64,000 nucleotides of DNA from Spirochaetales bacterium (GTDB lineage Bacteria; Spirochaetota; Spirochaetia; Treponematales; UBA12059), in NCBI GenBank assembly GCA_016928955.1, contig JAFGJV010000010.1, positions 1 through 64,000 of the forward strand. The letters are read 5' to 3'. The notes beneath the pieces were generated by a model that saw only the letters and a list, made by a program, of their open reading frames with translations, ran no database searches and was not told the DNA's origin. Shown one piece after another: positions 1-64,000 of the stretch. Each line of letters begins with the position of its first letter. Positions within the stretch are counted from its first letter, which is position 1. The position numbers were made by a program, and so were the translations under genes.

Positions 1-33
1 CAGCTTCTTGAGCTCATCCTTTTCGAAAACCAT
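1..33 (-). CDS. Start of a truncated gene at the window edge
   Basis: Only the first 11 codons are inside the window (MVFEKDELKKL on the minus strand). A GGGGGG run about 6 nt upstream of the ATG could be a ribosome binding site, and a TACAAT box lies at 75-80 on the minus strand without a clear -35. The gene would lie downstream of the FGE-like lipoprotein in the same direction. Nothing can be said about function. Confidence 0.35.
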   Translation of the reverse strand, partial: MVFEKDELKKL

Positions 34-131
34 GTGTTTCCCCCCAAATTCTCATACTGAGGTTTACACAAAAGATTGTACATTACCAGATCACGGGGTC
101 CTTCAGGCGGCTAAAAGTGCTTTTAGAACAC

Positions 132-1862
132 TCAGTTGCGAGCAACGCGAAAGCCCATCACCTCGGAACCGCCTCCTAGCCAAGACGCAGCTCGGTGATA
201 CCGAGCGCATTCAAGAGCCCCGCTACCAAAAAAACCACCGCGAATAACACGTGCGTTTCCCGAAGCGGGTCCACGGTAATTGATTTCGTGTGTAGTAGGT
301 AATGGCCCGTCCCAATCCCAACACATTTCATAAACATTCCCGCTCATATCATACAGGCCAAGTTCGTTGGCAACCTTGCTGCCAACGGCATGCGTAGTAT
401 GGTCTGCGTTGTAATAGTACCAAGCAACACTATCAATATCATCAGATCCAGAATATTCATATCCGAGGCAGTGTACTCCTCCAAAAAACGCCCACATCCA
501 TTCTGCCTCTGTTGGCAAACGATATCCGTTTGCATTCCAGTTGGCTGTAACACTGTTCCATACATCATCAGCATCCTGAGGTATCTCGCCCCAATCTTCT
601 GGATTAGTACTTCCGTTGATTGAGTATACTGGAGTCAGACCTTCGAGAACACTGAGTTTATTACAAAATACTAAGGTCGCATACCATGAAACACGTTCCA
701 CCGGATTGTTTGGAGTGCTACTATAATAACTAGGATCTTCAACATTCATCACTGCTGCATACTGAGCTCCAGTGATTTCATACTGGCTTATGCGAAAACT
801 GCTTACAGTCATTTCTCCTCTCGTATTGCAATATGTACCACCCTCCACAAGCATCAGATTGCCAATGTTTTCAGACACTATATCTGCAACTGGTGTCGCC
901 AGAGTTGGTGGGAACATCACTGTTATTATTCCCGAATCAGCGTTATTCTGAGCGCACGTGGCTCTCGCAATACAGAAACTGTTAGCCGCAACACCGGTAA
1001 ATGTATAACCATTTTTAGACTCTAAAATGATTGTAGCCGAATACTCAGTTGAAGCTTCAAACGTCCCGATTACTTCCGGGCTCCAAGTGACAGTTCCTGT
1101 GTACTGCGAAGTCTCCGCAATCGTTGTCGCAGGGGTTGCTCCAAGAGCCGGGGCAAATATTCCGGATATCCATGTGATCGTGACCATAGCATCTTCGGTT
1201 ACAGGAAAAACAGCAGTAACCACACCTGAATTTGCACAATTGGTAACACTTGTAGCTCCGGCCACTAAAAAACTGTTTTCATCAATACCTGTAAAGGTAT
1301 ACCCATTTTTAGGCTCTAGGGTAATTATCGCTGAGTACACTATGCCATTAAGAAAGTCCACATCAACATCCGGAGTCCATCGAATAACACCTGTATATTG
1401 ATCTGTTTCATATATTTTTGTGGATGGCGCACCTCCAAGTACGGGAGGTGTAACACCGTGAATTTCTAAAATTGAGACCGTAGAATCTGTAGTCTCCGGG
1501 AATATGGCGGTAACAACGCCTGAATTTGCGCTATTCGTTGTGCTACTAGCACCTTGTACTTTAAAACTGTTTGCTGCAACTCCGTTCAAGGTAAAACCTG
1601 GCTTTGGTTTTAGCGAGATTTGTACTGAGTATACGTTGTATGAAGAGAAAGTACCGCTTACCAAAGGGCTCCAGGCCATCGTTCCGGAGTACTGACTTGA
1701 ATCAAGGATGGTTACTGGAATCGCCCCAGTGATGGGTGCGGGTACACCTGTTATAGATAACAGTGTGACTGTCTGCTCTTGGAATGTGTTTATAGCTAAT
1801 TGGCATGAACTAATACAGATACCCAGAACTAAAATAAACAGTCCAACTGACTTCCTATTCAT
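132..1862 (-). CDS. FGE-sulfatase (SUMF1/PvdO-type) domain lipoprotein with three tandem repeats
   Basis: A 576-residue exported lipoprotein. I chose the ATG at 1862, not the longer track start, because AAAGGTGG precedes it and the N-terminus then becomes a lipoprotein signal ending ISSC at residue 20. Three tandem repeats of about 85-95 residues follow, each with a QYxG, a W(S/T)P, a Y(S)-x-x-I-x-L-(E/K)-x-K-x-G(Y/F)-T-x-x-G and an NSG(V/I)(V/I)T block. The C-terminal third is a formylglycine-generating-enzyme fold, seen from EITGAQYAAVM, YRLPTEAEW, DMSGNVYEMCWDW and a terminal RVIRGG...GFRVARN. In the family this fold serves sulfatase maturation (FGE), EgtB-type chemistry, or non-catalytic roles such as ligand binding. 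Whether this one is catalytic cannot be told. Base composition is much lower in GC than in the rest of the window, suggesting acquisition. Confidence 0.85.
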   Translation of the reverse strand: MNRKSVGLFILVLGICISSCQLAINTFQEQTVTLLSITGVPAPITGAIPVTILDSSQYSGTMAWSPLVSGTFSSYNVYSVQISLKPKPGFTLNGVAANSFKVQGASSTTNSANSGVVTAIFPETTDSTVSILEIHGVTPPVLGGAPSTKIYETDQYTGVIRWTPDVDVDFLNGIVYSAIITLEPKNGYTFTGIDENSFLVAGATSVTNCANSGVVTAVFPVTEDAMVTITWISGIFAPALGATPATTIAETSQYTGTVTWSPEVIGTFEASTEYSATIILESKNGYTFTGVAANSFCIARATCAQNNADSGIITVMFPPTLATPVADIVSENIGNLMLVEGGTYCNTRGEMTVSSFRISQYEITGAQYAAVMNVEDPSYYSSTPNNPVERVSWYATLVFCNKLSVLEGLTPVYSINGSTNPEDWGEIPQDADDVWNSVTANWNANGYRLPTEAEWMWAFFGGVHCLGYEYSGSDDIDSVAWYYYNADHTTHAVGSKVANELGLYDMSGNVYEMCWDWDGPLPTTHEINYRGPASGNARVIRGGFFGSGALECARYHRAASWLGGGSEVMGFRVARN

Positions 1863-2291
1863 ATTGATCCACCTTTGTTTTACCTGCTCAACCCAGCAAT
1901 GCTGGCGGCTATATGCATACCAAGGCCCAGAAGCTCGGGTGTTGAAGTGTGGTCCAGACAAGCCATACGTTCCAGCAAAAAAACGGGGAGGCGAATTGAA
2001 CCACGACAGTATGGAGGACCAAAAACAGTTACTATTCTATCTCTTATCTGGGTGCCGTCAACCAAAGAGACAAAAAAGTTTCCTTTAAAAGCAATTTTAA
2101 AAGTCTGTTACTTCTGAAATTGGCTTTGCGATTGCTCGCGGTTGTTTGCGTATTTCGCAATCGCTACGCAAATCACGACCTTTGTTGCGCCATCACCAAT
2201 TCAGCACCAAAAGACTCGCCTTTTTAAGCCGACTCAGGATGATCAAGGCAAGCCCTTCCCCACCCGGCCCGTGCCGGCCTATCATGGATCC
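1863..2291. other. 429-bp intergenic stretch at a composition boundary
   Basis: No convincing gene. The track ORFs here (for example 1875..2117 and 1880..2065) overlap one another on both strands, lack ribosome binding sites and resemble nothing I know. The stretch holds the palindromic repeat at 2091-2177, and base composition changes from AT-richer to strongly GC-rich just after it. Two divergent genes (the FGE-like lipoprotein and the RNA methyltransferase) read away from it. Confidence 0.6.
2091..2177 (+). repeat. Interspersed palindromic repeat, copy A
   Basis: This 87-bp stretch aligns with 40107-40194 over 88 columns with about seven differences, counted by hand (one gap, six substitutions). 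The core TTACTTCTGAAATTGGCTTT is identical in both. It can fold: GCGATTG pairs with CAATCGC downstream, while in copy B the equivalent 3' segment is CAACCGC and pairs with the neighbouring GCGGTTG. It lies at the edge of the AT-richer segment. Confidence 0.85.
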
Positions 2292-3071
2292 ATGGCTTCA
2301 GACGTGCTTGAACGGTTTATGGGTTTGCGCGACCGCGACTACGCCAGGCAGGGCCTCTTGGTATGCGAAGGCCGCCTGGTCCTGGAAAAGGCCCTTGCCG
2401 CCGGCCTTGAGCTGGACAGCGCGCTCTGCGTGCCCGCTGACGAAGCCGGCCTTCGCGACCGTCTGGCTCCCGGCACCCCTTTGGAGGTCCTGCCCCAGGC
2501 CGAGCTCGCGTCCTTGGTTGGCTTCTCCTTCCACCGTGGCGTTTTGGCCCTTGCCAAAAGGCCGCCGTTCAAACCCGCAAACAGCCTACCGGCCGGACAC
2601 ACCCTGGTGCTGTGGAACGTGACGGATCCCGACAACCTTGGCACCCTGATACGCAGCGCCGCGGCCCTGGGCGCCCGTTCTGTATGCCTGGGAGGCGGTT
2701 GCGCCGATCCGTACGGGCGCAAGGCCCTGCGCGCGTCCATGGGCGTTGTGCTGGGCCTGCCGGTCGCGGCACTGGCTTCCCTGGACGAGCTCAAAGGCCT
2801 ACCGGGGCGGGAGCGTCGCCTTGTGGTCGCCGCAGCCCTTACTGAACAAGCGTGTTCTCCCTCACGGGTCATCCGCAGAGCGGGCAGGCGCCCGGTAGCC
2901 TTGGTGGTCGGCAACGAGGGCTGGGGCCTGCCGGACGACGTGGTCGGCGCCTGCGACCTGGCCGTCCGCCTGCCCATGAGCGCGGGCGTGGACTCCCTGA
3001 ACGTGGCGGCCGCCGGGGCCATACTAACTTGGGAACTCTTCTCCAGGCGCGGTAGGTTCGCTACGCGGTAG
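2292..3071 (+). CDS. SpoU/TrmH-family RNA 2'-O-methyltransferase
   Basis: A 259-residue S-adenosylmethionine-dependent RNA ribose methyltransferase of the SPOUT (knotted) class. The track ORF runs further upstream, but residues before the ATG at 2292 are not family-like, and that ATG begins the normal substrate-binding N-domain (VLERFMGLRDRDYARQGLLVCEG). SpoU motif 1 is DPDNLGTLIRS at about residues 112-122; motifs 2 and 3 are VVGNEGWGLP and the knot segment SAGVDSLNVAAAGAI near the C-terminus. The target nucleotide (23S rRNA or tRNA) cannot be told from sequence. The ribosome binding site is weak. It is upstream of carD, which has its own promoter. Confidence 0.88.
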   Translation: MASDVLERFMGLRDRDYARQGLLVCEGRLVLEKALAAGLELDSALCVPADEAGLRDRLAPGTPLEVLPQAELASLVGFSFHRGVLALAKRPPFKPANSLPAGHTLVLWNVTDPDNLGTLIRSAAALGARSVCLGGGCADPYGRKALRASMGVVLGLPVAALASLDELKGLPGRERRLVVAAALTEQACSPSRVIRRAGRRPVALVVGNEGWGLPDDVVGACDLAVRLPMSAGVDSLNVAAAGAILTWELFSRRGRFATR

Positions 3072-3085
3072 GCCCGCCGCGCGGT

Positions 3086-3115
3086 TTGACTAAAACCCCG
3101 CCTGGAGAGTACAAT
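3086..3115 (+). promoter_or_regulatory. Sigma-70-type promoter of carD-ispDF
   Basis: TTGACT at 3086-3091 and TACAAT at 3110-3115, spaced 18 bp. Only nine bases separate the -10 box from the carD ATG, so the transcript would start at or within a few bases of the start codon. Confidence 0.65.
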
Positions 3116-3124
3116 AGCGCCGGT

Positions 3125-3625
3125 ATGAGCAAAGCCAAAGCCACCACGTATTCCGTCGGCCAGCGCATCGTCTATCCCAGCCAAGGCGTGGGCAAGATCA
3201 GCGCCATCCAGGAGAAGGTGTTCAAAGACACCAAGATCCTCTACTACACCATTTACCTGGAATTCTCCGACATGACCGTCATGGTGCCGGTGGACAAGGC
3301 CGACGAGCTCGGCATCCGCGCCATTGTGGACAAGAAAGAAGCCGAGCGAGCCCTGGCTTTCATATCGGAAGAATACGCCCCCATTCCCTCGGACTGGAAA
3401 CTGCGCTACCAGATGAACCTGGACCTCCTGAAAAAAGGTTCGGTCATGGATATAGCCAGTGTCGTCCGCTCCCTCTACCACCGTTCCAAAATCAAGGAAT
3501 TGCCCATCCTGGAGCGCAAGCTGTACGACTCGGCCCTCAACCTCCTGCAGGACGAGGTATCCTTCTCCTTGGGCAAGTCCAAGGAAACCATAGCCGAGCT
3601 CATCAGGCAGCGGCTGGAAAGCTGA
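3125..3625 (+). CDS. carD: CarD-family RNA polymerase-binding regulator
   Basis: A 166-residue CarD/CdnL-type protein. Family members bind the beta subunit through an N-terminal Tudor-like domain and stabilise open complexes at rRNA and other promoters. The N-terminal signature YSVGQRIVYPSQGVGKI is clear, followed by a helical C-terminal DNA-contacting domain (for example ERALAFISEEYAPIPSDW). The start at 3125 gives the usual N-terminus; the track start at 3086 lies inside the promoter. There is no Shine-Dalgarno sequence, consistent with a leaderless or near-leaderless message. It stands five bases ahead of ispD and is probably cotranscribed with ispD and ispF, an arrangement known in treponemes. 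Confidence 0.92.
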   Translation: MSKAKATTYSVGQRIVYPSQGVGKISAIQEKVFKDTKILYYTIYLEFSDMTVMVPVDKADELGIRAIVDKKEAERALAFISEEYAPIPSDWKLRYQMNLDLLKKGSVMDIASVVRSLYHRSKIKELPILERKLYDSALNLLQDEVSFSLGKSKETIAELIRQRLES

Positions 3626-3630
3626 ACGCA

Positions 3631-4305
3631 ATGCCGTTCCTGGCGGTCGTCGCGGCGGCCGGGAAAAGCAGCCGCTTTGGCGGAATCAAGAAGGAATACA
3701 GACTCCTACACGGCAAGCCCGTGCTTGCCCACTCCCTGTCGCTGTTTCTGGATCATGACGACTGCGTCCTGTGCGTGGCCGTGGTGCCTCCCGGGGGCGT
3801 GCCCGACGCCAGGGCCGCCCTGGGTCACGGTTTTACGGCCAGATACGCCGGTCGCCTCCTGTTCGCCGAGGGCGGAACCGAGCGCGCCGACAGCGTCCTG
3901 GCCGGGCTCCGTGCCCTTGAAGCGGCCGGCGCCGATCCCGAACAGCTGGTCCTGGTGCACGATGGCGCTCGTCCCTTTGCCAGCGCCGCCTTGCTCAGCC
4001 GGGTGCTGGACGGCTGCGCGGAAACGGGCGCCTGCGTGCCGGGCGTGCTCGTAACGGACACCATAAAGCGCGTGGACGCCGCGGGTTTCGTGGTCGAGCA
4101 TCCGCCGCGCGCCTTTCTCCGGGCCGTTCAGACGCCGCAGGGTTTCCGCTTCAGGGAGCTCCTTGACGCGTACCTGCGGCTTGGGCCGGCGCGGACCGAG
4201 GCCACGGACGACGCCGAGCTGTGGTCCAGGGCCGGCCGCTCCGTCATGCTCGCGGAAGGCGAGCGGAGCAACGTCAAGATCACCTTCCCGGAGGACCTTC
4301 CATGA
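3631..4305 (+). CDS. ispD: 2-C-methyl-D-erythritol 4-phosphate cytidylyltransferase
   Basis: IspD transfers CMP from CTP to methylerythritol 4-phosphate, the third step of the MEP isoprenoid pathway, in the cytoplasm. The 224-residue length is normal. The nucleotide-binding N-terminus reads AAAGKSSRFGGIKKEYRLL with the glycine-rich loop and basic residues, and the substrate loop VHDGARPF is intact at about residues 108-115. A second conserved block, AVQTPQGFR, is present in the C-terminal half. Its stop overlaps the ispF start as ATGA, so the two enzymes are translationally coupled, unlike the fused IspDF of some bacteria. Confidence 0.95.
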   Translation: MPFLAVVAAAGKSSRFGGIKKEYRLLHGKPVLAHSLSLFLDHDDCVLCVAVVPPGGVPDARAALGHGFTARYAGRLLFAEGGTERADSVLAGLRALEAAGADPEQLVLVHDGARPFASAALLSRVLDGCAETGACVPGVLVTDTIKRVDAAGFVVEHPPRAFLRAVQTPQGFRFRELLDAYLRLGPARTEATDDAELWSRAGRSVMLAEGERSNVKITFPEDLP

Positions 4306-4781
4306 CCATACGCGTTGGCCAGGGCTGGGACCTTCACCGCCTTGAGACCGGCCGCCCGCTGGTGCTCGGCGGCGTTACGGTGCCGTCTGACAAGGGCGAG
4401 CTGGGACATTCTGATGGCGACGTCCTCCTGCACGCCATCACCGACGCCGTTCTCGGCGCGGCGGCCCTCGGGGACATAGGCAGGCATTTCCCGCCGTCTG
4501 ACGAACGCTGGAAGGGCGCAGCGTCGCGCGTGTTCCTGGAGACGGCCCTCAGGCTCACTCGCGACTCAGGCTGGGAGCTGGGCAACGTGGACGCAACCGT
4601 GGTGCTGGAACGGCCGCGCCTGGCTCCCTGCATGGACTCCATACGTTCGTCCATAGCGTCCTTATGCGGACTGCCTTTGGACGCCGTGTCGGTAAAGGCC
4701 AAAACCTCTGAGGGCGTGAACGCGGCCGGCCAGAGGCAGGCGGTGGAAGCCCAGGCCGTGGTCCTTATCCACAGGGACTGA
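4302..4781 (+). CDS. ispF: 2-C-methyl-D-erythritol 2,4-cyclodiphosphate synthase
   Basis: A 159-residue IspF, which cyclises CDP-methylerythritol 2-phosphate to MEcPP with loss of CMP. The metal-binding N-terminus VGQGWDLHRL (Asp and His ligands) and the GHSDGDVLLHAITDA block are intact, as is the C-terminal KAKTSEG. The ATG at 4302 overlaps the ispD stop by four bases; the longer track ORF from 4221 reads through ispD in another frame and is not used. IspE, which acts between the two, is not in this window. Confidence 0.95.
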   Translation: MTIRVGQGWDLHRLETGRPLVLGGVTVPSDKGELGHSDGDVLLHAITDAVLGAAALGDIGRHFPPSDERWKGAASRVFLETALRLTRDSGWELGNVDATVVLERPRLAPCMDSIRSSIASLCGLPLDAVSVKAKTSEGVNAAGQRQAVEAQAVVLIHRD

Positions 4782-4812
4782 GTCCGCTACCGCGTCGCCA
4801 CCACGCCGGTGC

Positions 4813-5640
4813 TCAGTAGCGTTTGGACTGGATAACGACCACGCAGGCCAGGATGCCGGCAAAGGCCAGGGCCTGGGCTGGCACCAGGGCCGCGCCAAAG
4901 GCCGCGTATGCTATGACCACCGGATACACAATCTGCATGCCCCACAGCACCGGCCCCGCCTTGGTCATCCGTCCGTGGGCGTAGGCCACCTGCATGAAGG
5001 CTATGAGCGACGCGCTGGACGCCAGGTACATGTACAGGTAGGGCGTGGCCGCGTAGCGCAGTATGTCGTTGCCGTGCGTGGCCTGCATGGCCTTGATCAG
5101 CACGATGATAAAACCTTCAAGCGCCCCGGCCGCCGCGGCAAAGGCCATGGCGTACGCGTCGCCTTGCAGTCCCAGAAAGCGCCGTGCGCCTACAGCCAGG
5201 CCAACCAGCGCGTAGGGAGCGGCAAAGAAGGCGCTGATGAGGGCCAGACTAGGTTCGACGGCCGGTACATAGGGCGGTGCCGACAGGTTGGCCAGGACTA
5301 TGAAGGCGACCATGGCGCCCGAACCGGTGATAACGCGTTTGGACAGGGGCTCCTTGAGAAGCACGGCAGAGAAGGCCGCGCTGAACAGGATATTGAGCCC
5401 CATGGTCGCCCCCACCTCGGCCGAGCTCATGGCCTTGAGCGCGAAAAAATAGAACACGGACAGGAGATTGTTGAGCCCGAAACCCAGAAACCACACCGTG
5501 CGCAGTCGCCGGTACTGGGCATCCTTGGGGCCCGGCCAGCGGAACCAGGCCACGCCTTTTTTCTGGAGCACCATGCCCAGGGATATGACCATACTGCCCA
5601 CAATGGCGGACAGGAAGGCAAGCCAGCGGGGAAACGTCAA
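4813..5640 (-). CDS. DMT-superfamily (EamA/NIPA-like) membrane transporter
   Basis: A 275-residue integral membrane protein with about nine or ten hydrophobic segments in two repeated halves, typical of the drug/metabolite transporter superfamily. The N-terminal segment SMVISLGMVLQKKG and the internal TMGLNILFSAAFSAVLLKEPLSKRV (repeat boundary with the usual (L)KE(P/R) turn) are family-like. Its ATG at 5640 overlaps the stop codon of the upstream GH31-like gene by four bases, so it is translationally coupled to it and may move a sugar or glycoside related to that protein; this is inference. No substrate can be assigned from sequence. Confidence 0.8.
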   Translation of the reverse strand: MTFPRWLAFLSAIVGSMVISLGMVLQKKGVAWFRWPGPKDAQYRRLRTVWFLGFGLNNLLSVFYFFALKAMSSAEVGATMGLNILFSAAFSAVLLKEPLSKRVITGSGAMVAFIVLANLSAPPYVPAVEPSLALISAFFAAPYALVGLAVGARRFLGLQGDAYAMAFAAAAGALEGFIIVLIKAMQATHGNDILRYAATPYLYMYLASSASLIAFMQVAYAHGRMTKAGPVLWGMQIVYPVVIAYAAFGAALVPAQALAFAGILACVVVIQSKRY

Positions 5641-7505
5641 CGCCCTGCCTCCGATGCCCTGATATGGGCCTTTCTGATGTCGTCAAAGCGGGAAGCCCAC
5701 AGCGAGTCGGCCCGGTAGAACAGGGGCGGAAAGCCCACGGGCGCTTCTATGGTCACCGGTCCCCCGCGGAATTCCCTTGACGACCACATATGCACCCAGT
5801 GGTCGTCGGGCAATTCCACGTCGGCCAGGTCCTTGCCGGGCCTGACCGGGCCGCCGCAGAACAGGTCGCGGCCGTAGAGCCAGCGCGCCTGCCCGTCAAA
5901 GGCCAGGTTGTCCTTTGGATACTGCATGGCCACGGGCCGTAAGGGGGCAAGCCCGAACGACGCCAGTTCAGCGGCTACCGAGCGGTGGTACGGCGCAAGG
6001 CCCGCCCACAGTTCAGATACCCGCGCCGCGTGCGTACGTAGCCCGGGATGCGACCACCAGGGCCCGTCGCCTCCTATCCTGAGATAGGGGCCGGCCGCCA
6101 GGGTTTCCATGCCGCGCATGAACAGTTCCCGTCCGCGCGCGCTTCCCACGCCCGCGGCGGACAGTTCGGCGTGCCAGGAGCCCCCGCCCACCAGGGCGGC
6201 GTACAGGCCGTGGACCAAGCCCTTGCCCCCGCTCTCCGCCTTCCACGGCGACCATGAGCCCGTGTCCCAGGCGGACGGCCTTGCGGCATACCTGAACACG
6301 GCTGCCCTGCCGGCCAGACCGGAGTCGTCCACAGCCGCCTTGATGGCCGCGGACCACAGCTTTCCGTATTCGTGTATCCGCCCCCAGCACGGGCCAGCCG
6401 CGCCCACGGCGTCCGCAGGCGGAACCGGTGCCTGAAGCTCTATCACCCCCGACGCCCCCGTGCCGGCCAGGGCCGCTGCCAGGGTTTTACCGACCCAGGA
6501 CGCGGCGTCCGGATTCCACAGGTCGGGCAGGACCAGGGCCCGGTCCCGTCCAACCCGATAGCTGCCTCCGTCCCTGTCCTTGAGAAGGAAGCCCCGGGCG
6601 CCCGCTTCCTGGGCAACCGTGGTCCCCGCGCCAAGAAACGCGCCCATGCTCAGGAAACTGTGTATGCCGGCCTCCCGGTAGCGCCCGAGCTCGTCCCGGA
6701 TGGACGGATAGAGACTACGGTCGGGCTCCCAAGAATGCGGGTTGCGCTCGTTCTGGCCGCCCTGCCAGTCGGCAAGCGCCAGGGCTCCCACGCGCACACC
6801 GGAGCCTAGCATGGCATTGACGCGGCGGTAGGCCTCTTCCGCGCCCCCGGCCACGGTAACGCACAGGCCGTCGTACAGCCAGGCGGGCGGCTCGGGCGAT
6901 GCGCCCAGGGACTGCCGCAACGCGCCTGCCGCCCCGCTGAGGTTATGGCAAGCGCCCAAGGTAAGCGTCTTTGGAATGCCCCTGAACCTGACGACGATGT
7001 ACGACCCCGAGCGGCAGTCCATTTCCGCCGGAAGGTCGGCGGTCAGCCATACGCGGCCGCCTATCAGGGCCGACAAAGGCTCCTCGGCCGGGCCGCCTCC
7101 GTCCGGGCGCCAGCGCCAGCCTTTGATATCCAGGTTTTCCCTTCCGGGCACGGAGGCAAACACGGTTTCTCCCGGCGTGCCCGGCAGTCGCAGGTCCAAG
7201 GCTCCCGCCGCCGAATCGTAGCGGGAGAACGAGAGGGCCAGGGCCCCTCCGCGTTCACGGACGGCAAGCCTGCACACACCCTCAAAATGCAGCTCGAGAA
7301 AATCCGGGCGCTGGGTAACCAGCTTCCACGTCCTGGCTTTCTGGACAAACAGCAGTTTCCGCGCGGGTGGCTGGCCGCGGCGGCGGGATGGGCGGTCCGA
7401 GGATACGGACAGCGTGACCAGCGGCCGTCGGTAGGAGTGGGAAAACAGCGTTTTCCCGTCCATATCTATGGTGAACCCATCGTCATGCTGATTGACCCTG
7501 ATCAC
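5637..7505 (-). CDS. GH31-family protein, sulfoquinovosidase (YihQ)-like, catalytic residues apparently lost
   Basis: A 622-residue cytoplasmic protein (no signal peptide) starting with GTG at 7505 behind a GGGGGG site. The C-terminal part is plainly like E. coli YihQ: DDHWVHMWSSREFRGG, EAPVGFPPLFYRADSLWA. The TIM-barrel can also be lined up with what I remember of YihQ: ADWQGG, YREAGIHSFLSMGAFL and LPDLWNPDAASWVGK. The nucleophile block, WMADFGE in YihQ, here reads GVIELQAP (about residues 353-360). The acid/base block, WAGDQNVDW, reads WDTGSWSPW (about 413-421), and the HSDIGGY loop is HAELSAAGV. So the catalytic aspartates seem absent, and the protein may be non-catalytic or act differently. 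The alignment is from memory and needs checking. It is upstream of and coupled to the DMT transporter. Confidence 0.78.
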   Translation of the reverse strand: MIRVNQHDDGFTIDMDGKTLFSHSYRRPLVTLSVSSDRPSRRRGQPPARKLLFVQKARTWKLVTQRPDFLELHFEGVCRLAVRERGGALALSFSRYDSAAGALDLRLPGTPGETVFASVPGRENLDIKGWRWRPDGGGPAEEPLSALIGGRVWLTADLPAEMDCRSGSYIVVRFRGIPKTLTLGACHNLSGAAGALRQSLGASPEPPAWLYDGLCVTVAGGAEEAYRRVNAMLGSGVRVGALALADWQGGQNERNPHSWEPDRSLYPSIRDELGRYREAGIHSFLSMGAFLGAGTTVAQEAGARGFLLKDRDGGSYRVGRDRALVLPDLWNPDAASWVGKTLAAALAGTGASGVIELQAPVPPADAVGAAGPCWGRIHEYGKLWSAAIKAAVDDSGLAGRAAVFRYAARPSAWDTGSWSPWKAESGGKGLVHGLYAALVGGGSWHAELSAAGVGSARGRELFMRGMETLAAGPYLRIGGDGPWWSHPGLRTHAARVSELWAGLAPYHRSVAAELASFGLAPLRPVAMQYPKDNLAFDGQARWLYGRDLFCGGPVRPGKDLADVELPDDHWVHMWSSREFRGGPVTIEAPVGFPPLFYRADSLWASRFDDIRKAHIRASEAGR

Positions 7506-7534
7506 GCTCGTCCCCCCGGAAAACCCGCGGCCCC

Positions 7535-7563
7535 ACTATACGATAGGCCGGCCCTGGGCACAA
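7535..7563 (-). promoter_or_regulatory. Predicted promoter of the GH31-like/DMT operon
   Basis: On the minus strand TTGTGC (7558-7563) and TATAGT (7535-7540) are spaced 17 bp, about 30 bp upstream of the GTG start. It is back to back with the promoter at 7597-7625. Confidence 0.5.
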
Positions 7564-7596
7564 GCTGAGAGCCGCCGTGCCAATCGCCGGTTTCTG

Positions 7597-7625
7597 TTGT
7601 AAAGCCCGCCCCAATGGTCTAAAAT
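7597..7625 (+). promoter_or_regulatory. Predicted promoter of the TIM-barrel gene
   Basis: TTGTAA at 7597-7602 and TAAAAT at 7620-7625 with 17 bp between them. The -10 box ends 15 bp before the ATG, leaving a leader of perhaps nine bases without a Shine-Dalgarno sequence. Confidence 0.55.
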
Positions 7626-7640
7626 CGGCACAGTATCATC

Positions 7641-8435
7641 ATGGTAAACGCGGCCATATCTTCGGCGGCCTTTTTGGGCGCCCCGACAAGCTCCATACTC
7701 AAGGAAGCCAGGGCTGCCGGCATCACGGCCGTGGAATGGTCCAGCGACCACGGCGTGGAGGCGGGCGATCTTGACGCGGCCGGCCGGGTCATGCTGGATA
7801 CCCTCAGGGCCGGCCTATGCAACGCGTCGTACGCCACACTGTTCCGCGCTGGCGTACACTCGGTGGATCGCTTCAAAACCCTCCTGGCCACGGCCAGGGC
7901 GCTCCAGGCTCCCTACATCCGCCTGTGGGCGGCTCCCAAAAGCGACGATGTTGACGCGGACGCCGCGTTCTTTGCGGAGACAACCCGGACCCTGGCGGAC
8001 ATCAGCGCCGAATCAGGCGTGACCCTGTGTTTCGGCCTTGCCCAGGGCTCGGCCATGGACTCATACGAACGGGCCGTGGAGCTCATGGGCGCCGCGGACC
8101 ATCCCTTTGTCAAACTGTGCTGGGAACCACTGCCTGGCGTGTCCTTTGACGCGGCCATGGAGTATTTTGGCCAGCTTAAAGGCCGCGTGGGCATACTCTG
8201 CGCGCGCTCGGCCGGCGCCGTTGCCACCAACCGCCTGCTCCGCGACAAGGACGAGGACTGGCTTCTGTACCTGGACGCCTTTGACGAGCAGGGCGGGTCG
8301 CCGGACATGGTGCGCTACGTTGTCATCCGGGCCTTCAAGGACGGGCAGCTGACCAATCTGGCAGACGACGCCCGCCTCCTGCGCACCTGGAGCGTCAAGC
8401 TCAGGCGCTACTACCGGAGACGGCTGTACTTCTGA
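7641..8435 (+). CDS. Xylose-isomerase-like TIM-barrel protein (sugar phosphate isomerase/epimerase family)
   Basis: A 264-residue protein with the beta/alpha-barrel pattern of the AP-endonuclease-2/sugar isomerase superfamily: an N-terminal SILKEARAAGITAVEW strand-helix, RALQAPYIRLWA in the middle (strand with the conserved R-x-W/F), and SGVTLCFGLAQGSAMDSYE where catalytic members normally have a Glu metal ligand and a His. That Glu is not evident, nor is the late HxKD-type ligand block, where KGRVGILCARS stands instead. Catalysis is therefore uncertain. It is divergent from the GH31-like gene and shares its intergenic region, so the three genes may form one carbohydrate locus. Confidence 0.65.
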   Translation: MVNAAISSAAFLGAPTSSILKEARAAGITAVEWSSDHGVEAGDLDAAGRVMLDTLRAGLCNASYATLFRAGVHSVDRFKTLLATARALQAPYIRLWAAPKSDDVDADAAFFAETTRTLADISAESGVTLCFGLAQGSAMDSYERAVELMGAADHPFVKLCWEPLPGVSFDAAMEYFGQLKGRVGILCARSAGAVATNRLLRDKDEDWLLYLDAFDEQGGSPDMVRYVVIRAFKDGQLTNLADDARLLRTWSVKLRRYYRRRLYF

Positions 8436-8463
8436 GCGTCGCCGCACGCGCCTTCCGTGTGGA

Positions 8464-9258
8464 CTACAAGCCCTGGCGCTTGGCCTCGTCCCAGAAACCG
8501 TCCATCACGGCTAGCGCTCCCGGGGCCATGGGCTGGCCCGTCTCGGCCATTCGCTTTTCCACGTGCCTGAAGCGCGCCGAGAATTTTTCCAAGGCACGAT
8601 GCAGGGCCAGCGCCGGGTCCACCTTGTGCTTGCGGGCCACGTTCACGACCGAGAAGAGAAGGTCGCCCAGCTCGTCCTCGATGCGGTCCCTGTCTGCCTG
8701 CGGCGCCTGGCACACGGCCCGGGCTTCCGACGCTTCCTCCGCCAGTTTGTCCCAGGGGCCTGTGGCGTCGTCCCAGTCAAAACCGGCCTTGGCCGCGGCT
8801 TTCTGCAGTTTGTACGCCTTCTCCAGGGGCGGCAGGGCCTTGGACACGGAGTCCAGCGCGGAGTCCTTGCGCCTGCGCCCTTCCACGGACACCTTGATGT
8901 CGTTCCACTGACGTATCACCTCGTCCGGCGTGTCCGCCTGCGCCTGTCCGAACACGTGCGGGTGGCGTCGCACCAGCTTGTCGGACACCGTGCCCAGCAC
9001 GTCGGCCACGGTAAAGGAACCATCCTGCTCGTACATGTAGGATATGAAGGTGGCCAGGAGGTAGAGGTCGCCCAGCTCTTCCTTGACGTGGGCCTGGTCG
9101 CCCTCGTTGATGGCCTCCACGCACTCGTACGCTTCCTCTATCAGGTTGCCGCGCACGCTAGCTGGCGTCTGCTCGCGGTCCCAGGGACAGCCGTCCGGCG
9201 CCCTGAGCTTCTGCATGATACCGTACAGGCGCTTGAACGCCTCTCCTGTTGTTTCCAT
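8464..9258 (-). CDS. mazG: Nucleoside triphosphate pyrophosphohydrolase MazG
   Basis: A 264-residue MazG, the same length as the two-domain E. coli enzyme, which hydrolyses noncanonical NTPs to NMP and pyrophosphate. The conserved N-terminus LRAPDGCPWDREQTP is present. The first MazG domain has EEAYE at 41-45 and EELGD at 60-64 (EExxE...ExxD metal motif); the second has EEASE and EDELGD, so both helical repeats are intact. The ATG at 9258 (METTGEAF) is chosen because the track start 12 codons upstream adds non-family residues. It converges with the TIM-barrel gene across 28 bp. Confidence 0.93.
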   Translation of the reverse strand: METTGEAFKRLYGIMQKLRAPDGCPWDREQTPASVRGNLIEEAYECVEAINEGDQAHVKEELGDLYLLATFISYMYEQDGSFTVADVLGTVSDKLVRRHPHVFGQAQADTPDEVIRQWNDIKVSVEGRRRKDSALDSVSKALPPLEKAYKLQKAAAKAGFDWDDATGPWDKLAEEASEARAVCQAPQADRDRIEDELGDLLFSVVNVARKHKVDPALALHRALEKFSARFRHVEKRMAETGQPMAPGALAVMDGFWDEAKRQGL

Positions 9259-9442
9259 GACGCCATTCTGCCCCGCCTGAAGCCGGGTGGGCAAGGGGCG
9301 CCTGGCACTCGGGCACGGTGATGCCAGCCCAGCCCTGTATTTTTATACGTTTTCCATGCATATCCAGCGTATATTCCGCCAAAAATCCCTTGACACAGAC
9401 CGGCCGCATGCCCCATTGTGCGCGCTACATCCGGGAAGCGGC

Positions 9443-9470
9443 TTGAGAAGCACCCCCGGACGACTATACT
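9443..9470 (+). promoter_or_regulatory. Predicted promoter of potABCD
   Basis: TTGAGA at 9443-9448 and TATACT at 9465-9470, spaced 16 bp, about 100 bp before the potA start. A TTGACA near 9389 is a possible second -35 with a poorer -10 (CATTGT). Confidence 0.5.
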
Positions 9471-9495
9471 TTGGGCAAGCGCCGTACGGCGGCAA

Positions 9496-9533
9496 CCGTA
9501 GGGCGCGTGCGGCGAGCGGCGCCGTAGGGCGCG
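9496..9533 (+). repeat. Direct repeat in the potABCD leader
   Basis: The 12-mer CCGTAGGGCGCG occurs at 9496-9507 and 9522-9533, a start-to-start distance of 26 bp, between the predicted promoter and potA. It could be a regulator site or chance in GC-rich DNA. Confidence 0.45.
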
Positions 9534-9569
9534 CCATCCACCACGCACGGAGGGGATAAGGCACAAGAG

Positions 9570-10676
9570 TTGATAGGAAGCGACGTTGTCATCGAGCATG
9601 TAGGCAAATCGTTCGGCGCGTTCCGGGCGCTGGACGACGTGAGCATAGGGATAGGCAAGGGCGAGTTTTTCTCCCTGCTTGGCCCTTCGGGATGCGGCAA
9701 GACCACGCTCTTGCGCATCATAGCCGGGTTCGAGCAGCCTGAGTCCGGGGCGGTGCTCCTGGACGGCGTGAACGTGCTGCCGGAGCCGCCCAACACGCGG
9801 CGCGTGAACACCGTGTTCCAGAATTACGCCCTGTTCCCCCACCTGTCGGTGTTCGAGAACGTGGCCTTTTCCCTGCGCCTGGCCAAGGCGCCGGACGCCA
9901 CGGTACGCGACCGCGTGGGCCACTATCTCCGGCTGGTCGAGCTGGAAGCGCACGCGGACAAGAAGCCAGCCCAGCTGTCCGGCGGCCAGAAACAGCGCGT
10001 GGCCATAGCGCGCGCCTTGATCAACGAGCCGTCCGTCCTCCTTCTGGACGAGCCCCTGTCCGCCCTGGACGCCAAACTGCGCCAGCACATGCTCATCGAG
10101 CTGGACGCCATCCACGACAAGATCGGCATCACCTTCATCTACGTCACCCACGACCAGCAGGAGGCCCTGTCAGTGTCGGACCGCATAGCCGTGATGAACG
10201 GAGGCCAGGTCCTGCAGGTCGGCACGCCCCAGGAAATCTACGAGGCGCCGGCCACGGACTTTGTGGCCAAATTCATAGGCGAGACCAACCTGTACGAAGG
10301 CACCATACGCTCGGTCAGCGGGCAGATGGCGGAGCTGGACACGGCCGAATTCGGCACGGTGTACGTCACGGACGACGACCCGCCGCCCGCGGGCACCCGG
10401 GTCAGCTGGACGGTGCGTCCCGAGAAAATACGCATAGACCTGGAGCGGCCATCGTCCGTGCGCGGCGGGCTCAACCTGCTGTCCGGCCTGGTGGATGAAC
10501 CCATCTACTCCGGCTTCCAGACCAAGTTCTACGTGCGTACTGACCAGGGCGCCACGCTCAAGGTGATCAAACAGCACGCGGACTGGTCGGACGAAGGCCC
10601 GCGCATACGCTGGAAGGACTCGGTGTGGCTGTCGTACAGCGCGGAGGACGCCTTCCTGGTGGAGGTCAAGCGATGA
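9570..10676 (+). CDS. potA: Spermidine/putrescine ABC transporter ATP-binding protein
   Basis: A 368-residue ATPase that powers polyamine uptake. The Walker A motif [12 protein letters not shown] lies near residues 41-52, the ABC signature [15 protein letters not shown] near 135-149 and Walker [13 protein letters not shown] follows; a TOBE-type C-terminal domain occupies the last third. The start is TTG at 9570 with GGAGGGGATAAGG upstream; there is no in-frame ATG before the conserved [10 protein letters not shown]. It overlaps potB by four bases (ATGA). Assignment to polyamines rather than another substrate of the same ATPase class rests on the downstream PotBCD set. Confidence 0.93.
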
Positions 10677-11590
10677 AACAGGGCCCAGGCGGCCTGTACG
10701 CCGCCCCGTCCATCCTGTGGCTGAGCGTGTTCTTCGTCGCCCCGCTCCTCATCATCGTCGCCTACAGCTTCCTGACTCAGGGACAGCGCGGCGGCGTTGA
10801 GTGGAAGCCCACCCTGGATGCGTACAAGGCCATTGCCAACCCCACCTTCCTCACCGTGACGGTCAATACCATCGTGGTGGCGCTGGGGGCCACCCTGGTT
10901 ACCATCCTCATAGCCCTGCCCTGCGGCTACCACATGGCCCGGTCCAAGCGGCAGAACCTGCTCCTGCTGCTGGTGATCATACCCTTCTGGACCAACTTCT
11001 TGATCCGCATATACGCTTGGATAGCCATCCTTGGCAACGAGGGTTTCCTGAACGATCTCCTGCGCTTCCTGGGCCTGACTGACGAGCCACTGCGCTTTCT
11101 GTACAACCGCTGGGCCGTGGGCCTGGTGCTGGTATACACCTACCTGCCCTACGCCATACTGCCGCTGTTCTCCACCATAGACAAATTCGATTTCTCCCTC
11201 CTGGAGGCGGCGCGCGACCTGGGGGCGACCAAGCTCAAGGCCATAACCCGGGTGCTCCTGCCGAACATCAGGGGCGGAGTGTTCACGGCCTTCCTGTTCA
11301 CCTTCATTCCCATCTTCGGAGCGTACGCCGTGCCCCTCCTGGTGGGCGGCACCGAGTCGTACATGCTGGGCAACCTGATAGCCGACGAGCTGACCAAAAG
11401 CCGCAACTGGCCCCTGGCCGCGGCCATATCGCTGGTGATCACCCTGGTAACCACGGTCGGCGTCATGCTGCTCTTGCGCGCCGGCGGGACGGCCACCCTG
11501 GGCTCCGGCGGAGCCGGTACCAAGGAGCCGGAGGAGGGCGCGGCGCTACCCGCCCAATCCGTTGCTAGCGCGGAAGGAGAGCCGGCATGA
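10673..11590 (+). CDS. potB: Spermidine/putrescine ABC transporter permease
   Basis: A 305-residue inner-membrane permease with about six transmembrane helices, starting AAPSILWLSVFFVAPLLIIVAYSF. The EAA loop that docks on PotA reads LLEAARDLGATKLKAITRVLLP. The start at 10673 overlaps the potA stop as ATGA; the longer track ORF begins inside potA. The last 35 or so residues (GGTATLGSGG...) form a low-complexity tail after the final helix that is longer than usual. It overlaps potC by four bases. Confidence 0.93.
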   Translation: MKQGPGGLYAAPSILWLSVFFVAPLLIIVAYSFLTQGQRGGVEWKPTLDAYKAIANPTFLTVTVNTIVVALGATLVTILIALPCGYHMARSKRQNLLLLLVIIPFWTNFLIRIYAWIAILGNEGFLNDLLRFLGLTDEPLRFLYNRWAVGLVLVYTYLPYAILPLFSTIDKFDFSLLEAARDLGATKLKAITRVLLPNIRGGVFTAFLFTFIPIFGAYAVPLLVGGTESYMLGNLIADELTKSRNWPLAAAISLVITLVTTVGVMLLLRAGGTATLGSGGAGTKEPEEGAALPAQSVASAEGEPA

Positions 11591-12363
11591 AGCGCTCGAT
11601 CTTCTCCAAGGCCGTGTTCGCCGGGACCATCGTGTTCCTGTTCCTGCCCCTGGCCGTGCTGGTGTTCTACTCGTTCAACGAGTCCAAGTCCGGGTCCTGG
11701 GGCGGCTTCTCCCTGCGCTGGTACCTGAAGCTGTTCACCGACTCGCCGGACCTCTGGAGGGCCTTCGGGAACAGCGCAATCATCGCCCTGGGCTCGGCGG
11801 CCGTGGCCACGGCCATAGGCACCCTGGGAGCCATAGGCGTCAACTGGTACCGTTTCCGCCTGCGCTCGTACCTGCGCACCGTCACCTTCCTGCCCATGAT
11901 CCTGCCGGAGATCATCATAGGCGTGTCGCTCCTGGTGTTCTTCTCCGGCCTGGGCATTAGGCTCGGGCTGTTCACGGTGTTCGTTGCGCACGTATCCTTC
12001 AACCTGCCCTTCGTGTTCCTCCTGGTGCTGGCGCGCCTTGAGGAATTCGATTTTTCCATCATAGAGGCGGCGCGCGACCTGGGCGCCACCGAGGCGCAGA
12101 CCCTGGCGCGGGTAATCCTGCCCATGATCATGCCGGGCATCGTGTCGGGCTTCCTCACTGCGGTGACCCTGTCCCTGGAGGACTTTGTCATCACCTTCTT
12201 TGTCACCGGGCCCGGGGCCACCACCCTGCCTTTGTACGTGTACTCGGCCATACGCTTTGGCATATCGCCGGTCATTAACGCGCTCTCGGTGGTCATGATA
12301 CTGGGCACCGTGGCGCTCACCTGGTCCATGAGGAACTTCCTCAAATACATAGCAGCCAAATAG
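11587..12363 (+). CDS. potC: Spermidine/putrescine ABC transporter permease
   Basis: A 258-residue second permease, also six-helix, with an EAA loop IIEAARDLGATEAQTLARVILP near the C-terminal half and the typical PotC ending SLEDFVITFFVTGPGATTLP. It pairs with PotB to form the membrane channel. The ATG overlaps the potB stop by four bases, so potA, potB and potC are all translationally coupled. Confidence 0.94.
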   Translation: MKRSIFSKAVFAGTIVFLFLPLAVLVFYSFNESKSGSWGGFSLRWYLKLFTDSPDLWRAFGNSAIIALGSAAVATAIGTLGAIGVNWYRFRLRSYLRTVTFLPMILPEIIIGVSLLVFFSGLGIRLGLFTVFVAHVSFNLPFVFLLVLARLEEFDFSIIEAARDLGATEAQTLARVILPMIMPGIVSGFLTAVTLSLEDFVITFFVTGPGATTLPLYVYSAIRFGISPVINALSVVMILGTVALTWSMRNFLKYIAAK

Positions 12364-12372
12364 GAGGCCTGT

Positions 12373-13413
12373 ATGGTTTCAAAATCGGCCCGCGCGGCGC
12401 TCGCGCTTGTGGTCCTTGGGGTTCTTGTCCTGGCGTCGGCCTGCGGCGGTTCGGGGCAGAAGCTCTACCTGTACAACTGGACGTACTACATCCCAGACGA
12501 CGTGATAGAGGACTTTGAGCGTTCCCACGGCGTGGACGTGATTGTGGACTCATATTCGTCCAACGAGGAAATGTACAACAAGCTGGTGGCCGGGGGCTCG
12601 GGCTACGACATCGTGGTACCGTCGGGCGACTACGTATCCATCATGATAGCGGAGGGCCTCCTCAAGGAGCTGGACCTGTCGCGCGTGCCGAACCTGGCCA
12701 ACGTTGACCCCTCGGCCATAGCGCGCATCGGCTTTGACCCGGACAACCGCTACAGCGTGCCGTTCATGATGGGCGCCGCGGGCGTGTCCGTGAACTCGAG
12801 CAAGGCAGAGGGCTACGCGCACAGCTGGAGCATTTTCGGCGACGAGCGGCTCCGCGGGCGCATGACCATGCTGGACGACATGCGCGAGGTCCTTGGCGCG
12901 GCGCTCAAGTTCCTGGGTTATTCGGTCAACGACGTGGACCCCGCCCATCTGGAACAGGCCCGACAGGTTGTGGAATCATGGAAACCCAACCTGGTCAAGT
13001 TCGACGCGGAGGCCTTTGCCAAGAGCTTTGCCTCAGGCGAATTCTGGGTGGTCCAGGGCTACGCGGAAAACGTGTTCCTTGAATACGACGAGGAACGGCG
13101 CGGCGAGATAGATTTCTTCTTCCCCCAGGAAGGCATGCCCATGTACCTGGACAGCTTCTGCATCTTAAGCGGCGCTCAGAACGTGGACACGGCCTACCAG
13201 TTCATTGACTACATGCTGAGCCCGGAGATAGCCGCCCGCGTGTCCGACTACCTCATGCTACCCTCGCCCAACGTGCCGGCTCGGGAGCTCATGACCGTTA
13301 CCCCGAACTACAGCTTTGACGACCTGGCCGCCGGGGAGTTCAAGGAAGACCTGGGCCTTGAGGGACTCAAGCTGTACAACAAGGTGTGGCGCCAGATACG
13401 CGTGGGCAACTGA
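12373..13413 (+). CDS. potD: Polyamine-binding lipoprotein
   Basis: A 346-residue periplasmic binding protein of the PotD/PotF group. The signal peptide ends in the lipobox LASAC at residue 24, so it is lipid-anchored, as usual for spirochaete binding proteins. The mature start KLYLYNWTYYIPDDVIEDFE is the family hallmark, followed by YDIVVPSGDYV and VPFMMGAAGVSVN. It is nine bases behind potC with a strong AGGAGG site and is the last gene before a terminator. Whether spermidine or putrescine is preferred cannot be read directly. Confidence 0.94.
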   Translation: MVSKSARAALALVVLGVLVLASACGGSGQKLYLYNWTYYIPDDVIEDFERSHGVDVIVDSYSSNEEMYNKLVAGGSGYDIVVPSGDYVSIMIAEGLLKELDLSRVPNLANVDPSAIARIGFDPDNRYSVPFMMGAAGVSVNSSKAEGYAHSWSIFGDERLRGRMTMLDDMREVLGAALKFLGYSVNDVDPAHLEQARQVVESWKPNLVKFDAEAFAKSFASGEFWVVQGYAENVFLEYDEERRGEIDFFFPQEGMPMYLDSFCILSGAQNVDTAYQFIDYMLSPEIAARVSDYLMLPSPNVPARELMTVTPNYSFDDLAAGEFKEDLGLEGLKLYNKVWRQIRVGN

Positions 13414-13433
13414 AAGACCGCCACCAGTCAAAG

Positions 13434-13466
13434 GGAACGGCCCCAACGCGGGGCCGTTCCTTTTTT
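13434..13466 (+). terminator. Rho-independent terminator of potABCD
   Basis: GGAACGGCCCC, loop AACGC, GGGGCCGTTCC, then TTTTTT: a perfect 11-bp stem 20 bp after the potD stop. Confidence 0.93.
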
Positions 13467-13480
13467 AAGCCGGCGGCCCG

Positions 13481-15463
13481 TTAGCTGCTCGTGTTCAGCA
13501 GGGCGAGCAGAGCCTTGATGTCGCCGGCGCCAAGGCCCGCGCCCCAGCCCATGCTGCCCCGGCTGGCTGACGACCACAGCATGACGCCCTGTAGCTCGCT
13601 GTAGGCAAAGGGCAGGGGACCTGAGTCCGGCTTCAGCTGGAGGATCAGTTTGGCCAGGCGGGCCGTGGAAAGGTAGACAAAGCCCTTAATGTCTACCGGC
13701 GCTCCCGCCCTGAGCTGGCTGAAGCCCCTGACTCCCGACAATTGCGCCGTTGCCCTGTCCCTCCTGGCCAGGTCCACCGCTTGGGCAGGCTGTCCCAGCC
13801 ACATATAGGCCTTGTCGCCCGAGTACGCGTAGGATATGTGGCCATACCTGGCCACCAGGGATTCCGCCAGCGCATCCATGTATTCCCACTCATCGGTTTC
13901 CGCCGAGTAGTGATCATACGGCATGCCGCCCTCCGACCCGGATTGGTGGCCAATGAGCGCGGGCACGCCGAGCTTCAGCAACATATCCCGGTATACCGAA
14001 CCCGGTTCCAGGATCTGGGCTTTCATGGCGTCGCGATAGGCTTGCCTGTCCTTGAGCTGGCTGACCCCGTACAACGAAAGCTCCAGGCCCTCCGATACCA
14101 ACCTGGCCGCCTCTTCGGCCCCGGGGTAGTCTCCCTGCAAGGCGCGCCCCAGCGCGTCGCTCACGCTCACATCCAGGGAAAAAGCTCCGTTGCGCCCGCT
14201 TGCCCCGGCCAGGGCAAGCTGTTGTTCAAGACCGACGTCCAGGGCTTCCGCCGACGCCAGGGCTGCGCCAAAGAATTCCAGAAACTTTGTCATCCACTCC
14301 GTGCCCGATGACCAGGCGCCGGTCAGCAAAGCGTTCCCGTCGCAGTAGGACAAATAGGGCAGTTTGGAGTCTCCAGACGCCATGGACAACGCCATGGCGT
14401 CCAGAAGCCCGCCGGATGCCAGGCCCAGTCTGGCGCTCGTCCACACACGGTCCGAGTTTACGGTCAGGGCTATTTCCACGGTAGACAGGCCGTCTATAAG
14501 CTCCTGAACCAGGGGGAGCGCGGCTGAAAGCGACTGGATCGCGCTTTGGGATGGAGATTCTGAGGCCGACGGGGAGCTGTCCTCGTCGTCAAGCTCCGCC
14601 CAGTAGTCCGAGGATTTCAGGCTCCCCGAGTCGGTGCCGAATTCGTCGTCGCCATAATAGTCGCCATAATCGTCACCATACGCGTCGTATCCCTCGTCGT
14701 CCGCATACTCTTCGTCCTGCCCCGATTCCTCCGCCCCGTCATAGCCCTCGTAGTCCAGGTAGGATTCCGAATCGTCATCGTAATAGTTGTACGCATCGCC
14801 GTCCGGGACCTGGTCCGCGGATGAGTCTCCGAGCGTGGACAGGGCCTGCGCCATGGCCGCGTTGAACATGCCGGAAAAAGCGGCCACGTCCAGCCACACG
14901 GACAGCGTTGAATCCGGATAGGAAGCCAGGCTCAGGCTGGCGTTGCCATCGGGCGCGGCGAGCAAGCCGGGATCCATGTTTATGCCCAAGGCCAAGTACC
15001 CCGGTATATGGTAGGATACGTTGAGGCTCAACTCCGTATTGCCGGACACCATTTCAAGCACGCCGCTCTCAACGGAATTTTTGTCACGGTACGGCACAAG
15101 GACCAGCATGCCGGGCCCGGAGCTGCTCGAGCCTTCGGGCACCATATACAGGGCAAATACCAGCCGCTTGCCCGCATCCACGGCCTCAAGAAGCGCTTTG
15201 AGTTTGTCCATCGCCTGCGCGTGCTCGGGGGCGTCTCCGCGGAGCACGCGCCGGATTTCGGCCAGCTCCGGGGACGCGTCCATCAGCCCGGACGCTTCCA
15301 GGAACGAGACGGCGTTCTTCACGAACAGGCCGGTATTGTCAATGCTGACCACCATGGTGGCCCCGGCCGGCAGGGCGCGCAGGGGATCCTGCACATCCGC
15401 AGCTCCGGACAGCAACACCAGGCAAAAAAGCCCAAAAATCGCACTAAAAGATTTTCTTAACAT
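13481..15463 (-). CDS. Secreted protein of unknown function with a long Asp/Glu/Tyr/Gly-rich insert
   Basis: A 660-residue protein with an N-terminal Sec signal (about residues 1-22, no lipobox cysteine). The sequence after the signal (LRALPAGATMVVSIDNTGLF) resembles the start of DUF3352-like periplasmic proteins, in which a 'levels of energy/protein X' domain is repeated; I do not assign it firmly. Residues about 219-297 are a strongly acidic, tyrosine- and glycine-rich tract (YNYYDDDSESYLDYEGYDG...), then Ser-rich sequence, then a second folded half. The tract probably links two domains. It has no operon partner: potABCD converges on it, and the zinc peptidase gene is divergent. Confidence 0.8.
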   Translation of the reverse strand: MLRKSFSAIFGLFCLVLLSGAADVQDPLRALPAGATMVVSIDNTGLFVKNAVSFLEASGLMDASPELAEIRRVLRGDAPEHAQAMDKLKALLEAVDAGKRLVFALYMVPEGSSSSGPGMLVLVPYRDKNSVESGVLEMVSGNTELSLNVSYHIPGYLALGINMDPGLLAAPDGNASLSLASYPDSTLSVWLDVAAFSGMFNAAMAQALSTLGDSSADQVPDGDAYNYYDDDSESYLDYEGYDGAEESGQDEEYADDEGYDAYGDDYGDYYGDDEFGTDSGSLKSSDYWAELDDEDSSPSASESPSQSAIQSLSAALPLVQELIDGLSTVEIALTVNSDRVWTSARLGLASGGLLDAMALSMASGDSKLPYLSYCDGNALLTGAWSSGTEWMTKFLEFFGAALASAEALDVGLEQQLALAGASGRNGAFSLDVSVSDALGRALQGDYPGAEEAARLVSEGLELSLYGVSQLKDRQAYRDAMKAQILEPGSVYRDMLLKLGVPALIGHQSGSEGGMPYDHYSAETDEWEYMDALAESLVARYGHISYAYSGDKAYMWLGQPAQAVDLARRDRATAQLSGVRGFSQLRAGAPVDIKGFVYLSTARLAKLILQLKPDSGPLPFAYSELQGVMLWSSASRGSMGWGAGLGAGDIKALLALLNTSS

Positions 15464-15679
15464 GACGGCTCCTCGCTACCACTCCGGACTCTCGGGCTCC
15501 TGGCCGGGCAAGTCCGGGTTTACCAAGAAAATAGCGCGGAATTGGGGGTTTTGGATACCGGGCGCACCAGCCCACACGCCTGCGCCCGTTGCGCGCGCGG
15601 CTGTTCGGCGCTAGGATGAACGTCGGCTGGCGGAACCGCACGGGTTCCCCGGGCCGCGTCAGCAGGAAGGAAAAGCGCC

Positions 15680-17611
15680 ATGACCAAGAGGATCGACGAC
15701 GACACCATAGAAAAGACCGTCAACGCCATAACGGAGGCCGGGCAGCCGGACTGCCGGGACCGGGCCTTGGAGGGCGTGCGCTGCGCGGCCTCGTACTGGA
15801 GGGAGGAGGACGGCAGCTCGGACGAATTCTCCGCTTTTTGCGTCCGCCACTTTGCCTGCTCCGAGCGGGAGCGAGACGCGCTGTTTGGCCGCCTGGAAGC
15901 CCTGTCAGAGGTCCTGTACGGTTCCATGCTGGCCATAGGCAAGCAGCTTGAATGGGGCGTGCACGTGGACCAGGGGCCCCTTCTGCCCGCGGACGACATC
16001 CTTTCGGCATGGTCGCCGGGCGCCCACCTGTCCGACGACCTCTTTGGCAACAAGCTTGCCTTTGTCATCCACCTGAACTTTCCCTACCGGAGCCTCCAGC
16101 GCAAGCTCAAGGAAGGTCCGTCCTGGACCCGCAGGCAGTGGGCCGAGACCCGCCTGGGCGACACCCTGACAGAGCGCGTACCGGCTGACGTGTCCCAGCG
16201 CCTGGCCTCCGCCTTCTCGGCCGCCCAGAACTACATCATGGGCTACAACCTCTATCCGGCCGCCCTGCGCGACAACGGCGACGACGCCCTCTTTCCGGAG
16301 GACAAGCGCCTGCTCATGCACTGGAACATGAGGGACGAGATCAAGGCCCAGTACGGCAGACAGGACGCTACGCGGCGCCAGCGCCTGTTGTACGCGGCCA
16401 TGGAGCGCGTGGTTGACGGCGGCATACCCCTTGAGGCCATCGATACGGCCAGCCATCCGTGGAATCCGTCCAAGCAGTCGACCCAACCTGAAGGCAACCG
16501 CCGTTACGAATTCATGCTGGATATTTTCAGGGCCGAGCGCGGCCTGGACCAGTGGTGCCCGGACAATCCCAGCCTGGTGGCCCGCCGTTTCAACGTGGAC
16601 CGCGAAATACCGGAAAAGGACGTGGAGCGGCTCTTCCATGAGCTGTTGTCGTCCCCGGCCTTCGGACGAGCCGCCAAACTGGTGTCGTCCCGCCTTGAAC
16701 GCCCCCTGGAGCCCTTTGACGTGTGGTACCGGGACTTTGAGGAAGGCCAGAAGCCGGACGAGGCCGAGCTGGACGCCCTGACCCGCGCGCGCTACCCGGA
16801 CGCCCGCGCCTTCAAGAACGACATACCCCGCATCCTGGACGTCCTGGGCTTTGACAAGGCGGAAGCCGCCTGGCTGGCCGAGCGCATAGAGGTGGACCAG
16901 GCCAGGGGCTCGGGGCACGCCATGCCGGCTGCCATGCGGTCGGACAAGGTGCGCCTGCGCACCAGGGTCCCCAAGGCGGGCATGGACTACAAGGGCTTTA
17001 ACATAGCCTGCCACGAGCTCGGCCACAACGTGGAGCAGGTGTTCAGCCTCCACGGCATGGACGAGTACTTCCTGGCCAGCGTGCCCAACACGGCCTTCAC
17101 GGAGGCTTTTGCCTTTGTGTTCCAGGCGCGGGACCTGGCCATACTCGGCCGGGACGACGCGCCAGTGGGGCCGTCGGTGCTGGCCGACTACTGGGCGAGC
17201 TGCGAGATAGCCGGCGTGGCTCTGACGGACATGGAACTGTGGAACTGGATGTACGCCCATCCCGACTGCGACGCGCGCGCGCTCAGGGAAGCGGCCATGT
17301 CCATAGCCCGGTCCGTGTGGAACCGCTATTTTGCCCCGGCCTTTGGCGTACGAGACGCCCTTATGCTGGGTACCTATTCGCACATGATCGAGCACGCCAT
17401 GTACCTGCCGGATTATCCGCTCGGCCACATCATATCCTTCCAGATAGAGGCGGCCATGAAGGGAAAATCGGTCGGCTCACAGATGGGGCGCATGTGCCGC
17501 CTGGGGCGGCTGTCGCCCAACCAGTGGATGCGCCAAGCCGTGGGCTCGGACATATCGGTGGAACCCATGCTGACGGCGGCTCTGGCCGAGCTGAGCGCCA
17601 AAGGTTTTTAA
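15680..17611 (+). CDS. Zinc metallopeptidase, M3-like (gluzincin)
   Basis: A 643-residue cytoplasmic protein without a signal peptide. The zinc site HELGH is at residues 445-449, in CHELGHNVEQVF, and a candidate third ligand Glu475 lies in FTEAFAF, 26 residues after the second His; this spacing suits M3-type oligopeptidases. The large helical N-terminal region and the C-terminal HMIEHAMYLPDYPLGHIISFQ (a helix with the Tyr/His residues of M3-like enzymes) agree. It probably degrades oligopeptides. The family branch is not certain: it is not a typical PepF or Dcp by eye. An AGGAAGGAAAAG site precedes the ATG. Confidence 0.75.
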   Translation: MTKRIDDDTIEKTVNAITEAGQPDCRDRALEGVRCAASYWREEDGSSDEFSAFCVRHFACSERERDALFGRLEALSEVLYGSMLAIGKQLEWGVHVDQGPLLPADDILSAWSPGAHLSDDLFGNKLAFVIHLNFPYRSLQRKLKEGPSWTRRQWAETRLGDTLTERVPADVSQRLASAFSAAQNYIMGYNLYPAALRDNGDDALFPEDKRLLMHWNMRDEIKAQYGRQDATRRQRLLYAAMERVVDGGIPLEAIDTASHPWNPSKQSTQPEGNRRYEFMLDIFRAERGLDQWCPDNPSLVARRFNVDREIPEKDVERLFHELLSSPAFGRAAKLVSSRLERPLEPFDVWYRDFEEGQKPDEAELDALTRARYPDARAFKNDIPRILDVLGFDKAEAAWLAERIEVDQARGSGHAMPAAMRSDKVRLRTRVPKAGMDYKGFNIACHELGHNVEQVFSLHGMDEYFLASVPNTAFTEAFAFVFQARDLAILGRDDAPVGPSVLADYWASCEIAGVALTDMELWNWMYAHPDCDARALREAAMSIARSVWNRYFAPAFGVRDALMLGTYSHMIEHAMYLPDYPLGHIISFQIEAAMKGKSVGSQMGRMCRLGRLSPNQWMRQAVGSDISVEPMLTAALAELSAKGF

Positions 17612-18009
17612 CAGCTTTCTGTCCGGGAGGGCAACCCCGCTCGGGTTTCCCTCCCGGCCCCACCCTTCCTGAGCAAGAGCATCGAGTTTTCCAACATCCT
17701 GGTCAACCTGCATGTTCATGCACGCTTGAGCATAAACCCCAAAAACGCCCTCGCTCCGCTTCTCAGTCCCCGTCGTTCCTGACTATATTGGTAAGGCCCC
17801 GATCCCAGGGGCCGTCGGGCGGGCTCCTAGCCGGTCTGACGCGACTAGACGCCGCCGTTGGCGGCGGGGCCTCCACAAGCCCATCGATCTTTTTCCCACC
17901 CTACCCCGAGTTCCGCCGCCCTACAGCCTGAGCAGATGGCCATGGGCCGGAACCGATGGGCTGGTGCCGAAAGGCGCCAACCTCCCGCGTTTGGAAAGGA
18001 GTACGGGTC
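17612..18009. other. 398-bp leader region upstream of the P5C dehydrogenase gene
   Basis: No gene. It holds hairpin repeat copy 1 (17617-17672), a TATATT box near 17783 with a weak -35, and several stems on the plus strand: GGCCCC-GATCCCA-GGGGCC (17795-17813), CGCCGCC-GTT-GGCGGCG (17850-17866), and GGTGCC-GAAA-GGCGCC just before the gene. It does not match any riboswitch consensus that I can recall. Confidence 0.5.
17617..17672 (+). repeat. 56-bp hairpin repeat, copy 1
   Basis: CCGGGAGGGCAACCC, short loop, GGGTTTCCCTCCCGG, then CCCCACCCTTCCTGA. It is nearly identical to 19657-19712 (a handful of differences, mostly in the loop). It starts five bases after the zinc peptidase stop, so it may act as a terminator or 3'-end stabiliser, though no T-run follows. 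Confidence 0.85.
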
Positions 18010-19653
18010 ATGTACGATTCCCTCATTCTTGGGGCGGAGCCATCGCCGGCCCTGCCACCCAACGAGCCGGTCAAGGCTTACGCCCCCGGCTCTCCCGAGC
18101 GCTTGGCCCTGGAGGCCGAGCTCAAATCCATGATGGCCAACCCACCGGAAATCCCCTTGGTCATAGGCGGCAAGGAGGTGCGAACCGGCCGTCTGCGCGA
18201 CATCCGGGCGCCCTTTGACCACAGCCTGGTCCTTGGCCGCTGGCATGAGGCCGGCGCGGCCGAAGCGGCCATGGCCGCAGACGCAGCCGCCAAAGCGGCC
18301 ACTGACTGGGCCCGGACGCCGTATAGGGAGCGGGCCGCCGTGTTCCGCAAGGCCGCCGCTCTTATATCCGGTGGCTGGTGGAAAAAACTCGCCGCTGCCA
18401 GCATCCTGGGCCAGTCCAAAAACTACCACCAAGCGGAAATAGACGCCGTGTGCGAGACGGCGGACTTTTTCCGCATCAACCCAGCCCTGGCGGAAAGGCT
18501 CTACGCCGAGCAGCCCCGCTCTGACGAATTCGAGACCAACATCATGGACTACCGGCCGCTGGAGGGCTTTGTATACGCGGTCAGTCCTTTCAATTTTACG
18601 GCCATAGCGGCCAATCTTCCCAGCGCGCCCGCCCTGATGGGCAACGTGGTGGTGTGGAAGCCCGCGTCCACCTCGGTTCTGTCCAATTGGTACCTGGCCC
18701 AGCTGTACCGGGAAGCTGGCCTGCCCCCCGGCGTCATCAACTTCTTGCCCGGCGCATCCAGGGACATCACGGCCGCCCTCATGGCCCGGCCGGACCTTGC
18801 CGGTATCCACTTTACCGGTTCGACCGCCGTGTTCAATTCCCTGTGGAAAACGGCTGCGGAAAACCTGTCAAGCTACCGCGCCTATCCCCGCATCGTGGGC
18901 GAGACCGGGGGCAAGGACTTTGTGTTCGTCCACCCGGACGCCGACCTTGAGGCCGCCGTCACTGCCTGCGTGCGCGGCGCCTTTGAGTACCAGGGACAGA
19001 AATGCTCGGCCGCCAGCCGCCTGTACCTGCCTCGTTCCCGCAAGAAGGAATTCATGGACCGCTTCCTGGCAGAGCTCAAGGCGGTAAAAATGGGCTCTCC
19101 GCTGGATCCGTCAAATTTTGTCAACGCCGTCATAGACAAAGGCGCGTTCGACACCATAGGCGCTTATGTGGACCGGGCCAAGGCCAACCCTTCCTGCTCC
19201 ATCATGGCCGGAGGCTCCCGCGATTCGTCCACGGGCTGGTTCGTGGAACCCACGGTCATCATGACCGAGGATCCCAGGGCCGAGCCCATGGTAGAGGAGA
19301 TCTTTGGCCCCGTGCTCACGGCCTACGCCTATGACGATTCGGACCTGGACGCAGCCTACCGCCTGGTGGACCAAGGCGCGCCTTACGCCCTGACGGGGGC
19401 CGTGTTCGCCCGCGAACGGGCGGACATAGACCATGCCCTGGTAGCCCTGCGCAACGCCGCCGGCAATTTCTACATCAACGACAAGCCCACGGGCGCCGTA
19501 GTGGGCAGGCAGCCCTTTGGCGGAGCCAGGGCGTCTGGCACCAACGACAAAGCGGGTTCCTTCCTCAACCTGGTGCGCTGGACCAGCCCCCGGGCCATCA
19601 AGGAGAACATGGCCCCGCCCCGCGACTGGCGCTATCCCTTCCTGGGTACATAA
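18010..19653 (+). CDS. 1-pyrroline-5-carboxylate dehydrogenase (L-glutamate gamma-semialdehyde dehydrogenase)
   Basis: A 547-residue NAD(P)-dependent aldehyde dehydrogenase that oxidises glutamate semialdehyde/P5C to glutamate in proline catabolism. It resembles the long, single-function P5CDH group: the catalytic Cys block EYQGQKCSAASRLYLP, the NAD-contact FTGSTAVFNSLW and the Glu block RIVGETGGKDFVF are intact, followed by the EEIFGPVLTAYAYDD segment. The start at 18010 is chosen for its AAAGGAG site; the upstream ORF extension is in the leader. No proline dehydrogenase is adjacent, so proline degradation would need a distant partner. Confidence 0.9.
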   Translation: MYDSLILGAEPSPALPPNEPVKAYAPGSPERLALEAELKSMMANPPEIPLVIGGKEVRTGRLRDIRAPFDHSLVLGRWHEAGAAEAAMAADAAAKAATDWARTPYRERAAVFRKAAALISGGWWKKLAAASILGQSKNYHQAEIDAVCETADFFRINPALAERLYAEQPRSDEFETNIMDYRPLEGFVYAVSPFNFTAIAANLPSAPALMGNVVVWKPASTSVLSNWYLAQLYREAGLPPGVINFLPGASRDITAALMARPDLAGIHFTGSTAVFNSLWKTAAENLSSYRAYPRIVGETGGKDFVFVHPDADLEAAVTACVRGAFEYQGQKCSAASRLYLPRSRKKEFMDRFLAELKAVKMGSPLDPSNFVNAVIDKGAFDTIGAYVDRAKANPSCSIMAGGSRDSSTGWFVEPTVIMTEDPRAEPMVEEIFGPVLTAYAYDDSDLDAAYRLVDQGAPYALTGAVFARERADIDHALVALRNAAGNFYINDKPTGAVVGRQPFGGARASGTNDKAGSFLNLVRWTSPRAIKENMAPPRDWRYPFLGT

Positions 19654-19656
19654 AAT

Positions 19657-19712
19657 TCCTGTCCGGGAGGGCAACCCGCCCCGGGTTTCCCTCCCGGCCC
19701 CACCCTTCCTGA
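19657..19712 (+). repeat. 56-bp hairpin repeat, copy 2
   Basis: The second copy of the repeat at 17617-17672, exactly 2040 bp further on. The stem CCGGGAGGGCAACCC/GGGTTTCCCTCCCGG has one mismatch. It lies between the convergent P5CDH and LarA-like genes, three bases after the former's stop, where a bidirectional terminator would be expected. Confidence 0.85.
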
Positions 19713-19717
19713 AGCCG

Positions 19718-20977
19718 TCATGCCATCCACAGTCCCAGGCCCGGATTGCGTATAAAATAGAAATCCTCACCATCCAGGGCGTTCCACCCTTCGCGCAGGC
19801 GTGCGGGGTCGTACCGTCGCGTAAGGATGCCCGGGTCGGCCCACTCGTAGCCCACGCTCTCCAGCTCGTCCTTGGATAAGCCGGACGCGTACACCACCCG
19901 GAAGCGGCCTTCCGTAGAGCCGTGGACCAGGTGGGCGGCCCCGGCCAGGTCGTCGGCCAGCTCGCCTGAGTCCACCAGGGCCCGAACGCTGTCCGTGCCC
20001 CGGTAACCGTATCTCCGTATGGTCGCGTCTATGGCCGGGTCCTCGCCAAAGCAGTCCACGCCTGGCGCAAGGATCACCAGGGTACCGCCGTCAGCCATGG
20101 CCAGCCGGGTGCGGTATATGGCTTTGTTGCCAAGCCAGGTGGAGCGGTACTCGGCGGGATCCAGCCACACCAGCGCCGTGCCCGGCTTCCGCTCCAGCTT
20201 GGTCACGTTCACCTGGGCTGACAGGGCCGCGGCATGCTCAAAGGGCCGCCGGTCAAAGCCCGTAAAGAAACCCCTGGTGGCCAAGCCGCCTGAGCCGTCC
20301 GGACCGATCACGGTCAGCGCGTAGAGTATGGGCATGTCGGAGGCAAAGTGGGCGGACGCGTAGTCCAGCACGGCGCGTACCGGCGTGTCCACGCGCCCGA
20401 GCGTCCTTTCTATGCCGTACGCCGCTCCCAGCCAGTGGGAACGATCGATGGCCTCCTTGCCTCCAACGCCAACAAACACGTTCTTGCTGTGGTTGGCCAT
20501 GCCCACCACCTCGTGCGGCACCACCTGGCCCAAAGACAGGATCAGGTCAAAGTCCCCGTCCACAAGCAGGCGATTGACCTGGGCCGGCCAGGAAAAAGCG
20601 CACGCTCCCTCGGAAACGCCGCTGACAAAGGATCCGGGCACGGTGCCCAAGGTGACCGTGTCATGGCGCCAGTCATGCGGCAGGAAAAGGCGCTCGGGTA
20701 CGCCTGGGAAAAAGCGGCGTATGTCCTCGGCGTCCAGGGGCCGGTGCGTGCCCAAGGCGGGCATGACGGCGGCCAGGGCGCTGCCATAGTGATCATAGGC
20801 GGCCTTGAGGAGTACTCCGGCCTTGGAATGGGCCCGTGTGCCGTCCGGCGGCAGGGCCAGCACCTTCCGTCGCTCGCCAAGGCTTTTCAGAACTGATACA
20901 AAAGCTGCCGCCAGCCTTGCGTCGTCCACATGTTGCTCCCGCCCGCCAAGCGAGCTGTATCCGCGCGTGTCGTCCAT
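19718..20977 (-). CDS. LarA-family (nickel-dependent lactate racemase-like) protein
   Basis: A 419-residue protein. The conserved DxTR motif of LarA is present (LALPPDGTRAHS), as is the PH-x3-G start of the catalytic His block (VVPHEVVGMANHSKNVFVGVGG). LarA normally reads SGGPK or similar there; here it is NHSKN, retaining the Lys to which the pincer nickel cofactor is attached. HDWRHD in the first domain could supply His108-type residues and RSHW a His200 equivalent. The start at 20977 is preferred because upstream residues in the track ORF are not family-like. The cofactor genes larB, larC and larE are absent here. Substrate is unknown; LarA homologues racemise or epimerise many hydroxy acids. 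Confidence 0.8.
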   Translation of the reverse strand: MDDTRGYSSLGGREQHVDDARLAAAFVSVLKSLGERRKVLALPPDGTRAHSKAGVLLKAAYDHYGSALAAVMPALGTHRPLDAEDIRRFFPGVPERLFLPHDWRHDTVTLGTVPGSFVSGVSEGACAFSWPAQVNRLLVDGDFDLILSLGQVVPHEVVGMANHSKNVFVGVGGKEAIDRSHWLGAAYGIERTLGRVDTPVRAVLDYASAHFASDMPILYALTVIGPDGSGGLATRGFFTGFDRRPFEHAAALSAQVNVTKLERKPGTALVWLDPAEYRSTWLGNKAIYRTRLAMADGGTLVILAPGVDCFGEDPAIDATIRRYGYRGTDSVRALVDSGELADDLAGAAHLVHGSTEGRFRVVYASGLSKDELESVGYEWADPGILTRRYDPARLREGWNALDGEDFYFIRNPGLGLWMA

Positions 20978-21038
20978 GGCAAAACTATACCACGCGTTGT
21001 GGCTTGCGGACACGGGAGCCCCATGGCATAGTGGATGC

Positions 21039-21728
21039 ATGATGAGGGTAAAGCGACTATCCAGTGAAAGCGCCTGGGCCCGGGCCGTGGCTGACGATTT
21101 TGTGCATCTTGCCGAGCTCATGCCGACCGACCGGCCAGTGCGCGTCTGCCTGGCCGGCGGCTCAACGCCGGAGCCGGCCTACCGCGCCTTGGCCACGGCC
21201 ATATCGGACGGCACCATACCCTTCCCGGAAGGCCAACTCCCGCGCTACACCCTGATTGTGGGCGACGAAAGGGCGGACGCGGCCACCGGCAGCGAGCGCA
21301 ACGAAACCATGATCCGGAGAGCCTTTGAAGGTCCCCTTGAGGACGGTCTGGCCACCCTTGTGGGCTGGCACAGCGACCCGTCCGAGGCTCTGTACGCCAT
21401 GGACAGGGAGCTTGCCGCCTTTCCTGCTGACGGGAGTCCCTTGTTCGATATCTGTTACCTGGGCCTGGGCGCTGACGGCCATACGGCTGGCGTCTTTCCA
21501 GGCTCAAAGCCGCCCATGGGCGGACGCACCCTGTCCTGCCGCGCCCCCGAGCGTCCCTTCAAGCGACTGAGTTGCAGCTTGGACACCCTGGCTTCCGCGG
21601 GCCACACGCGCTTTTTGCTGCGGTCCAGGGGCAAGGAAATGGCCCTGGCCAGGCTCCTGGAGCATGACCGGGAGCTGATAGCCACCCGGGCGGCGGCACG
21701 CGAAACCGTGGTATTCGTGCTCGGCTGA
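21039..21728 (+). CDS. pgl: 6-phosphogluconolactonase (DevB type)
   Basis: A 229-residue enzyme that hydrolyses 6-phosphogluconolactone in the oxidative pentose phosphate pathway. The N-terminal VRVCLAGGSTPEPAYRAL phosphate loop, YTLIVGDERAD (the conserved GDER, W/V-x-DER in relatives) and ICYLGLGADGHTAGVFPGS (GxGxDGHxASLFPG family motif) are intact. The ATG at 21039 follows GTGGATGC; a second in-frame ATG directly follows it. It is divergent from the LarA-like gene across 61 bp. Zwf and Gnd are not in the window. Confidence 0.9.
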   Translation: MMRVKRLSSESAWARAVADDFVHLAELMPTDRPVRVCLAGGSTPEPAYRALATAISDGTIPFPEGQLPRYTLIVGDERADAATGSERNETMIRRAFEGPLEDGLATLVGWHSDPSEALYAMDRELAAFPADGSPLFDICYLGLGADGHTAGVFPGSKPPMGGRTLSCRAPERPFKRLSCSLDTLASAGHTRFLLRSRGKEMALARLLEHDRELIATRAAARETVVFVLG

Positions 21729-21750
21729 TTCTTGGCCGTGGCCCCCGCGC

Positions 21751-22149
21751 TCAGGCCATGCCCAGGCTCAGGTCCCCGTGGATTTTGAGCATGGTGCCGT
21801 CCCTGTCAACGGACAAGGCTCGCCCGGGAAAATGCCTTGGCAGGAGCCGTTCCAGTTCCGCCTTCACAAAGTCTTCCAGCTCAAGCCGATCGTCCTGGCT
21901 CACGGTTTCCTCCGTGGCCACGATGATTTCCACCAGGTAACCCCTGCCCAGACGGCTTCCGTAACCGGGCGTAAAGAACACGCCCACATTGAACAGGCCG
22001 TCAGCCTCCGGATTGGATGTTTTGCCCCTGGCGGGACGGTTGCGCCTGAGCTTCCAGCGGCCGGCATAGCGGTTTTCCAGTACGGCGTCCAGTTCGTCAA
22101 AGAGGGCCTTAACGCTACGATCCCACGCGTGGGCTTTTGGATGGTTCAC
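21751..22149 (-). CDS. Conserved protein of unknown function
   Basis: A 132-residue, soluble protein with no signal peptide or membrane segment. It has an amphipathic N-terminal helix (AWDRSVKALFDELDAVLENRY), a central beta-rich stretch with YGSRLGRGYLVEIIVAT, and a helix EDFVKAELERLLPRHFPGR. Its ATG overlaps the rarD stop by four bases, so it is translated with rarD. I do not recognise the family. Confidence 0.75.
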   Translation of the reverse strand: MNHPKAHAWDRSVKALFDELDAVLENRYAGRWKLRRNRPARGKTSNPEADGLFNVGVFFTPGYGSRLGRGYLVEIIVATEETVSQDDRLELEDFVKAELERLLPRHFPGRALSVDRDGTMLKIHGDLSLGMA

Positions 22150-23039
22150 GTGGCGGCTTTTCTCCGCGTTGCCAGGAACACGGTCAGGGCGGCCAGAATA
22201 AAGCCAAAGGCCAGGGCCCTTGCCCCTTCCAGCCGTTCGCCGTATACCAACACGCCCAGGCTCAGCTGCAGGGTCGGGGACAGGTATTGCAGGAAGCCCA
22301 TGCGGGACAGGGGCAAGAGCCGTACTCCTGCGGCGTACAGCATCAAGGGTATGGCGGTTATAGGCCCGGCAAGCGTGAGAAGGACCGTAGGTCCTGCACC
22401 GGCGTTCCAGAATGAGCCTCTGCCGGCCGTGTGCTCCACGGCCAGAAAAACCAGGGCAAGCGGAAAGACAAAGGCCGTCTCGGCAGCCAGGCCGTTGATT
22501 GAATCCAGATTGGCCTTTTTCTTAATGTACCCGTAGACGGCAAAGGTCACCGCCAGGGACAAAGACACCCAGGGCAGGCGGCCATACGACACCGTCAGTA
22601 TGCCTATGCCCACCAGTGCCACTGCTGACGCGGCTATCATACCCTTGTCGATCTTTTCCCTGAGCAACGTAGCCCCGATTAGGACGGACACCAGCGGATT
22701 GAGGTAGTAGCCCAGACTGGATTCTATGATGCGGCCGGAGTTGACCGCCCAGATGTAAATGCCCCAGTTGAGGGTAACCAGGAACCCAGCGGCCGCCGAC
22801 GCAAGAAGGCGCCGGGGCGACCTCAGAAAAGACGCCAGGTCCCTCCCGCGCCCGGTGGCCAGCGCCAGGATCAGGCTGAAAACAAAGGCCCAGGCCACCC
22901 GGTGGGCCAGAATCTGGAAGGAGTCGACGGAAGACAGGGCCTTCCAGTAGATGGGAAACAGGCCCCACATGGCGTACGCCGCCACCCCGTAGGCCGTGCC
23001 AAGCGCTCCCGGCGCGCGCGATCCGTCCGGTTCCCGCAT
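22146..23039 (-). CDS. rarD: RarD-type EamA permease
   Basis: A 297-residue, ten-helix DMT-superfamily protein of the RarD (chloramphenicol-sensitivity) group. The signature AAYAMWGLFPIYWKALSSV with RVAWAFVFSLILAL and the GIYIWAVNSGRIIESSLGYYLNPLVSVLIG segment are characteristic. The start is the ATG at 23039, five bases after GGAGG; the track's TTG at 23057 places the signal inside the coding region. It follows the ribosomal operon terminator. Substrate unknown. Confidence 0.88.
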   Translation of the reverse strand: MREPDGSRAPGALGTAYGVAAYAMWGLFPIYWKALSSVDSFQILAHRVAWAFVFSLILALATGRGRDLASFLRSPRRLLASAAAGFLVTLNWGIYIWAVNSGRIIESSLGYYLNPLVSVLIGATLLREKIDKGMIAASAVALVGIGILTVSYGRLPWVSLSLAVTFAVYGYIKKKANLDSINGLAAETAFVFPLALVFLAVEHTAGRGSFWNAGAGPTVLLTLAGPITAIPLMLYAAGVRLLPLSRMGFLQYLSPTLQLSLGVLVYGERLEGARALAFGFILAALTVFLATRRKAAT

Positions 23040-23055
23040 CGTTTCCTCCGCTTTC

Positions 23056-23098
23056 AAAAAAAAGGACCGCCCATGGCCATGGGCCGTATGGGCGATCC
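23056..23098 (-). terminator. Terminator of the S10-spc-alpha ribosomal operon
   Basis: On the minus strand GGATCGCCCAT and ATGGGCGGTCC pair over 11 bp with an inner GGCC-ATG-GGCC stem, then eight T. It lies about 27 bp after the zinc-ribbon gene and about 20 bp ahead of rarD. Confidence 0.9.
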
Positions 23099-23124
23099 TC
23101 CTTGCACGCGGCCGTTTGGGCCGC

Positions 23125-23295
23125 TTATTTCTTGTTGGCTAGGGTCGCCTTGCAGAGCTTGCAAATGTTCGTCTTGGCTCCGTCAATCTCCTGCTCGTAC
23201 AGGAGCTTGACGCCGGAACGCTTGCAGATGGGGCACTGGCCCCGGCCGCCTTTGGCGAGCTCGGCTATACCCTTGCCGCGATGTGCCTTGGACAT
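23125..23295 (-). CDS. Small zinc-ribbon protein, last gene of the ribosomal operon
   Basis: A 56-residue protein too short for the ORF track: it begins MSKAHRGKGIAELAKGGRGQ. Four cysteines, CPIC at 21-24 and CKLC at 45-48, form a compact zinc ribbon; the rest is basic. AAGGAG lies seven bases before the ATG. It follows rplQ by 17 bp and is the last gene before the operon terminator. I do not recognise it as a known ribosomal protein; position, size and charge suggest an RNA- or ribosome-associated factor. This is inference. Confidence 0.85.
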   Translation of the reverse strand: MSKAHRGKGIAELAKGGRGQCPICKRSGVKLLYEQEIDGAKTNICKLCKATLANKK

Positions 23296-23312
23296 GCTTG
23301 CTCCTTCCAGCC

Positions 23313-23810
23313 TTACTCGGCCGCTTTTTCTTCGGCCTTGGCCTTGGCGGTCACGCGGGTCTTGGACTCGTTGCGGGCCTTGGTCTTGGCTTTTTCCTTG
23401 GACTTGGTCTCGGGCTTGGCGGCCTTCTTGGCATCATGCTTGCCCTCTTCCAGCTTGTAGTCGACCAGCTGGAGCACGACCATGTCGGCGGCGTCGCCGG
23501 CGCGGAAACCCAGTTTCAGGATGCGGGTGTAACCGCCCTTGCGTTCCTTCATCCGGGGACCGATGTCCTTGAACAGCTTGGCCAGGATGGCCTCGTCCTT
23601 GATTCTCTCGCCGATCACGCGGCGGTTGTGCACGCTGTCTTCCTTGGCGCGCGTGATCATCTTCTCGGCGTGGCGGCGGACTTCCAAGGCTTTGGCCTTG
23701 GTGGTCACGATTCGCTCATGCCTGAAGAGCACGGTAGCCATGTTCCGGATCAGGGCCTTGCGGTGCGAGGCGTTCCGGTTCAGCTTGTTGAAGCCCTTCT
23801 TATGATTCAT
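23313..23810 (-). CDS. rplQ: Ribosomal protein L17
   Basis: A 165-residue large-subunit protein. The conserved core ([21 protein letters not shown] to [24 protein letters not shown]) is about 125 residues and normal; the C-terminus carries a Lys/Ala/Glu-rich extension of about 40 residues ([19 protein letters not shown]...) that is probably disordered. Its ATG lies inside the end of rpoA (11-bp overlap), so the two are coupled. Confidence 0.96.
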
Positions 23811-24855
23811 GGGTTTCTTCCTTCTGCTTCTCGTTCTTCAGGTGAGCCCTGAGGTCGGTGTAGTCGGTAGACCCGAGGTTGAGGTTCCAGTCCTGGAGGC
23901 GATCCTTGATCTCCTGCAGGGATTTCTTCCCAAAGTTCCTGGTCTTGGCTATGTCGTCCTCGGTCTTGCGGGTCAAGTCGCCAATCGTCTTTATATTGGC
24001 GTTCTTGAGGCAGTTCGACGAGCGCACGGAAAGCTCAAGTTCCTCCACCGGCGTGGCCAGTATCTGCCTGACCCGCTCCTCTATCTCGTCGCTTTCCTCG
24101 TCGGAGCCGAGTTCGCTCTCGTCAAAGTTGACAAAGATGGAGAAATGGTCCTTGGCGATCTTGGCGGCCTCCGCCAGGGCGTCTTCCGGCTTGATGGTCC
24201 CGTCTGTCCATATCTCGAGCACGAGCTTGTCGTAGTCGGACCGGTGTCCCACCCGCGTGGGCTCCACGGCGTAGCGTGCCTTGACCACCGGTGAGAAGAT
24301 CGAGTCCATGGGTATGGTGCCCACAATGTCCACGTACTTCTCGTTGATCTCGCTGGGAACGTAGCCGCGCCCAAGGTCGATCTGCACTTCCAGGGTCAGC
24401 TTGACGCCGGCCTCAAGACTCATGAGGCGCGTTTCCGGGTTCAGGACCTTCAGGGTCCGGTCCTTCATCAGGGCCGCTCCGTCTATGTCCGCGGGCCCTG
24501 CCAGTTCGTACTCGAACGTGGCCTGCTCCTGCTCCTCAGGCAACTGCACCCTGAGGCGTTTCAGGTTGTTCAGGAGCTCGATGGTGTCCTCGGAAACGCC
24601 CTGTATGGTCTCGAATTCGCTCGATATCACGTGCTGGGCGCCGTCTTCCCCGGTCCGGGTGATGCGCACAGCCGTTATGGCGTAGCCCTGGATGGAAGAG
24701 AGGAGTATGCGGCGCAGGGTGTTACCCACGGTCGTTCCGTACCCGGGCTCGAAGGGATAGGCTATGAATTTTCCGTAATCCGAGGAGCTTTCGCTCTGCT
24801 CGTAAGTGATGCCTTTCGGCCTCTTGAAGCCCTTGAGCAGGTTCTTTCGCGCCAT
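23800..24855 (-). CDS. rpoA: RNA polymerase alpha subunit
   Basis: A 351-residue alpha subunit. The N-terminal dimerisation/assembly domain includes [25 protein letters not shown], and the C-terminal domain, which binds UP elements and activators, includes the helix-hairpin [24 protein letters not shown] start at the ATG at 24855 ([10 protein letters not shown]), behind AAGGAG; the track start is a GTG two codons upstream. It is followed by rplQ with an overlap. Confidence 0.97.
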
Positions 24856-24864
24856 GTCCACTCC

Positions 24865-25500
24865 TTACTTCGAATAGAGCTCGACCACGAGCTGTTCGCG
24901 GATATCGGCCATGTCGGTGACGTCCTGCCGCTGCGGCAGGGCTGTCAGCTTGCCTTCAGCCTTGTCCACGTCCAAGGAGAGCCAGGGAGCCACGCCGGAG
25001 CGCTCGTATTCGGCCAGTGCGCCGAGCAGGACCTTGTTGGTCTTGTACGAGGAATGCACGGTCACGGTGTCACCGGGCTTCACCTGGAAGGACGGCACGT
25101 TGACGCGCTTGCCGTTCACAAGCACGTGGCCGTGCAGGACCAGCTGGCGGGCCTGGGGCCTGCTTGAGGCAAAACGGAGGCGGTACGCGATGTTGTCCAG
25201 GCGGCGCTCAAGCAGGATGATGAGGTTCTCGCCTGTCTTTCCGGGCAGGCGCTGGGCCTTCTCGAAGGTGAGGCGGAACTGTTTCTCCATGAGGCCATAC
25301 GACCTCTTGAGCTTCTGCTTTTCGCGCAGCTGAACCGCATAGTCGGACTGCTTCTTGGCGCGGGCCTTGGGGTCCTTGCCGGGAGCGGGTCGCTTGCGGT
25401 TGATCGGGCACTTGTCGCTCTTGCACTTGTCGCCCTTGAGGAACAACCTCTTGTTTTCGGCGCGGCAGAGCCGGCATTTCGGGCCGATATAACGAGCCAT
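24865..25500 (-). CDS. rpsD: Ribosomal protein S4
   Basis: A 211-residue primary 16S rRNA-binding protein and assembly factor. The N-terminus has the zinc-binding (C+) form, CRLCRAE followed by CKSDKCP, and the S4 RNA-binding domain (RLDNIAYRLRFASSRPQARQLVLHGHVLVNG) is complete. It sits nine bases ahead of rpoA. Confidence 0.97.
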   Translation of the reverse strand: MARYIGPKCRLCRAENKRLFLKGDKCKSDKCPINRKRPAPGKDPKARAKKQSDYAVQLREKQKLKRSYGLMEKQFRLTFEKAQRLPGKTGENLIILLERRLDNIAYRLRFASSRPQARQLVLHGHVLVNGKRVNVPSFQVKPGDTVTVHSSYKTNKVLLGALAEYERSGVAPWLSLDVDKAEGKLTALPQRQDVTDMADIREQLVVELYSK

Positions 25501-25518
25501 TCTTTCTTTCCCCCTACC

Positions 25519-25899
25519 TTACATCCTGCGCGCTTTACGAGGGCGGCAGCCGTTGTGCGGAATGGGCGTGACGTCGGATATGCTCTTGATCTTGAGCCCG
25601 AGCGCGCCGATCTGGCGGATGGCGCTCTCGCGGCCAACACCTGGCCCCTTGACGTACACGTGCACTTCACGGAGACCCGAATTCAGGGCCTTCGATACTG
25701 CCTGCTCCGTTACGGACTGGGCCGCGAAGGGGGTGGACTTCTTCGCGCCGCGGAAACCCATACCGCCGGAGGATCCCCAGGAAATCGCGTTACCGTTGAG
25801 ATCGGTCACGGTAATGATGGTGTTATTGAAGGTGGCCTGGATAAAGACCTTTCCTTCATATACGCTCTTCTTCTCTTTGCGCTTCTTGACTTGAGCCAT
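25519..25899 (-). CDS. rpsK: Ribosomal protein S11
   Basis: A 126-residue small-subunit platform protein; [20 protein letters not shown] and the C-terminal [18 protein letters not shown] are intact. It lies between rpsM and rpsD in the normal order. Confidence 0.97.
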
Positions 25900-25915
25900 G
25901 GATCGTTAAACCCCC

Positions 25916-26284
25916 TTAGGCCTTTTTCTTGTTGGCCACGGTCTTCTTCTTGCCCTTGCGCGTGCGCGCGTTTGTGCGCGTGCGCTGACCGCGTACGGGC
26001 AGGCCCCTGCGGTGCCTGAGGCCGCGGTAGCAGCCGATGTCCATGAGCCTCTTGATGTTGAGGGCCACCTCGGTGCGGAGGCGACCTTCGACCTTATAGT
26101 CGTTTTCGATCAGCTTGCGGAGCTCGTTGACCTCTTCATTGGAAAGGTCGTTGATGTTCCTCTGCGGATCGACCTTGACGGTATCGCAGATCTTCCGGGC
26201 GCTGGTGCGTCCGATCCCGTAGATGTAGGTGAGGGCTATCTCTACGTGCTTGTTGGGGAGGTCGACTCCCGCTATACGTGCCAT
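25916..26284 (-). CDS. rpsM: Ribosomal protein S13
   Basis: A 122-residue head protein that contacts P-site tRNA and the L5 bridge. The N-terminus [25 protein letters not shown] and the C-terminal [21 protein letters not shown] are standard. Confidence 0.97.
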
Positions 26285-26299
26285 GGAATACGGCCTCCT

Positions 26300-26413
26300 T
26301 TAACCCTGCTTCTGCTTGTGCTTAGGGTTCTCGCAGATGATACGGACTATGCCGTTCCGCTTGATCACCTTGCATTTATCGCATATGCGCTTGACGCTGG
26401 TCCTAACCTTCAT
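26300..26413 (-). CDS. rpmJ: Ribosomal protein L36
   Basis: A 37-residue protein missed by the ORF track because of length: it begins [20 protein letters not shown] and ends with [10 protein letters not shown]. The zinc-binding Cys residues (CDKC...C...H) make it the C+ form. It stands between secY and rpsM, the usual place. Confidence 0.95.
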
Positions 26414-26477
26414 TGTCGTTCCTCCGTGGGAGCCCGAAGGGCATTTGTAGCACGCATCGGGCCCGCTCGTCTACCTG

Positions 26478-27803
26478 TCAGAGATTCCTGCCCTTGATGT
26501 GGCCCTTACGGGTCAACCCATCGTGGTGGTGCATCTTGAGCTGGGCCTCAACCTGGCTCATGGTGTCCAGGTCCACGCCGACGAGGATCAGGAGGGACGT
26601 GCCGCCCAAGAGGTAGGCCAACTCGCTCGGGAAATCAAACAGCCGCTGTACGATCGTCGGGATGAGGGCGATCAGGGCCAGGTAGAGCGAGCCGGGGAGC
26701 ACGATCCTGTTTAGGATCTTCGTCAGGTATTCCTCCATCTTCTCGGAGCGGATGCCGGGTATGGAACCGCCGTTCTCGCGGATATTCTTGCTGATCTCCT
26801 GGGGGTTCAGGGAGACCTGCGTGTAGAAGTACGCGAAGAAGATGATGAGGAGAATATAGAATAGATTGTACCAGAAACCTTCCGGCCGCAGGAAGTTGGC
26901 AAAGTCGCGCAGCCATTTGGCTCCGGACATGCTACTGGCCATCTGCAGCGGGAACGTGAGCAGGCTGGAGGCAAAGATCACCGGAATCACGCCGGACGGG
27001 TTGATCTTGAACGGGATGTAGGTGTTCTGGGCGCCGTACATCTTGCGTCCGACCACGCGCTTGGCGTAGTTCACGGGAATCTTGCGTTGGCCCTGCTGCT
27101 CGTATATGACCAGGGTCACCACCGCCGCGAACAGGAGGATCACCACGATGGCGAACACCGCGTTGACTTCCCTGTTGGCTATCTTCTGGACCAGGGCCCA
27201 CAGCGCGTTCGGGAGTCGAGCCACGATTCCGGCAAAGATGATCAGCGAGACGCCGTTGCCGATGCCCCGCTTGGTGATCTGCTCGCCAATCCACACCAGG
27301 AACATGGTTCCGGTGGTCACCGTGGTGATGGCCAGGATCGTGTAGAAGGTCGGGTTGACCATCAGCACGTCCGGGTGGGTCTTGGCTATCTCCGTGGCGT
27401 AGGACACCGTGGCTATTGACTGCACGGCGGCCATGCCCACTGAGGCCAGGCGGGTCCACAGGGCGATCTTCTTCCTGCCGCCCTCCTCCTCAGCCACCCT
27501 CTTCATTGAGGGGAAGATGACCAGGAGCAGCTGCATGATGATCTGCGTCGATATGTAGGGCATGACGCCGAGCATGAACAGGGAGAAGTTCTTGAACGCG
27601 CCGCCCGCGAAGAAGTCCAGGTAGTCGGTGATGCCGCCCTGGCTGCTGACTGAGGCGAAGTAGTCCTTGAGGGCCCCGGCGTTGATGCCCGGGATCGGCA
27701 GGTATGCGCCAATCCTGAACACCATCAGCCAGAACACGGTATAGAATATGCGTTCTCGGAGCTCTTTTATGCGGAACACATCTGCTAACGCGTTGCCTGC
27801 CAT
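26478..27803 (-). CDS. secY: Protein translocase subunit SecY
   Basis: A 441-residue, ten-helix channel subunit of the Sec translocon. The N-terminal RIGAYLPIPGIN, the plug/TM2 region with MLGVMPYISTQIIMQLL, and the C-terminal loop GTSLLILVGVDLDTMSQVEAQL with the tail RKGHIKGRNL are typical. No adk, map or infA follow, in contrast with many bacteria: rpmJ comes next after 64 bp. Confidence 0.97.
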   Translation of the reverse strand: MAGNALADVFRIKELRERIFYTVFWLMVFRIGAYLPIPGINAGALKDYFASVSSQGGITDYLDFFAGGAFKNFSLFMLGVMPYISTQIIMQLLLVIFPSMKRVAEEEGGRKKIALWTRLASVGMAAVQSIATVSYATEIAKTHPDVLMVNPTFYTILAITTVTTGTMFLVWIGEQITKRGIGNGVSLIIFAGIVARLPNALWALVQKIANREVNAVFAIVVILLFAAVVTLVIYEQQGQRKIPVNYAKRVVGRKMYGAQNTYIPFKINPSGVIPVIFASSLLTFPLQMASSMSGAKWLRDFANFLRPEGFWYNLFYILLIIFFAYFYTQVSLNPQEISKNIRENGGSIPGIRSEKMEEYLTKILNRIVLPGSLYLALIALIPTIVQRLFDFPSELAYLLGGTSLLILVGVDLDTMSQVEAQLKMHHHDGLTRKGHIKGRNL

Positions 27804-27838
27804 AGATCGCTACCTTCTTTCTTCCTGGATGCCCCGGC

Positions 27839-28285
27839 TCAAGGGGTTTCGACCTTGCCGCCGGCCTTCTCGATCTTGGCCTTGGCCTGGGCAGACACCT
27901 TGTCCACGGCGATGGTGAGGGCTTTCGTCAGCTCGCCGTCGCCAAGCACCTTGACGGGCTCGGTGGCCTTGCGTACCAGGCCCTTGGCGGCCAGGCTGTC
28001 GGCGTTGACGGTTTCCCCCGCGGCGTAGCGGGTCTCAACGTCGGCCAGGTTCACGATCTGGTACTCGGTGCGGAAGTTCTTGTTGTTGAAGCCGCGGTGG
28101 GCCAGGCGCCTGTACAGGGGCATCTGACCGCCCTCAAAGCCCGGGTAGGTCTTGCCTCCCGAGCGGGACTGCTGGCCCTTGTTGCCGCGACCGGCCGTGC
28201 CGCCAAGGCCTGAGCCCTGGCCGCGGCCGACTATCTTCTTCTTGTGCGTTGCGCCCTCGGGCGGATGCAGCTCAAAATCCGACAT
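27839..28285 (-). CDS. rplO: Ribosomal protein L15
   Basis: A 148-residue protein with the glycine-rich rRNA-binding N-terminus [22 protein letters not shown] and [12 protein letters not shown]. The ATG at 28285 shares a base with the rpmD stop (TGATG) and follows AAGGAGAAG, so I prefer it to the GTG one codon earlier. Confidence 0.96.
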
Positions 28286-28488
28286 CACTTCTTCTCCTTG
28301 GAACCCTCGTAGGGAGTAACCTCGACGAGGTGGGAGACCGCGGCCACCATGCCGAGCACGGCGGGAGTGGCCTCCTTGACGGTCACGGAGCTGATCTTGC
28401 GGAGGCCGAGCGAGCGCACGGTGGCGCGCTGCTCGGGCTTGCGGCCTATGACGCTCTTTACGAGCTTGATCTGGATCTTGTCGGCCAT
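28285..28488 (-). CDS. rpmD: Ribosomal protein L30
   Basis: A 67-residue protein beginning [29 protein letters not shown]. The track ORF extends 25 codons into rpsE sequence; the ATG at 28488 gives the normal start. It overlaps rplO by one base. Confidence 0.94.
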
Positions 28489-28492
28489 CGCA

Positions 28493-29002
28493 TTAACCCC
28501 ACATATCCTTGAGCGTCTTGCCGCGGACGTGAGCCACGGCCCTGGCGTCCATGATGCCTTCAATGCCGTCGAAAACGGCGCGCACCACGTTGATGGCGGT
28601 GCGGCTGCCCACGGTCTTGGCCAGGATGTCGGTGACGCCGCCGGCTTCCATGATGGCGCGCACGGCGCCGCCGGCGATGATGCCAGAGCCCGGGCAGGCC
28701 GGCTTCATGATGACGCGGGAAGCCTTGTACTCGCCCACAACGTCGTGCGGGATGGTACCGTTCTTCACCGGCAGTTTCACCATGCTGCGCTTGGCCTTCT
28801 CGATGCTCTTCCTAATGGCCTCGGTGACGTCGTTCGCCTTGCCGAAGCCGTAACCCACGTTGCCGGTCCTGTCGCCCACCACGGTGAGAGCCGAGAAGGA
28901 GAACCTGCGTCCGCCCTTCACAACCTTGGCGGTCCGGTTCAGCTTTACCAGCTTCTCGATGTAGATATCGCGGGAGCGGTCGTCCCTGTCTCTCCTATCC
29001 AC
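28493..29002 (-). CDS. rpsE: Ribosomal protein S5
   Basis: A 169-residue accuracy-related protein. The S5 double-stranded-RNA fold ([32 protein letters not shown]) and C-terminal domain are complete. It starts at GTG (29002) behind AGGGGGA; an ATG two bases upstream is out of frame. The N-terminus is unusually charged, [12 protein letters not shown]. Confidence 0.95.
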
Positions 29003-29011
29003 ATGGTCCCC

Positions 29012-29377
29012 CTAGAATTTGATCCCGGCCTTGCGGGTGGCATCGGCGATGGCTTTGACAACCCCGTGGTACTTGTACCCGTTGCGGTCGAACACCACGG
29101 TGTCGATGTTCTTTTCCTTGAGGCGGGTGCCGACCAGCTCGCCGAGCTTGCCGCCGCCCTCCACGGTCGCCTTCACGCCCTTCATGGCCTCCTCCAGGGT
29201 GCTTGCGGCCACAAGGGTGCTGCCCTTGTCGTCGTCGATCACCTGCACGTAGAGGTAGCGGTTGGACTTGAAAACGGTCATCCGCGGGCGCTCCGCGGTG
29301 CCTTCTATGGTCTGGCGGACATGGACCTTGCGGGCCCCCCGCCTTCGGTTCTTGTCTAAAAGTTCTTTCGTGCTCAT
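29012..29377 (-). CDS. rplR: Ribosomal protein L18
   Basis: A 121-residue 5S rRNA-binding protein; RPRMTVFKSNRYLYVQVIDDDKGSTL and GYKYHGVVKAIADATRKAGIKF are the family's core and end. Confidence 0.97.
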   Translation of the reverse strand: MSTKELLDKNRRRGARKVHVRQTIEGTAERPRMTVFKSNRYLYVQVIDDDKGSTLVAASTLEEAMKGVKATVEGGGKLGELVGTRLKEKNIDTVVFDRNGYKYHGVVKAIADATRKAGIKF

Positions 29378-29386
29378 GGCCGTCCC

Positions 29387-29932
29387 TTACTTCACGCCGG
29401 TCTTGCCGACCTTCTTGCGAATGGTCTCCGTCTCGTAGCGGATGCCCTTGCCCTTGTACGGCTCAGGCTTGCGGAGACTGCGGATCTCGCTGGCGAATTT
29501 GCCGACGAGCTGCCTGTTCGTTCCGGACACGACGATCTTCTGGTTGTTGTTCTCGATGGCCACGGCCAGCCCTTCCGGGATGCCCACGTAGACATCGCTG
29601 GAATAGCCCAGGCTGAGCACCAGGAGCTTGCCCTGAACTTCGGCCTTGAAGCCCACGCCGTTGACGATCAGGGCCTTTGAAAAGCCCGAGGTCACGCCAA
29701 CGACCATGTTATCGATCAGCTTGCGGTACAGGCCATGGAAGGCCTTGGTCTGTTTCTCGTCGTTGGCCCTGTCGACCGACACGACGTCGTCCTTGACGCT
29801 GATGGTGATCAGCGACGTGGCCAGCTCCTCATGGAGCTTGCCCTTGGGGCCTTCCACGCTCACCGTGCTACCTTGCACGGCTACCTTCACGCCCTTAGGC
29901 ACGTTAATCGGCTTATAGCCTATCCTCGACAT
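29387..29932 (-). CDS. rplF: Ribosomal protein L6
   Basis: A 181-residue protein near the sarcin-ricin loop, with two L6 domains. MSRIGYKPINVPKGVKVAV opens the first and the conserved EIRSLRKPEPYKGKGIRYE closes the second. Confidence 0.97.
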   Translation of the reverse strand: MSRIGYKPINVPKGVKVAVQGSTVSVEGPKGKLHEELATSLITISVKDDVVSVDRANDEKQTKAFHGLYRKLIDNMVVGVTSGFSKALIVNGVGFKAEVQGKLLVLSLGYSSDVYVGIPEGLAVAIENNNQKIVVSGTNRQLVGKFASEIRSLRKPEPYKGKGIRYETETIRKKVGKTGVK

Positions 29933-29948
29933 GGCGGTTCCCCTCTTC

Positions 29949-30347
29949 TTACCAAACGGTGCAGATCAGCTCGCCGCCGACCTTTTTCTCGACGGCTTTC
30001 CTGCCGGTGGTGACGCCGTCCGAGGTGGAAACGATGAGCGTGCCGTAGCCGTTGTAGACGCGTGGCATGCTCTTGTAGCCGGTATAGACGCGCCGCCCGG
30101 GCCGGGACACCTTCTCGATGCCATGGAGTATGGGCTCTTCCTGCTCGTTATACTTGAGGAAGACGCGTATGTAATTCTGACCTTCCTGCACGATCTTCTT
30201 GAAGTTCTTGATGTAGCCCTCAGTCTTGAGGATCTTTACGATCTCGAGCTTCATGCGCGAGGTAGGGATATCCACCTTCTCATGGCGGGCCATGCTCGCG
30301 TTGCGGACTTTGGTCAGCATGTCGGAGATGGGATCGGAAACGCTCAT
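29949..30347 (-). CDS. rpsH: Ribosomal protein S8
   Basis: A 132-residue central-domain assembly protein. [22 protein letters not shown] and the C-terminal [26 protein letters not shown] are diagnostic. In other bacteria S8 represses this operon by binding near rplE; I did not identify the RNA site here. Confidence 0.97.
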
Positions 30348-30357
30348 TCCAGTCCTC

Positions 30358-30543
30358 CTACCAGCTTGATTTGGTGACGCCCGGAATGAGGCCTTCGCTG
30401 GCGAGCTTCCGGAAACAAATACGGCACATATCGAACTTGCGCAGGTAACCGCGCGGCCTGCCGCAAATCTTGCAGCGGTTCACGTGCCTGGTCATATACT
30501 TGGGCTTGGCGAGCGCCTTAAGTATCATCGCTTTCCTGGCCAT
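30358..30543 (-). CDS. rpsN: Ribosomal protein S14, zinc-binding type
   Basis: A 61-residue short S14 with CKICGRP and CRICF, the C+ form (type Z). The ATG at 30543 ([11 protein letters not shown]) is used; the track start is 14 codons upstream in the gap after rplE. Confidence 0.95.
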
Positions 30544-30553
30544 TGTATCTCCC

Positions 30554-31117
30554 TTACTTCCTGAACGGCATGCCCATTTTGGCAAGAAGGCTTTTGGCTT
30601 CCTTGTCCGTGCGGGCGCTCGTCACGATGGCCACGTTCATGCCCATCACCTTCTCGATCTTATCGTAGTCGATCTCCGGGAAGATGATCTGCTCGGTCAG
30701 GCCCATTGAGTAGTTCCCGTGGCCGTCAAACGCGTTCGGATTGACGCCGCGGAAGTCCTTCACGCGCGGCAGGGCCACGTTCATGAGGCGGTCCATGAAC
30801 TCCCACATGTGGGCGCCGCGCAGGGTCACGCGGCAGCCTATTTCCTGGCCTTCGCGGATCTTGAACGTGGCTATGGACTTGCGGGCCTTGGTCTTTACGG
30901 CCTTCTGCCCGGTGATGATGCCTATGTCGTTCACGGCGGCGTCAAGGATCTTCTTGTTCTCCTTGGCCTCACCCACGCCCATGGACACAATCACCTTGAC
31001 GAGCCTGGGAACCTGCATGTCGGAGGAATACGAGTACTCCTTCTTGAGGTCGGGCGCCACCGTCTGGGCGTATATCGTCTTGAGGCGCGGAACGTAGGCG
31101 GTTTTCTTTTCAGCCAT
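30554..31117 (-). CDS. rplE: Ribosomal protein L5
   Basis: A 187-residue 5S rRNA-binding protein: [21 protein letters not shown] and the C-terminal [29 protein letters not shown] are intact. The ATG at 31117 overlaps the rplX stop (TGATG), so the two genes are coupled; the longer track start lies in rplX. Confidence 0.96.
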
Positions 31118-31440
31118 CAAAGGGCCTCCCCGCACTTCCGGCAAACGCGTTTCTTGGCGTCGCCTTCAATCTTATACCCGATCCTGGTGGGGCCGCACTT
31201 CTTGCAGACGATCATCATGTTGGACAGGCGTATGGGCGCCTCGATCTCCACAATGCCGCCGCGGTCGTTCTGCGAGCGCTTGCGCATGGCCTTCTTGACC
31301 ATGTTGAGGCCCTGCACGATGGCGCGTCCCTTGGCCAGGTCGATCTTGACGACCTTGCCCTGCTTGCCCCTCTCCTTGCCGGAGATGACCTGCACGGTGT
31401 CGTCCTTCTTAAGCTTGGTCGTGTGCTTCTGGTCTATCAT
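31117..31440 (-). CDS. rplX: Ribosomal protein L24
   Basis: A 107-residue assembly initiator with the KOW motif [22 protein letters not shown]. The C-terminus has a Cys pair set (CKKCG...CRKCG) that may bind zinc, as in some L24 proteins. Confidence 0.96.
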
Positions 31441-31450
31441 CGCGCGCTCC

Positions 31451-31819
31451 TTACAGTACCTCGGGGGCCAGCGACACGATCTTCATGTAGTCCTTGTCGC
31501 GCAGCTCGCGCGCCACCGGACCGAAGATACGCTTGCCCTTCGGGTTCTTGTTCGCGTCGATGATGACGCAAGCGTTGTCATCGAACCGTATGTACGTTCC
31601 GTCCGGGCGGCGGTATTCCTTGTGCACCCTGACGATAACGGCCTTTTCCACGGTTCCCTTCTTGATGGCGGAGTTCGGGAGGACGTCTTTGACGGCCACC
31701 ACGATGATATCCCCCACCGAGGCGTAGCGCCGCTTGGAACCGCCCAGCACCTTGATGCACTGGACGCTCCTGGCGCCGGAATTGTCGGCCACATTCAGCC
31801 TTGATTCTACCTGTATCAT
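31451..31819 (-). CDS. rplN: Ribosomal protein L14
   Basis: A 122-residue intersubunit bridge protein; [27 protein letters not shown] is the typical start and [21 protein letters not shown] the typical end. Confidence 0.97.
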
Positions 31820-31837
31820 GTCGTTTCCCCCGGCCCT

Positions 31838-32101
31838 CTACCTGGCCCGCTCGACGATTTCGGCGAGCCTCCAGCGCTTGTCCCTGGACAAGGGCCTGGT
31901 TTCCTCGACGCGCACGGTGTCACCCACCTTGGCGTCGTTGGTTTCGTCATGAGCCTTCACCTTGTTGCTCCGGGTGAGGTACTTCTTGTACAGCGGGTGC
32001 AGCTTTCGCATCATGATCTCGACGACGATGGTCTTGTCCATCTTGTCGCTCACCACGATGCCCTGCAGGACCTGCTTGTCTTTCCTGGTCTTGGCTTCCA
32101 T
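31838..32101 (-). CDS. rpsQ: Ribosomal protein S17
   Basis: An 87-residue OB-fold 16S rRNA-binding protein: [21 protein letters not shown] and [22 protein letters not shown] are family hallmarks. Confidence 0.97.
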
Positions 32102-32117
32102 CTATCCCGCTCCTCGC

Positions 32118-32330
32118 TTAGGCCTTGGCCGCCGTGGCGGCTTCGGTCCGTTCGCGCTGGCAAATCAGGGTGTTGAGCCTGGCTATCTGCCTGCGCAGGT
32201 TCCGCTTCTGGAGCGGATTGTCGACATGGCCCACGACCATCTGGATGCGAAGGTCGAAATATTTCTTCCTGAGCTCCTCGCGCTTGGCCGTGAGCTCGTC
32301 GAGCTTGAGCTCCTTGAACGAGTTCTTCAT
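32118..32330 (-). CDS. rpmC: Ribosomal protein L29
   Basis: A 70-residue helical protein near the exit tunnel, [20 protein letters not shown], with the [12 protein letters not shown] end helix. The track lists it only as the tail of a longer frame-shadow ORF (32118..32894); the start at 32330 lies four bases after the rplP stop. Confidence 0.95.
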
Positions 32331-32334
32331 TCGA

Positions 32335-32757
32335 TCACTCCATCTCCATGTCGGCACGGACCACAAACCGGGTCTTGATGGGCAGTTTGGACCCGGCCAG
32401 GCGCATGGCCTCTGCCGCGGTTTCCCTGGGGACGCCGGCCAGTTCGAACATGACGGTGCCGGGCTTGACCACGGCCACCCACCACTCGGGACCGCCCTTG
32501 CCCTTGCCCTGGCGCGTCTCGAGCGGCTTCTTGCTGTACGGCTTGTCCGGGAAAATGCGGATCCACAGCTTACCGCCGCGCTTGATGTAGCGGTTGAGGG
32601 CCACGCGGGCGGCCTCAAGCTGGCGGTTGGTGATCCACATGGGCTCCTGGCACATGAGGCCGTATTCGCCGAACGAAACCTCGTTGCCGCCGGTGGCTTC
32701 CCCCTTGGGTCGGCCGCGCTGTACCTTGCGGTGCTTAACTCTCTTGGGTGCAAGCAT
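32335..32757 (-). CDS. rplP: Ribosomal protein L16
   Basis: A 140-residue protein of the A-site region of the large subunit: [19 protein letters not shown] and [24 protein letters not shown] match the family. It lies three bases after rpsC. Confidence 0.97.
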
Positions 32758-32760
32758 GGC

Positions 32761-33543
32761 TCAGCTCCTCGCCTCACGCGGCGCGCGGCCGCCTCTGTCA
32801 CCGGACCTGGGGGCGCGCGAACCGCGCTCGCCTGAGCGCTCGGAGCGCTCGCCGTGTTCGCGGCGCGCGCGGCCGGGCATGAGGCCGGCGTCATCTTTCT
32901 TGTCGCCCGTGAGGGCGTTGTCGCTCTTGCAGATCCACACCTTGACGCCGATCTTGCCGTACGTTGTGTTGGCCTCGTAGAAGCCGTAGTCGATGTCGGC
33001 GCGGAGGGTATGGAGCGGCACGCGGCCTTCCTTGTACTCCTCGGTGCGGCTCATGTCGGCGCCGCCAAGGCGGCCGGACATGCGGACCTTGCAGCCCTGG
33101 GCGCCGCCCTTCATGGCGTTGCCTACGGCCATCTTCATGGTGCGGCGGAACGAACCGCGCCCCTCGAGCTGGCGGCACACGCCCTGGGCAACGATCTGCG
33201 CGTTGGTCTCGATCTTCTTCACTTCCTTGATCTTGATGTTGATCTTCTTGGAAGCGTACTTCTGGAGCTCGAGACCTATGCGCTCTATGTTGGCGCCCTT
33301 CTGGCCGATGAGCACGCCGGGCTTGGCCGTGTGGATGACGATGGTCACCTTCTGCGGATGCCTGACGATCTCTATCTCTGATATGTCGGCGCCACGCGCC
33401 TCCGGGAGCTCATACATGCGCTTGCGCAGGTTGAGATCCTCGTGGAGGGTCTTGGCATAGTCGCGCGGATCCACGTACCAGCGAGACTTCCAGTCCTTGT
33501 TGATGCCGATGCGCAGGCCGATCGGATTGACTTTCTGTCCCAC
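32761..33543 (-). CDS. rpsC: Ribosomal protein S3 with a basic C-terminal tail
   Basis: A 260-residue mRNA-entry protein. [23 protein letters not shown], the KH-domain [10 protein letters not shown] and the S3-C domain [28 protein letters not shown] are normal. The last 45 or so residues are an Arg/Gly/Ser-rich low-complexity tail ([19 protein letters not shown]...) longer than the typical 210-230-residue protein. Confidence 0.96.
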
Positions 33544-33544
33544 G

Positions 33545-33907
33545 TTACGCCTCCGCCCTTGCGATTTCGTCGACGACCACGGATATGTGGCACATCTGCT
33601 TGACCAGCATGTCGGCGCGGCCGCGGGCGCGGAACCACACGCGTCGCATGCGGGGACCTTCGTTCACCTGTATCTCTTTGACGTACAGCATGTCCTCGCC
33701 CAGCTTGCGGTTCTTGTTGAGCGCGTTAGCCGCGGCGGACATGACCACCTTGCGTATGAGCCGAGCGCCTTTGTGGGGCATGTTGTCCAGTATGGACACC
33801 GCCGTGGTGTACGGCTTGTTGCGGACCAGATCCGCAACCGGCCTAATCTTGGACGGCGACCCCATCAGGTACTTGGCGCAAGCCGGAAACCCGGATTTCT
33901 TTTCCAT
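33545..33907 (-). CDS. rplV: Ribosomal protein L22
   Basis: A 120-residue exit-tunnel protein: [19 protein letters not shown] and [20 protein letters not shown] (its tunnel hairpin) are conserved. I use the ATG at 33907; a GTG three codons earlier (track start) is an alternative. It lies nine bases after rpsS. Confidence 0.93.
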
Positions 33908-33916
33908 CTTGCTCAC

Positions 33917-34195
33917 CTACTTCCCGGCTTTCTTGTCCGAGCCCGAATGGCCGCGGAACACACGGGTGGGCGCAAACTCGCCGAGCTTGTGCCCGACAAG
34001 GTTTTCGGTCACGTAGACCGGCACCCAGCTCTTGCCATTGTGGACGGACAGGGTAATGCCGACCATTTCGGGAATGATGGTCGAGCAGCGGGAGAAGGTC
34101 TTGATGACCTTCTTGTCCCCTGCCTTGGCCGCATCGACCACCTTCTTGTACAGGCTCTTCTCTATGAACGGGCCCTTCTTTACTGACCTGGACAT
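33917..34195 (-). CDS. rpsS: Ribosomal protein S19
   Basis: A 92-residue head protein: [37 protein letters not shown] and the ending [20 protein letters not shown] are typical. Confidence 0.98.
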
Positions 34196-34211
34196 GGTTG
34201 GCTCCTATCCC

Positions 34212-35039
34212 TTACTTGCGGCGCTTCACGATGAAGCGGCTGGACGGCTTGTGAGGATCGCGCGTCTTGTAACCCTTACAAGGCTGGCCCCATGGGGTGA
34301 CCGGCTGCTTGTAACCCTTGCCGCGGCCCTCGCCGCCGCCGTGCGGGTGATCCACCGGGTTCATAGCGACGCCTCGCACACGCGGGCGCTTGCCGAGCCA
34401 GCGGACGCGGCCCGCCTTGCCCATGCGCTCGTTCATGTGGTCCTCGTTGCCGACGCTACCGATGGTGGCCATGCACTTCTTGAAGACCAGCCTGAGCTCG
34501 TTGGACGGAAGCTTGAGCGTGACGTAGTCGCCGTCGGTACCGACGATCAGCGCGCCGGCTCCGGCCGAGCGGGCCATCTGGGCGCCGCGGCCGAGGTTCA
34601 GCTCGACGTTGTGCACCGTGAAGCCCACGGGGATCTTCTCAAGCGGCAGGGCGTTACCCACCTCAATGGGGGCCTCGGGGCCGCTCATGATCTTCTGTCC
34701 CACAGCCAGCCCCTTGGGGCTGATGATGTAGCGCTTCTCACCGTCCGAGTAGTTCACAAGGGCGATGTTGGCAGAGCGGTTCGGGTCGTACTCGATGGAG
34801 GCGATGGTGCCCGGCACGCCGTGCTTGTCGCGCTTCCAGTCGATCAGGCGGTACTTGCGCTTGTGTCCGCCGCCCTTGCGGCGAACCGATATGCGGCCGT
34901 TGGACGCGCGTCCTGCGGACTGCTTCTTGCCCTGGGTGAGCGCCTTCTGGGGCTCGTTGCCGAGGGTGAGCTCTTCGTTCACCACCTGCACCCGGTGCCT
35001 GAGTCCGGGGGTTATCGGCCTGAAAGTCTTGATAGCCAT
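34212..35039 (-). CDS. rplB: Ribosomal protein L2
   Basis: A 275-residue peptidyl-transferase-centre protein with the essential [11 protein letters not shown] loop near the C-terminus and the N-terminal [16 protein letters not shown]. Length is standard. Confidence 0.98.
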
Positions 35040-35057
35040 AATGTTCCCCTATCCTTC

Positions 35058-35342
35058 TTAGGCGCCTTCAAAGGCCTTGATGGTCTCGCCCTTGGCGAGC
35101 TTGACAATGGCCTTTTTCCAGGAAGACGTGTAGCCCGAGCGATATCGAACGCGCTTGGGCTTGCCCTTGACATTCATGATGGAGCAGGAGACCGGATGCA
35201 CGTTGAACATGCGGCGCACGGCTTCCAGGACCTGGGTCTTGTCAGCGCGCTGGTCCACGCGGAAGACGTACTTGCCTTCCTCGCGCATCAGGTTGGTCTT
35301 CTCGCTCAGCACCGGCTCTATAAGTATGCTGTCGTACTGCAT
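35058..35342 (-). CDS. rplW: Ribosomal protein L23
   Basis: A 94-residue tunnel-exit protein and docking site for SRP/trigger factor; EPVLSEKTNLMREEGKYVFRVD and VRYRSGYTSSWKKAIVKLAKGE are recognisable. Confidence 0.97.
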   Translation of the reverse strand: MQYDSILIEPVLSEKTNLMREEGKYVFRVDQRADKTQVLEAVRRMFNVHPVSCSIMNVKGKPKRVRYRSGYTSSWKKAIVKLAKGETIKAFEGA

Positions 35343-35354
35343 TCCGGGCCTTCC

Positions 35355-35990
35355 TTACTTGTCCGCGTAAAAATCGTTCAGGCTCTTGACCGCGGACTCC
35401 ATGACAAGCACGGTTCGCCCGTAGAAAAGGTCGTGAGCCCGGAGGCGGTTGTACGAGAGGAAGTGGAGCCACGGGATATTGCGCCCCGCGCGCTTCACCA
35501 TGCCGTCGTCATCCTTGAGGATGACCACGGTCCGCTCGGCCTTGTCCTGCGGCAGGAAATTCTTGAGGATGGCGGCCAAATCCTTGGTCTTGCCATTCTC
35601 GATGGTGAAGTCCTCCACCACCTTCATGGAGGCGTTCTGGGCCTTGAGGCTCAGGATGCTCTTCATGGCCAGGCGCTTGGCCTTCTTGGGCATGGAGTAC
35701 GAATAGTCGCGCGGATGCGGACCGAACACGATGCCGCCGCCCACGTACTGGGGAGCCTTGACGTCACCCTGGCGGGCGCGGCCGGTTCCCTTCTGTCCGA
35801 AAGGCTTGCGGTTGGTTCCATGAACCTCCGCGCGGGTCTTGGTGTCGGCGGTGCCGACGCGCATATTGGCAAGCTCGTTGTTGATGGCGTACCAGATCAC
35901 GTCCTCGTTGACCGGCAGGCCAAAGACCTTGTCGGACAGCTCGACGCTCCGGAGCTCCTTGCCTTGTACGGAAAAGACTTTGCTTTCCAT
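35355..35990 (-). CDS. rplD: Ribosomal protein L4
   Basis: A 211-residue protein with the tunnel loop [34 protein letters not shown]. In E. coli L4 represses the S10 operon through the leader; no equivalent was identified here. Confidence 0.97.
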
Positions 35991-36002
35991 CTCAGTCTAT
36001 CC

Positions 36003-36629
36003 TCACTTCGCTTTCTTCACGGCGGAGCGCACCACCACAAGGGCGTTGCGGGGACCGGGGACGGCGCCGCGGATGACGATAAAGCCGTTTTCGGCGTCCA
36101 CGCGCAGGACCTTCAGGTTCTGGACGGTTACACGCTCATGGCCCATGTGTCCGGGGAGCTTGACATTCTTGAAGGACTTGTGCGGATAGGTGCTCTGGCC
36201 GGTGGAACCCGGTTCGCGGTGGAACTTGGAGCCGTGCGTGTTGCGACCGCCTCCGAAACCCCAGCGCTTGACCACGCCCTGAAAGCCCTTGCCCTTGCTG
36301 GTGGCCACGACGTCCACAAAGCGGGTGCCGTTGAACAGATCCACCCCGAGCGCCTGGCCGACCTCGACCTGGGCCGGGAAGTCGCGCATCTCGCGGACGA
36401 CCTTCTTGGGCGCAACCCCTTCAGGGAACTGGCCGGCGAAGGGCTTGGTCACGCGGACCTTCTTCATGTCCTGGACGCCGAGGATCACGGCATTGTAGCC
36501 GTCTTTCTCCTCGGTCTTCCGGCCTATGACCGTATTGGCCTCGACGGCGATGACCGTGGCCGGCGAAAGCCGTCCGGTTTCGTCGAAGACCTGGGTCATG
36601 CCGATCTTCTTTCCGATAAGTGCTAGCAT
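36003..36629 (-). CDS. rplC: Ribosomal protein L3
   Basis: A 208-residue assembly initiator: [24 protein letters not shown] at the start, [20 protein letters not shown] and [17 protein letters not shown] later. Confidence 0.98.
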
Positions 36630-36672
36630 CGGTTTCTCCTAGCGTTGAACGGTACGGTACGAAACCGTCCGT

Positions 36673-36978
36673 TTACTGCTTGATTTCCACATCCACGCCG
36701 GCGGGCAGCTCGAGCTTCATCAGCGCGTCCATCACGTCGGGCGTAGGGCTCAGAATGTCGATCAGTCGCTTGTGCGTCCGCATCTCGAACTGCTCGCGCG
36801 CCTTCTTATGGACGTGCGGCGACCGAAGCACGGTGTACTTGCTGATCTTGGTCGGGAGCGGAATCGGTCCCAACACCTTGGCCCCGGCCTTCTGGACGGT
36901 GCTGACGATGGACTTCGCGCTGTCGTCTATAAGGCGGACGTCGAAACCCCTGAGTCTGACACGGATCCTGTCTTTCAT
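36673..36978 (-). CDS. rpsJ: Ribosomal protein S10, head of the operon
   Basis: A 101-residue protein beginning [20 protein letters not shown] with [32 protein letters not shown]. The track ORF is longer at the 5' end; the ATG at 36978 gives the normal length. It is the first gene of the S10-spc-alpha cluster, about 170 bp after the promoter. Confidence 0.97.
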
Positions 36979-37147
36979 GTGTCCTCCAAAGAACGCTTGC
37001 GCCGGCGCATCCGGACCGTACCCTGGCGGGCGTGCCCGAAAACCCATGCGCTCGGGGTCGTGGAACCCCGCACAGCGAAACGCGGAACCCGCGATCGCGA
37101 CCGCCGCCCTGAACGGACGCCACGGCGCCCAGACGGACAGTCGGGGA

Positions 37148-37176
37148 ATAATGCCGGAACGGAGGAAAAATGTCAA
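37148..37176 (-). promoter_or_regulatory. Sigma-70 promoter of the S10-spc-alpha operon
   Basis: Minus strand: TTGACA (37171-37176), 17-bp spacer, CATTAT (37148-37153). It is the only good candidate ahead of rpsJ and gives a leader of about 165 nt. Confidence 0.75.
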
Positions 37177-37293
37177 GGGCCAGGAAACATTCGTGGCCTA
37201 TCGCCAGGTCTAAGGATCCTGCGCGCCAGGCGGGACCATGGCCAGGGGCAACAAAAGCCTCCCGGCGGCTTGCGATTGCCTTATGGAGCCGTT

Positions 37294-37320
37294 ATGAGTA
37301 TCTATGACTGGAGTTTTTAG
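37294..37320 (+). pseudogene. Eight-codon ORF resembling a glutathione peroxidase N-terminus
   Basis: ATG at 37294 with GGAG seven bases upstream encodes MSIYDWSF and then a stop. This is close to the usual start of bacterial glutathione peroxidases (MSIYD-F/W-S-...), but nothing of that gene follows; the lipocalin begins 29 bp later. It may be a deletion remnant or chance. Confidence 0.25.
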
Positions 37321-37349
37321 AGACCCTTTTATATGACACGGAGGATACC

Positions 37350-37898
37350 ATGAAAGTAGCAAGCCTGCTGTCCGGTTTCGTTCTTACGGCCATCCTGGCC
37401 TCCTGCGCCACCACACCGGCTGGCATGGGCCCCCTGGAGGTAGTGCCGGAAGTCGACCCTGTCCGCTATGCCGGACGCTGGTACGAAATTGCCCGGTTCC
37501 AGCACGGTTTTGAGAAGAGCATCGTGGGCGCCACGGCAGAGTACACCCTGCGGGACGACGGCACCATAGGCGTGGTCAACAGCGGCTTCAAGAAAACGCT
37601 GGACGGCCGGTATACATCGGTCAAGGCGGTGGCTCGGGTGCCCGACACAGCCGCCCCCGGCCGCCTTAAGGTAAAATTCTTCGGCCTGTTCGAGTCCGAC
37701 TACCTGATTTTTGGCCTGGACGCCGAGAACTACAGCTGGGCCCTGGTCGGCAACGACAGCAGGGATTACCTCTGGTTCCTGTCCAGAACCCCGGAAGTAG
37801 ACAGCCAAACCCTTGAAATGATGAAAAACATAGCCCTGGGGCAAGGGTATGACCTGTCTGGCCTCTACCTGGTGCCGCAAAAGGCCCGCGAGGACTGA
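37350..37898 (+). CDS. blc: Bacterial lipocalin (Blc-type) lipoprotein
   Basis: A 182-residue lipoprotein; the signal ends LASC at residue 19. The lipocalin motif RYAGRWYEIARFQHGFEK (G-x-W) and the later YLWFLSRTPEVDSQTLEMM are as in E. coli Blc, an outer-membrane lipoprotein that binds lysophospholipids or fatty acids. A strong GGAGG precedes the ATG. It is a single-gene unit, divergent from the ribosomal operon, with a hairpin after it. Confidence 0.9.
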   Translation: MKVASLLSGFVLTAILASCATTPAGMGPLEVVPEVDPVRYAGRWYEIARFQHGFEKSIVGATAEYTLRDDGTIGVVNSGFKKTLDGRYTSVKAVARVPDTAAPGRLKVKFFGLFESDYLIFGLDAENYSWALVGNDSRDYLWFLSRTPEVDSQTLEMMKNIALGQGYDLSGLYLVPQKARED

Positions 37899-37916
37899 AC
37901 GAGCCTACATAAACAC

Positions 37917-37947
37917 CTGGGCGGCCGCCTTACAGGCGGCCGCCCAG
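37917..37947 (+). terminator. Hairpin after the lipocalin gene
   Basis: CTGGGCGGCCGCC, loop TTACA, GGCGGCCGCCCAG: a perfect 13-bp stem 19 bp after the stop. There is no T-run, so it may be a weak or Rho-assisted terminator between two convergent genes. Confidence 0.6.
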
Positions 37948-37981
37948 GCTCCTTGGATTCCGGTCGCTTCCAGCGCCTACC

Positions 37982-38815
37982 CTACTCTACGAGTATGCTC
38001 AAGGTTAGTTCGTCTCCCAGAATCTCCATCCCTTTTTCTATTTTGTAGGTGACGCTGTCCGACGTGCACTGGACGGGCAACATGACGAACTGCGCGGTGT
38101 CAACGTAGTTGCTGTCATCCAGAAACTGCTCCCTGCTCATGGACGCCAGGTCGGTCACCAGGAGGTAGAGCGTCGCGCCAGTCATGTCGAATTCCATCTG
38201 GAAGCCGCGGCGGCCCACTTTCAGCTCCCCGGACTCCTTGTGGAGTAGCTCGAACACGAGGTCGGGCCTGAAAACGAGCTTCCATTGGTCGTTTTCCATC
38301 ACCACCGTTTTGCCCGTCTCGTCCGACGTGGGGTTGAGTACGTATTTTATATACGACGACAGCGCGTCCTGCCCGCCGCCCTGGAGCCTCGCCAGATCCA
38401 GCTTGGCGCTCAAGCCCGTGGCCTTTTCCTCAACCTGGTATTCGATCCTGCCAGCGTTCTCTACCCCGTAGGCGCTGTACTCCTTGCCAGCCTGGAACAG
38501 GACAATCACCGTGGACGGCATAAGCACGTAGGTTTTCCCCGTGTCGTAACGTATGGCCAGGGTATGGGTCCCCGGCGCCAGACGCACGATCTGCTCAACC
38601 TTGGCCGCGTCCGTAACGGACCAGCCGACAGGGTCGTTGTCGACCTTGGATATCTGCAGGTAGGGGTGGATATACAGGGTGGCAAAGTCCCCGATATCCG
38701 CGTTGTCCGGGTTGTAATAGCCCCGGTCCACCGGTTCTGCCTTGACGCTTTCCGGAGCGCTCACGCACGACACAAGGGTAGCGCAGGCAAGCAGAAACGC
38801 CATTATCTTTTTCAT
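37982..38815 (-). CDS. Lipoprotein of unknown function
   Basis: A 277-residue lipoprotein, signal MKKIMAFLLACATLVSC (lipobox LVSC, Cys17). It has beta-strand-rich sequence with a PEGA-like segment, VRLAPGTHTLAIRYDTGKTYVLMP, suggesting a surface or periplasmic beta-sandwich. The ATG at 38815 is chosen for AGGAGGAAC upstream. It is 17 bp after the VOC gene. No family recognised. Confidence 0.8.
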   Translation of the reverse strand: MKKIMAFLLACATLVSCVSAPESVKAEPVDRGYYNPDNADIGDFATLYIHPYLQISKVDNDPVGWSVTDAAKVEQIVRLAPGTHTLAIRYDTGKTYVLMPSTVIVLFQAGKEYSAYGVENAGRIEYQVEEKATGLSAKLDLARLQGGGQDALSSYIKYVLNPTSDETGKTVVMENDQWKLVFRPDLVFELLHKESGELKVGRRGFQMEFDMTGATLYLLVTDLASMSREQFLDDSNYVDTAQFVMLPVQCTSDSVTYKIEKGMEILGDELTLSILVE

Positions 38816-38832
38816 ACGGTTCCTCCTGTGCA

Positions 38833-39213
38833 TTACCGGCTATCCGCCGGACGCCGTTCCTCCACAAACTGTATCCGTGTTCCGTCGGGATCTTCTATAT
38901 AGATGAAACGTATGCCCGGCCCCGGCTCGAACGGCCCCAGAACGGGTCCGGAATACGCGCCTTTCAAGTCGGACAGCTTGTCCTCCAGGGAAGCCACGGT
39001 AAAACCGAGCGACACGTCCTTGCCGTGGACCGGATCGGGGTTGTTGTTGTTCCTTATCAATTCAACCTGGGTGCCTCCCTTGCCCACGAAGGCGATACTT
39101 GTGCCCGGCACGGGCTCGAACCTGCGGTCAAGCTCCAGGCCGACCAGCTTTGTGTAGAAAGCGAGAGACGCGTCCAGGTCGGACACGTTCAGCGTTACCC
39201 AGCAAAATCCCAT
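38833..39213 (-). CDS. VOC (glyoxalase/bleomycin-resistance) family protein
   Basis: A 126-residue vicinal-oxygen-chelate fold protein with two beta-alpha-beta modules: MGFCWVTLNVSDLDASLAFYTKLVGLELDRRF opens the first, and GIRFIYIEDPDGTRIQFVE closes the second with the usual DPDGxxIxxxE, where Glu is a metal ligand in glyoxalase I. The ATG at 39213 has GGAG eight bases upstream; the track's TTG is earlier. Substrate unknown. It probably shares an operon with the downstream lipoprotein. Confidence 0.85.
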   Translation of the reverse strand: MGFCWVTLNVSDLDASLAFYTKLVGLELDRRFEPVPGTSIAFVGKGGTQVELIRNNNNPDPVHGKDVSLGFTVASLEDKLSDLKGAYSGPVLGPFEPGPGIRFIYIEDPDGTRIQFVEERRPADSR

Positions 39214-39248
39214 GGCATGCTCCAATCCGCCCGGCTGAATCCGGGCGC

Positions 39249-40085
39249 CTAGGCCAGCTCGAACCCGTATGTCGCGGCCAGCCTCCGCAGTAATTCCTCG
39301 TCCGGCCGATCTAAAGGCGCGCCGATTTTAACGTAGGAGCCGATGATGCGGTCTCGGTCGTCGCGGATCGGCGCGTACGAGTAGTGATTGACCAGCATAC
39401 GCTTGATTGCCTTGTTGTATACGTAAAAGACCACGTCGGTGCCACTCTCACCCGCCAGCGCTCGCATGCTGGCCAGGCGGGTGCCGTCCTGTGGTTCTCC
39501 CGACTCGCTGAACGCGACTATGGCTTCCGAGTAGTCCGAAAAGCGCGTCTGGACCATGGCCGGGTCGGAAAGGCCCTGTACGGCTTGGTAGGATTTATTG
39601 AAGAACACGACGTCGCCGTTAAGGTCGCAGATGAAGATGGGCTCGGCCGCGTTCTCAAGGGCTGTTTTTATGTAGCGCGAGTACATCTGGCTGCTTTTTT
39701 TCTCCAGAAACAGGCGGTATGCCATCTTGATGGACGCGTCATAAGCCACGATGTTGGACGATTTGACGATATACCCGTAACTGGTGATGCTTTCCGTCAA
39801 GGATATGGTTTCTGGCTCCGTGTGCGACGACACAAAGATTATGGGCAGGTCCCGACGCTTGAGGATGTCCCGGGAAGCGCTTATGCCGTTCGCGTGCGGA
39901 CCCAAGTCGATGTCCATGAGCACCAGGGACACGTCGGCGTCGTCCACGGCTTGCCGGACGGCCGCCTCTGCGTTGGTAGTGTGCGCGACGCGATACCCCA
40001 GCTTTTCCAGCCTGGCCTTGGTGGCCATGCCTATGATCGCCTCATCCTCCACCAATAGAATGGTGCCGTCAGCAAGCGGAGCCAT
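39249..40085 (-). CDS. Response regulator: receiver domain plus PAS domain
   Basis: A 278-residue protein. Receiver domain at residues 7-125: acidic LVEDEA, phosphoacceptor Asp58 in LVLMDIDLG, and the conserved Lys in YGYIVKSSN. A PAS domain follows (about 132-260: ALENAAEPIFICDLNGDVVFFNKSY). There is no DNA-binding, GGDEF, HD or kinase domain, so its output is probably by protein contact. No histidine kinase is adjacent. Copy B of the palindromic repeat lies just upstream. Confidence 0.88.
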   Translation of the reverse strand: MAPLADGTILLVEDEAIIGMATKARLEKLGYRVAHTTNAEAAVRQAVDDADVSLVLMDIDLGPHANGISASRDILKRRDLPIIFVSSHTEPETISLTESITSYGYIVKSSNIVAYDASIKMAYRLFLEKKSSQMYSRYIKTALENAAEPIFICDLNGDVVFFNKSYQAVQGLSDPAMVQTRFSDYSEAIVAFSESGEPQDGTRLASMRALAGESGTDVVFYVYNKAIKRMLVNHYSYAPIRDDRDRIIGSYVKIGAPLDRPDEELLRRLAATYGFELA

Positions 40086-40106
40086 ACAGAGCCTCCCACC
40101 TTCAGA

Positions 40107-40194
40107 GCCAATTTCAAAAGTCGGTTACTTCTGAAATTGGCTTTGCGATTGCTCGCGGTTGTTTGCATATATCGCAACCGCTACGCACATCACG
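40107..40194 (+). repeat. Interspersed palindromic repeat, copy B
   Basis: 88 bp, about 92% identical by hand count to 2091-2177. Its left part is a near-perfect hairpin: GCCAATTTCAAAAGT, loop CGGTT, ACTTCTGAAATTGGC (one mismatch). The right part holds GCGGTTG...CAACCGC and TTGCGAT...ATCGCAA pairings. Confidence 0.85.
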
Positions 40195-40206
40195 TCTCAA
40201 TATGTA

Positions 40207-40240
40207 GCTCTTTCAAAACTCGTCCGACTTTTGAAAGAGC
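40207..40240. repeat. 12-bp palindrome after ugpE
   Basis: GCTCTTTCAAAA, ten-base spacer, TTTTGAAAGAGC: perfect arms. On the minus strand it starts ten bases after the ugpE stop, so it could act as a terminator or 3' stabiliser without a T-run. The TTTCAAAA core is shared with the arm of copy B, which suggests a related repeat unit. Confidence 0.75.
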
Positions 40241-40250
40241 TTCTTCAGTT

Positions 40251-41096
40251 TTACTTTTCCCTGTCCGTCATGCCAGCCACGAACTGCTTTTGCATGATCA
40301 CCACCACCAGGGCCGGGGGTATCATGGCCAACAGGGTGGTCGCCATGACAATCTGCCACTCTATCTGCACGTCCGCTCCAGATAGCATGCGGTTGATGCC
40401 TATCAGCAGGGTGTAATACTCCTGCTTGGTGGTGATAAGGAGGGGCCACAAGTACTGGTTCCAGCCGTAGATGAACTGGATCACGAACATGGCCGCAATG
40501 GGCGTGCGCGTCATGGGCAGGAGCACGTGCCAAAAAAACTGCATGGGGGTGGCCCCGTCTATCTGCGACGCCTCGGCCATCTCCCTGGGTATGGACATGA
40601 AGTATTGGCGGAACAGGAACACGGCGGTGGCCGACACGATCATGGGCAGGATAAGGCCGGCGTAGCTGTTCAGCATGCCCAAGTCCGATATGACCTTGTA
40701 GGTCGGCATGATGCGCACTTCCACGGGCAGCATCAGGGTGATGAATATGCTCCAGAAGCAGAATTTGCGGAGCGGGAATTTGAAGAACACGATGGCGTAG
40801 GCGGCCATCAACGACACCACGATTTTGCCAATGGATATGCCCAGGGCCATGATGAGCGAATTCTTCATCATGGTCAGCGCTGAGGCGCCGAGGTTTTTGG
40901 ACCCTTCAACGACCGCTTCCTTGTAGTTCTCCAGCAGATGGGGCCCCGGAGTCAAGGGCATGGGCGCAGATAGGATATCCGCGCTGGTATGGGTTGACGC
41001 TATGAACACCAGGTAGATGGGAAATACCAGCACGATGATGGCCAGCCACAGCCACAGGTTTGGGGCGATGCGACGTACGCGTGAATGTTCGGTCAT
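40251..41096 (-). CDS. ugpE: sn-Glycerol-3-phosphate-type ABC transporter permease
   Basis: A 281-residue six-helix permease of the MalG group. Blocks such as FPLRKFCFWSIFITLMLPVEVRI, DSYAGL-like NSYAGLILP and FIYGWNQYLWPLLITT are close to E. coli UgpE as I remember it. The EAA loop reads EMAEASQIDGATPMQFFWHVLLP. It is the last gene of ugpB-ugpA-ugpE, 12 bp behind ugpA. Confidence 0.9.
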   Translation of the reverse strand: MTEHSRVRRIAPNLWLWLAIIVLVFPIYLVFIASTHTSADILSAPMPLTPGPHLLENYKEAVVEGSKNLGASALTMMKNSLIMALGISIGKIVVSLMAAYAIVFFKFPLRKFCFWSIFITLMLPVEVRIMPTYKVISDLGMLNSYAGLILPMIVSATAVFLFRQYFMSIPREMAEASQIDGATPMQFFWHVLLPMTRTPIAAMFVIQFIYGWNQYLWPLLITTKQEYYTLLIGINRMLSGADVQIEWQIVMATTLLAMIPPALVVVIMQKQFVAGMTDREK

Positions 41097-41108
41097 GCGG
41101 CCACCCTC

Positions 41109-41999
41109 CTAGTAGTTGACGCGCCGCTCTACGAAGCGGAACTGCAGTATGGTGAGGCCTATGACCATGACCATGAGGATCACGGACTGGGCGGAAGACC
41201 CGCCCAGGTCAAGGTTGATGACGCCGTCCCTCCAAACCTTGTACACCAGGATGCTGGTGGACTTGCCCGGCCCCCCTCCGGTCACTTGGTGCACGATGGG
41301 GAAGGTCTCAAAGAAGCCGTATACCAGGTTCATGACCAGCAGGTAAAAGGTGGTGGGGGACAGAAGCGGGAAAATGATGCGCCAGAAGCGCTTGGCCGGT
41401 CCCGCGCCGTCTATGGCGGCGGCCTCTACCAGGTCCTTGGGCACGCTCTGGAGGCCGGCCAGGAAAAAGACAAAGTTGTACGATATCTGCTTCCACGAAG
41501 CGGCTATGGTTATGAGCAAGAAGGCCTGACCGGAATTGAGCAGGTGCTGCCATTCCACGCCCAGCTTGTGCTTGAGGAACCACGCAATGACGCCAACGTT
41601 CGGGTTGAACATGAAGAGCCACAGGACTCCGGCCACCATGGTCGCCACGGCATAGGGCCATATCAGCATGGTCTTGTAAAATGAGCCCAGCCTGAGTTTC
41701 TTGTTGGCCTGGGTCGCCAGGAACAGGGCAAGCACCATGGACACCAGCGTCACGCACGCCGCAAATGCCACGGACACAACAAACGAGTCCCCATACGCGT
41801 AGAGGGGATCGGTGAACAGGCGCGAATAGTTGCCCAGGCCCACAAAGATCAGCCTGCCCCCAAAGGGGTCCTGCAGGAAGAAGGACTGCCAGATAGCCTG
41901 CGCCGCCGGCCAGAAGAAAAAGAGGAACACAATGACCATCTGCGGCGTGACCAGAAGGTACGGCAGCCACTTGCTCTTGAACTCGTATTGTCCTGTCAT
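41109..41999 (-). CDS. ugpA: sn-Glycerol-3-phosphate-type ABC transporter permease
   Basis: A 296-residue permease. FKSKWLPYLLVTPQMVIVFLFFFWPAAQA, SVWKQISYNF-like SWKQISYNFVFFLAGLQSVP and AAAIDGAGPAKRFWRIIFPLL closely follow E. coli UgpA. The ATG at 41999 follows GGGGTGGGG; the track ORF adds six codons. An intrinsic terminator ends about 18 bp upstream, so its expression depends on readthrough. Confidence 0.9.
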   Translation of the reverse strand: MTGQYEFKSKWLPYLLVTPQMVIVFLFFFWPAAQAIWQSFFLQDPFGGRLIFVGLGNYSRLFTDPLYAYGDSFVVSVAFAACVTLVSMVLALFLATQANKKLRLGSFYKTMLIWPYAVATMVAGVLWLFMFNPNVGVIAWFLKHKLGVEWQHLLNSGQAFLLITIAASWKQISYNFVFFLAGLQSVPKDLVEAAAIDGAGPAKRFWRIIFPLLSPTTFYLLVMNLVYGFFETFPIVHQVTGGGPGKSTSILVYKVWRDGVINLDLGGSSAQSVILMVMVIGLTILQFRFVERRVNY

Positions 42000-42016
42000 C
42001 CCCACCCCACACCACA

Positions 42017-42047
42017 AGAAAAACCCATCCGCTCTCAGCGGATGGGT
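42017..42047 (-). terminator. Intercistronic terminator between ugpB and ugpA
   Basis: Minus strand: ACCCATCCGCT, loop GAG, AGCGGATGGGT, then TTTTTCTT. The perfect 11-bp stem lies in the 60-bp gap and would let only part of the transcripts reach the permease genes. Confidence 0.88.
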
Positions 42048-42059
42048 CTAACGGTTCCC

Positions 42060-43400
42060 TTACTGGGCCAGTTGCTCGAATTCCCTGAGTTTCTGGTTGC
42101 CTTCTGCCACCATCTTGGCCAAACCGGCCTCAATGCCGATCTTGCCCGCCAGGATATCCTCCCAGGTCTGGTCCTCAATCTCGCGGATGATGTTGAAGTT
42201 GCCGAAGCGTATGCCCATGGAGTTGGGCGTGGGCGCCTTGTTGAGTAGCTGTTTGATGGCCACCTCGGGGCCGGGGTTGGCGTCATAGAAACCCTGGCTC
42301 TTGGTCAGCTCATAAGCGGCCACGGTTATGGGCAGGTAACCGGTGTTCTGGTGCCATTGGGCCTGCGACTCTGGCAGGGACAGGAAGGAGAAGAACTCGG
42401 CAATGCCGCGGTATTCGTAGTTAGCCTTGCCGCTGAACACCCAGAGGCTGGCGCCGCCTATGATGGTGTTCTGGGGAGCGCCGGGAGCGTCCGGATAGTA
42501 CGGAAGCCTGGCCACGCCAAACTCGAATTTGCAGTTGGCCTTCATGTTGCCGTACCCGCCGATGGACTCAAAGTGCATGCCCACCTGGCCGGACGTGAAC
42601 AGGGGGTTGGCCTTGTTCTCGCGGCCGCCGTATATGAACACCTTGTCCTTGGCCAGCTCGGCTATGGTCTGGAAATGCTTGATGGTCAGCGGGGAATTGA
42701 ACACCAGCTCGGTATCCAGACCGTCAAAGCCGTTGGACTTGGTGCCAAAGGGCTGGTTGTGCCAGGCGGAGAAATTCTCCAGCTGTATCCAGGATATCCA
42801 GTTGGTGGTGAAACCGCCCTCCATCCCGGATGCCTTGAGCTTTTTGGCCACGTCGAAGAATTCCGGCCAGGTCTCTGGCGGGCGCTCTGGGTCCAGGCCA
42901 GCGGCCCGGAAAGCGTCCTTGTTGTAGTACATGACGGCCGTTGACGAGTTGAAGGGCAGGGACAGCATCTCGCCCTTGGAGGTGGAATAGTAGCTGGTGA
43001 TGGTCGGGATGTATATCTTGGGGTCGAACTTGTGCCCGAACTCCTTCATGAGCTCGTGCACAGGCTTGATGGCTCCCTTGGCGGACATCATGGTAGCCGT
43101 GCCGACCTCGTATACCTGGATGACATGCGGGGCTTGATCGGCGCGGAACGCGGCTATGCCGGCGTTCATGGTGTCGCTGTACGAGCCTTTGTACACGGGC
43201 GTCACCACATACTTGGCCTGGGACGCGTTGTACTGGTCGGCCAGCGCCTGGACCATTTCCCCGTTTTTGCCAGTCATGGCGTGCCAGATCTCTATGGTGA
43301 TGGGACCCTCGGGTACTTCCTCCTTGGGTTGGCAGGAACTCAAGGCAAATCCGCAGGCGAGCGCGAAGGCCACCAGGGCGACTAGATAGCGCATCCTCAT
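42060..43400 (-). CDS. ugpB: sn-Glycerol-3-phosphate-type binding lipoprotein
   Basis: A 446-residue lipid-anchored binding protein (lipobox ALSSC, Cys23). ITIEIWHAMTGKNGEMVQALADQYNAS, FRADQAPHVIQVYEVGTATMM and PFNSSTAVMYYNKDAFR are as in UgpB, which binds glycerol-3-phosphate and its diesters. The ATG at 43400 follows GGAGG. It heads the operon with its own promoter; the ATPase gene ugpC is not in this window. Confidence 0.9.
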   Translation of the reverse strand: MRMRYLVALVAFALACGFALSSCQPKEEVPEGPITIEIWHAMTGKNGEMVQALADQYNASQAKYVVTPVYKGSYSDTMNAGIAAFRADQAPHVIQVYEVGTATMMSAKGAIKPVHELMKEFGHKFDPKIYIPTITSYYSTSKGEMLSLPFNSSTAVMYYNKDAFRAAGLDPERPPETWPEFFDVAKKLKASGMEGGFTTNWISWIQLENFSAWHNQPFGTKSNGFDGLDTELVFNSPLTIKHFQTIAELAKDKVFIYGGRENKANPLFTSGQVGMHFESIGGYGNMKANCKFEFGVARLPYYPDAPGAPQNTIIGGASLWVFSGKANYEYRGIAEFFSFLSLPESQAQWHQNTGYLPITVAAYELTKSQGFYDANPGPEVAIKQLLNKAPTPNSMGIRFGNFNIIREIEDQTWEDILAGKIGIEAGLAKMVAEGNQKLREFEQLAQ

Positions 43401-43447
43401 CGTTTTCCTCCTTGAACAACTTGCCCGTCCAGCACGGGATACCGATC

Positions 43448-43476
43448 ATTGTAGGCCCAGCCCGCCGTCCACGCAA
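43448..43476 (-). promoter_or_regulatory. Predicted promoter of ugpBAE
   Basis: Minus strand: TTGCGT (43471-43476), 17 bp, TACAAT (43448-43453), about 48 bp before ugpB. Confidence 0.6.
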
Positions 43477-43480
43477 GGAA

Positions 43481-43516
43481 AACAAAAAGCCGCCCGGCCC
43501 AGCGCCGGACGGCTTT
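43481..43516 (-). terminator. Terminator of the SH3 lipoprotein gene
   Basis: Minus strand: AAAGCCGTCCGGC, short loop, GCCGGGCGGCTTT with one mismatch, then TTGTTTT. It is about 50 bp after the gene. Confidence 0.85.
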
Positions 43517-43566
43517 GCTTGCGCAAGGACTTCAAGGCCTAGGCCTTGAGGTCCCGTCTGCAGGCT

Positions 43567-44568
43567 CTACTCCAGGAAGGCTCCGAACACCCAGCCGTCC
43601 ACGGGCGAGATGATATGGTACCAGTGGGCGGTGTCGCTGCCCACGGTAACGGTCTTGGCGCTGCGTTCCACCACTTCCACGAGGTCGCCGGTGTTCAGCT
43701 CGCCAATCACGTTGTCCGCGCTGGTGTCTGGCGCCGAGCGCACGCGGACCAGGTCCTTGGTCACGGTCATGGTGCCCGCCTCGGACACCAGGTCCATGGG
43801 CGCGGCGCCGCCCTGGAGGGCCAGGAGGGCGTTGTTGAGATCGTCAATAAGGCCGGACGCGCGATACGCGTCGATAGCGCCTTCCAGGATGTTGATCTTG
43901 CGCTCCTTGTCACCCTCGGCAAGGCTACCCACCACATGCAGGACAACGGCCGCCTGGACGTCCGTGGTACCCAGCATCAGGTTGCTGCGCATGACCCACT
44001 TGTCGTACACGGGATTCTGTTTGGGCAGGGAATAGCTGATCTGTACAAAGCCCTCTGGGGTGATATCCCCGTCCACGATGGCCACGATGGTGCCGCGGGG
44101 TACCACAGTCTTGGTGGCCCCGACAGGTTTGGGATCGTTGTACAGCACGCATTTTTCGTCTTTGACCACGGCCAGCTGGTCGGCCACCAGGGTGTAGGCC
44201 GGGCTGATGTACGCGCCATCTCCGTCCTTGGGCACCTTGACGCCGGCCGGAACCTCTATGGGCATGTAGTCAACGGAGTTCTTGCCGTCGGTGGTGTATG
44301 CGTCAACGTCGCCAATAATGGTGACACGGTCGGCTATGGTCATGGTGCCGATCCACTTAAGCTGTTCGAGGCCGTCCACGGGCTCTTTGTTCAGGTCCCG
44401 GGTCCACAAGTTGAGGCCGTGGAGCATGACATAGGCGTCGGTGCCGCCGGGCTGTACCACGGGCGCGTTGGCCGGTCCCTTGACGGCCTCTCCGCCGGCC
44501 TTGGAGCAGGACATTCCAAAACCTAAAACAGCCGTCACGATCAGAAGGATGGTCAGGGTTCGTCTCAT
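43567..44568 (-). CDS. SH3-domain lipoprotein
   Basis: A 333-residue lipoprotein, signal ending FGMSC (Cys21). The C-terminal third is a bacterial SH3 (SH3b-like) domain: DLVRVRSAPDTSADNVIGELNTGDLVEVVERS ... AHWYHIISPVDGWVFGAFLE. A second SH3-like stretch may lie in the middle (ECVLYNDPKPVGATKTVVPRG). Such domains often bind peptidoglycan or peptides. The ATG at 44568 follows GGAGG. It is monocistronic by its own promoter and terminator. Function unknown. Confidence 0.85.
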   Translation of the reverse strand: MRRTLTILLIVTAVLGFGMSCSKAGGEAVKGPANAPVVQPGGTDAYVMLHGLNLWTRDLNKEPVDGLEQLKWIGTMTIADRVTIIGDVDAYTTDGKNSVDYMPIEVPAGVKVPKDGDGAYISPAYTLVADQLAVVKDEKCVLYNDPKPVGATKTVVPRGTIVAIVDGDITPEGFVQISYSLPKQNPVYDKWVMRSNLMLGTTDVQAAVVLHVVGSLAEGDKERKINILEGAIDAYRASGLIDDLNNALLALQGGAAPMDLVSEAGTMTVTKDLVRVRSAPDTSADNVIGELNTGDLVEVVERSAKTVTVGSDTAHWYHIISPVDGWVFGAFLE

Positions 44569-44638
44569 CGTCGATTCCTCCATGTTTGATGCATAACCGC
44601 CGGCAAAGCCGACAGAACATACCATTGTATCTTGCAGC

Positions 44639-44667
44639 ACTGTAAAAGCTGGGCGACGCTTTGTCAA
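44639..44667 (-). promoter_or_regulatory. Promoter of the SH3 lipoprotein gene
   Basis: Minus strand: TTGACA (44662-44667), 17 bp, TACAGT (44639-44644), about 70 bp before the ATG. Confidence 0.7.
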
Positions 44668-44721
44668 TCGAGGCCTTGTCCCCAAGGCTCGGTCAATCTC
44701 GCCTACGGACGTCCGCCACGG

Positions 44722-47145
44722 TCAGCGCTGGACCTGGATGCGGACCGACGAGCGTCCCAGCTCGCCGTCCAGCGGGGCGTCCGGTAGCCTGGCCGGAGGC
44801 GGCGCTGATCCCGCGGCCATACCCAGGGCCGTGATCCTGTGCTCGCCTGCCTGTAGAACCAAATCGGCCGTGAACGGCCGCCGCACGTTGGCCAGCAGGC
44901 TGCCGTTCACGTACCAGGCCACGCTTTGCACCTCTGATGCGCAGTCGGCCCTTAGCTCGAGGCTCTGCCTGCGCTCGTCGTAACCCGGCTCGATGATGAA
45001 GCGGTCGCCGTCCAGCGGGAACTCTACGGTGACCGTGGCGGCCTGGGCCCGGGCGCTGTCCGGTCCCGCTCTGAGCACCAGGGCGCCCTGCCCTTCCAGC
45101 CAGGCATCGTACTCGGGTCCCAAGGCCAGGCGCAGGGACGGCACACGCCGGGACTCAGGCGTGGCGCTTGAGGCCTCGGACCCGTCCCGGGAGTCCACCA
45201 TAACCACCACATGGACGCCGCACTGGCGCGTGGGCGTGTTTTCCTCCTTGAACGGCAGGGTGACGGCTCCCGGGCAGTGCGGTCCGGGCAGGGCGCCTGA
45301 CACCGGGCACACGGCCAGTCGCACGATGCCGTCAGGCGGACTCAGGTCGGCCGCCGCGTGCCCGCTTCCGCCCAGCAGCAGGGAGGCCGCCTTGTGGAAC
45401 AGGGGGCCGGCCCCGGTAGATCCGGACAGCTGGTCTGTGGGCTGGCCTGAAAAGTTCCCCGCCCATACGGCCAGGGTGTAGCGCTCGTTGTAGCCGATGG
45501 CCCAGTTGTCGCGCCAGTTTTCGCTGGTGCCGGTCTTGACGGCAAGGGGAAAGCCGAACAGCAGGGGATTGTTCTCTCCGAAAGCCCGCATGCGGACGCG
45601 CTCGTCCTGCAGGATGTCGCTGACCATCCAGGCGGCCCGTGCCGAGTATACCCGCCGGCTGTCGCCGGTTTGCTGGCCGACCCAGGCTTTGAGCTCGCCC
45701 AGCACGCCGCCTGTGGCCAAGGCCGAATAGGCGCGGGTTAGGGCCAGGAGGCTGGTCTCAGCGTTGCCGAGCACCAGTCCCAGGCCATAGCGGTCCAACT
45801 CGGCCCGGTAGTCGCCCACCCCAAGGGTGTTGAGCATGTCCGCGAACTCCCCAAGGCCCAGTTCGTTGACCAGCCGCAGGGCCGGCACGTTCAGGCTACG
45901 GCCAAGGGCCTCATAGGCCGTGACGGGTCCCAGGAACTCTCCCGAGTGGTTGCGCGGCTCGTACAGCATGCCGTCCGCCCCGTGGTAGAGTATGGGCACA
46001 TCCGCCAGTATGGAACCGCTGTCCCAGCGGCCCTCAAAGGCCAGCGCGTACGCAAAGGGTTTGAGCGTGGAACCGGGCTGCCTGGGCGACAGGGCCCCGT
46101 TGACCGAACCGGTCTCGGGGCGCCAGTAATCAGGCGAGCCGACCATGGCCAGGACCTCCATGGTGCTGTTGTCCAGCACCACGATGGCGGCGTCTTCCGC
46201 GCCGGGACTGGTGGCGGCATGCTCGCGGGCCAAGGCCTCCAGGGCCTGGTTCAAACCCAGGTCCAGGCAGAGGCGCAGCTCCCCCCGGGGTGGATACAGG
46301 CCAAGCGCCCAGTCGGTGGCGTGCATGGCCTTGGGACGGACGGCGTCGCCCACGGTCTGCACGCTCTCCATCTGGGCGGCCAGACGCTCAGCTTTTGTGA
46401 CCATGCCCAGCTCGGCCATGCGGCCAAGCACATAGGCGCGGCGGGCCAGATAGTCGTCCACATGCTGGACGGGGTCGTACCTGCCCGGTGCCTGGATCAT
46501 GCCCACCAGGCCTGCCGCCTCGCCCAGCGACAGGTGCTCCGCGGGCTTTCCGAACCAGTAACGGCTGGCCGCTTCTATGCCCACGGCGGGGCCGCCCAAC
46601 GGCACGCGGTTGAGGTAGATGGTCAGGATGGCGGCCTTGTTCAGGGCCAGCTCCAGCCTGACGGCGTCCACGGTCTGCCCTATTTTCCCCATCAAGGTGC
46701 GCGGGTGGCCGTATACCAGCCTGGCCGTCTGCATGCTGATGGTCGACGCCCCTCCGCCCCCGCCGCCGAACAGGCCCAGAACTGCGCGGCCCACGGCCCT
46801 GATATCCACGCCCAGGTGGCTGTAGAAGCGAGCGTCCTCGGACGCTATGGCTGCGTCCCTGACCAGGTCAGGCAGGCGCGAGCTGTCCAGCCACAGGTAG
46901 CGCTCTCCCGACTCGTTGGCCGCGTCGCGGAGAAAGGCGCCGTTCCTGTCGTACAGGCGCCAGGATTCAGGCCAGCCCGCCTTGATGGCCAAAAAATCCG
47001 GCCAGGGCCGGCCCGGCATGGGGCCAAAGGCGCCGTACATGACGACGGCCAGCGATAGGAGCCAGGCTCCCGCCACGCGCCGCCTGGACGGAAGGGAACC
47101 GGGCGCCCTCAAGGGGCGGCCCGGCAGCCTTGCGTGCACGGTCAC
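44722..47145 (-). CDS. pbpC: Penicillin-binding protein 1C
   Basis: An 807-residue bifunctional cell-wall synthase. A membrane anchor lies at about residues 24-42. The GT51 glycosyltransferase has the catalytic Glu in AIASEDARFYSHLGVD and the STISMQTARL block. The transpeptidase has S359 in PGSTLKPFAY (SxxK), SLN in LGRSLNVPALRL and KTG in AVKTGTSENWRDNWAIGYN. A C-terminal BiPBP_C-type domain follows. The start is GTG at 47145, overlapping the alpha-2-macroglobulin stop (GTGA). The gene pair yfhM-pbpC is known from E. coli and other bacteria. Confidence 0.93.
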   Translation of the reverse strand: MTVHARLPGRPLRAPGSLPSRRRVAGAWLLSLAVVMYGAFGPMPGRPWPDFLAIKAGWPESWRLYDRNGAFLRDAANESGERYLWLDSSRLPDLVRDAAIASEDARFYSHLGVDIRAVGRAVLGLFGGGGGGASTISMQTARLVYGHPRTLMGKIGQTVDAVRLELALNKAAILTIYLNRVPLGGPAVGIEAASRYWFGKPAEHLSLGEAAGLVGMIQAPGRYDPVQHVDDYLARRAYVLGRMAELGMVTKAERLAAQMESVQTVGDAVRPKAMHATDWALGLYPPRGELRLCLDLGLNQALEALAREHAATSPGAEDAAIVVLDNSTMEVLAMVGSPDYWRPETGSVNGALSPRQPGSTLKPFAYALAFEGRWDSGSILADVPILYHGADGMLYEPRNHSGEFLGPVTAYEALGRSLNVPALRLVNELGLGEFADMLNTLGVGDYRAELDRYGLGLVLGNAETSLLALTRAYSALATGGVLGELKAWVGQQTGDSRRVYSARAAWMVSDILQDERVRMRAFGENNPLLFGFPLAVKTGTSENWRDNWAIGYNERYTLAVWAGNFSGQPTDQLSGSTGAGPLFHKAASLLLGGSGHAAADLSPPDGIVRLAVCPVSGALPGPHCPGAVTLPFKEENTPTRQCGVHVVVMVDSRDGSEASSATPESRRVPSLRLALGPEYDAWLEGQGALVLRAGPDSARAQAATVTVEFPLDGDRFIIEPGYDERRQSLELRADCASEVQSVAWYVNGSLLANVRRPFTADLVLQAGEHRITALGMAAGSAPPPARLPDAPLDGELGRSSVRIQVQR

Positions 47146-50100
47146 TGCACCGTTACGATATCCGCGCCCGTGGTCGCGTTCACGTCCGTTTCATACATGG
47201 CTTCTACCCTGCCCGCGGGCCGGAGGAAGGTACCGGCAACCGTCGCCCGAGCCAGGTACACGAACTCATACTCGCCGGGCAGCATGTCGTCCACAAAGAA
47301 GGCCACGCGGGCGTCGCGGATCTCCTGGTAGGACAGCACGGAGCGCGCCCTCAAGGCCGCGGGGCTGAGTTCTCCCATATCCAGGCTGCCCGTGGTGGCC
47401 AGCGCCGCGTTCTGGGCTTCCAGGCCTGCAGGCAGCTTGTCGTCTATGGCCACGTAGTTGCGATGCTCGGGATTCTTGACGAACAAGCGCACGCGAACCA
47501 GGGAACCGGCCGGAATGGCGTTCAGGTCCAGGGGAGAGCCGTCCAGCGTCTCGTATACGCGGGTATAGGTAAAGCCTGAGCTGGTGGGCTCCTCTATGGC
47601 CTTGTCTATTGGCACGCGATAGCCGACGCGCACGGTCACGAAGGACGCGGCCGGCATGCCGCTTATCTTCAGAGTGAGCGACGAGCCCTGGGCGGCCGAG
47701 CCCAGGTCGGATTCGCGTATGCGCGCTATCTTGATGCGCCTGTCCGCACTTTCCATCTGGGCTGAGCCGAGCTTGAACGACCCTATCTGTATGCTCGGGC
47801 TGAAGGACGCGCCCGATGCGCCGGTCTTGACGAGCTCGTACACGCCCATGATGCCGAACACGTTTTCTTGGGTATTGCCCCAGATTCCGTAGCCCTCCTG
47901 CCTGCGCGCCAAGAGGCCCGCAAGGAGCTTGCTCGTGAGCTCGTCGTCCTTGGCGGCCATGGCGTAGGCTATCAGCGCGCTGCCGTGGGAGCGCAGGGGC
48001 GAATCCATGCTGTAGCCGCCTGCGCGCCCGCCCTCGTACCAGGCTTCCTTGGCGTCGGTCTTGGACTCCTCCCTGAGATAAGCCAGCATGGGCTCGAGGA
48101 GGGACTGATCCAGCTGGGGCGACTCCCTGACGGCTATGGCCAGGAAGGAAACCCCGAAGGGCGTCAGGTTCTTGCGCTCGCGCCAGAGGGTTTGGACGTA
48201 CTGGGGTTGGGGCCTGCCAAGCCGTCCAAGGGTCATGACAAAGAGGGCCCTGGTATCTCCGTCAGGCACGCTTCCGTGGGGCATCTCGCCTGAGATCTTG
48301 CCTTCCCTGAGCGCGGCTTCCAGGTAATCGGCCATGCGTTCCAGCGACGCGTCCGGCACGTCGTAGCCCTGCTTCTTGGCCTCTATGAGGGCGGTCAGCC
48401 CAAAGGCCGTGGCAAAGGCATGGGGTTGGTCGCTCCCCGGCCAGTAGGAAAGGCCGCCCGCGCTGGTCTGGAAGGCCAGGATGCGCTTGATACCGGCCTC
48501 CGAGAACTCCTTGAGCTTGGCCATGTCCACGTCCACACCTATGGCCGGTATGAGATCCTTGAGAACCACCAAGGGGTACGCGGTGCTGGTTGTCTGCTCG
48601 ATGCAGCCGTTGGGATACTGGATGAGGTACTGCACCGCGTCTTTAAGCTCGGACAGCGGCGTGCTGGACAGGGCAACTTCCAGTTCCAGGGTACCCGGCA
48701 CTCTGCCCTGGGGCAGGGTCACTTGGTAGCTGGACGAGCCCGAGCCCGTGAACGACAGCACCTCCGTCTTGAGCACCCCAGGATCCAGCACCGGCAGGGC
48801 GAATTCGGCGGCGTCCGAAGCTCCGCCGGCCGAGGCTGAAAAGCGCAGTTTGGCGCTGCAAGGCACGGTGCCTGCCTTGACCCTGTAGAGGACGGTGGCG
48901 CTGGTGCCGGCCTTGACCTGGACAACGCGCGCCGCCTGCCCCGAAACAAGCCCGACGCCCTCAAAAACGGCCTTGACGCTGACAGCCGCGTCTGCGCCGG
49001 TCTTGTTGTACAGGATGACGCCGGCGTCAAACTCGTCTCCGGGGTAGGAGAAGCGGGGCGACACTGGCAGGATGGAGAGCGGTTTGTCCGAGGTAAAGCT
49101 GGCCTGGCCGTTGCCATACGAGCCCTTGCCGTCCGCGGCCGTCACCATGATCCGGTAGCTGGTTATGTTGTCGGGCACGGTGAACTCAAGGGTCGCCCGG
49201 CCGGCGGAGTCGGTCTTGACGGCGGGGTTCCAGTAGGCCGTGCTTTTGAACAGGCGCCTGAGAGCGGCGTCGAGGTCGCTCCTGGACGCCGCCGGGTCGT
49301 CGCCCCCGCCGCCGCCGGGGAAGATGGCCTCAAAGCGCTCCCTGCGCGAGTGCGGGAGGTCCAGCCAGCTGGCCGCCGTGCGCACGGAAAGGCCGGCGGG
49401 CTTGTACAGGGGCGGCAGGGGGTCGGGCGTCCGGTAGCCGGTCAGGGCCAGGACAGCCTCGTCCACCACGGCCACCGCGAACTGGGCCTGGACGGGCCTG
49501 CCCGCCGCGTCCTTAATGGTAACCGGCAGCCTGATTCTGGAACCGGGCTGATACACGTCCTTGAGTCCCGTGAACTCTGCGCTCAGACGCTTGCTCTCAG
49601 GGCTGACGGGCAGCTCAACGTAGCCCAGCTTGAAGCCGGGAGCGCCTGTCTCGTAGCCCAGGGCATCTTTCTGGAAATGCGCGCGCCCGCGCACGATCAC
49701 CACGGACACGTACACATTCGGCGCGTAATGGTCCTTGATGGGCAGTTCTATAACAGGGGTGTCGCCGTCAAAGGAAATGAGCTTGGCTTCCAGCACACGG
49801 TCCCGCTCGATGCACAAAAGGCCAACGGCCGTGTCGTAGGGGCTCTCGACCACCAGGCGGGCCGTGTCGCCTGAAACATAGGAGTCCTTGTCGCGCACCA
49901 CGTCGATGCGCTCCATGTCAAAGCGCGGCCAGCCGGCGGTTTCGTCTCCGCCCACCGTGACCACCGTTTCCGTGGACGCGTACGCGCCGGTGGCCGGGTC
50001 CCGCACGGACGCCCGCACCTTGTACACGCCCGCCGTGGGCGGAAGATAGTTCCAGGCCACCGGTACGTCCTTGGACGTTAGCGTTGCGGTACCAGAGGCG

Positions 50101-52757
50101 GCCGATACCGGCCGGTTGGTCGTTTGCACGGAATCCTGGGCGTACACCCGGGAGGTCTGGTGGTACTCTATCCTGTCCCAGCTGATTTCTATCTTGGCGC
50201 CGGCCACGGGCGAGCCGTCCTTGTTGACCACGACCAAGGGAAGGCGCAGACGTTCGTTGGACTTGAGCACGCTCCGGACGGGCGGCAGGTGCCCGACGTA
50301 CAGCGTCGTCGAATCGACGACCTTGGACGCAAGGCCAACGTACGCCTGGTTGTCCACGTCCTGGACACGGACTTCCACCGTGTAGCGCACCCGTCCGGCC
50401 TCGGCCGAATGATGGGGATCGAATGCGACCACCGTTTTTCCCGAGCCGTCCAGGCGCCCGTCGCCTTGCAGGAAGGTGCCCGCCTCGTCAGAAGGCAGGG
50501 CCAGGCCGAACACGTACCCGGGATACCGGCTCAGGCTCAAGGGAGCGCTTTCCCGCGTGACGCGGTACCAGTACGCCCGGCCCTCAAGCGAGCCGCCGTG
50601 GTAGTACGCGGCGCTGACGCCCATGAGGGCGCGCGCGTCCAGTTTCCATTCACCCTGGGCTTCCAGCCGCACCATGAAACTCGGCACGCGGTATTCCTCC
50701 ACGCGGAACTCGCCCGTGGCCGTCCGGTCTCCGGCGCCCAGGGTCAGGGAATAGCGGCCAACATCGGCGTGCTGGCCGAGCTCCAGGGACGTATCCAGGG
50801 AACCGTACGCGTCCGCCTGGATGTCCTTGTCCAGGATGGTTTTTCCCCGCGGGTCCACCACTTTGACCGTGAACGGGCCCTTCCAGGCCAAGACATCCTG
50901 TCTGGCCACATATGCCTTGATCATGACCGACTCGGCTGGGCGGTACGCGCCCCGCTCGGTGTACACCAACGCGGACAGGTTGCTGGCATTCTTCTCAGGC
51001 CCAGCCAGGTTGAACTGCCAGGCCGACGAGAGTTCGTCGTCCCTGACCGACGCTATAGCGCTGTCGGCGCCCAGGCTGGCTACCACGTACAGCCTTTGGC
51101 CCCTGAGCGGCTCGGGAACCGATAGCGTGGCCAAGCCGTTCTTGTCCGAAACGCCCTTGCCTACTTCCTGTCCCGCGGTATTCAAAAGCCGGAGATCGGC
51201 CCCCGGCACGGGTTTGCCGTCTGCGAAGGACGCCACCCAGGCAAGGATGCCCGCGTCATGGACCTTGACAGTCACGCCCATGGCCGTGGAGTTGTAGAGC
51301 ACCGATGCCTTGGGCCCGCCTTCCACGGCCTCCGAACCCAAACCGCTTCCTTCTATTTCTACCAGGCGGAAACCGGGCGCGTTCTCCATGACGATGTCGC
51401 TCAGCTTGCGCTCGTTGGCCACGTAGCTGTCCAGTTTGTAGGTTTTCTGGGCGCTCAGCGCGCGCAGGCCGGCCGCTTGGGCGGAACGGACGCGGGATTC
51501 CAGCGCCTGTACGTAGGCTGAGGCAGAGGCAAAGGTGTAGGCCCGGACCGTCAGCTGACCCAGGTTGAGATATTTGAGTGGGACCGATCCGGACCTGGCC
51601 TCAACCGTGATGGGATAGGCGGGCGCCACCAGCTCCGGCGGAAGGTCCTGGGCCCGGAACGAGTAGTCCACGGCTCGGGCCAGCCTGTTGCCAAGGTAGT
51701 CTTCCAGACCGGCAGCCACGCGCAGGGAATACGACACGCCCGGTTTCAGGCTCAGCCTGATCAAGGCCTGGCCATACTCCCAGCCGTACACATCCATGGC
51801 CTCTGGCGCGGGCTTGATGGTCAGGGCCTTGCGGAACTGGTCCATGTCAAAGCCGCGGGATAGGGACACGCTGAGATCTGCAATGAGCGGCAAACGTCCC
51901 TGGGAAGCCAGCTTCCGTGGCGCTATGTCCTCAATCTCGAAATTCCTGGCTATGGTAAAGCTTCTGTCCACGCTGCCGGGCTGGGATCCGGGTTTGACGT
52001 TGCCCCAGTCGGGCAGGCTGATGACCACAGTCGAGCCGTCCGCGGGGAAACTGGTGATCTCCACAGCAAGCACGTTCTCTTCCGGGATAGAAACCCCGAA
52101 TACCTTGTCCAGGTCCTTGGGCGTGAATACCTTGAACGGCACGTCCTTGCCGTTCTGGAGTCGGACCTTGACGTATTTTCCAAGGGTTTTGACCGGTATG
52201 GCCTGGTCGTAGAGAAAATACGCGGGGCGGGCGCCAAGGGCGTCGTGCTCGTACAGATAGAGGGAGGATACCAGTCGGTACGCGCCTTTCTGCACGGCCC
52301 AGTCGGCAGATTTTCCGCCCCCGGAGAAATAGCCGAGATCCACCTCGAGGGTGGCCGGCGGCAACGCGTCGCCCTCTAGGCTGGAAAGCTCGGGCACGCT
52401 GACCGTGAATCGCTCACCCCCTACCCAACGCCCATCCACCGGGGCAAAGGACAGGGTGGATGAGTCGCGCCAGGTGAAGGTACCTTCAACCAAAGGCTCT
52501 ATGCCGATCTCGGGTATGAGCGCCGTGTCCAAAGGTGGCGACGCTACAGGCTCCGGCCAGCGCACCAACAGCGGCATGTCCTCGGACGCCGGAGCGACAA
52601 CCACGGTAGGGAGCGGGTCAGCGGGTCCGGACGACCCCAGCGTTTCGGTGCGCGCGCAGGAAACGGCGCCAGCCAGGACGCAGAGCGCGGCGGCTATGGC
52701 CGTGGTCCAGAATCCGGTGCCGCGTGGCTTTTTTTGCGTTTGGCCATGATTGTCCAT
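47142..52757 (-). CDS. yfhM: Bacterial alpha-2-macroglobulin lipoprotein
   Basis: A 1871-residue periplasmic lipoprotein (lipobox GAVSC, Cys34) of the MG/A2M family, which traps proteases covalently. The thioester motif CIEQ lies at residues 1385-1388 in YPNGCIEQTTS, followed by the alpha-helical TED domain. Tandem macroglobulin (beta-sandwich) domains fill the N-terminal two thirds, with a bait-like region around PGGGGGDDPAASR. It is translationally coupled to pbpC and is thought to guard the periplasm when the wall is breached. Confidence 0.93.
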   Translation of the reverse strand: MDNHGQTQKKPRGTGFWTTAIAAALCVLAGAVSCARTETLGSSGPADPLPTVVVAPASEDMPLLVRWPEPVASPPLDTALIPEIGIEPLVEGTFTWRDSSTLSFAPVDGRWVGGERFTVSVPELSSLEGDALPPATLEVDLGYFSGGGKSADWAVQKGAYRLVSSLYLYEHDALGARPAYFLYDQAIPVKTLGKYVKVRLQNGKDVPFKVFTPKDLDKVFGVSIPEENVLAVEITSFPADGSTVVISLPDWGNVKPGSQPGSVDRSFTIARNFEIEDIAPRKLASQGRLPLIADLSVSLSRGFDMDQFRKALTIKPAPEAMDVYGWEYGQALIRLSLKPGVSYSLRVAAGLEDYLGNRLARAVDYSFRAQDLPPELVAPAYPITVEARSGSVPLKYLNLGQLTVRAYTFASASAYVQALESRVRSAQAAGLRALSAQKTYKLDSYVANERKLSDIVMENAPGFRLVEIEGSGLGSEAVEGGPKASVLYNSTAMGVTVKVHDAGILAWVASFADGKPVPGADLRLLNTAGQEVGKGVSDKNGLATLSVPEPLRGQRLYVVASLGADSAIASVRDDELSSAWQFNLAGPEKNASNLSALVYTERGAYRPAESVMIKAYVARQDVLAWKGPFTVKVVDPRGKTILDKDIQADAYGSLDTSLELGQHADVGRYSLTLGAGDRTATGEFRVEEYRVPSFMVRLEAQGEWKLDARALMGVSAAYYHGGSLEGRAYWYRVTRESAPLSLSRYPGYVFGLALPSDEAGTFLQGDGRLDGSGKTVVAFDPHHSAEAGRVRYTVEVRVQDVDNQAYVGLASKVVDSTTLYVGHLPPVRSVLKSNERLRLPLVVVNKDGSPVAGAKIEISWDRIEYHQTSRVYAQDSVQTTNRPVSAASGTATLTSKDVPVAWNYLPPTAGVYKVRASVRDPATGAYASTETVVTVGGDETAGWPRFDMERIDVVRDKDSYVSGDTARLVVESPYDTAVGLLCIERDRVLEAKLISFDGDTPVIELPIKDHYAPNVYVSVVIVRGRAHFQKDALGYETGAPGFKLGYVELPVSPESKRLSAEFTGLKDVYQPGSRIRLPVTIKDAAGRPVQAQFAVAVVDEAVLALTGYRTPDPLPPLYKPAGLSVRTAASWLDLPHSRRERFEAIFPGGGGGDDPAASRSDLDAALRRLFKSTAYWNPAVKTDSAGRATLEFTVPDNITSYRIMVTAADGKGSYGNGQASFTSDKPLSILPVSPRFSYPGDEFDAGVILYNKTGADAAVSVKAVFEGVGLVSGQAARVVQVKAGTSATVLYRVKAGTVPCSAKLRFSASAGGASDAAEFALPVLDPGVLKTEVLSFTGSGSSSYQVTLPQGRVPGTLELEVALSSTPLSELKDAVQYLIQYPNGCIEQTTSTAYPLVVLKDLIPAIGVDVDMAKLKEFSEAGIKRILAFQTSAGGLSYWPGSDQPHAFATAFGLTALIEAKKQGYDVPDASLERMADYLEAALREGKISGEMPHGSVPDGDTRALFVMTLGRLGRPQPQYVQTLWRERKNLTPFGVSFLAIAVRESPQLDQSLLEPMLAYLREESKTDAKEAWYEGGRAGGYSMDSPLRSHGSALIAYAMAAKDDELTSKLLAGLLARRQEGYGIWGNTQENVFGIMGVYELVKTGASGASFSPSIQIGSFKLGSAQMESADRRIKIARIRESDLGSAAQGSSLTLKISGMPAASFVTVRVGYRVPIDKAIEEPTSSGFTYTRVYETLDGSPLDLNAIPAGSLVRVRLFVKNPEHRNYVAIDDKLPAGLEAQNAALATTGSLDMGELSPAALRARSVLSYQEIRDARVAFFVDDMLPGEYEFVYLARATVAGTFLRPAGRVEAMYETDVNATTGADIVTVQ

Positions 52758-52782
52758 TTTTGGGTCCTTCTATGGTTTTTTG

Positions 52783-52818
52783 CAGGATGCTGAAGCTTCC
52801 ATTTTATTCAGCATCCTG
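52783..52818. promoter_or_regulatory. Hairpin in the 5' region of the alpha-2-macroglobulin gene
   Basis: CAGGATGCTGAA, 12-base loop, TTCAGCATCCTG: perfect 12-bp arms, 26 bp ahead of the ATG. It could be a leader RNA structure or a DNA operator. The rest of the 52819-53030 gap holds no gene; the 75-aa track ORF there looks spurious. Confidence 0.55.
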
Positions 52819-53030
52819 TTTGGCACGGCGCGTTTTATGATGTCCACGGTGCCCGTCGCTACCGGTCGGGTACAAACTGGGCGTTCCGGGAACAGGTGCG
52901 CCTAAAACACCGCTTAGTCCGGGCCGAGAAAGCCCCGCACGGAACACTATACCTCGAAGCACGCACTTTTCCCAACGGCCGCTATGCGGCACCTTAAAAT
53001 CCCTTCCTTGCGCTATCCGCGAAGGCTGCA

Positions 53031-53059
53031 AAAAAAAGGCCGCCCCGAAGGGCGGCCTT
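53031..53059 (-). terminator. Terminator of tuf
   Basis: Minus strand: AAGGCCGCCC, loop TTCG, GGGCGGCCTT, then a run of T: a perfect 10-bp stem with a stable UUCG loop, about 20 bp after the stop. Confidence 0.95.
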
Positions 53060-53080
53060 AGGTTTCAGATCGGGGCTAGC

Positions 53081-54271
<1,191 letters not shown>

Positions 54272-54329
54272 CCGAATCCTCCTACCTGGTTCTCGGGACG
54301 GGAGACCTGCGCTCAGCGCGAGTCTCCGC

Positions 54330-54359
54330 ATTATACGTGCTAAACGTTCCCCGAATCAA
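54330..54359 (-). promoter_or_regulatory. Promoter of tuf
   Basis: Minus strand: TTGATT (54354-54359), 18 bp, TATAAT (54330-54335). The -35 box lies in the loop of GTTCCCC-TTGATTC-GGGGAAC (54345-54365), a perfect 7-bp dyad. A second interrupted stem, GGAGAC..GCGC-TGA-GCGC..GTCTCC, sits in the leader at about 54301-54326. Confidence 0.8.
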
Positions 54360-54399
54360 GGGGAACGCGCTCCGGCCGTGGACGGCCGGCCGGAAAGCC

Positions 54400-54870
54400 T
54401 TACCAGCGATAGTGCGCAAAGGCCTTGTTGGCCTCCGCCATGCGGTGCGTGTCCTCACGCTTCTTGACCGCGGTGCCGGTGTTGTTGAACGCGTCCGACA
54501 GCTCGGCCGCCAGGCGGTCCGCCATGGACTTGCCCGAGCGGTTGCGCGAGGCCGTGATGAGCCAGCGCATGGCCAGCGCTTCGCGGCGGGCGTCGCGTAT
54601 CTCGATTGGCACCTGGTAGGTGGCGCCGCCCACGCGGCGGGACTTCACCTCCACTACGGGCTTTACGTTGTCCATTGCCTTCATGAACGCCTCAAGGGCC
54701 GGGGCTCCGGATTTTTCCTGGAGCTTGGCCATGGCGTCATACATGATGGACGTACAGGTGGACTTCTTGCCCTCCCACATCATCCGGCAGATGAATTTGG
54801 TAAGTATTACGCTGTTGTACCGAGCGTCGGGCTGGTGGCCGCGATCGACGGACTTCTTTTTGCGTCCCAT
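54400..54870 (-). CDS. rpsG: Ribosomal protein S7
   Basis: A 156-residue 16S head-assembly protein: [45 protein letters not shown] and the C-terminal [15 protein letters not shown] are standard. It is 12 bp after rpsL. Confidence 0.97.
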
Positions 54871-54882
54871 CTCTCCGCCCCC

Positions 54883-55257
54883 TTACGCCTTAGGCCGCTT
54901 GGCGCCGTACTTGGAACGGGCCTGCTTGCGGTCCGCCACGCCGAGGGTATCCTTGGCGCCGCGTATGATATGGTAGCGAACGCCCGGAAGATCCTTGACG
55001 CGTCCGCCTCGGATGAGGACCACCGAGTGCTCCTGGAGGTTGTGACCAATGCCGGGAATGTACGCGGTGACCTCCACGCCGTGGGACAGGCGAACGCGGG
55101 CCACCTTGCGGAGGGCCGAATTCGGCTTTTTGGGCGTGACCGTCATGACGCGGGTACAGACACCGCGCTTCTGCGGGCATTCGTCGAGCGCCGGGCTCTT
55201 GGTCTTCCAGTGGGACTGCTTTCGCCCCATCCGGATAAGCTGGTTGATCGTAGGCAT
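54883..55257 (-). CDS. rpsL: Ribosomal protein S12
   Basis: A 124-residue decoding-centre protein: [43 protein letters not shown] and [13 protein letters not shown]. The two loops that carry streptomycin-resistance substitutions in other bacteria have the usual Lys residues. Confidence 0.98.
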
Positions 55258-55357
55258 GAAACCTTCGTCTCCTGGTTGTGCCGAACCTCAGCATGGTCCG
55301 ACGTTCTTTTGGTACACGAGAAACCGTAAAACGGCGCCGGTGGCGCGCCGGTTGAGA

Positions 55358-55387
55358 ACAATAGAATTTATCGCAAGTCCTTGTCAA
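55358..55387 (-). promoter_or_regulatory. Promoter of rpsL-rpsG
   Basis: Minus strand: TTGACA (55382-55387), 18 bp, TATTGT (55358-55363), about 100 bp before rpsL. Confidence 0.65.
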
Positions 55388-55396
55388 TCCGTCCGC

Positions 55397-55437
55397 GCGG
55401 CACCTCCTCAGGACGGGTCGTCCTGGGAGGGTGCCGC
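55397..55437 (-). terminator. Hairpin after rpoC
   Basis: GCGGCACC...CAGGAC, loop GACCC, GTCCTG...GGTGCCGC: arms of 18 bases with 15 matches, starting five bases after the rpoC stop and ending just before the rpsL -35 box. No T-run follows, so it may work with Rho or only partly. Confidence 0.6.
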
Positions 55438-55442
55438 CCGGG

Positions 55443-59810
<4,368 letters not shown>

Positions 59811-59851
59811 GCGGTCTCCCCTTTAACTCGGGTCATCTGCGAAAGAATGGG

Positions 59852-59970
59852 AACCACGGAGGCGCGGAGGCGCGGAGGCGCGAAGCGAGGAATAGAAGAT
59901 TTGTAGGCACAGTCTTGCACTTCATCTATCCGCACTACTCTTTTCTCCGTGTCTCAGTGTCTCCGTGGTT
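59852..59970. repeat. Inverted-repeat element between rpoB and rpoC
   Basis: The left edge AACCACGGAGG... and right edge ...CTCCGTGGTT are inverted copies that bound a 119-bp unit. The left side has three tandem copies of GCGGAGGC-like octamers (CGGAGGCGCGGAGGCGCGGAGGCG); on the opposite strand the right side reads AACCACGGAGACACTGAGACACGGAG. This looks like a short palindromic element seen in many environmental bacterial genomes, from memory. It fills most of the rpoB-rpoC gap. Confidence 0.8.
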
Positions 59971-59977
59971 GTTTTAC

Positions 59978-62900
59978 CTAAAAGTTCGAGCCCTGCTTGC
60001 TGATCAGCTCCTCGTCGCGCTCGGTCAGCGGGATGGGCTTATTCTTGGCGTCGAAAATCCTCATGTCCAGGCCAAGGCCCCGGAGCTCCTGCACCATCAC
60101 GTTGAAGGCCTCGGGGATACCGGCCGCCGTGTGCGGCTCGCCCTTGACGATGGCCTCGTACACCTTGGCGCGGCCGGTCATGTCGTCCGACTTGATGGTC
60201 AGAAGCTCCTGCAGGGTATTGGCTGCGCCGTACGCCTCCAGGGCCCACACTTCCATTTCGCCAAGGCGCTGGCCGCCGAACTGGGCCTTTCCGCCGAGCG
60301 GCTGCTGGGTGACCAGCGAGTAGGGGCCGGTGGAGCGCGCGTGCATCTTGTCGTCCACCAGGTGGTGCAGCTTCATGAAGTATATGATGCCCACCGTGAC
60401 CGGGTTCTGGAAATGCTCGCCCGTGCGGCCGTCGCGCACCGGGGTCTTGCACGACCCGGGCAGGCCCGCCTGCTTGAGCTTCTTCTCTATCTGTTCCTGG
60501 TCCGGGCTCTGGAACACCGGCGAGCTGAACCACTCGTCCAGGGTGGTGGCGGCCCAGCCAAGCTCGGTCTCCATGATCTGGCCGATGTTCATGCGGGAGG
60601 GCACGCCCAGCGGGTTGAGGCATATGTCCAGCGGGGTGCCGTCGTCCAGGTAGGGCATGTCCTCCATGGGGAGGACGCGGGCGACGATGCCCTTGTTGCC
60701 GTGGCGGCCGGCCATCTTGTCGCCTTCCTTGAGCTTGCGCTTGGCGGCGATGAGGACCTTGACCACTTCCTCCACGCCGGGAGACAGGTCGTCGTTGGCC
60801 GAGCGCTTGAGCCTCTGCACGTCTATGACCGTGCCCTCTATGCCGTGCGGCACGCGGAGGGACGTGTCGCGCACGTCCTTGGCCTTCTCGCCGAAGATTG
60901 AGTTCAGGAGCTTGAATTCGGGCGTGGTCTCGGTCTCGCTCTTAGGCGTGACCTTGCCCACCAGGATGTCGCCGGCGTTGACCTTGGCGCCGATCATGAT
61001 GATGCCTTCCGAGTCCAGGCTGTCCAGGCTCTTCTCGCTGGTGTTGGGTATGTCCCGGGTGATGCGCTCGGGGCCCAGCTTGGTCTCACGCACCTCGGTC
61101 TGGAATTCCTTGATGTGCACCGAGGTAAACAGGTCGTCGCGCACCACGCGCTCGGAAATGAGGATGGCGTCCTCGTAGTTGTAGCCGTTCCAGGGCACAA
61201 AGCCGGCCAGGATGTTGCGGCCCAGGGCCAGCTCTCCGTCCTTGGTGGCCGGGCCGTCTGCTATCACCTGGCCCTTGAGGATCTTCTCGCCGTGCTTGAC
61301 GATGGGCCGCTGGTTGTAGCAGGTATCCTGGTTGGTCCGCTGGTACTTGATGAGCAGGTACTCGTCGCGTGCGTGCTTGTCCTCGTCGGGCTTGATGACC
61401 ACGCGGAAGGCATCCACGTAATCCACGGTGCCGGAACGCTTGGCCTTGATGAGCACGCCCGAGTCGTACGCCGTCTTCAGTTCCATGCCGGTACCCACTC
61501 GCGGCGGGTCGGTAAAGAGGAGGGGCACGGCCTGCCTCTGCATGTTCGAGCCCATGAGGGCGCGGTTGGCGTCGTCATGCTCCAGGAAGGGAATGAGGGC
61601 GGCCGATACGGAGATGATCTGCTTGGGCGACACGTCCATGTACTGGATTTCCTTGGGCCCGCGGGTGGTGTAGTCGCCCTGGTGCCTGACGGAAACCTGC
61701 TCTTCCTGGAAATGGCCCTTGCCGTCTATGCGGGCGCTGGCCTGCGCTATGTAGTAGCGGTCCTCGTCCATGGCGGACAGGAACTCGATGTCGTCAGTGA
61801 CGCGGCCGTTGACTACTTTGCGGTACGGCGTCTCGAGGAAACCGTACTCGTTGACCGTGGTGTATGTGGCCAGCGACACGATAAGGCCGATGTTCGGGCC
61901 TTCCGGCGTCTCGATGGGGCACATGCGACCATAGTGGGTGTAGTGGACGTCGCGCACCTCGAAGCCGGCCCGATCGCGGGACAGGCCGCCCGGGCCCAGG
62001 GCGTTGAGGCGACGCTTGTGGGTGAGCTCGGCCAGCGGGTTGACCTGGTCCATGAACTGCGACAGCTGGCTGGACCCGAAGAATTCCTTGATGGCCGCGA
62101 CCACCGGCTTGATGGATATGAGGTCCTGGGGCCGGATTGTGTCCGTCTCCTTGAGGCTCATGCGCTCCTTGGCGATGCGCTCCATGCGGCCGAAGGCGCT
62201 CTTCATCACGTTGGACAGGAGCTCGCCCACCGAGCGTACGCGGCGGTTGCCGAGGTGGTCGATGTCGTCCAGGTTGTTCTCGCCGTAGTACACGGTCATC
62301 AGGTACTTCATGGTGGCGATGATGTCGTCGCGGGTGAGGGTAAAGTCCTCGACCGGAGCCGCGTAGCCGAATTTCTTGTTCAGCTTGTAGCGGCCCACCT
62401 TTCCGAGATCGTAGCGGCGGTTGGAGAAGAACAGCGAGTGAAGGTCGCGCTCGGCGTTCTCCACCGTGATGGGCTCGCCGGGCATGAGGGTCGCGTACAC
62501 GGCAGCCAGGGCGTCGGCCTTGGTGGGCTCGTCCTGGTCGGGATCTTCCTTGACCAGCTTGATGTCCTCGCGCTCAAGGCAGTTGAGGATCATATTCCAG
62601 TGCAGTCCGTCCTTGTGCTCAAAGTCCACCACGTCTATGGCCTTGACGCCCAGGGTGACCAGTTCGTCCACGTCATGCAGGTGGATCTTGTCGCCGGCGC
62701 GGAACACGCGTTTTTTCTCGCCGTCCTGCTCCACGTACACGCTCTTGGCAAGCACGCGGTTGACGGCGCGTTCCCGGTCGTCGCGCTTGTCGGACAGGGG
62801 CAGGTGCTCGGTCTTGTGGAAGGCGGCAATGATGTCTTCCCTGGTTTCCAGGCCGATGGAACGCAGGAACATGCTGCCCAGGATGCGCTTTTTGCGGTCG

Positions 62901-63475
62901 ATCTTGGCGTAGATCAGCTCTTTCTTCTGGTCGATCTCGAATTCCAGCCAGGAGCCGCGGTAGGGGATGATCCGGGCGGAGTACACGCCCTTCTCGTGGC
63001 AGAAAATGACGCCAGGAGAACGGTGGATCTGCGACACCACCACACGCTCGGCCCCGTTTATGATGAAGGTGCCGCGGTCGGTCATCAGCGGGACATCGCC
63101 CAGGTAGATGTCTTTCTGGCGGATCTCTCCGGTCTTCTGGAAAACCAGGTTGATGCGCGCCTTCAGGGGTACCGCGTAGGTAAGGCCCTTCTGCTTGCAG
63201 TCAAATTCCGAGTACTTGATGGCGCCCTCGTCCAGGGTATAGTGGTCGCCGTACTCGAGGATCATGTCGCCGTTGGGGCTCTCGATGGGAAAGGTTGTGC
63301 GGAACACTTCCTCGAGCCCGTACGGGTCGGGGGCGTGGCCCTGGGCCAGCCTTGAGCGCTGGAGAAAGCGCTCGTAGCTCGACACCTGGATGTCTATGAG
63401 GTCGGGAAGCTCTATGGCTTCCTTATAATCCTTGCCGACGTAGGTCCGGGAGATCTTGTGTTCTGTGTAGGCCAT
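59978..63475 (-). CDS. rpoB: RNA polymerase beta subunit
   Basis: A 1165-residue subunit. The Rif region reads [18 protein letters not shown] followed by [18 protein letters not shown]; the Asn (residue 491, codon at 62003-62005) is at the position of E. coli Ser531, and the Asn518 equivalent is Val. The nucleotide-binding [16 protein letters not shown] and C-terminal [23 protein letters not shown] are normal. It follows rplL after a 343-bp gap with an attenuator-like hairpin. Confidence 0.98.
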
Positions 63476-63818
63476 CGCTACCCCCTATGCTGGATCCGTC
63501 CGTTTTTACCTTGCCACCCGGCGGCCGCTGCGTACCCGCTTGGCCGTCGGCTTTACTCTGTGCAATGGCGCCCGTGCGCCCGCTACCAGGCTGCCGAAAA
63601 ACGCAGGGTTTATCGGTAGCCTGCTAGGCAATCCCGCGAGAACCGTCCCGGTTCCGCCCGATTGCGGCACCGGATCAAGAGGCCGTCCGCTCACGGTCCC
63701 CTGAACCAAAGCCCGTCAAAGCGCGAAAAGGCGCCGGACGCGGCTTCGCGCCCGGCACCCCGCCCCGGCGGAGCGCGCCGGAGCCTTGAGCGGAACAAGC
63801 TGAAAATCGATCAAATCC
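63476..63818. other. 343-bp rplL-rpoB intergenic region
   Basis: No gene. It holds the attenuator-like hairpin at 63726-63756 and, nearer rpoB, another hairpin CAGGCTGCCGA...TCGGTAGCCTG (63587-63623, one mismatch). The track ORF 63506..63709 has no ribosome binding site and looks spurious. Confidence 0.6.
63726..63756 (-). terminator. Attenuator-like hairpin between rplL and rpoB
   Basis: Minus strand: GCCGGGCGCG, loop AAGC, CGCGTCCGGC (one mismatch), then GCC and TTTT. Partial termination between L7/L12 and beta is known in E. coli. Confidence 0.6.
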
Positions 63819-64000
63819 TTACTTCACCTCGACGGCGCCGCCGGCATCGGCGATCGCCTTCTTGATCTTCTCGGCTTCGTCCTTGGGAATGCCCTCCTTG
63901 AGGGGCTTGTCGCCGGCCTCGACCAGGTCCTTGGCCTCTTTGAGACCCAGTCCGGTGATGGTGCGGACTTCCTTGATGACCGCGATCTTCTTGTCGGCGG
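63819..64000 (-). CDS. rplL: Ribosomal protein L7/L12 (C-terminal part)
   Basis: About 60 C-terminal residues are inside the window, reading [20 protein letters not shown] onward through [20 protein letters not shown] to DAGGAVEVK. This is the factor-binding C-terminal domain of the stalk protein. The 5' end is beyond the window; the ORF track does not list it because no start codon is inside. Confidence 0.95.

Follow-up and report, generated by a model that had tools for sequence, protein, structure and literature searches.

The described systems that come closest to the element discussed here include short repeats that lie between genes. MITEs of the ERIC, Correia and QMITE type are about 100-170 bp long, have terminal inverted repeats of 23-29 bp, occupy intergenic positions, are transcribed and occur in many copies (PMC10969869); RNase III is reported to cut Correia elements in mRNA at their terminal repeats (reviewed in PMC10969869). 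REP elements measure 20-40 bp and bear GTAG or CGTC tags (PMC3733652). The IVS of Coxiella combines a terminal stem of about 28 bp with tandem heptamers and a small ORF, and is excised by RNase III (PMC4990558). The locus treated here is the rpoB-rpoC gap of a Spirochaetales bacterium, in a window of 64,000 nucleotides (contig JAFGJV010000010.1, positions 1 to 64,000, the whole stretch that was analysed). The segment that fills most of this gap probably belongs to a dispersed family of inverted-repeat elements associated with the protein GxxExxY, as a copy that lacks the gene and is decaying. The main new result lies outside the window: arms of this kind bracket GxxExxY genes in most of the cases sampled.

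Both rpoB (1165 codons, 59978-63475) and rpoC (1455 codons, 55443-59810) are encoded on the minus strand, and 119 of the 167 nt between them belong to the core element at 59852-59970. An earlier note on this DNA had described a palindromic unit with particular edges and internal 8-bp tandem repeats that takes up most of the gap, and it proved exact: AACCACGGAG begins at 59852, CTCCGTGGTT ends at 59970, and the tandem repeats are present in both arms. Arm 1 (59852-59877, plus strand) reads AACCACGGAG GCGCGGAG GCGCGGAG, that is, three tandem 8-nt units each made up of a 7-mer and one spacer base, and arm 2 (59945-59970) reads AACCACGGAG ACACTGAG ACACGGAG on the minus strand; one arm contains three copies of a 16-nt sequence at a spacing of 8, and the other contains TCTCCGTG twice. 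The arms, of 26 nt each, are complementary at 21 of 26 positions (81%), with five mismatches, and none of the 5,000 dinucleotide-shuffled versions of the gap equalled their score of 13.5, the highest value being 13.0. The 67-nt interior (59878-59944) is unique in the genome, matches no other fetched locus and shows no remnant of GxxExxY. Beyond the core, GAAAGAATGGG (59841-59851, plus strand) is the probable outer end on the rpoC side, a match, weak at this locus, to the consensus AAGAAnnn that precedes AACC in the family (72 elements). On the other side a 7-nt spacer, GTTTTAC (59971-59977), which may be a decayed outer end, leads to the rpoB stop codon (59978-59980). The ribosome-binding site of rpoC, AAAGGGGAGA (59815-59824, minus strand), precedes the ATG at 59808-59810 and lies outside the element, about 27 nt away.

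When the rpoBC unit was searched against the rest of the genome (2.87 Mb in 59 contigs), about six further elements were found that are complete or nearly so, along with several half-copies. They are alike in their arms only, which consist of tandem 7-mers of the form CACNGAG plus one spacer base, and their interiors differ. One of these elements encloses a GxxExxY remnant (C14:29585-29854; L008 1501-1770) that is frameshifted, internally deleted and devoid of the catalytic end of the protein (tblastn 1e-12 to 9e-14); at the same locus four relatives (G001, G010, G013 and G017) have kept intact, arm-bracketed GxxExxY genes. The C14 element looks like an intermediate between a gene-bearing form of 475-490 bp and a gene-less form of 100-130 bp, the latter being predominant among the 72 elements measured. 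Searches of this genome for an intact GxxExxY gene gave none, the broken copy having been found by reading the arms, and searches for an IVP gene likewise gave none. Another element of the genome, at C45:2907-3123, is interrupted by a different palindromic repeat, GGGAACCTCTAAAAAC ... TTTTTAGAGGTTCCC, which occurs several times (on C45 and C56; L006, L005 and L029) and is absent from the window.

In relatives within the family, GxxExxY (PF13366) genes sit between inverted arms of the same type, as in the arrangement AACCACGGAGACACGGAGTCACGGAG - gene - CTCCGTGCCTCCGTGTCTCCGTGGTT at locus L061 of genome G004. For 14 of 15 family genes the bracketing exceeds the 99th percentile of the control scores. 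The same holds for 63 of 78 GxxExxY genes drawn from many phyla, compared with about 1% of controls; the mean arm score is 24.2 at these 78 loci, while 540 control positions taken from within them average 9.4. The roughly 80 loci behind these figures were not sampled at random but are the top matches to a single conserved peptide pattern. Most of the genomes are draft MAGs, genes around elements are simple ORF calls, and the control sets are modest in size. The earlier note had likened the inverted-repeat unit to a repeat common in environmental bacteria. That it is a dispersed repeat of such a kind, lodged between rpoB and rpoC, is upheld by the further copies in the genome, by many more in relatives, and more widely by arms of this family that surround genes for the nuclease-fold protein in many phyla. 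Among named GTDB genomes, the best GxxExxY match is in 'Spirochaetes bacterium isolate SZUA-370' (L124) and is identical to the protein of G004. In the open-licence PMC literature no paper was found that describes PF13366, TIGR04256, the arm sequences or rpoB-rpoC repeats, or that gives an account of GxxExxY arms, function or arm pairing; the mentions of GxxExxY found there are in passing.

The loci have in common an arm scheme of tandem CNCNNAG-like units with one or two spacer bases, and within this scheme the arm dialect tracks the GxxExxY protein tree, requiring 30 changes where shuffled assignments require 53.3 (0 of 200 shuffles as low), a clustering to which near relatives contribute. 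Two genes of G006, a member of the window's family, have CGC-type arms (L067 and L077) and fall in the tree among CGC-type genes from other phyla; L062 and L068 form a separate ACAGGAT clade. A gene and its arms thus seem to move jointly. Arm hits in family genomes range from control level up to 315, against 74 for the reversed pattern (G013). Where a family genome has a CACRGAG-type GxxExxY, the remnant of the present genome being counted, it also has an excess of arms (10 of 10 genomes), versus 6 of 13 genomes without such a gene (Fisher one-sided about 0.007, uncorrected for relatedness). Genome G009, which is 96% complete, has many arms and no GxxExxY that could be found, and there are other such genomes; since some arm-rich genomes show no GxxExxY, the gene may be a passenger and not the motor. 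At L161 and L196 (Chlamydiae MAGs) and L192 the GxxExxY arms are very long and built of repeated larger units, with alignment scores of 145 and 75.5 recorded for such arms, as if the arrays expand.

GxxExxY (PF13366 / TIGR04256) is a small protein with residues of the PD-(D/E)XK type. E23, D63, E73, K75 and Q87 are invariant in alignment A1, and E73 and Q87 are nearly so in the wider alignment A2. The structure model is confident (pLDDT 97.4), and the solved folds nearest to it are those of SSO0001, a Cas4 protein, and of lambda exonuclease, the scores being modest (best E 1.8e-3, TM 0.54); no sequence relatives were found in the PDB at E <= 0.1. The model indicates a PD-(D/E)XK nuclease fold.

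The true ends of the elements lie about 10 nt beyond AACC/GGTT, with the consensus AAGAAnnnAACC ... GGTTnnnTTCTT in 72 elements. Most elements (56 of 72) are within 30 nt of a stop codon that faces them from a long reading frame, as are 14% of control non-coding positions, and the rpoBC copy, which begins 7 nt past the rpoB stop, fits this placement; the orientation of the neighbouring genes is like background. No target-site duplication was detected in the 72 elements, the mean best direct repeat being 0.92 compared with 1.36 after shuffling. New insertions were absent from 133 kb aligned between G018 and G004, and from the comparison of G013 with G016 except at rpoBC. Two apparent extra elements (L230 and L222) turned out to be detection artefacts, and a small call unique to G004 (L266, 164-232) is close to a contig start. 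Current movement appears to be slow or absent, nearly all elements being common to sister species. The idea that the repeat is spreadable, also put forward in the earlier note, is borne out only in part: the genome is without an intact GxxExxY gene and, at some 22 comparable positions in the two sister-species pairs, only rpoBC differs clearly, by a gain or a loss.

Outside the family, the rpoB-rpoC gap of 69 genomes of the class is mostly 8-20 nt (median near 14), and these arms are missing from all the long gaps among them. Long gaps in other spirochaetes of the class often hold unrelated strong hairpins or palindromes (L046, L057, L311, L312, L321, L323 and L345). Within the family, an element of the same architecture occupies the gap in six genera (g1, g2, g5, g6, g9 and g10), in the arm dialects CACGGAG, CACAGAG, CACGAAG and GGATAAGA and with interiors that also differ. 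It is absent from g3, g4, G007 and G012, and short hairpin-free gaps of 8-20 nt occur in the family too (G003, G012, G002, G011 and G016). The gap of G006 holds another kind of hairpin, rich in GC. In G019 (L038) another palindromic repeat, GC-rich as well, has seemingly been written over the ancestral element, of which the outer ends alone remain. The element is present in G013 and absent in G016, with flanks about 96% identical on both sides; the 134 nt missing in G016 correspond to the element plus its extended ends, and a loss is at least as good a reading of this difference. Because interiors are recognisably the same within genera (G018/G004/G021, G001/G010 and G009/G017), copies at rpoBC evidently stay in place for long. 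The RpoBC tree has many weak forks and fits about four losses or about four gains of the element, and the best reading is that in this spirochaete family an element has either been in the rpoB-rpoC gap for long or come back to it repeatedly. A solitary copy in a gap conserved as it stands among relatives, the outcome that the earlier note had set against its own proposal, is the opposite of what was found on both counts, since there are further copies and the gap varies in its interior and in the very presence of the element.

These observations bear on four other explanations, of which a chance palindrome peculiar to the rpoB-rpoC gap can be set aside almost completely: the unique interior is what it would lead one to expect, but it is contradicted by the further copies, by the shuffles and by the same architecture in relatives. 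An ordinary MITE, moved by a DDE or Y1 transposase and with GxxExxY as a chance passenger, has more in its favour, the elements being small, non-coding and multi-copy, with terminal inverted repeats and intergenic sites, much as ERIC or Correia (PMC10969869). Against it stand the missing target-site duplications and the tracking of GxxExxY relationships by arm sequence across phyla, which is hard to account for with a passenger; Y1 (RAYT) as mobiliser was rejected, as Y1 genes are missing in several genomes that carry elements (the present one, G004, G010, G017 and G020). On a non-exhaustive search for DDE transposases with matching ends, a conventional MITE is regarded as unlikely.

The other two explanations concern the RNA. 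In the predicted fold of the gap RNA the arms pair to give a single long hairpin (-53.2 kcal/mol), at a z of about -1.8 to -1.9 against shuffles, where relatives' copies mostly reach about -3.7 to -7.6; the low value is attributed to decay of this copy. No T run of an intrinsic terminator follows the stem, the minus strand reading CCCATTCTTTCGCAG, and no Rfam family matches the element at its gathering score. The only such match within the window is a Moco riboswitch (RF01055, 55.8 bits, 17892-18017, plus strand). That a hairpin is kept by selection to adjust how the rpoBC message is processed, how stable it is or how polar its expression is, with the repeats as raw material, is suggested by the strong hairpins of relatives, by occupation of the same gap in six genera with different dialects, and by the other hairpins of G006 and some other long-gap genomes of the class. 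Yet hairpin-free gaps of 8-20 nt are the rule in the class, the same elements stand after many other genes, and the copy at hand has a low z, five mismatches in its 26-nt stem, no T run and a ribosome-binding site left free; moreover, arm substitutions between G009 and G017 break pairs without compensation, which speaks against strong selection for a function in the RNA, and this reading is considered improbable. An IVS-like insert, whose stem RNase III would excise to leave separate rpoB and rpoC messages and a harmless insert, is possible though it would not be our expectation; it concerns the RNA step only and is compatible with membership in the GxxExxY family. It draws on the anatomy shared with the Coxiella IVS, on the cutting of Correia elements noted above, and on the co-directionality of GxxExxY genes with both neighbours (41 of 60, against 21 of 42 in the background, a weak difference). 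It also draws on the inverted tandem arms found around IVP-type genes of the order, where 6 of 10 exceed the threshold set by controls. Against it, the stem of the rpoBC copy is imperfect and lies in mRNA, not rRNA. The 23S_rRNA_IVP four-helix genes of relatives stand between arms of other sequence (GGTGAATA, GTGAGGG and GTAGCAG; L091, L092, L094, L095, L098 and L100).

Membership in the GxxExxY family remains the preferred explanation: the rpoBC element has inverted tandem arms of the CNCNNAG type, and arms of this type bracket GxxExxY in relatives. In its full-length form the family has a single GxxExxY gene enclosed by inverted arms, each built of tandem CACNGAG-type heptamers; the short forms of about 100-130 bp lack the gene and retain the arms, the defining part of the family. 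The arms are probably the recognition site of the encoded candidate nuclease, and GxxExxY may cut DNA there and so drive, or once have driven, the spread of the elements. Short forms would derive from gene-bearing ones by deletion, and may be moved in trans or be relics. Copies would settle just past stop codons, where a hairpin is presumably least harmful. If rpoB and rpoC share a message, as gene order implies, the element should be transcribed with them, and a stem-loop would be expected between the two cistrons in the cell; it may well be tolerated rather than useful, because the rpoC ribosome-binding site is left free. The copy in this gap should be immobile, because the genome is without an intact GxxExxY gene.

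A wider proposal is offered tentatively and with less than even confidence: that GxxExxY and its heptamer arms constitute an unrecognised class of minimal mobile elements across many phyla, in which one single protein of the Cas4/lambda-exonuclease fold copies or moves its own hairpin to sites after stop codons, the gene-less forms, that of rpoBC included, being mobilised or fossil offspring. GxxExxY is annotated in many environmental genomes and has so far been a family in name only, with no role assigned to it; the pairing with arms suggests that its job may be to recognise and propagate them, and a common type of intergenic repeat is now linked to a candidate enzyme. The rpoBC copy illustrates that such repeats can become established well inside an essential operon.

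Compared with the known systems, the rpoBC family resembles ERIC, Correia and QMITE elements in size, terminal repeats, frequent position just after genes, transcription and copy number. It differs from them in its lack of target-site duplications, in arms made of tandem heptamers, and in a gene-bearing form that carries a gene with a PD-(D/E)XK nuclease fold, as modelled, in place of a transposase. With the 23S rRNA IVS and its S23/IVP four-helix protein it shares a long terminal stem, tandem heptamers near an ORF and the presence of one small ORF (PMC4990558); unlike the IVS, it is found in protein-coding operons, its protein is GxxExxY, and the rpoBC copy is gene-less. As in the REP/RAYT (Y1) system, dispersed, gene-less intergenic palindromes are linked to a gene that is flanked by the same repeat, but the family elements are larger than REP, at about 115 bp (119 nt, with AACCACGGAG ends, for the rpoBC copy). 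As for GxxExxY (PF13366 / TIGR04256), the full-length elements carry a member of this protein family as their gene.
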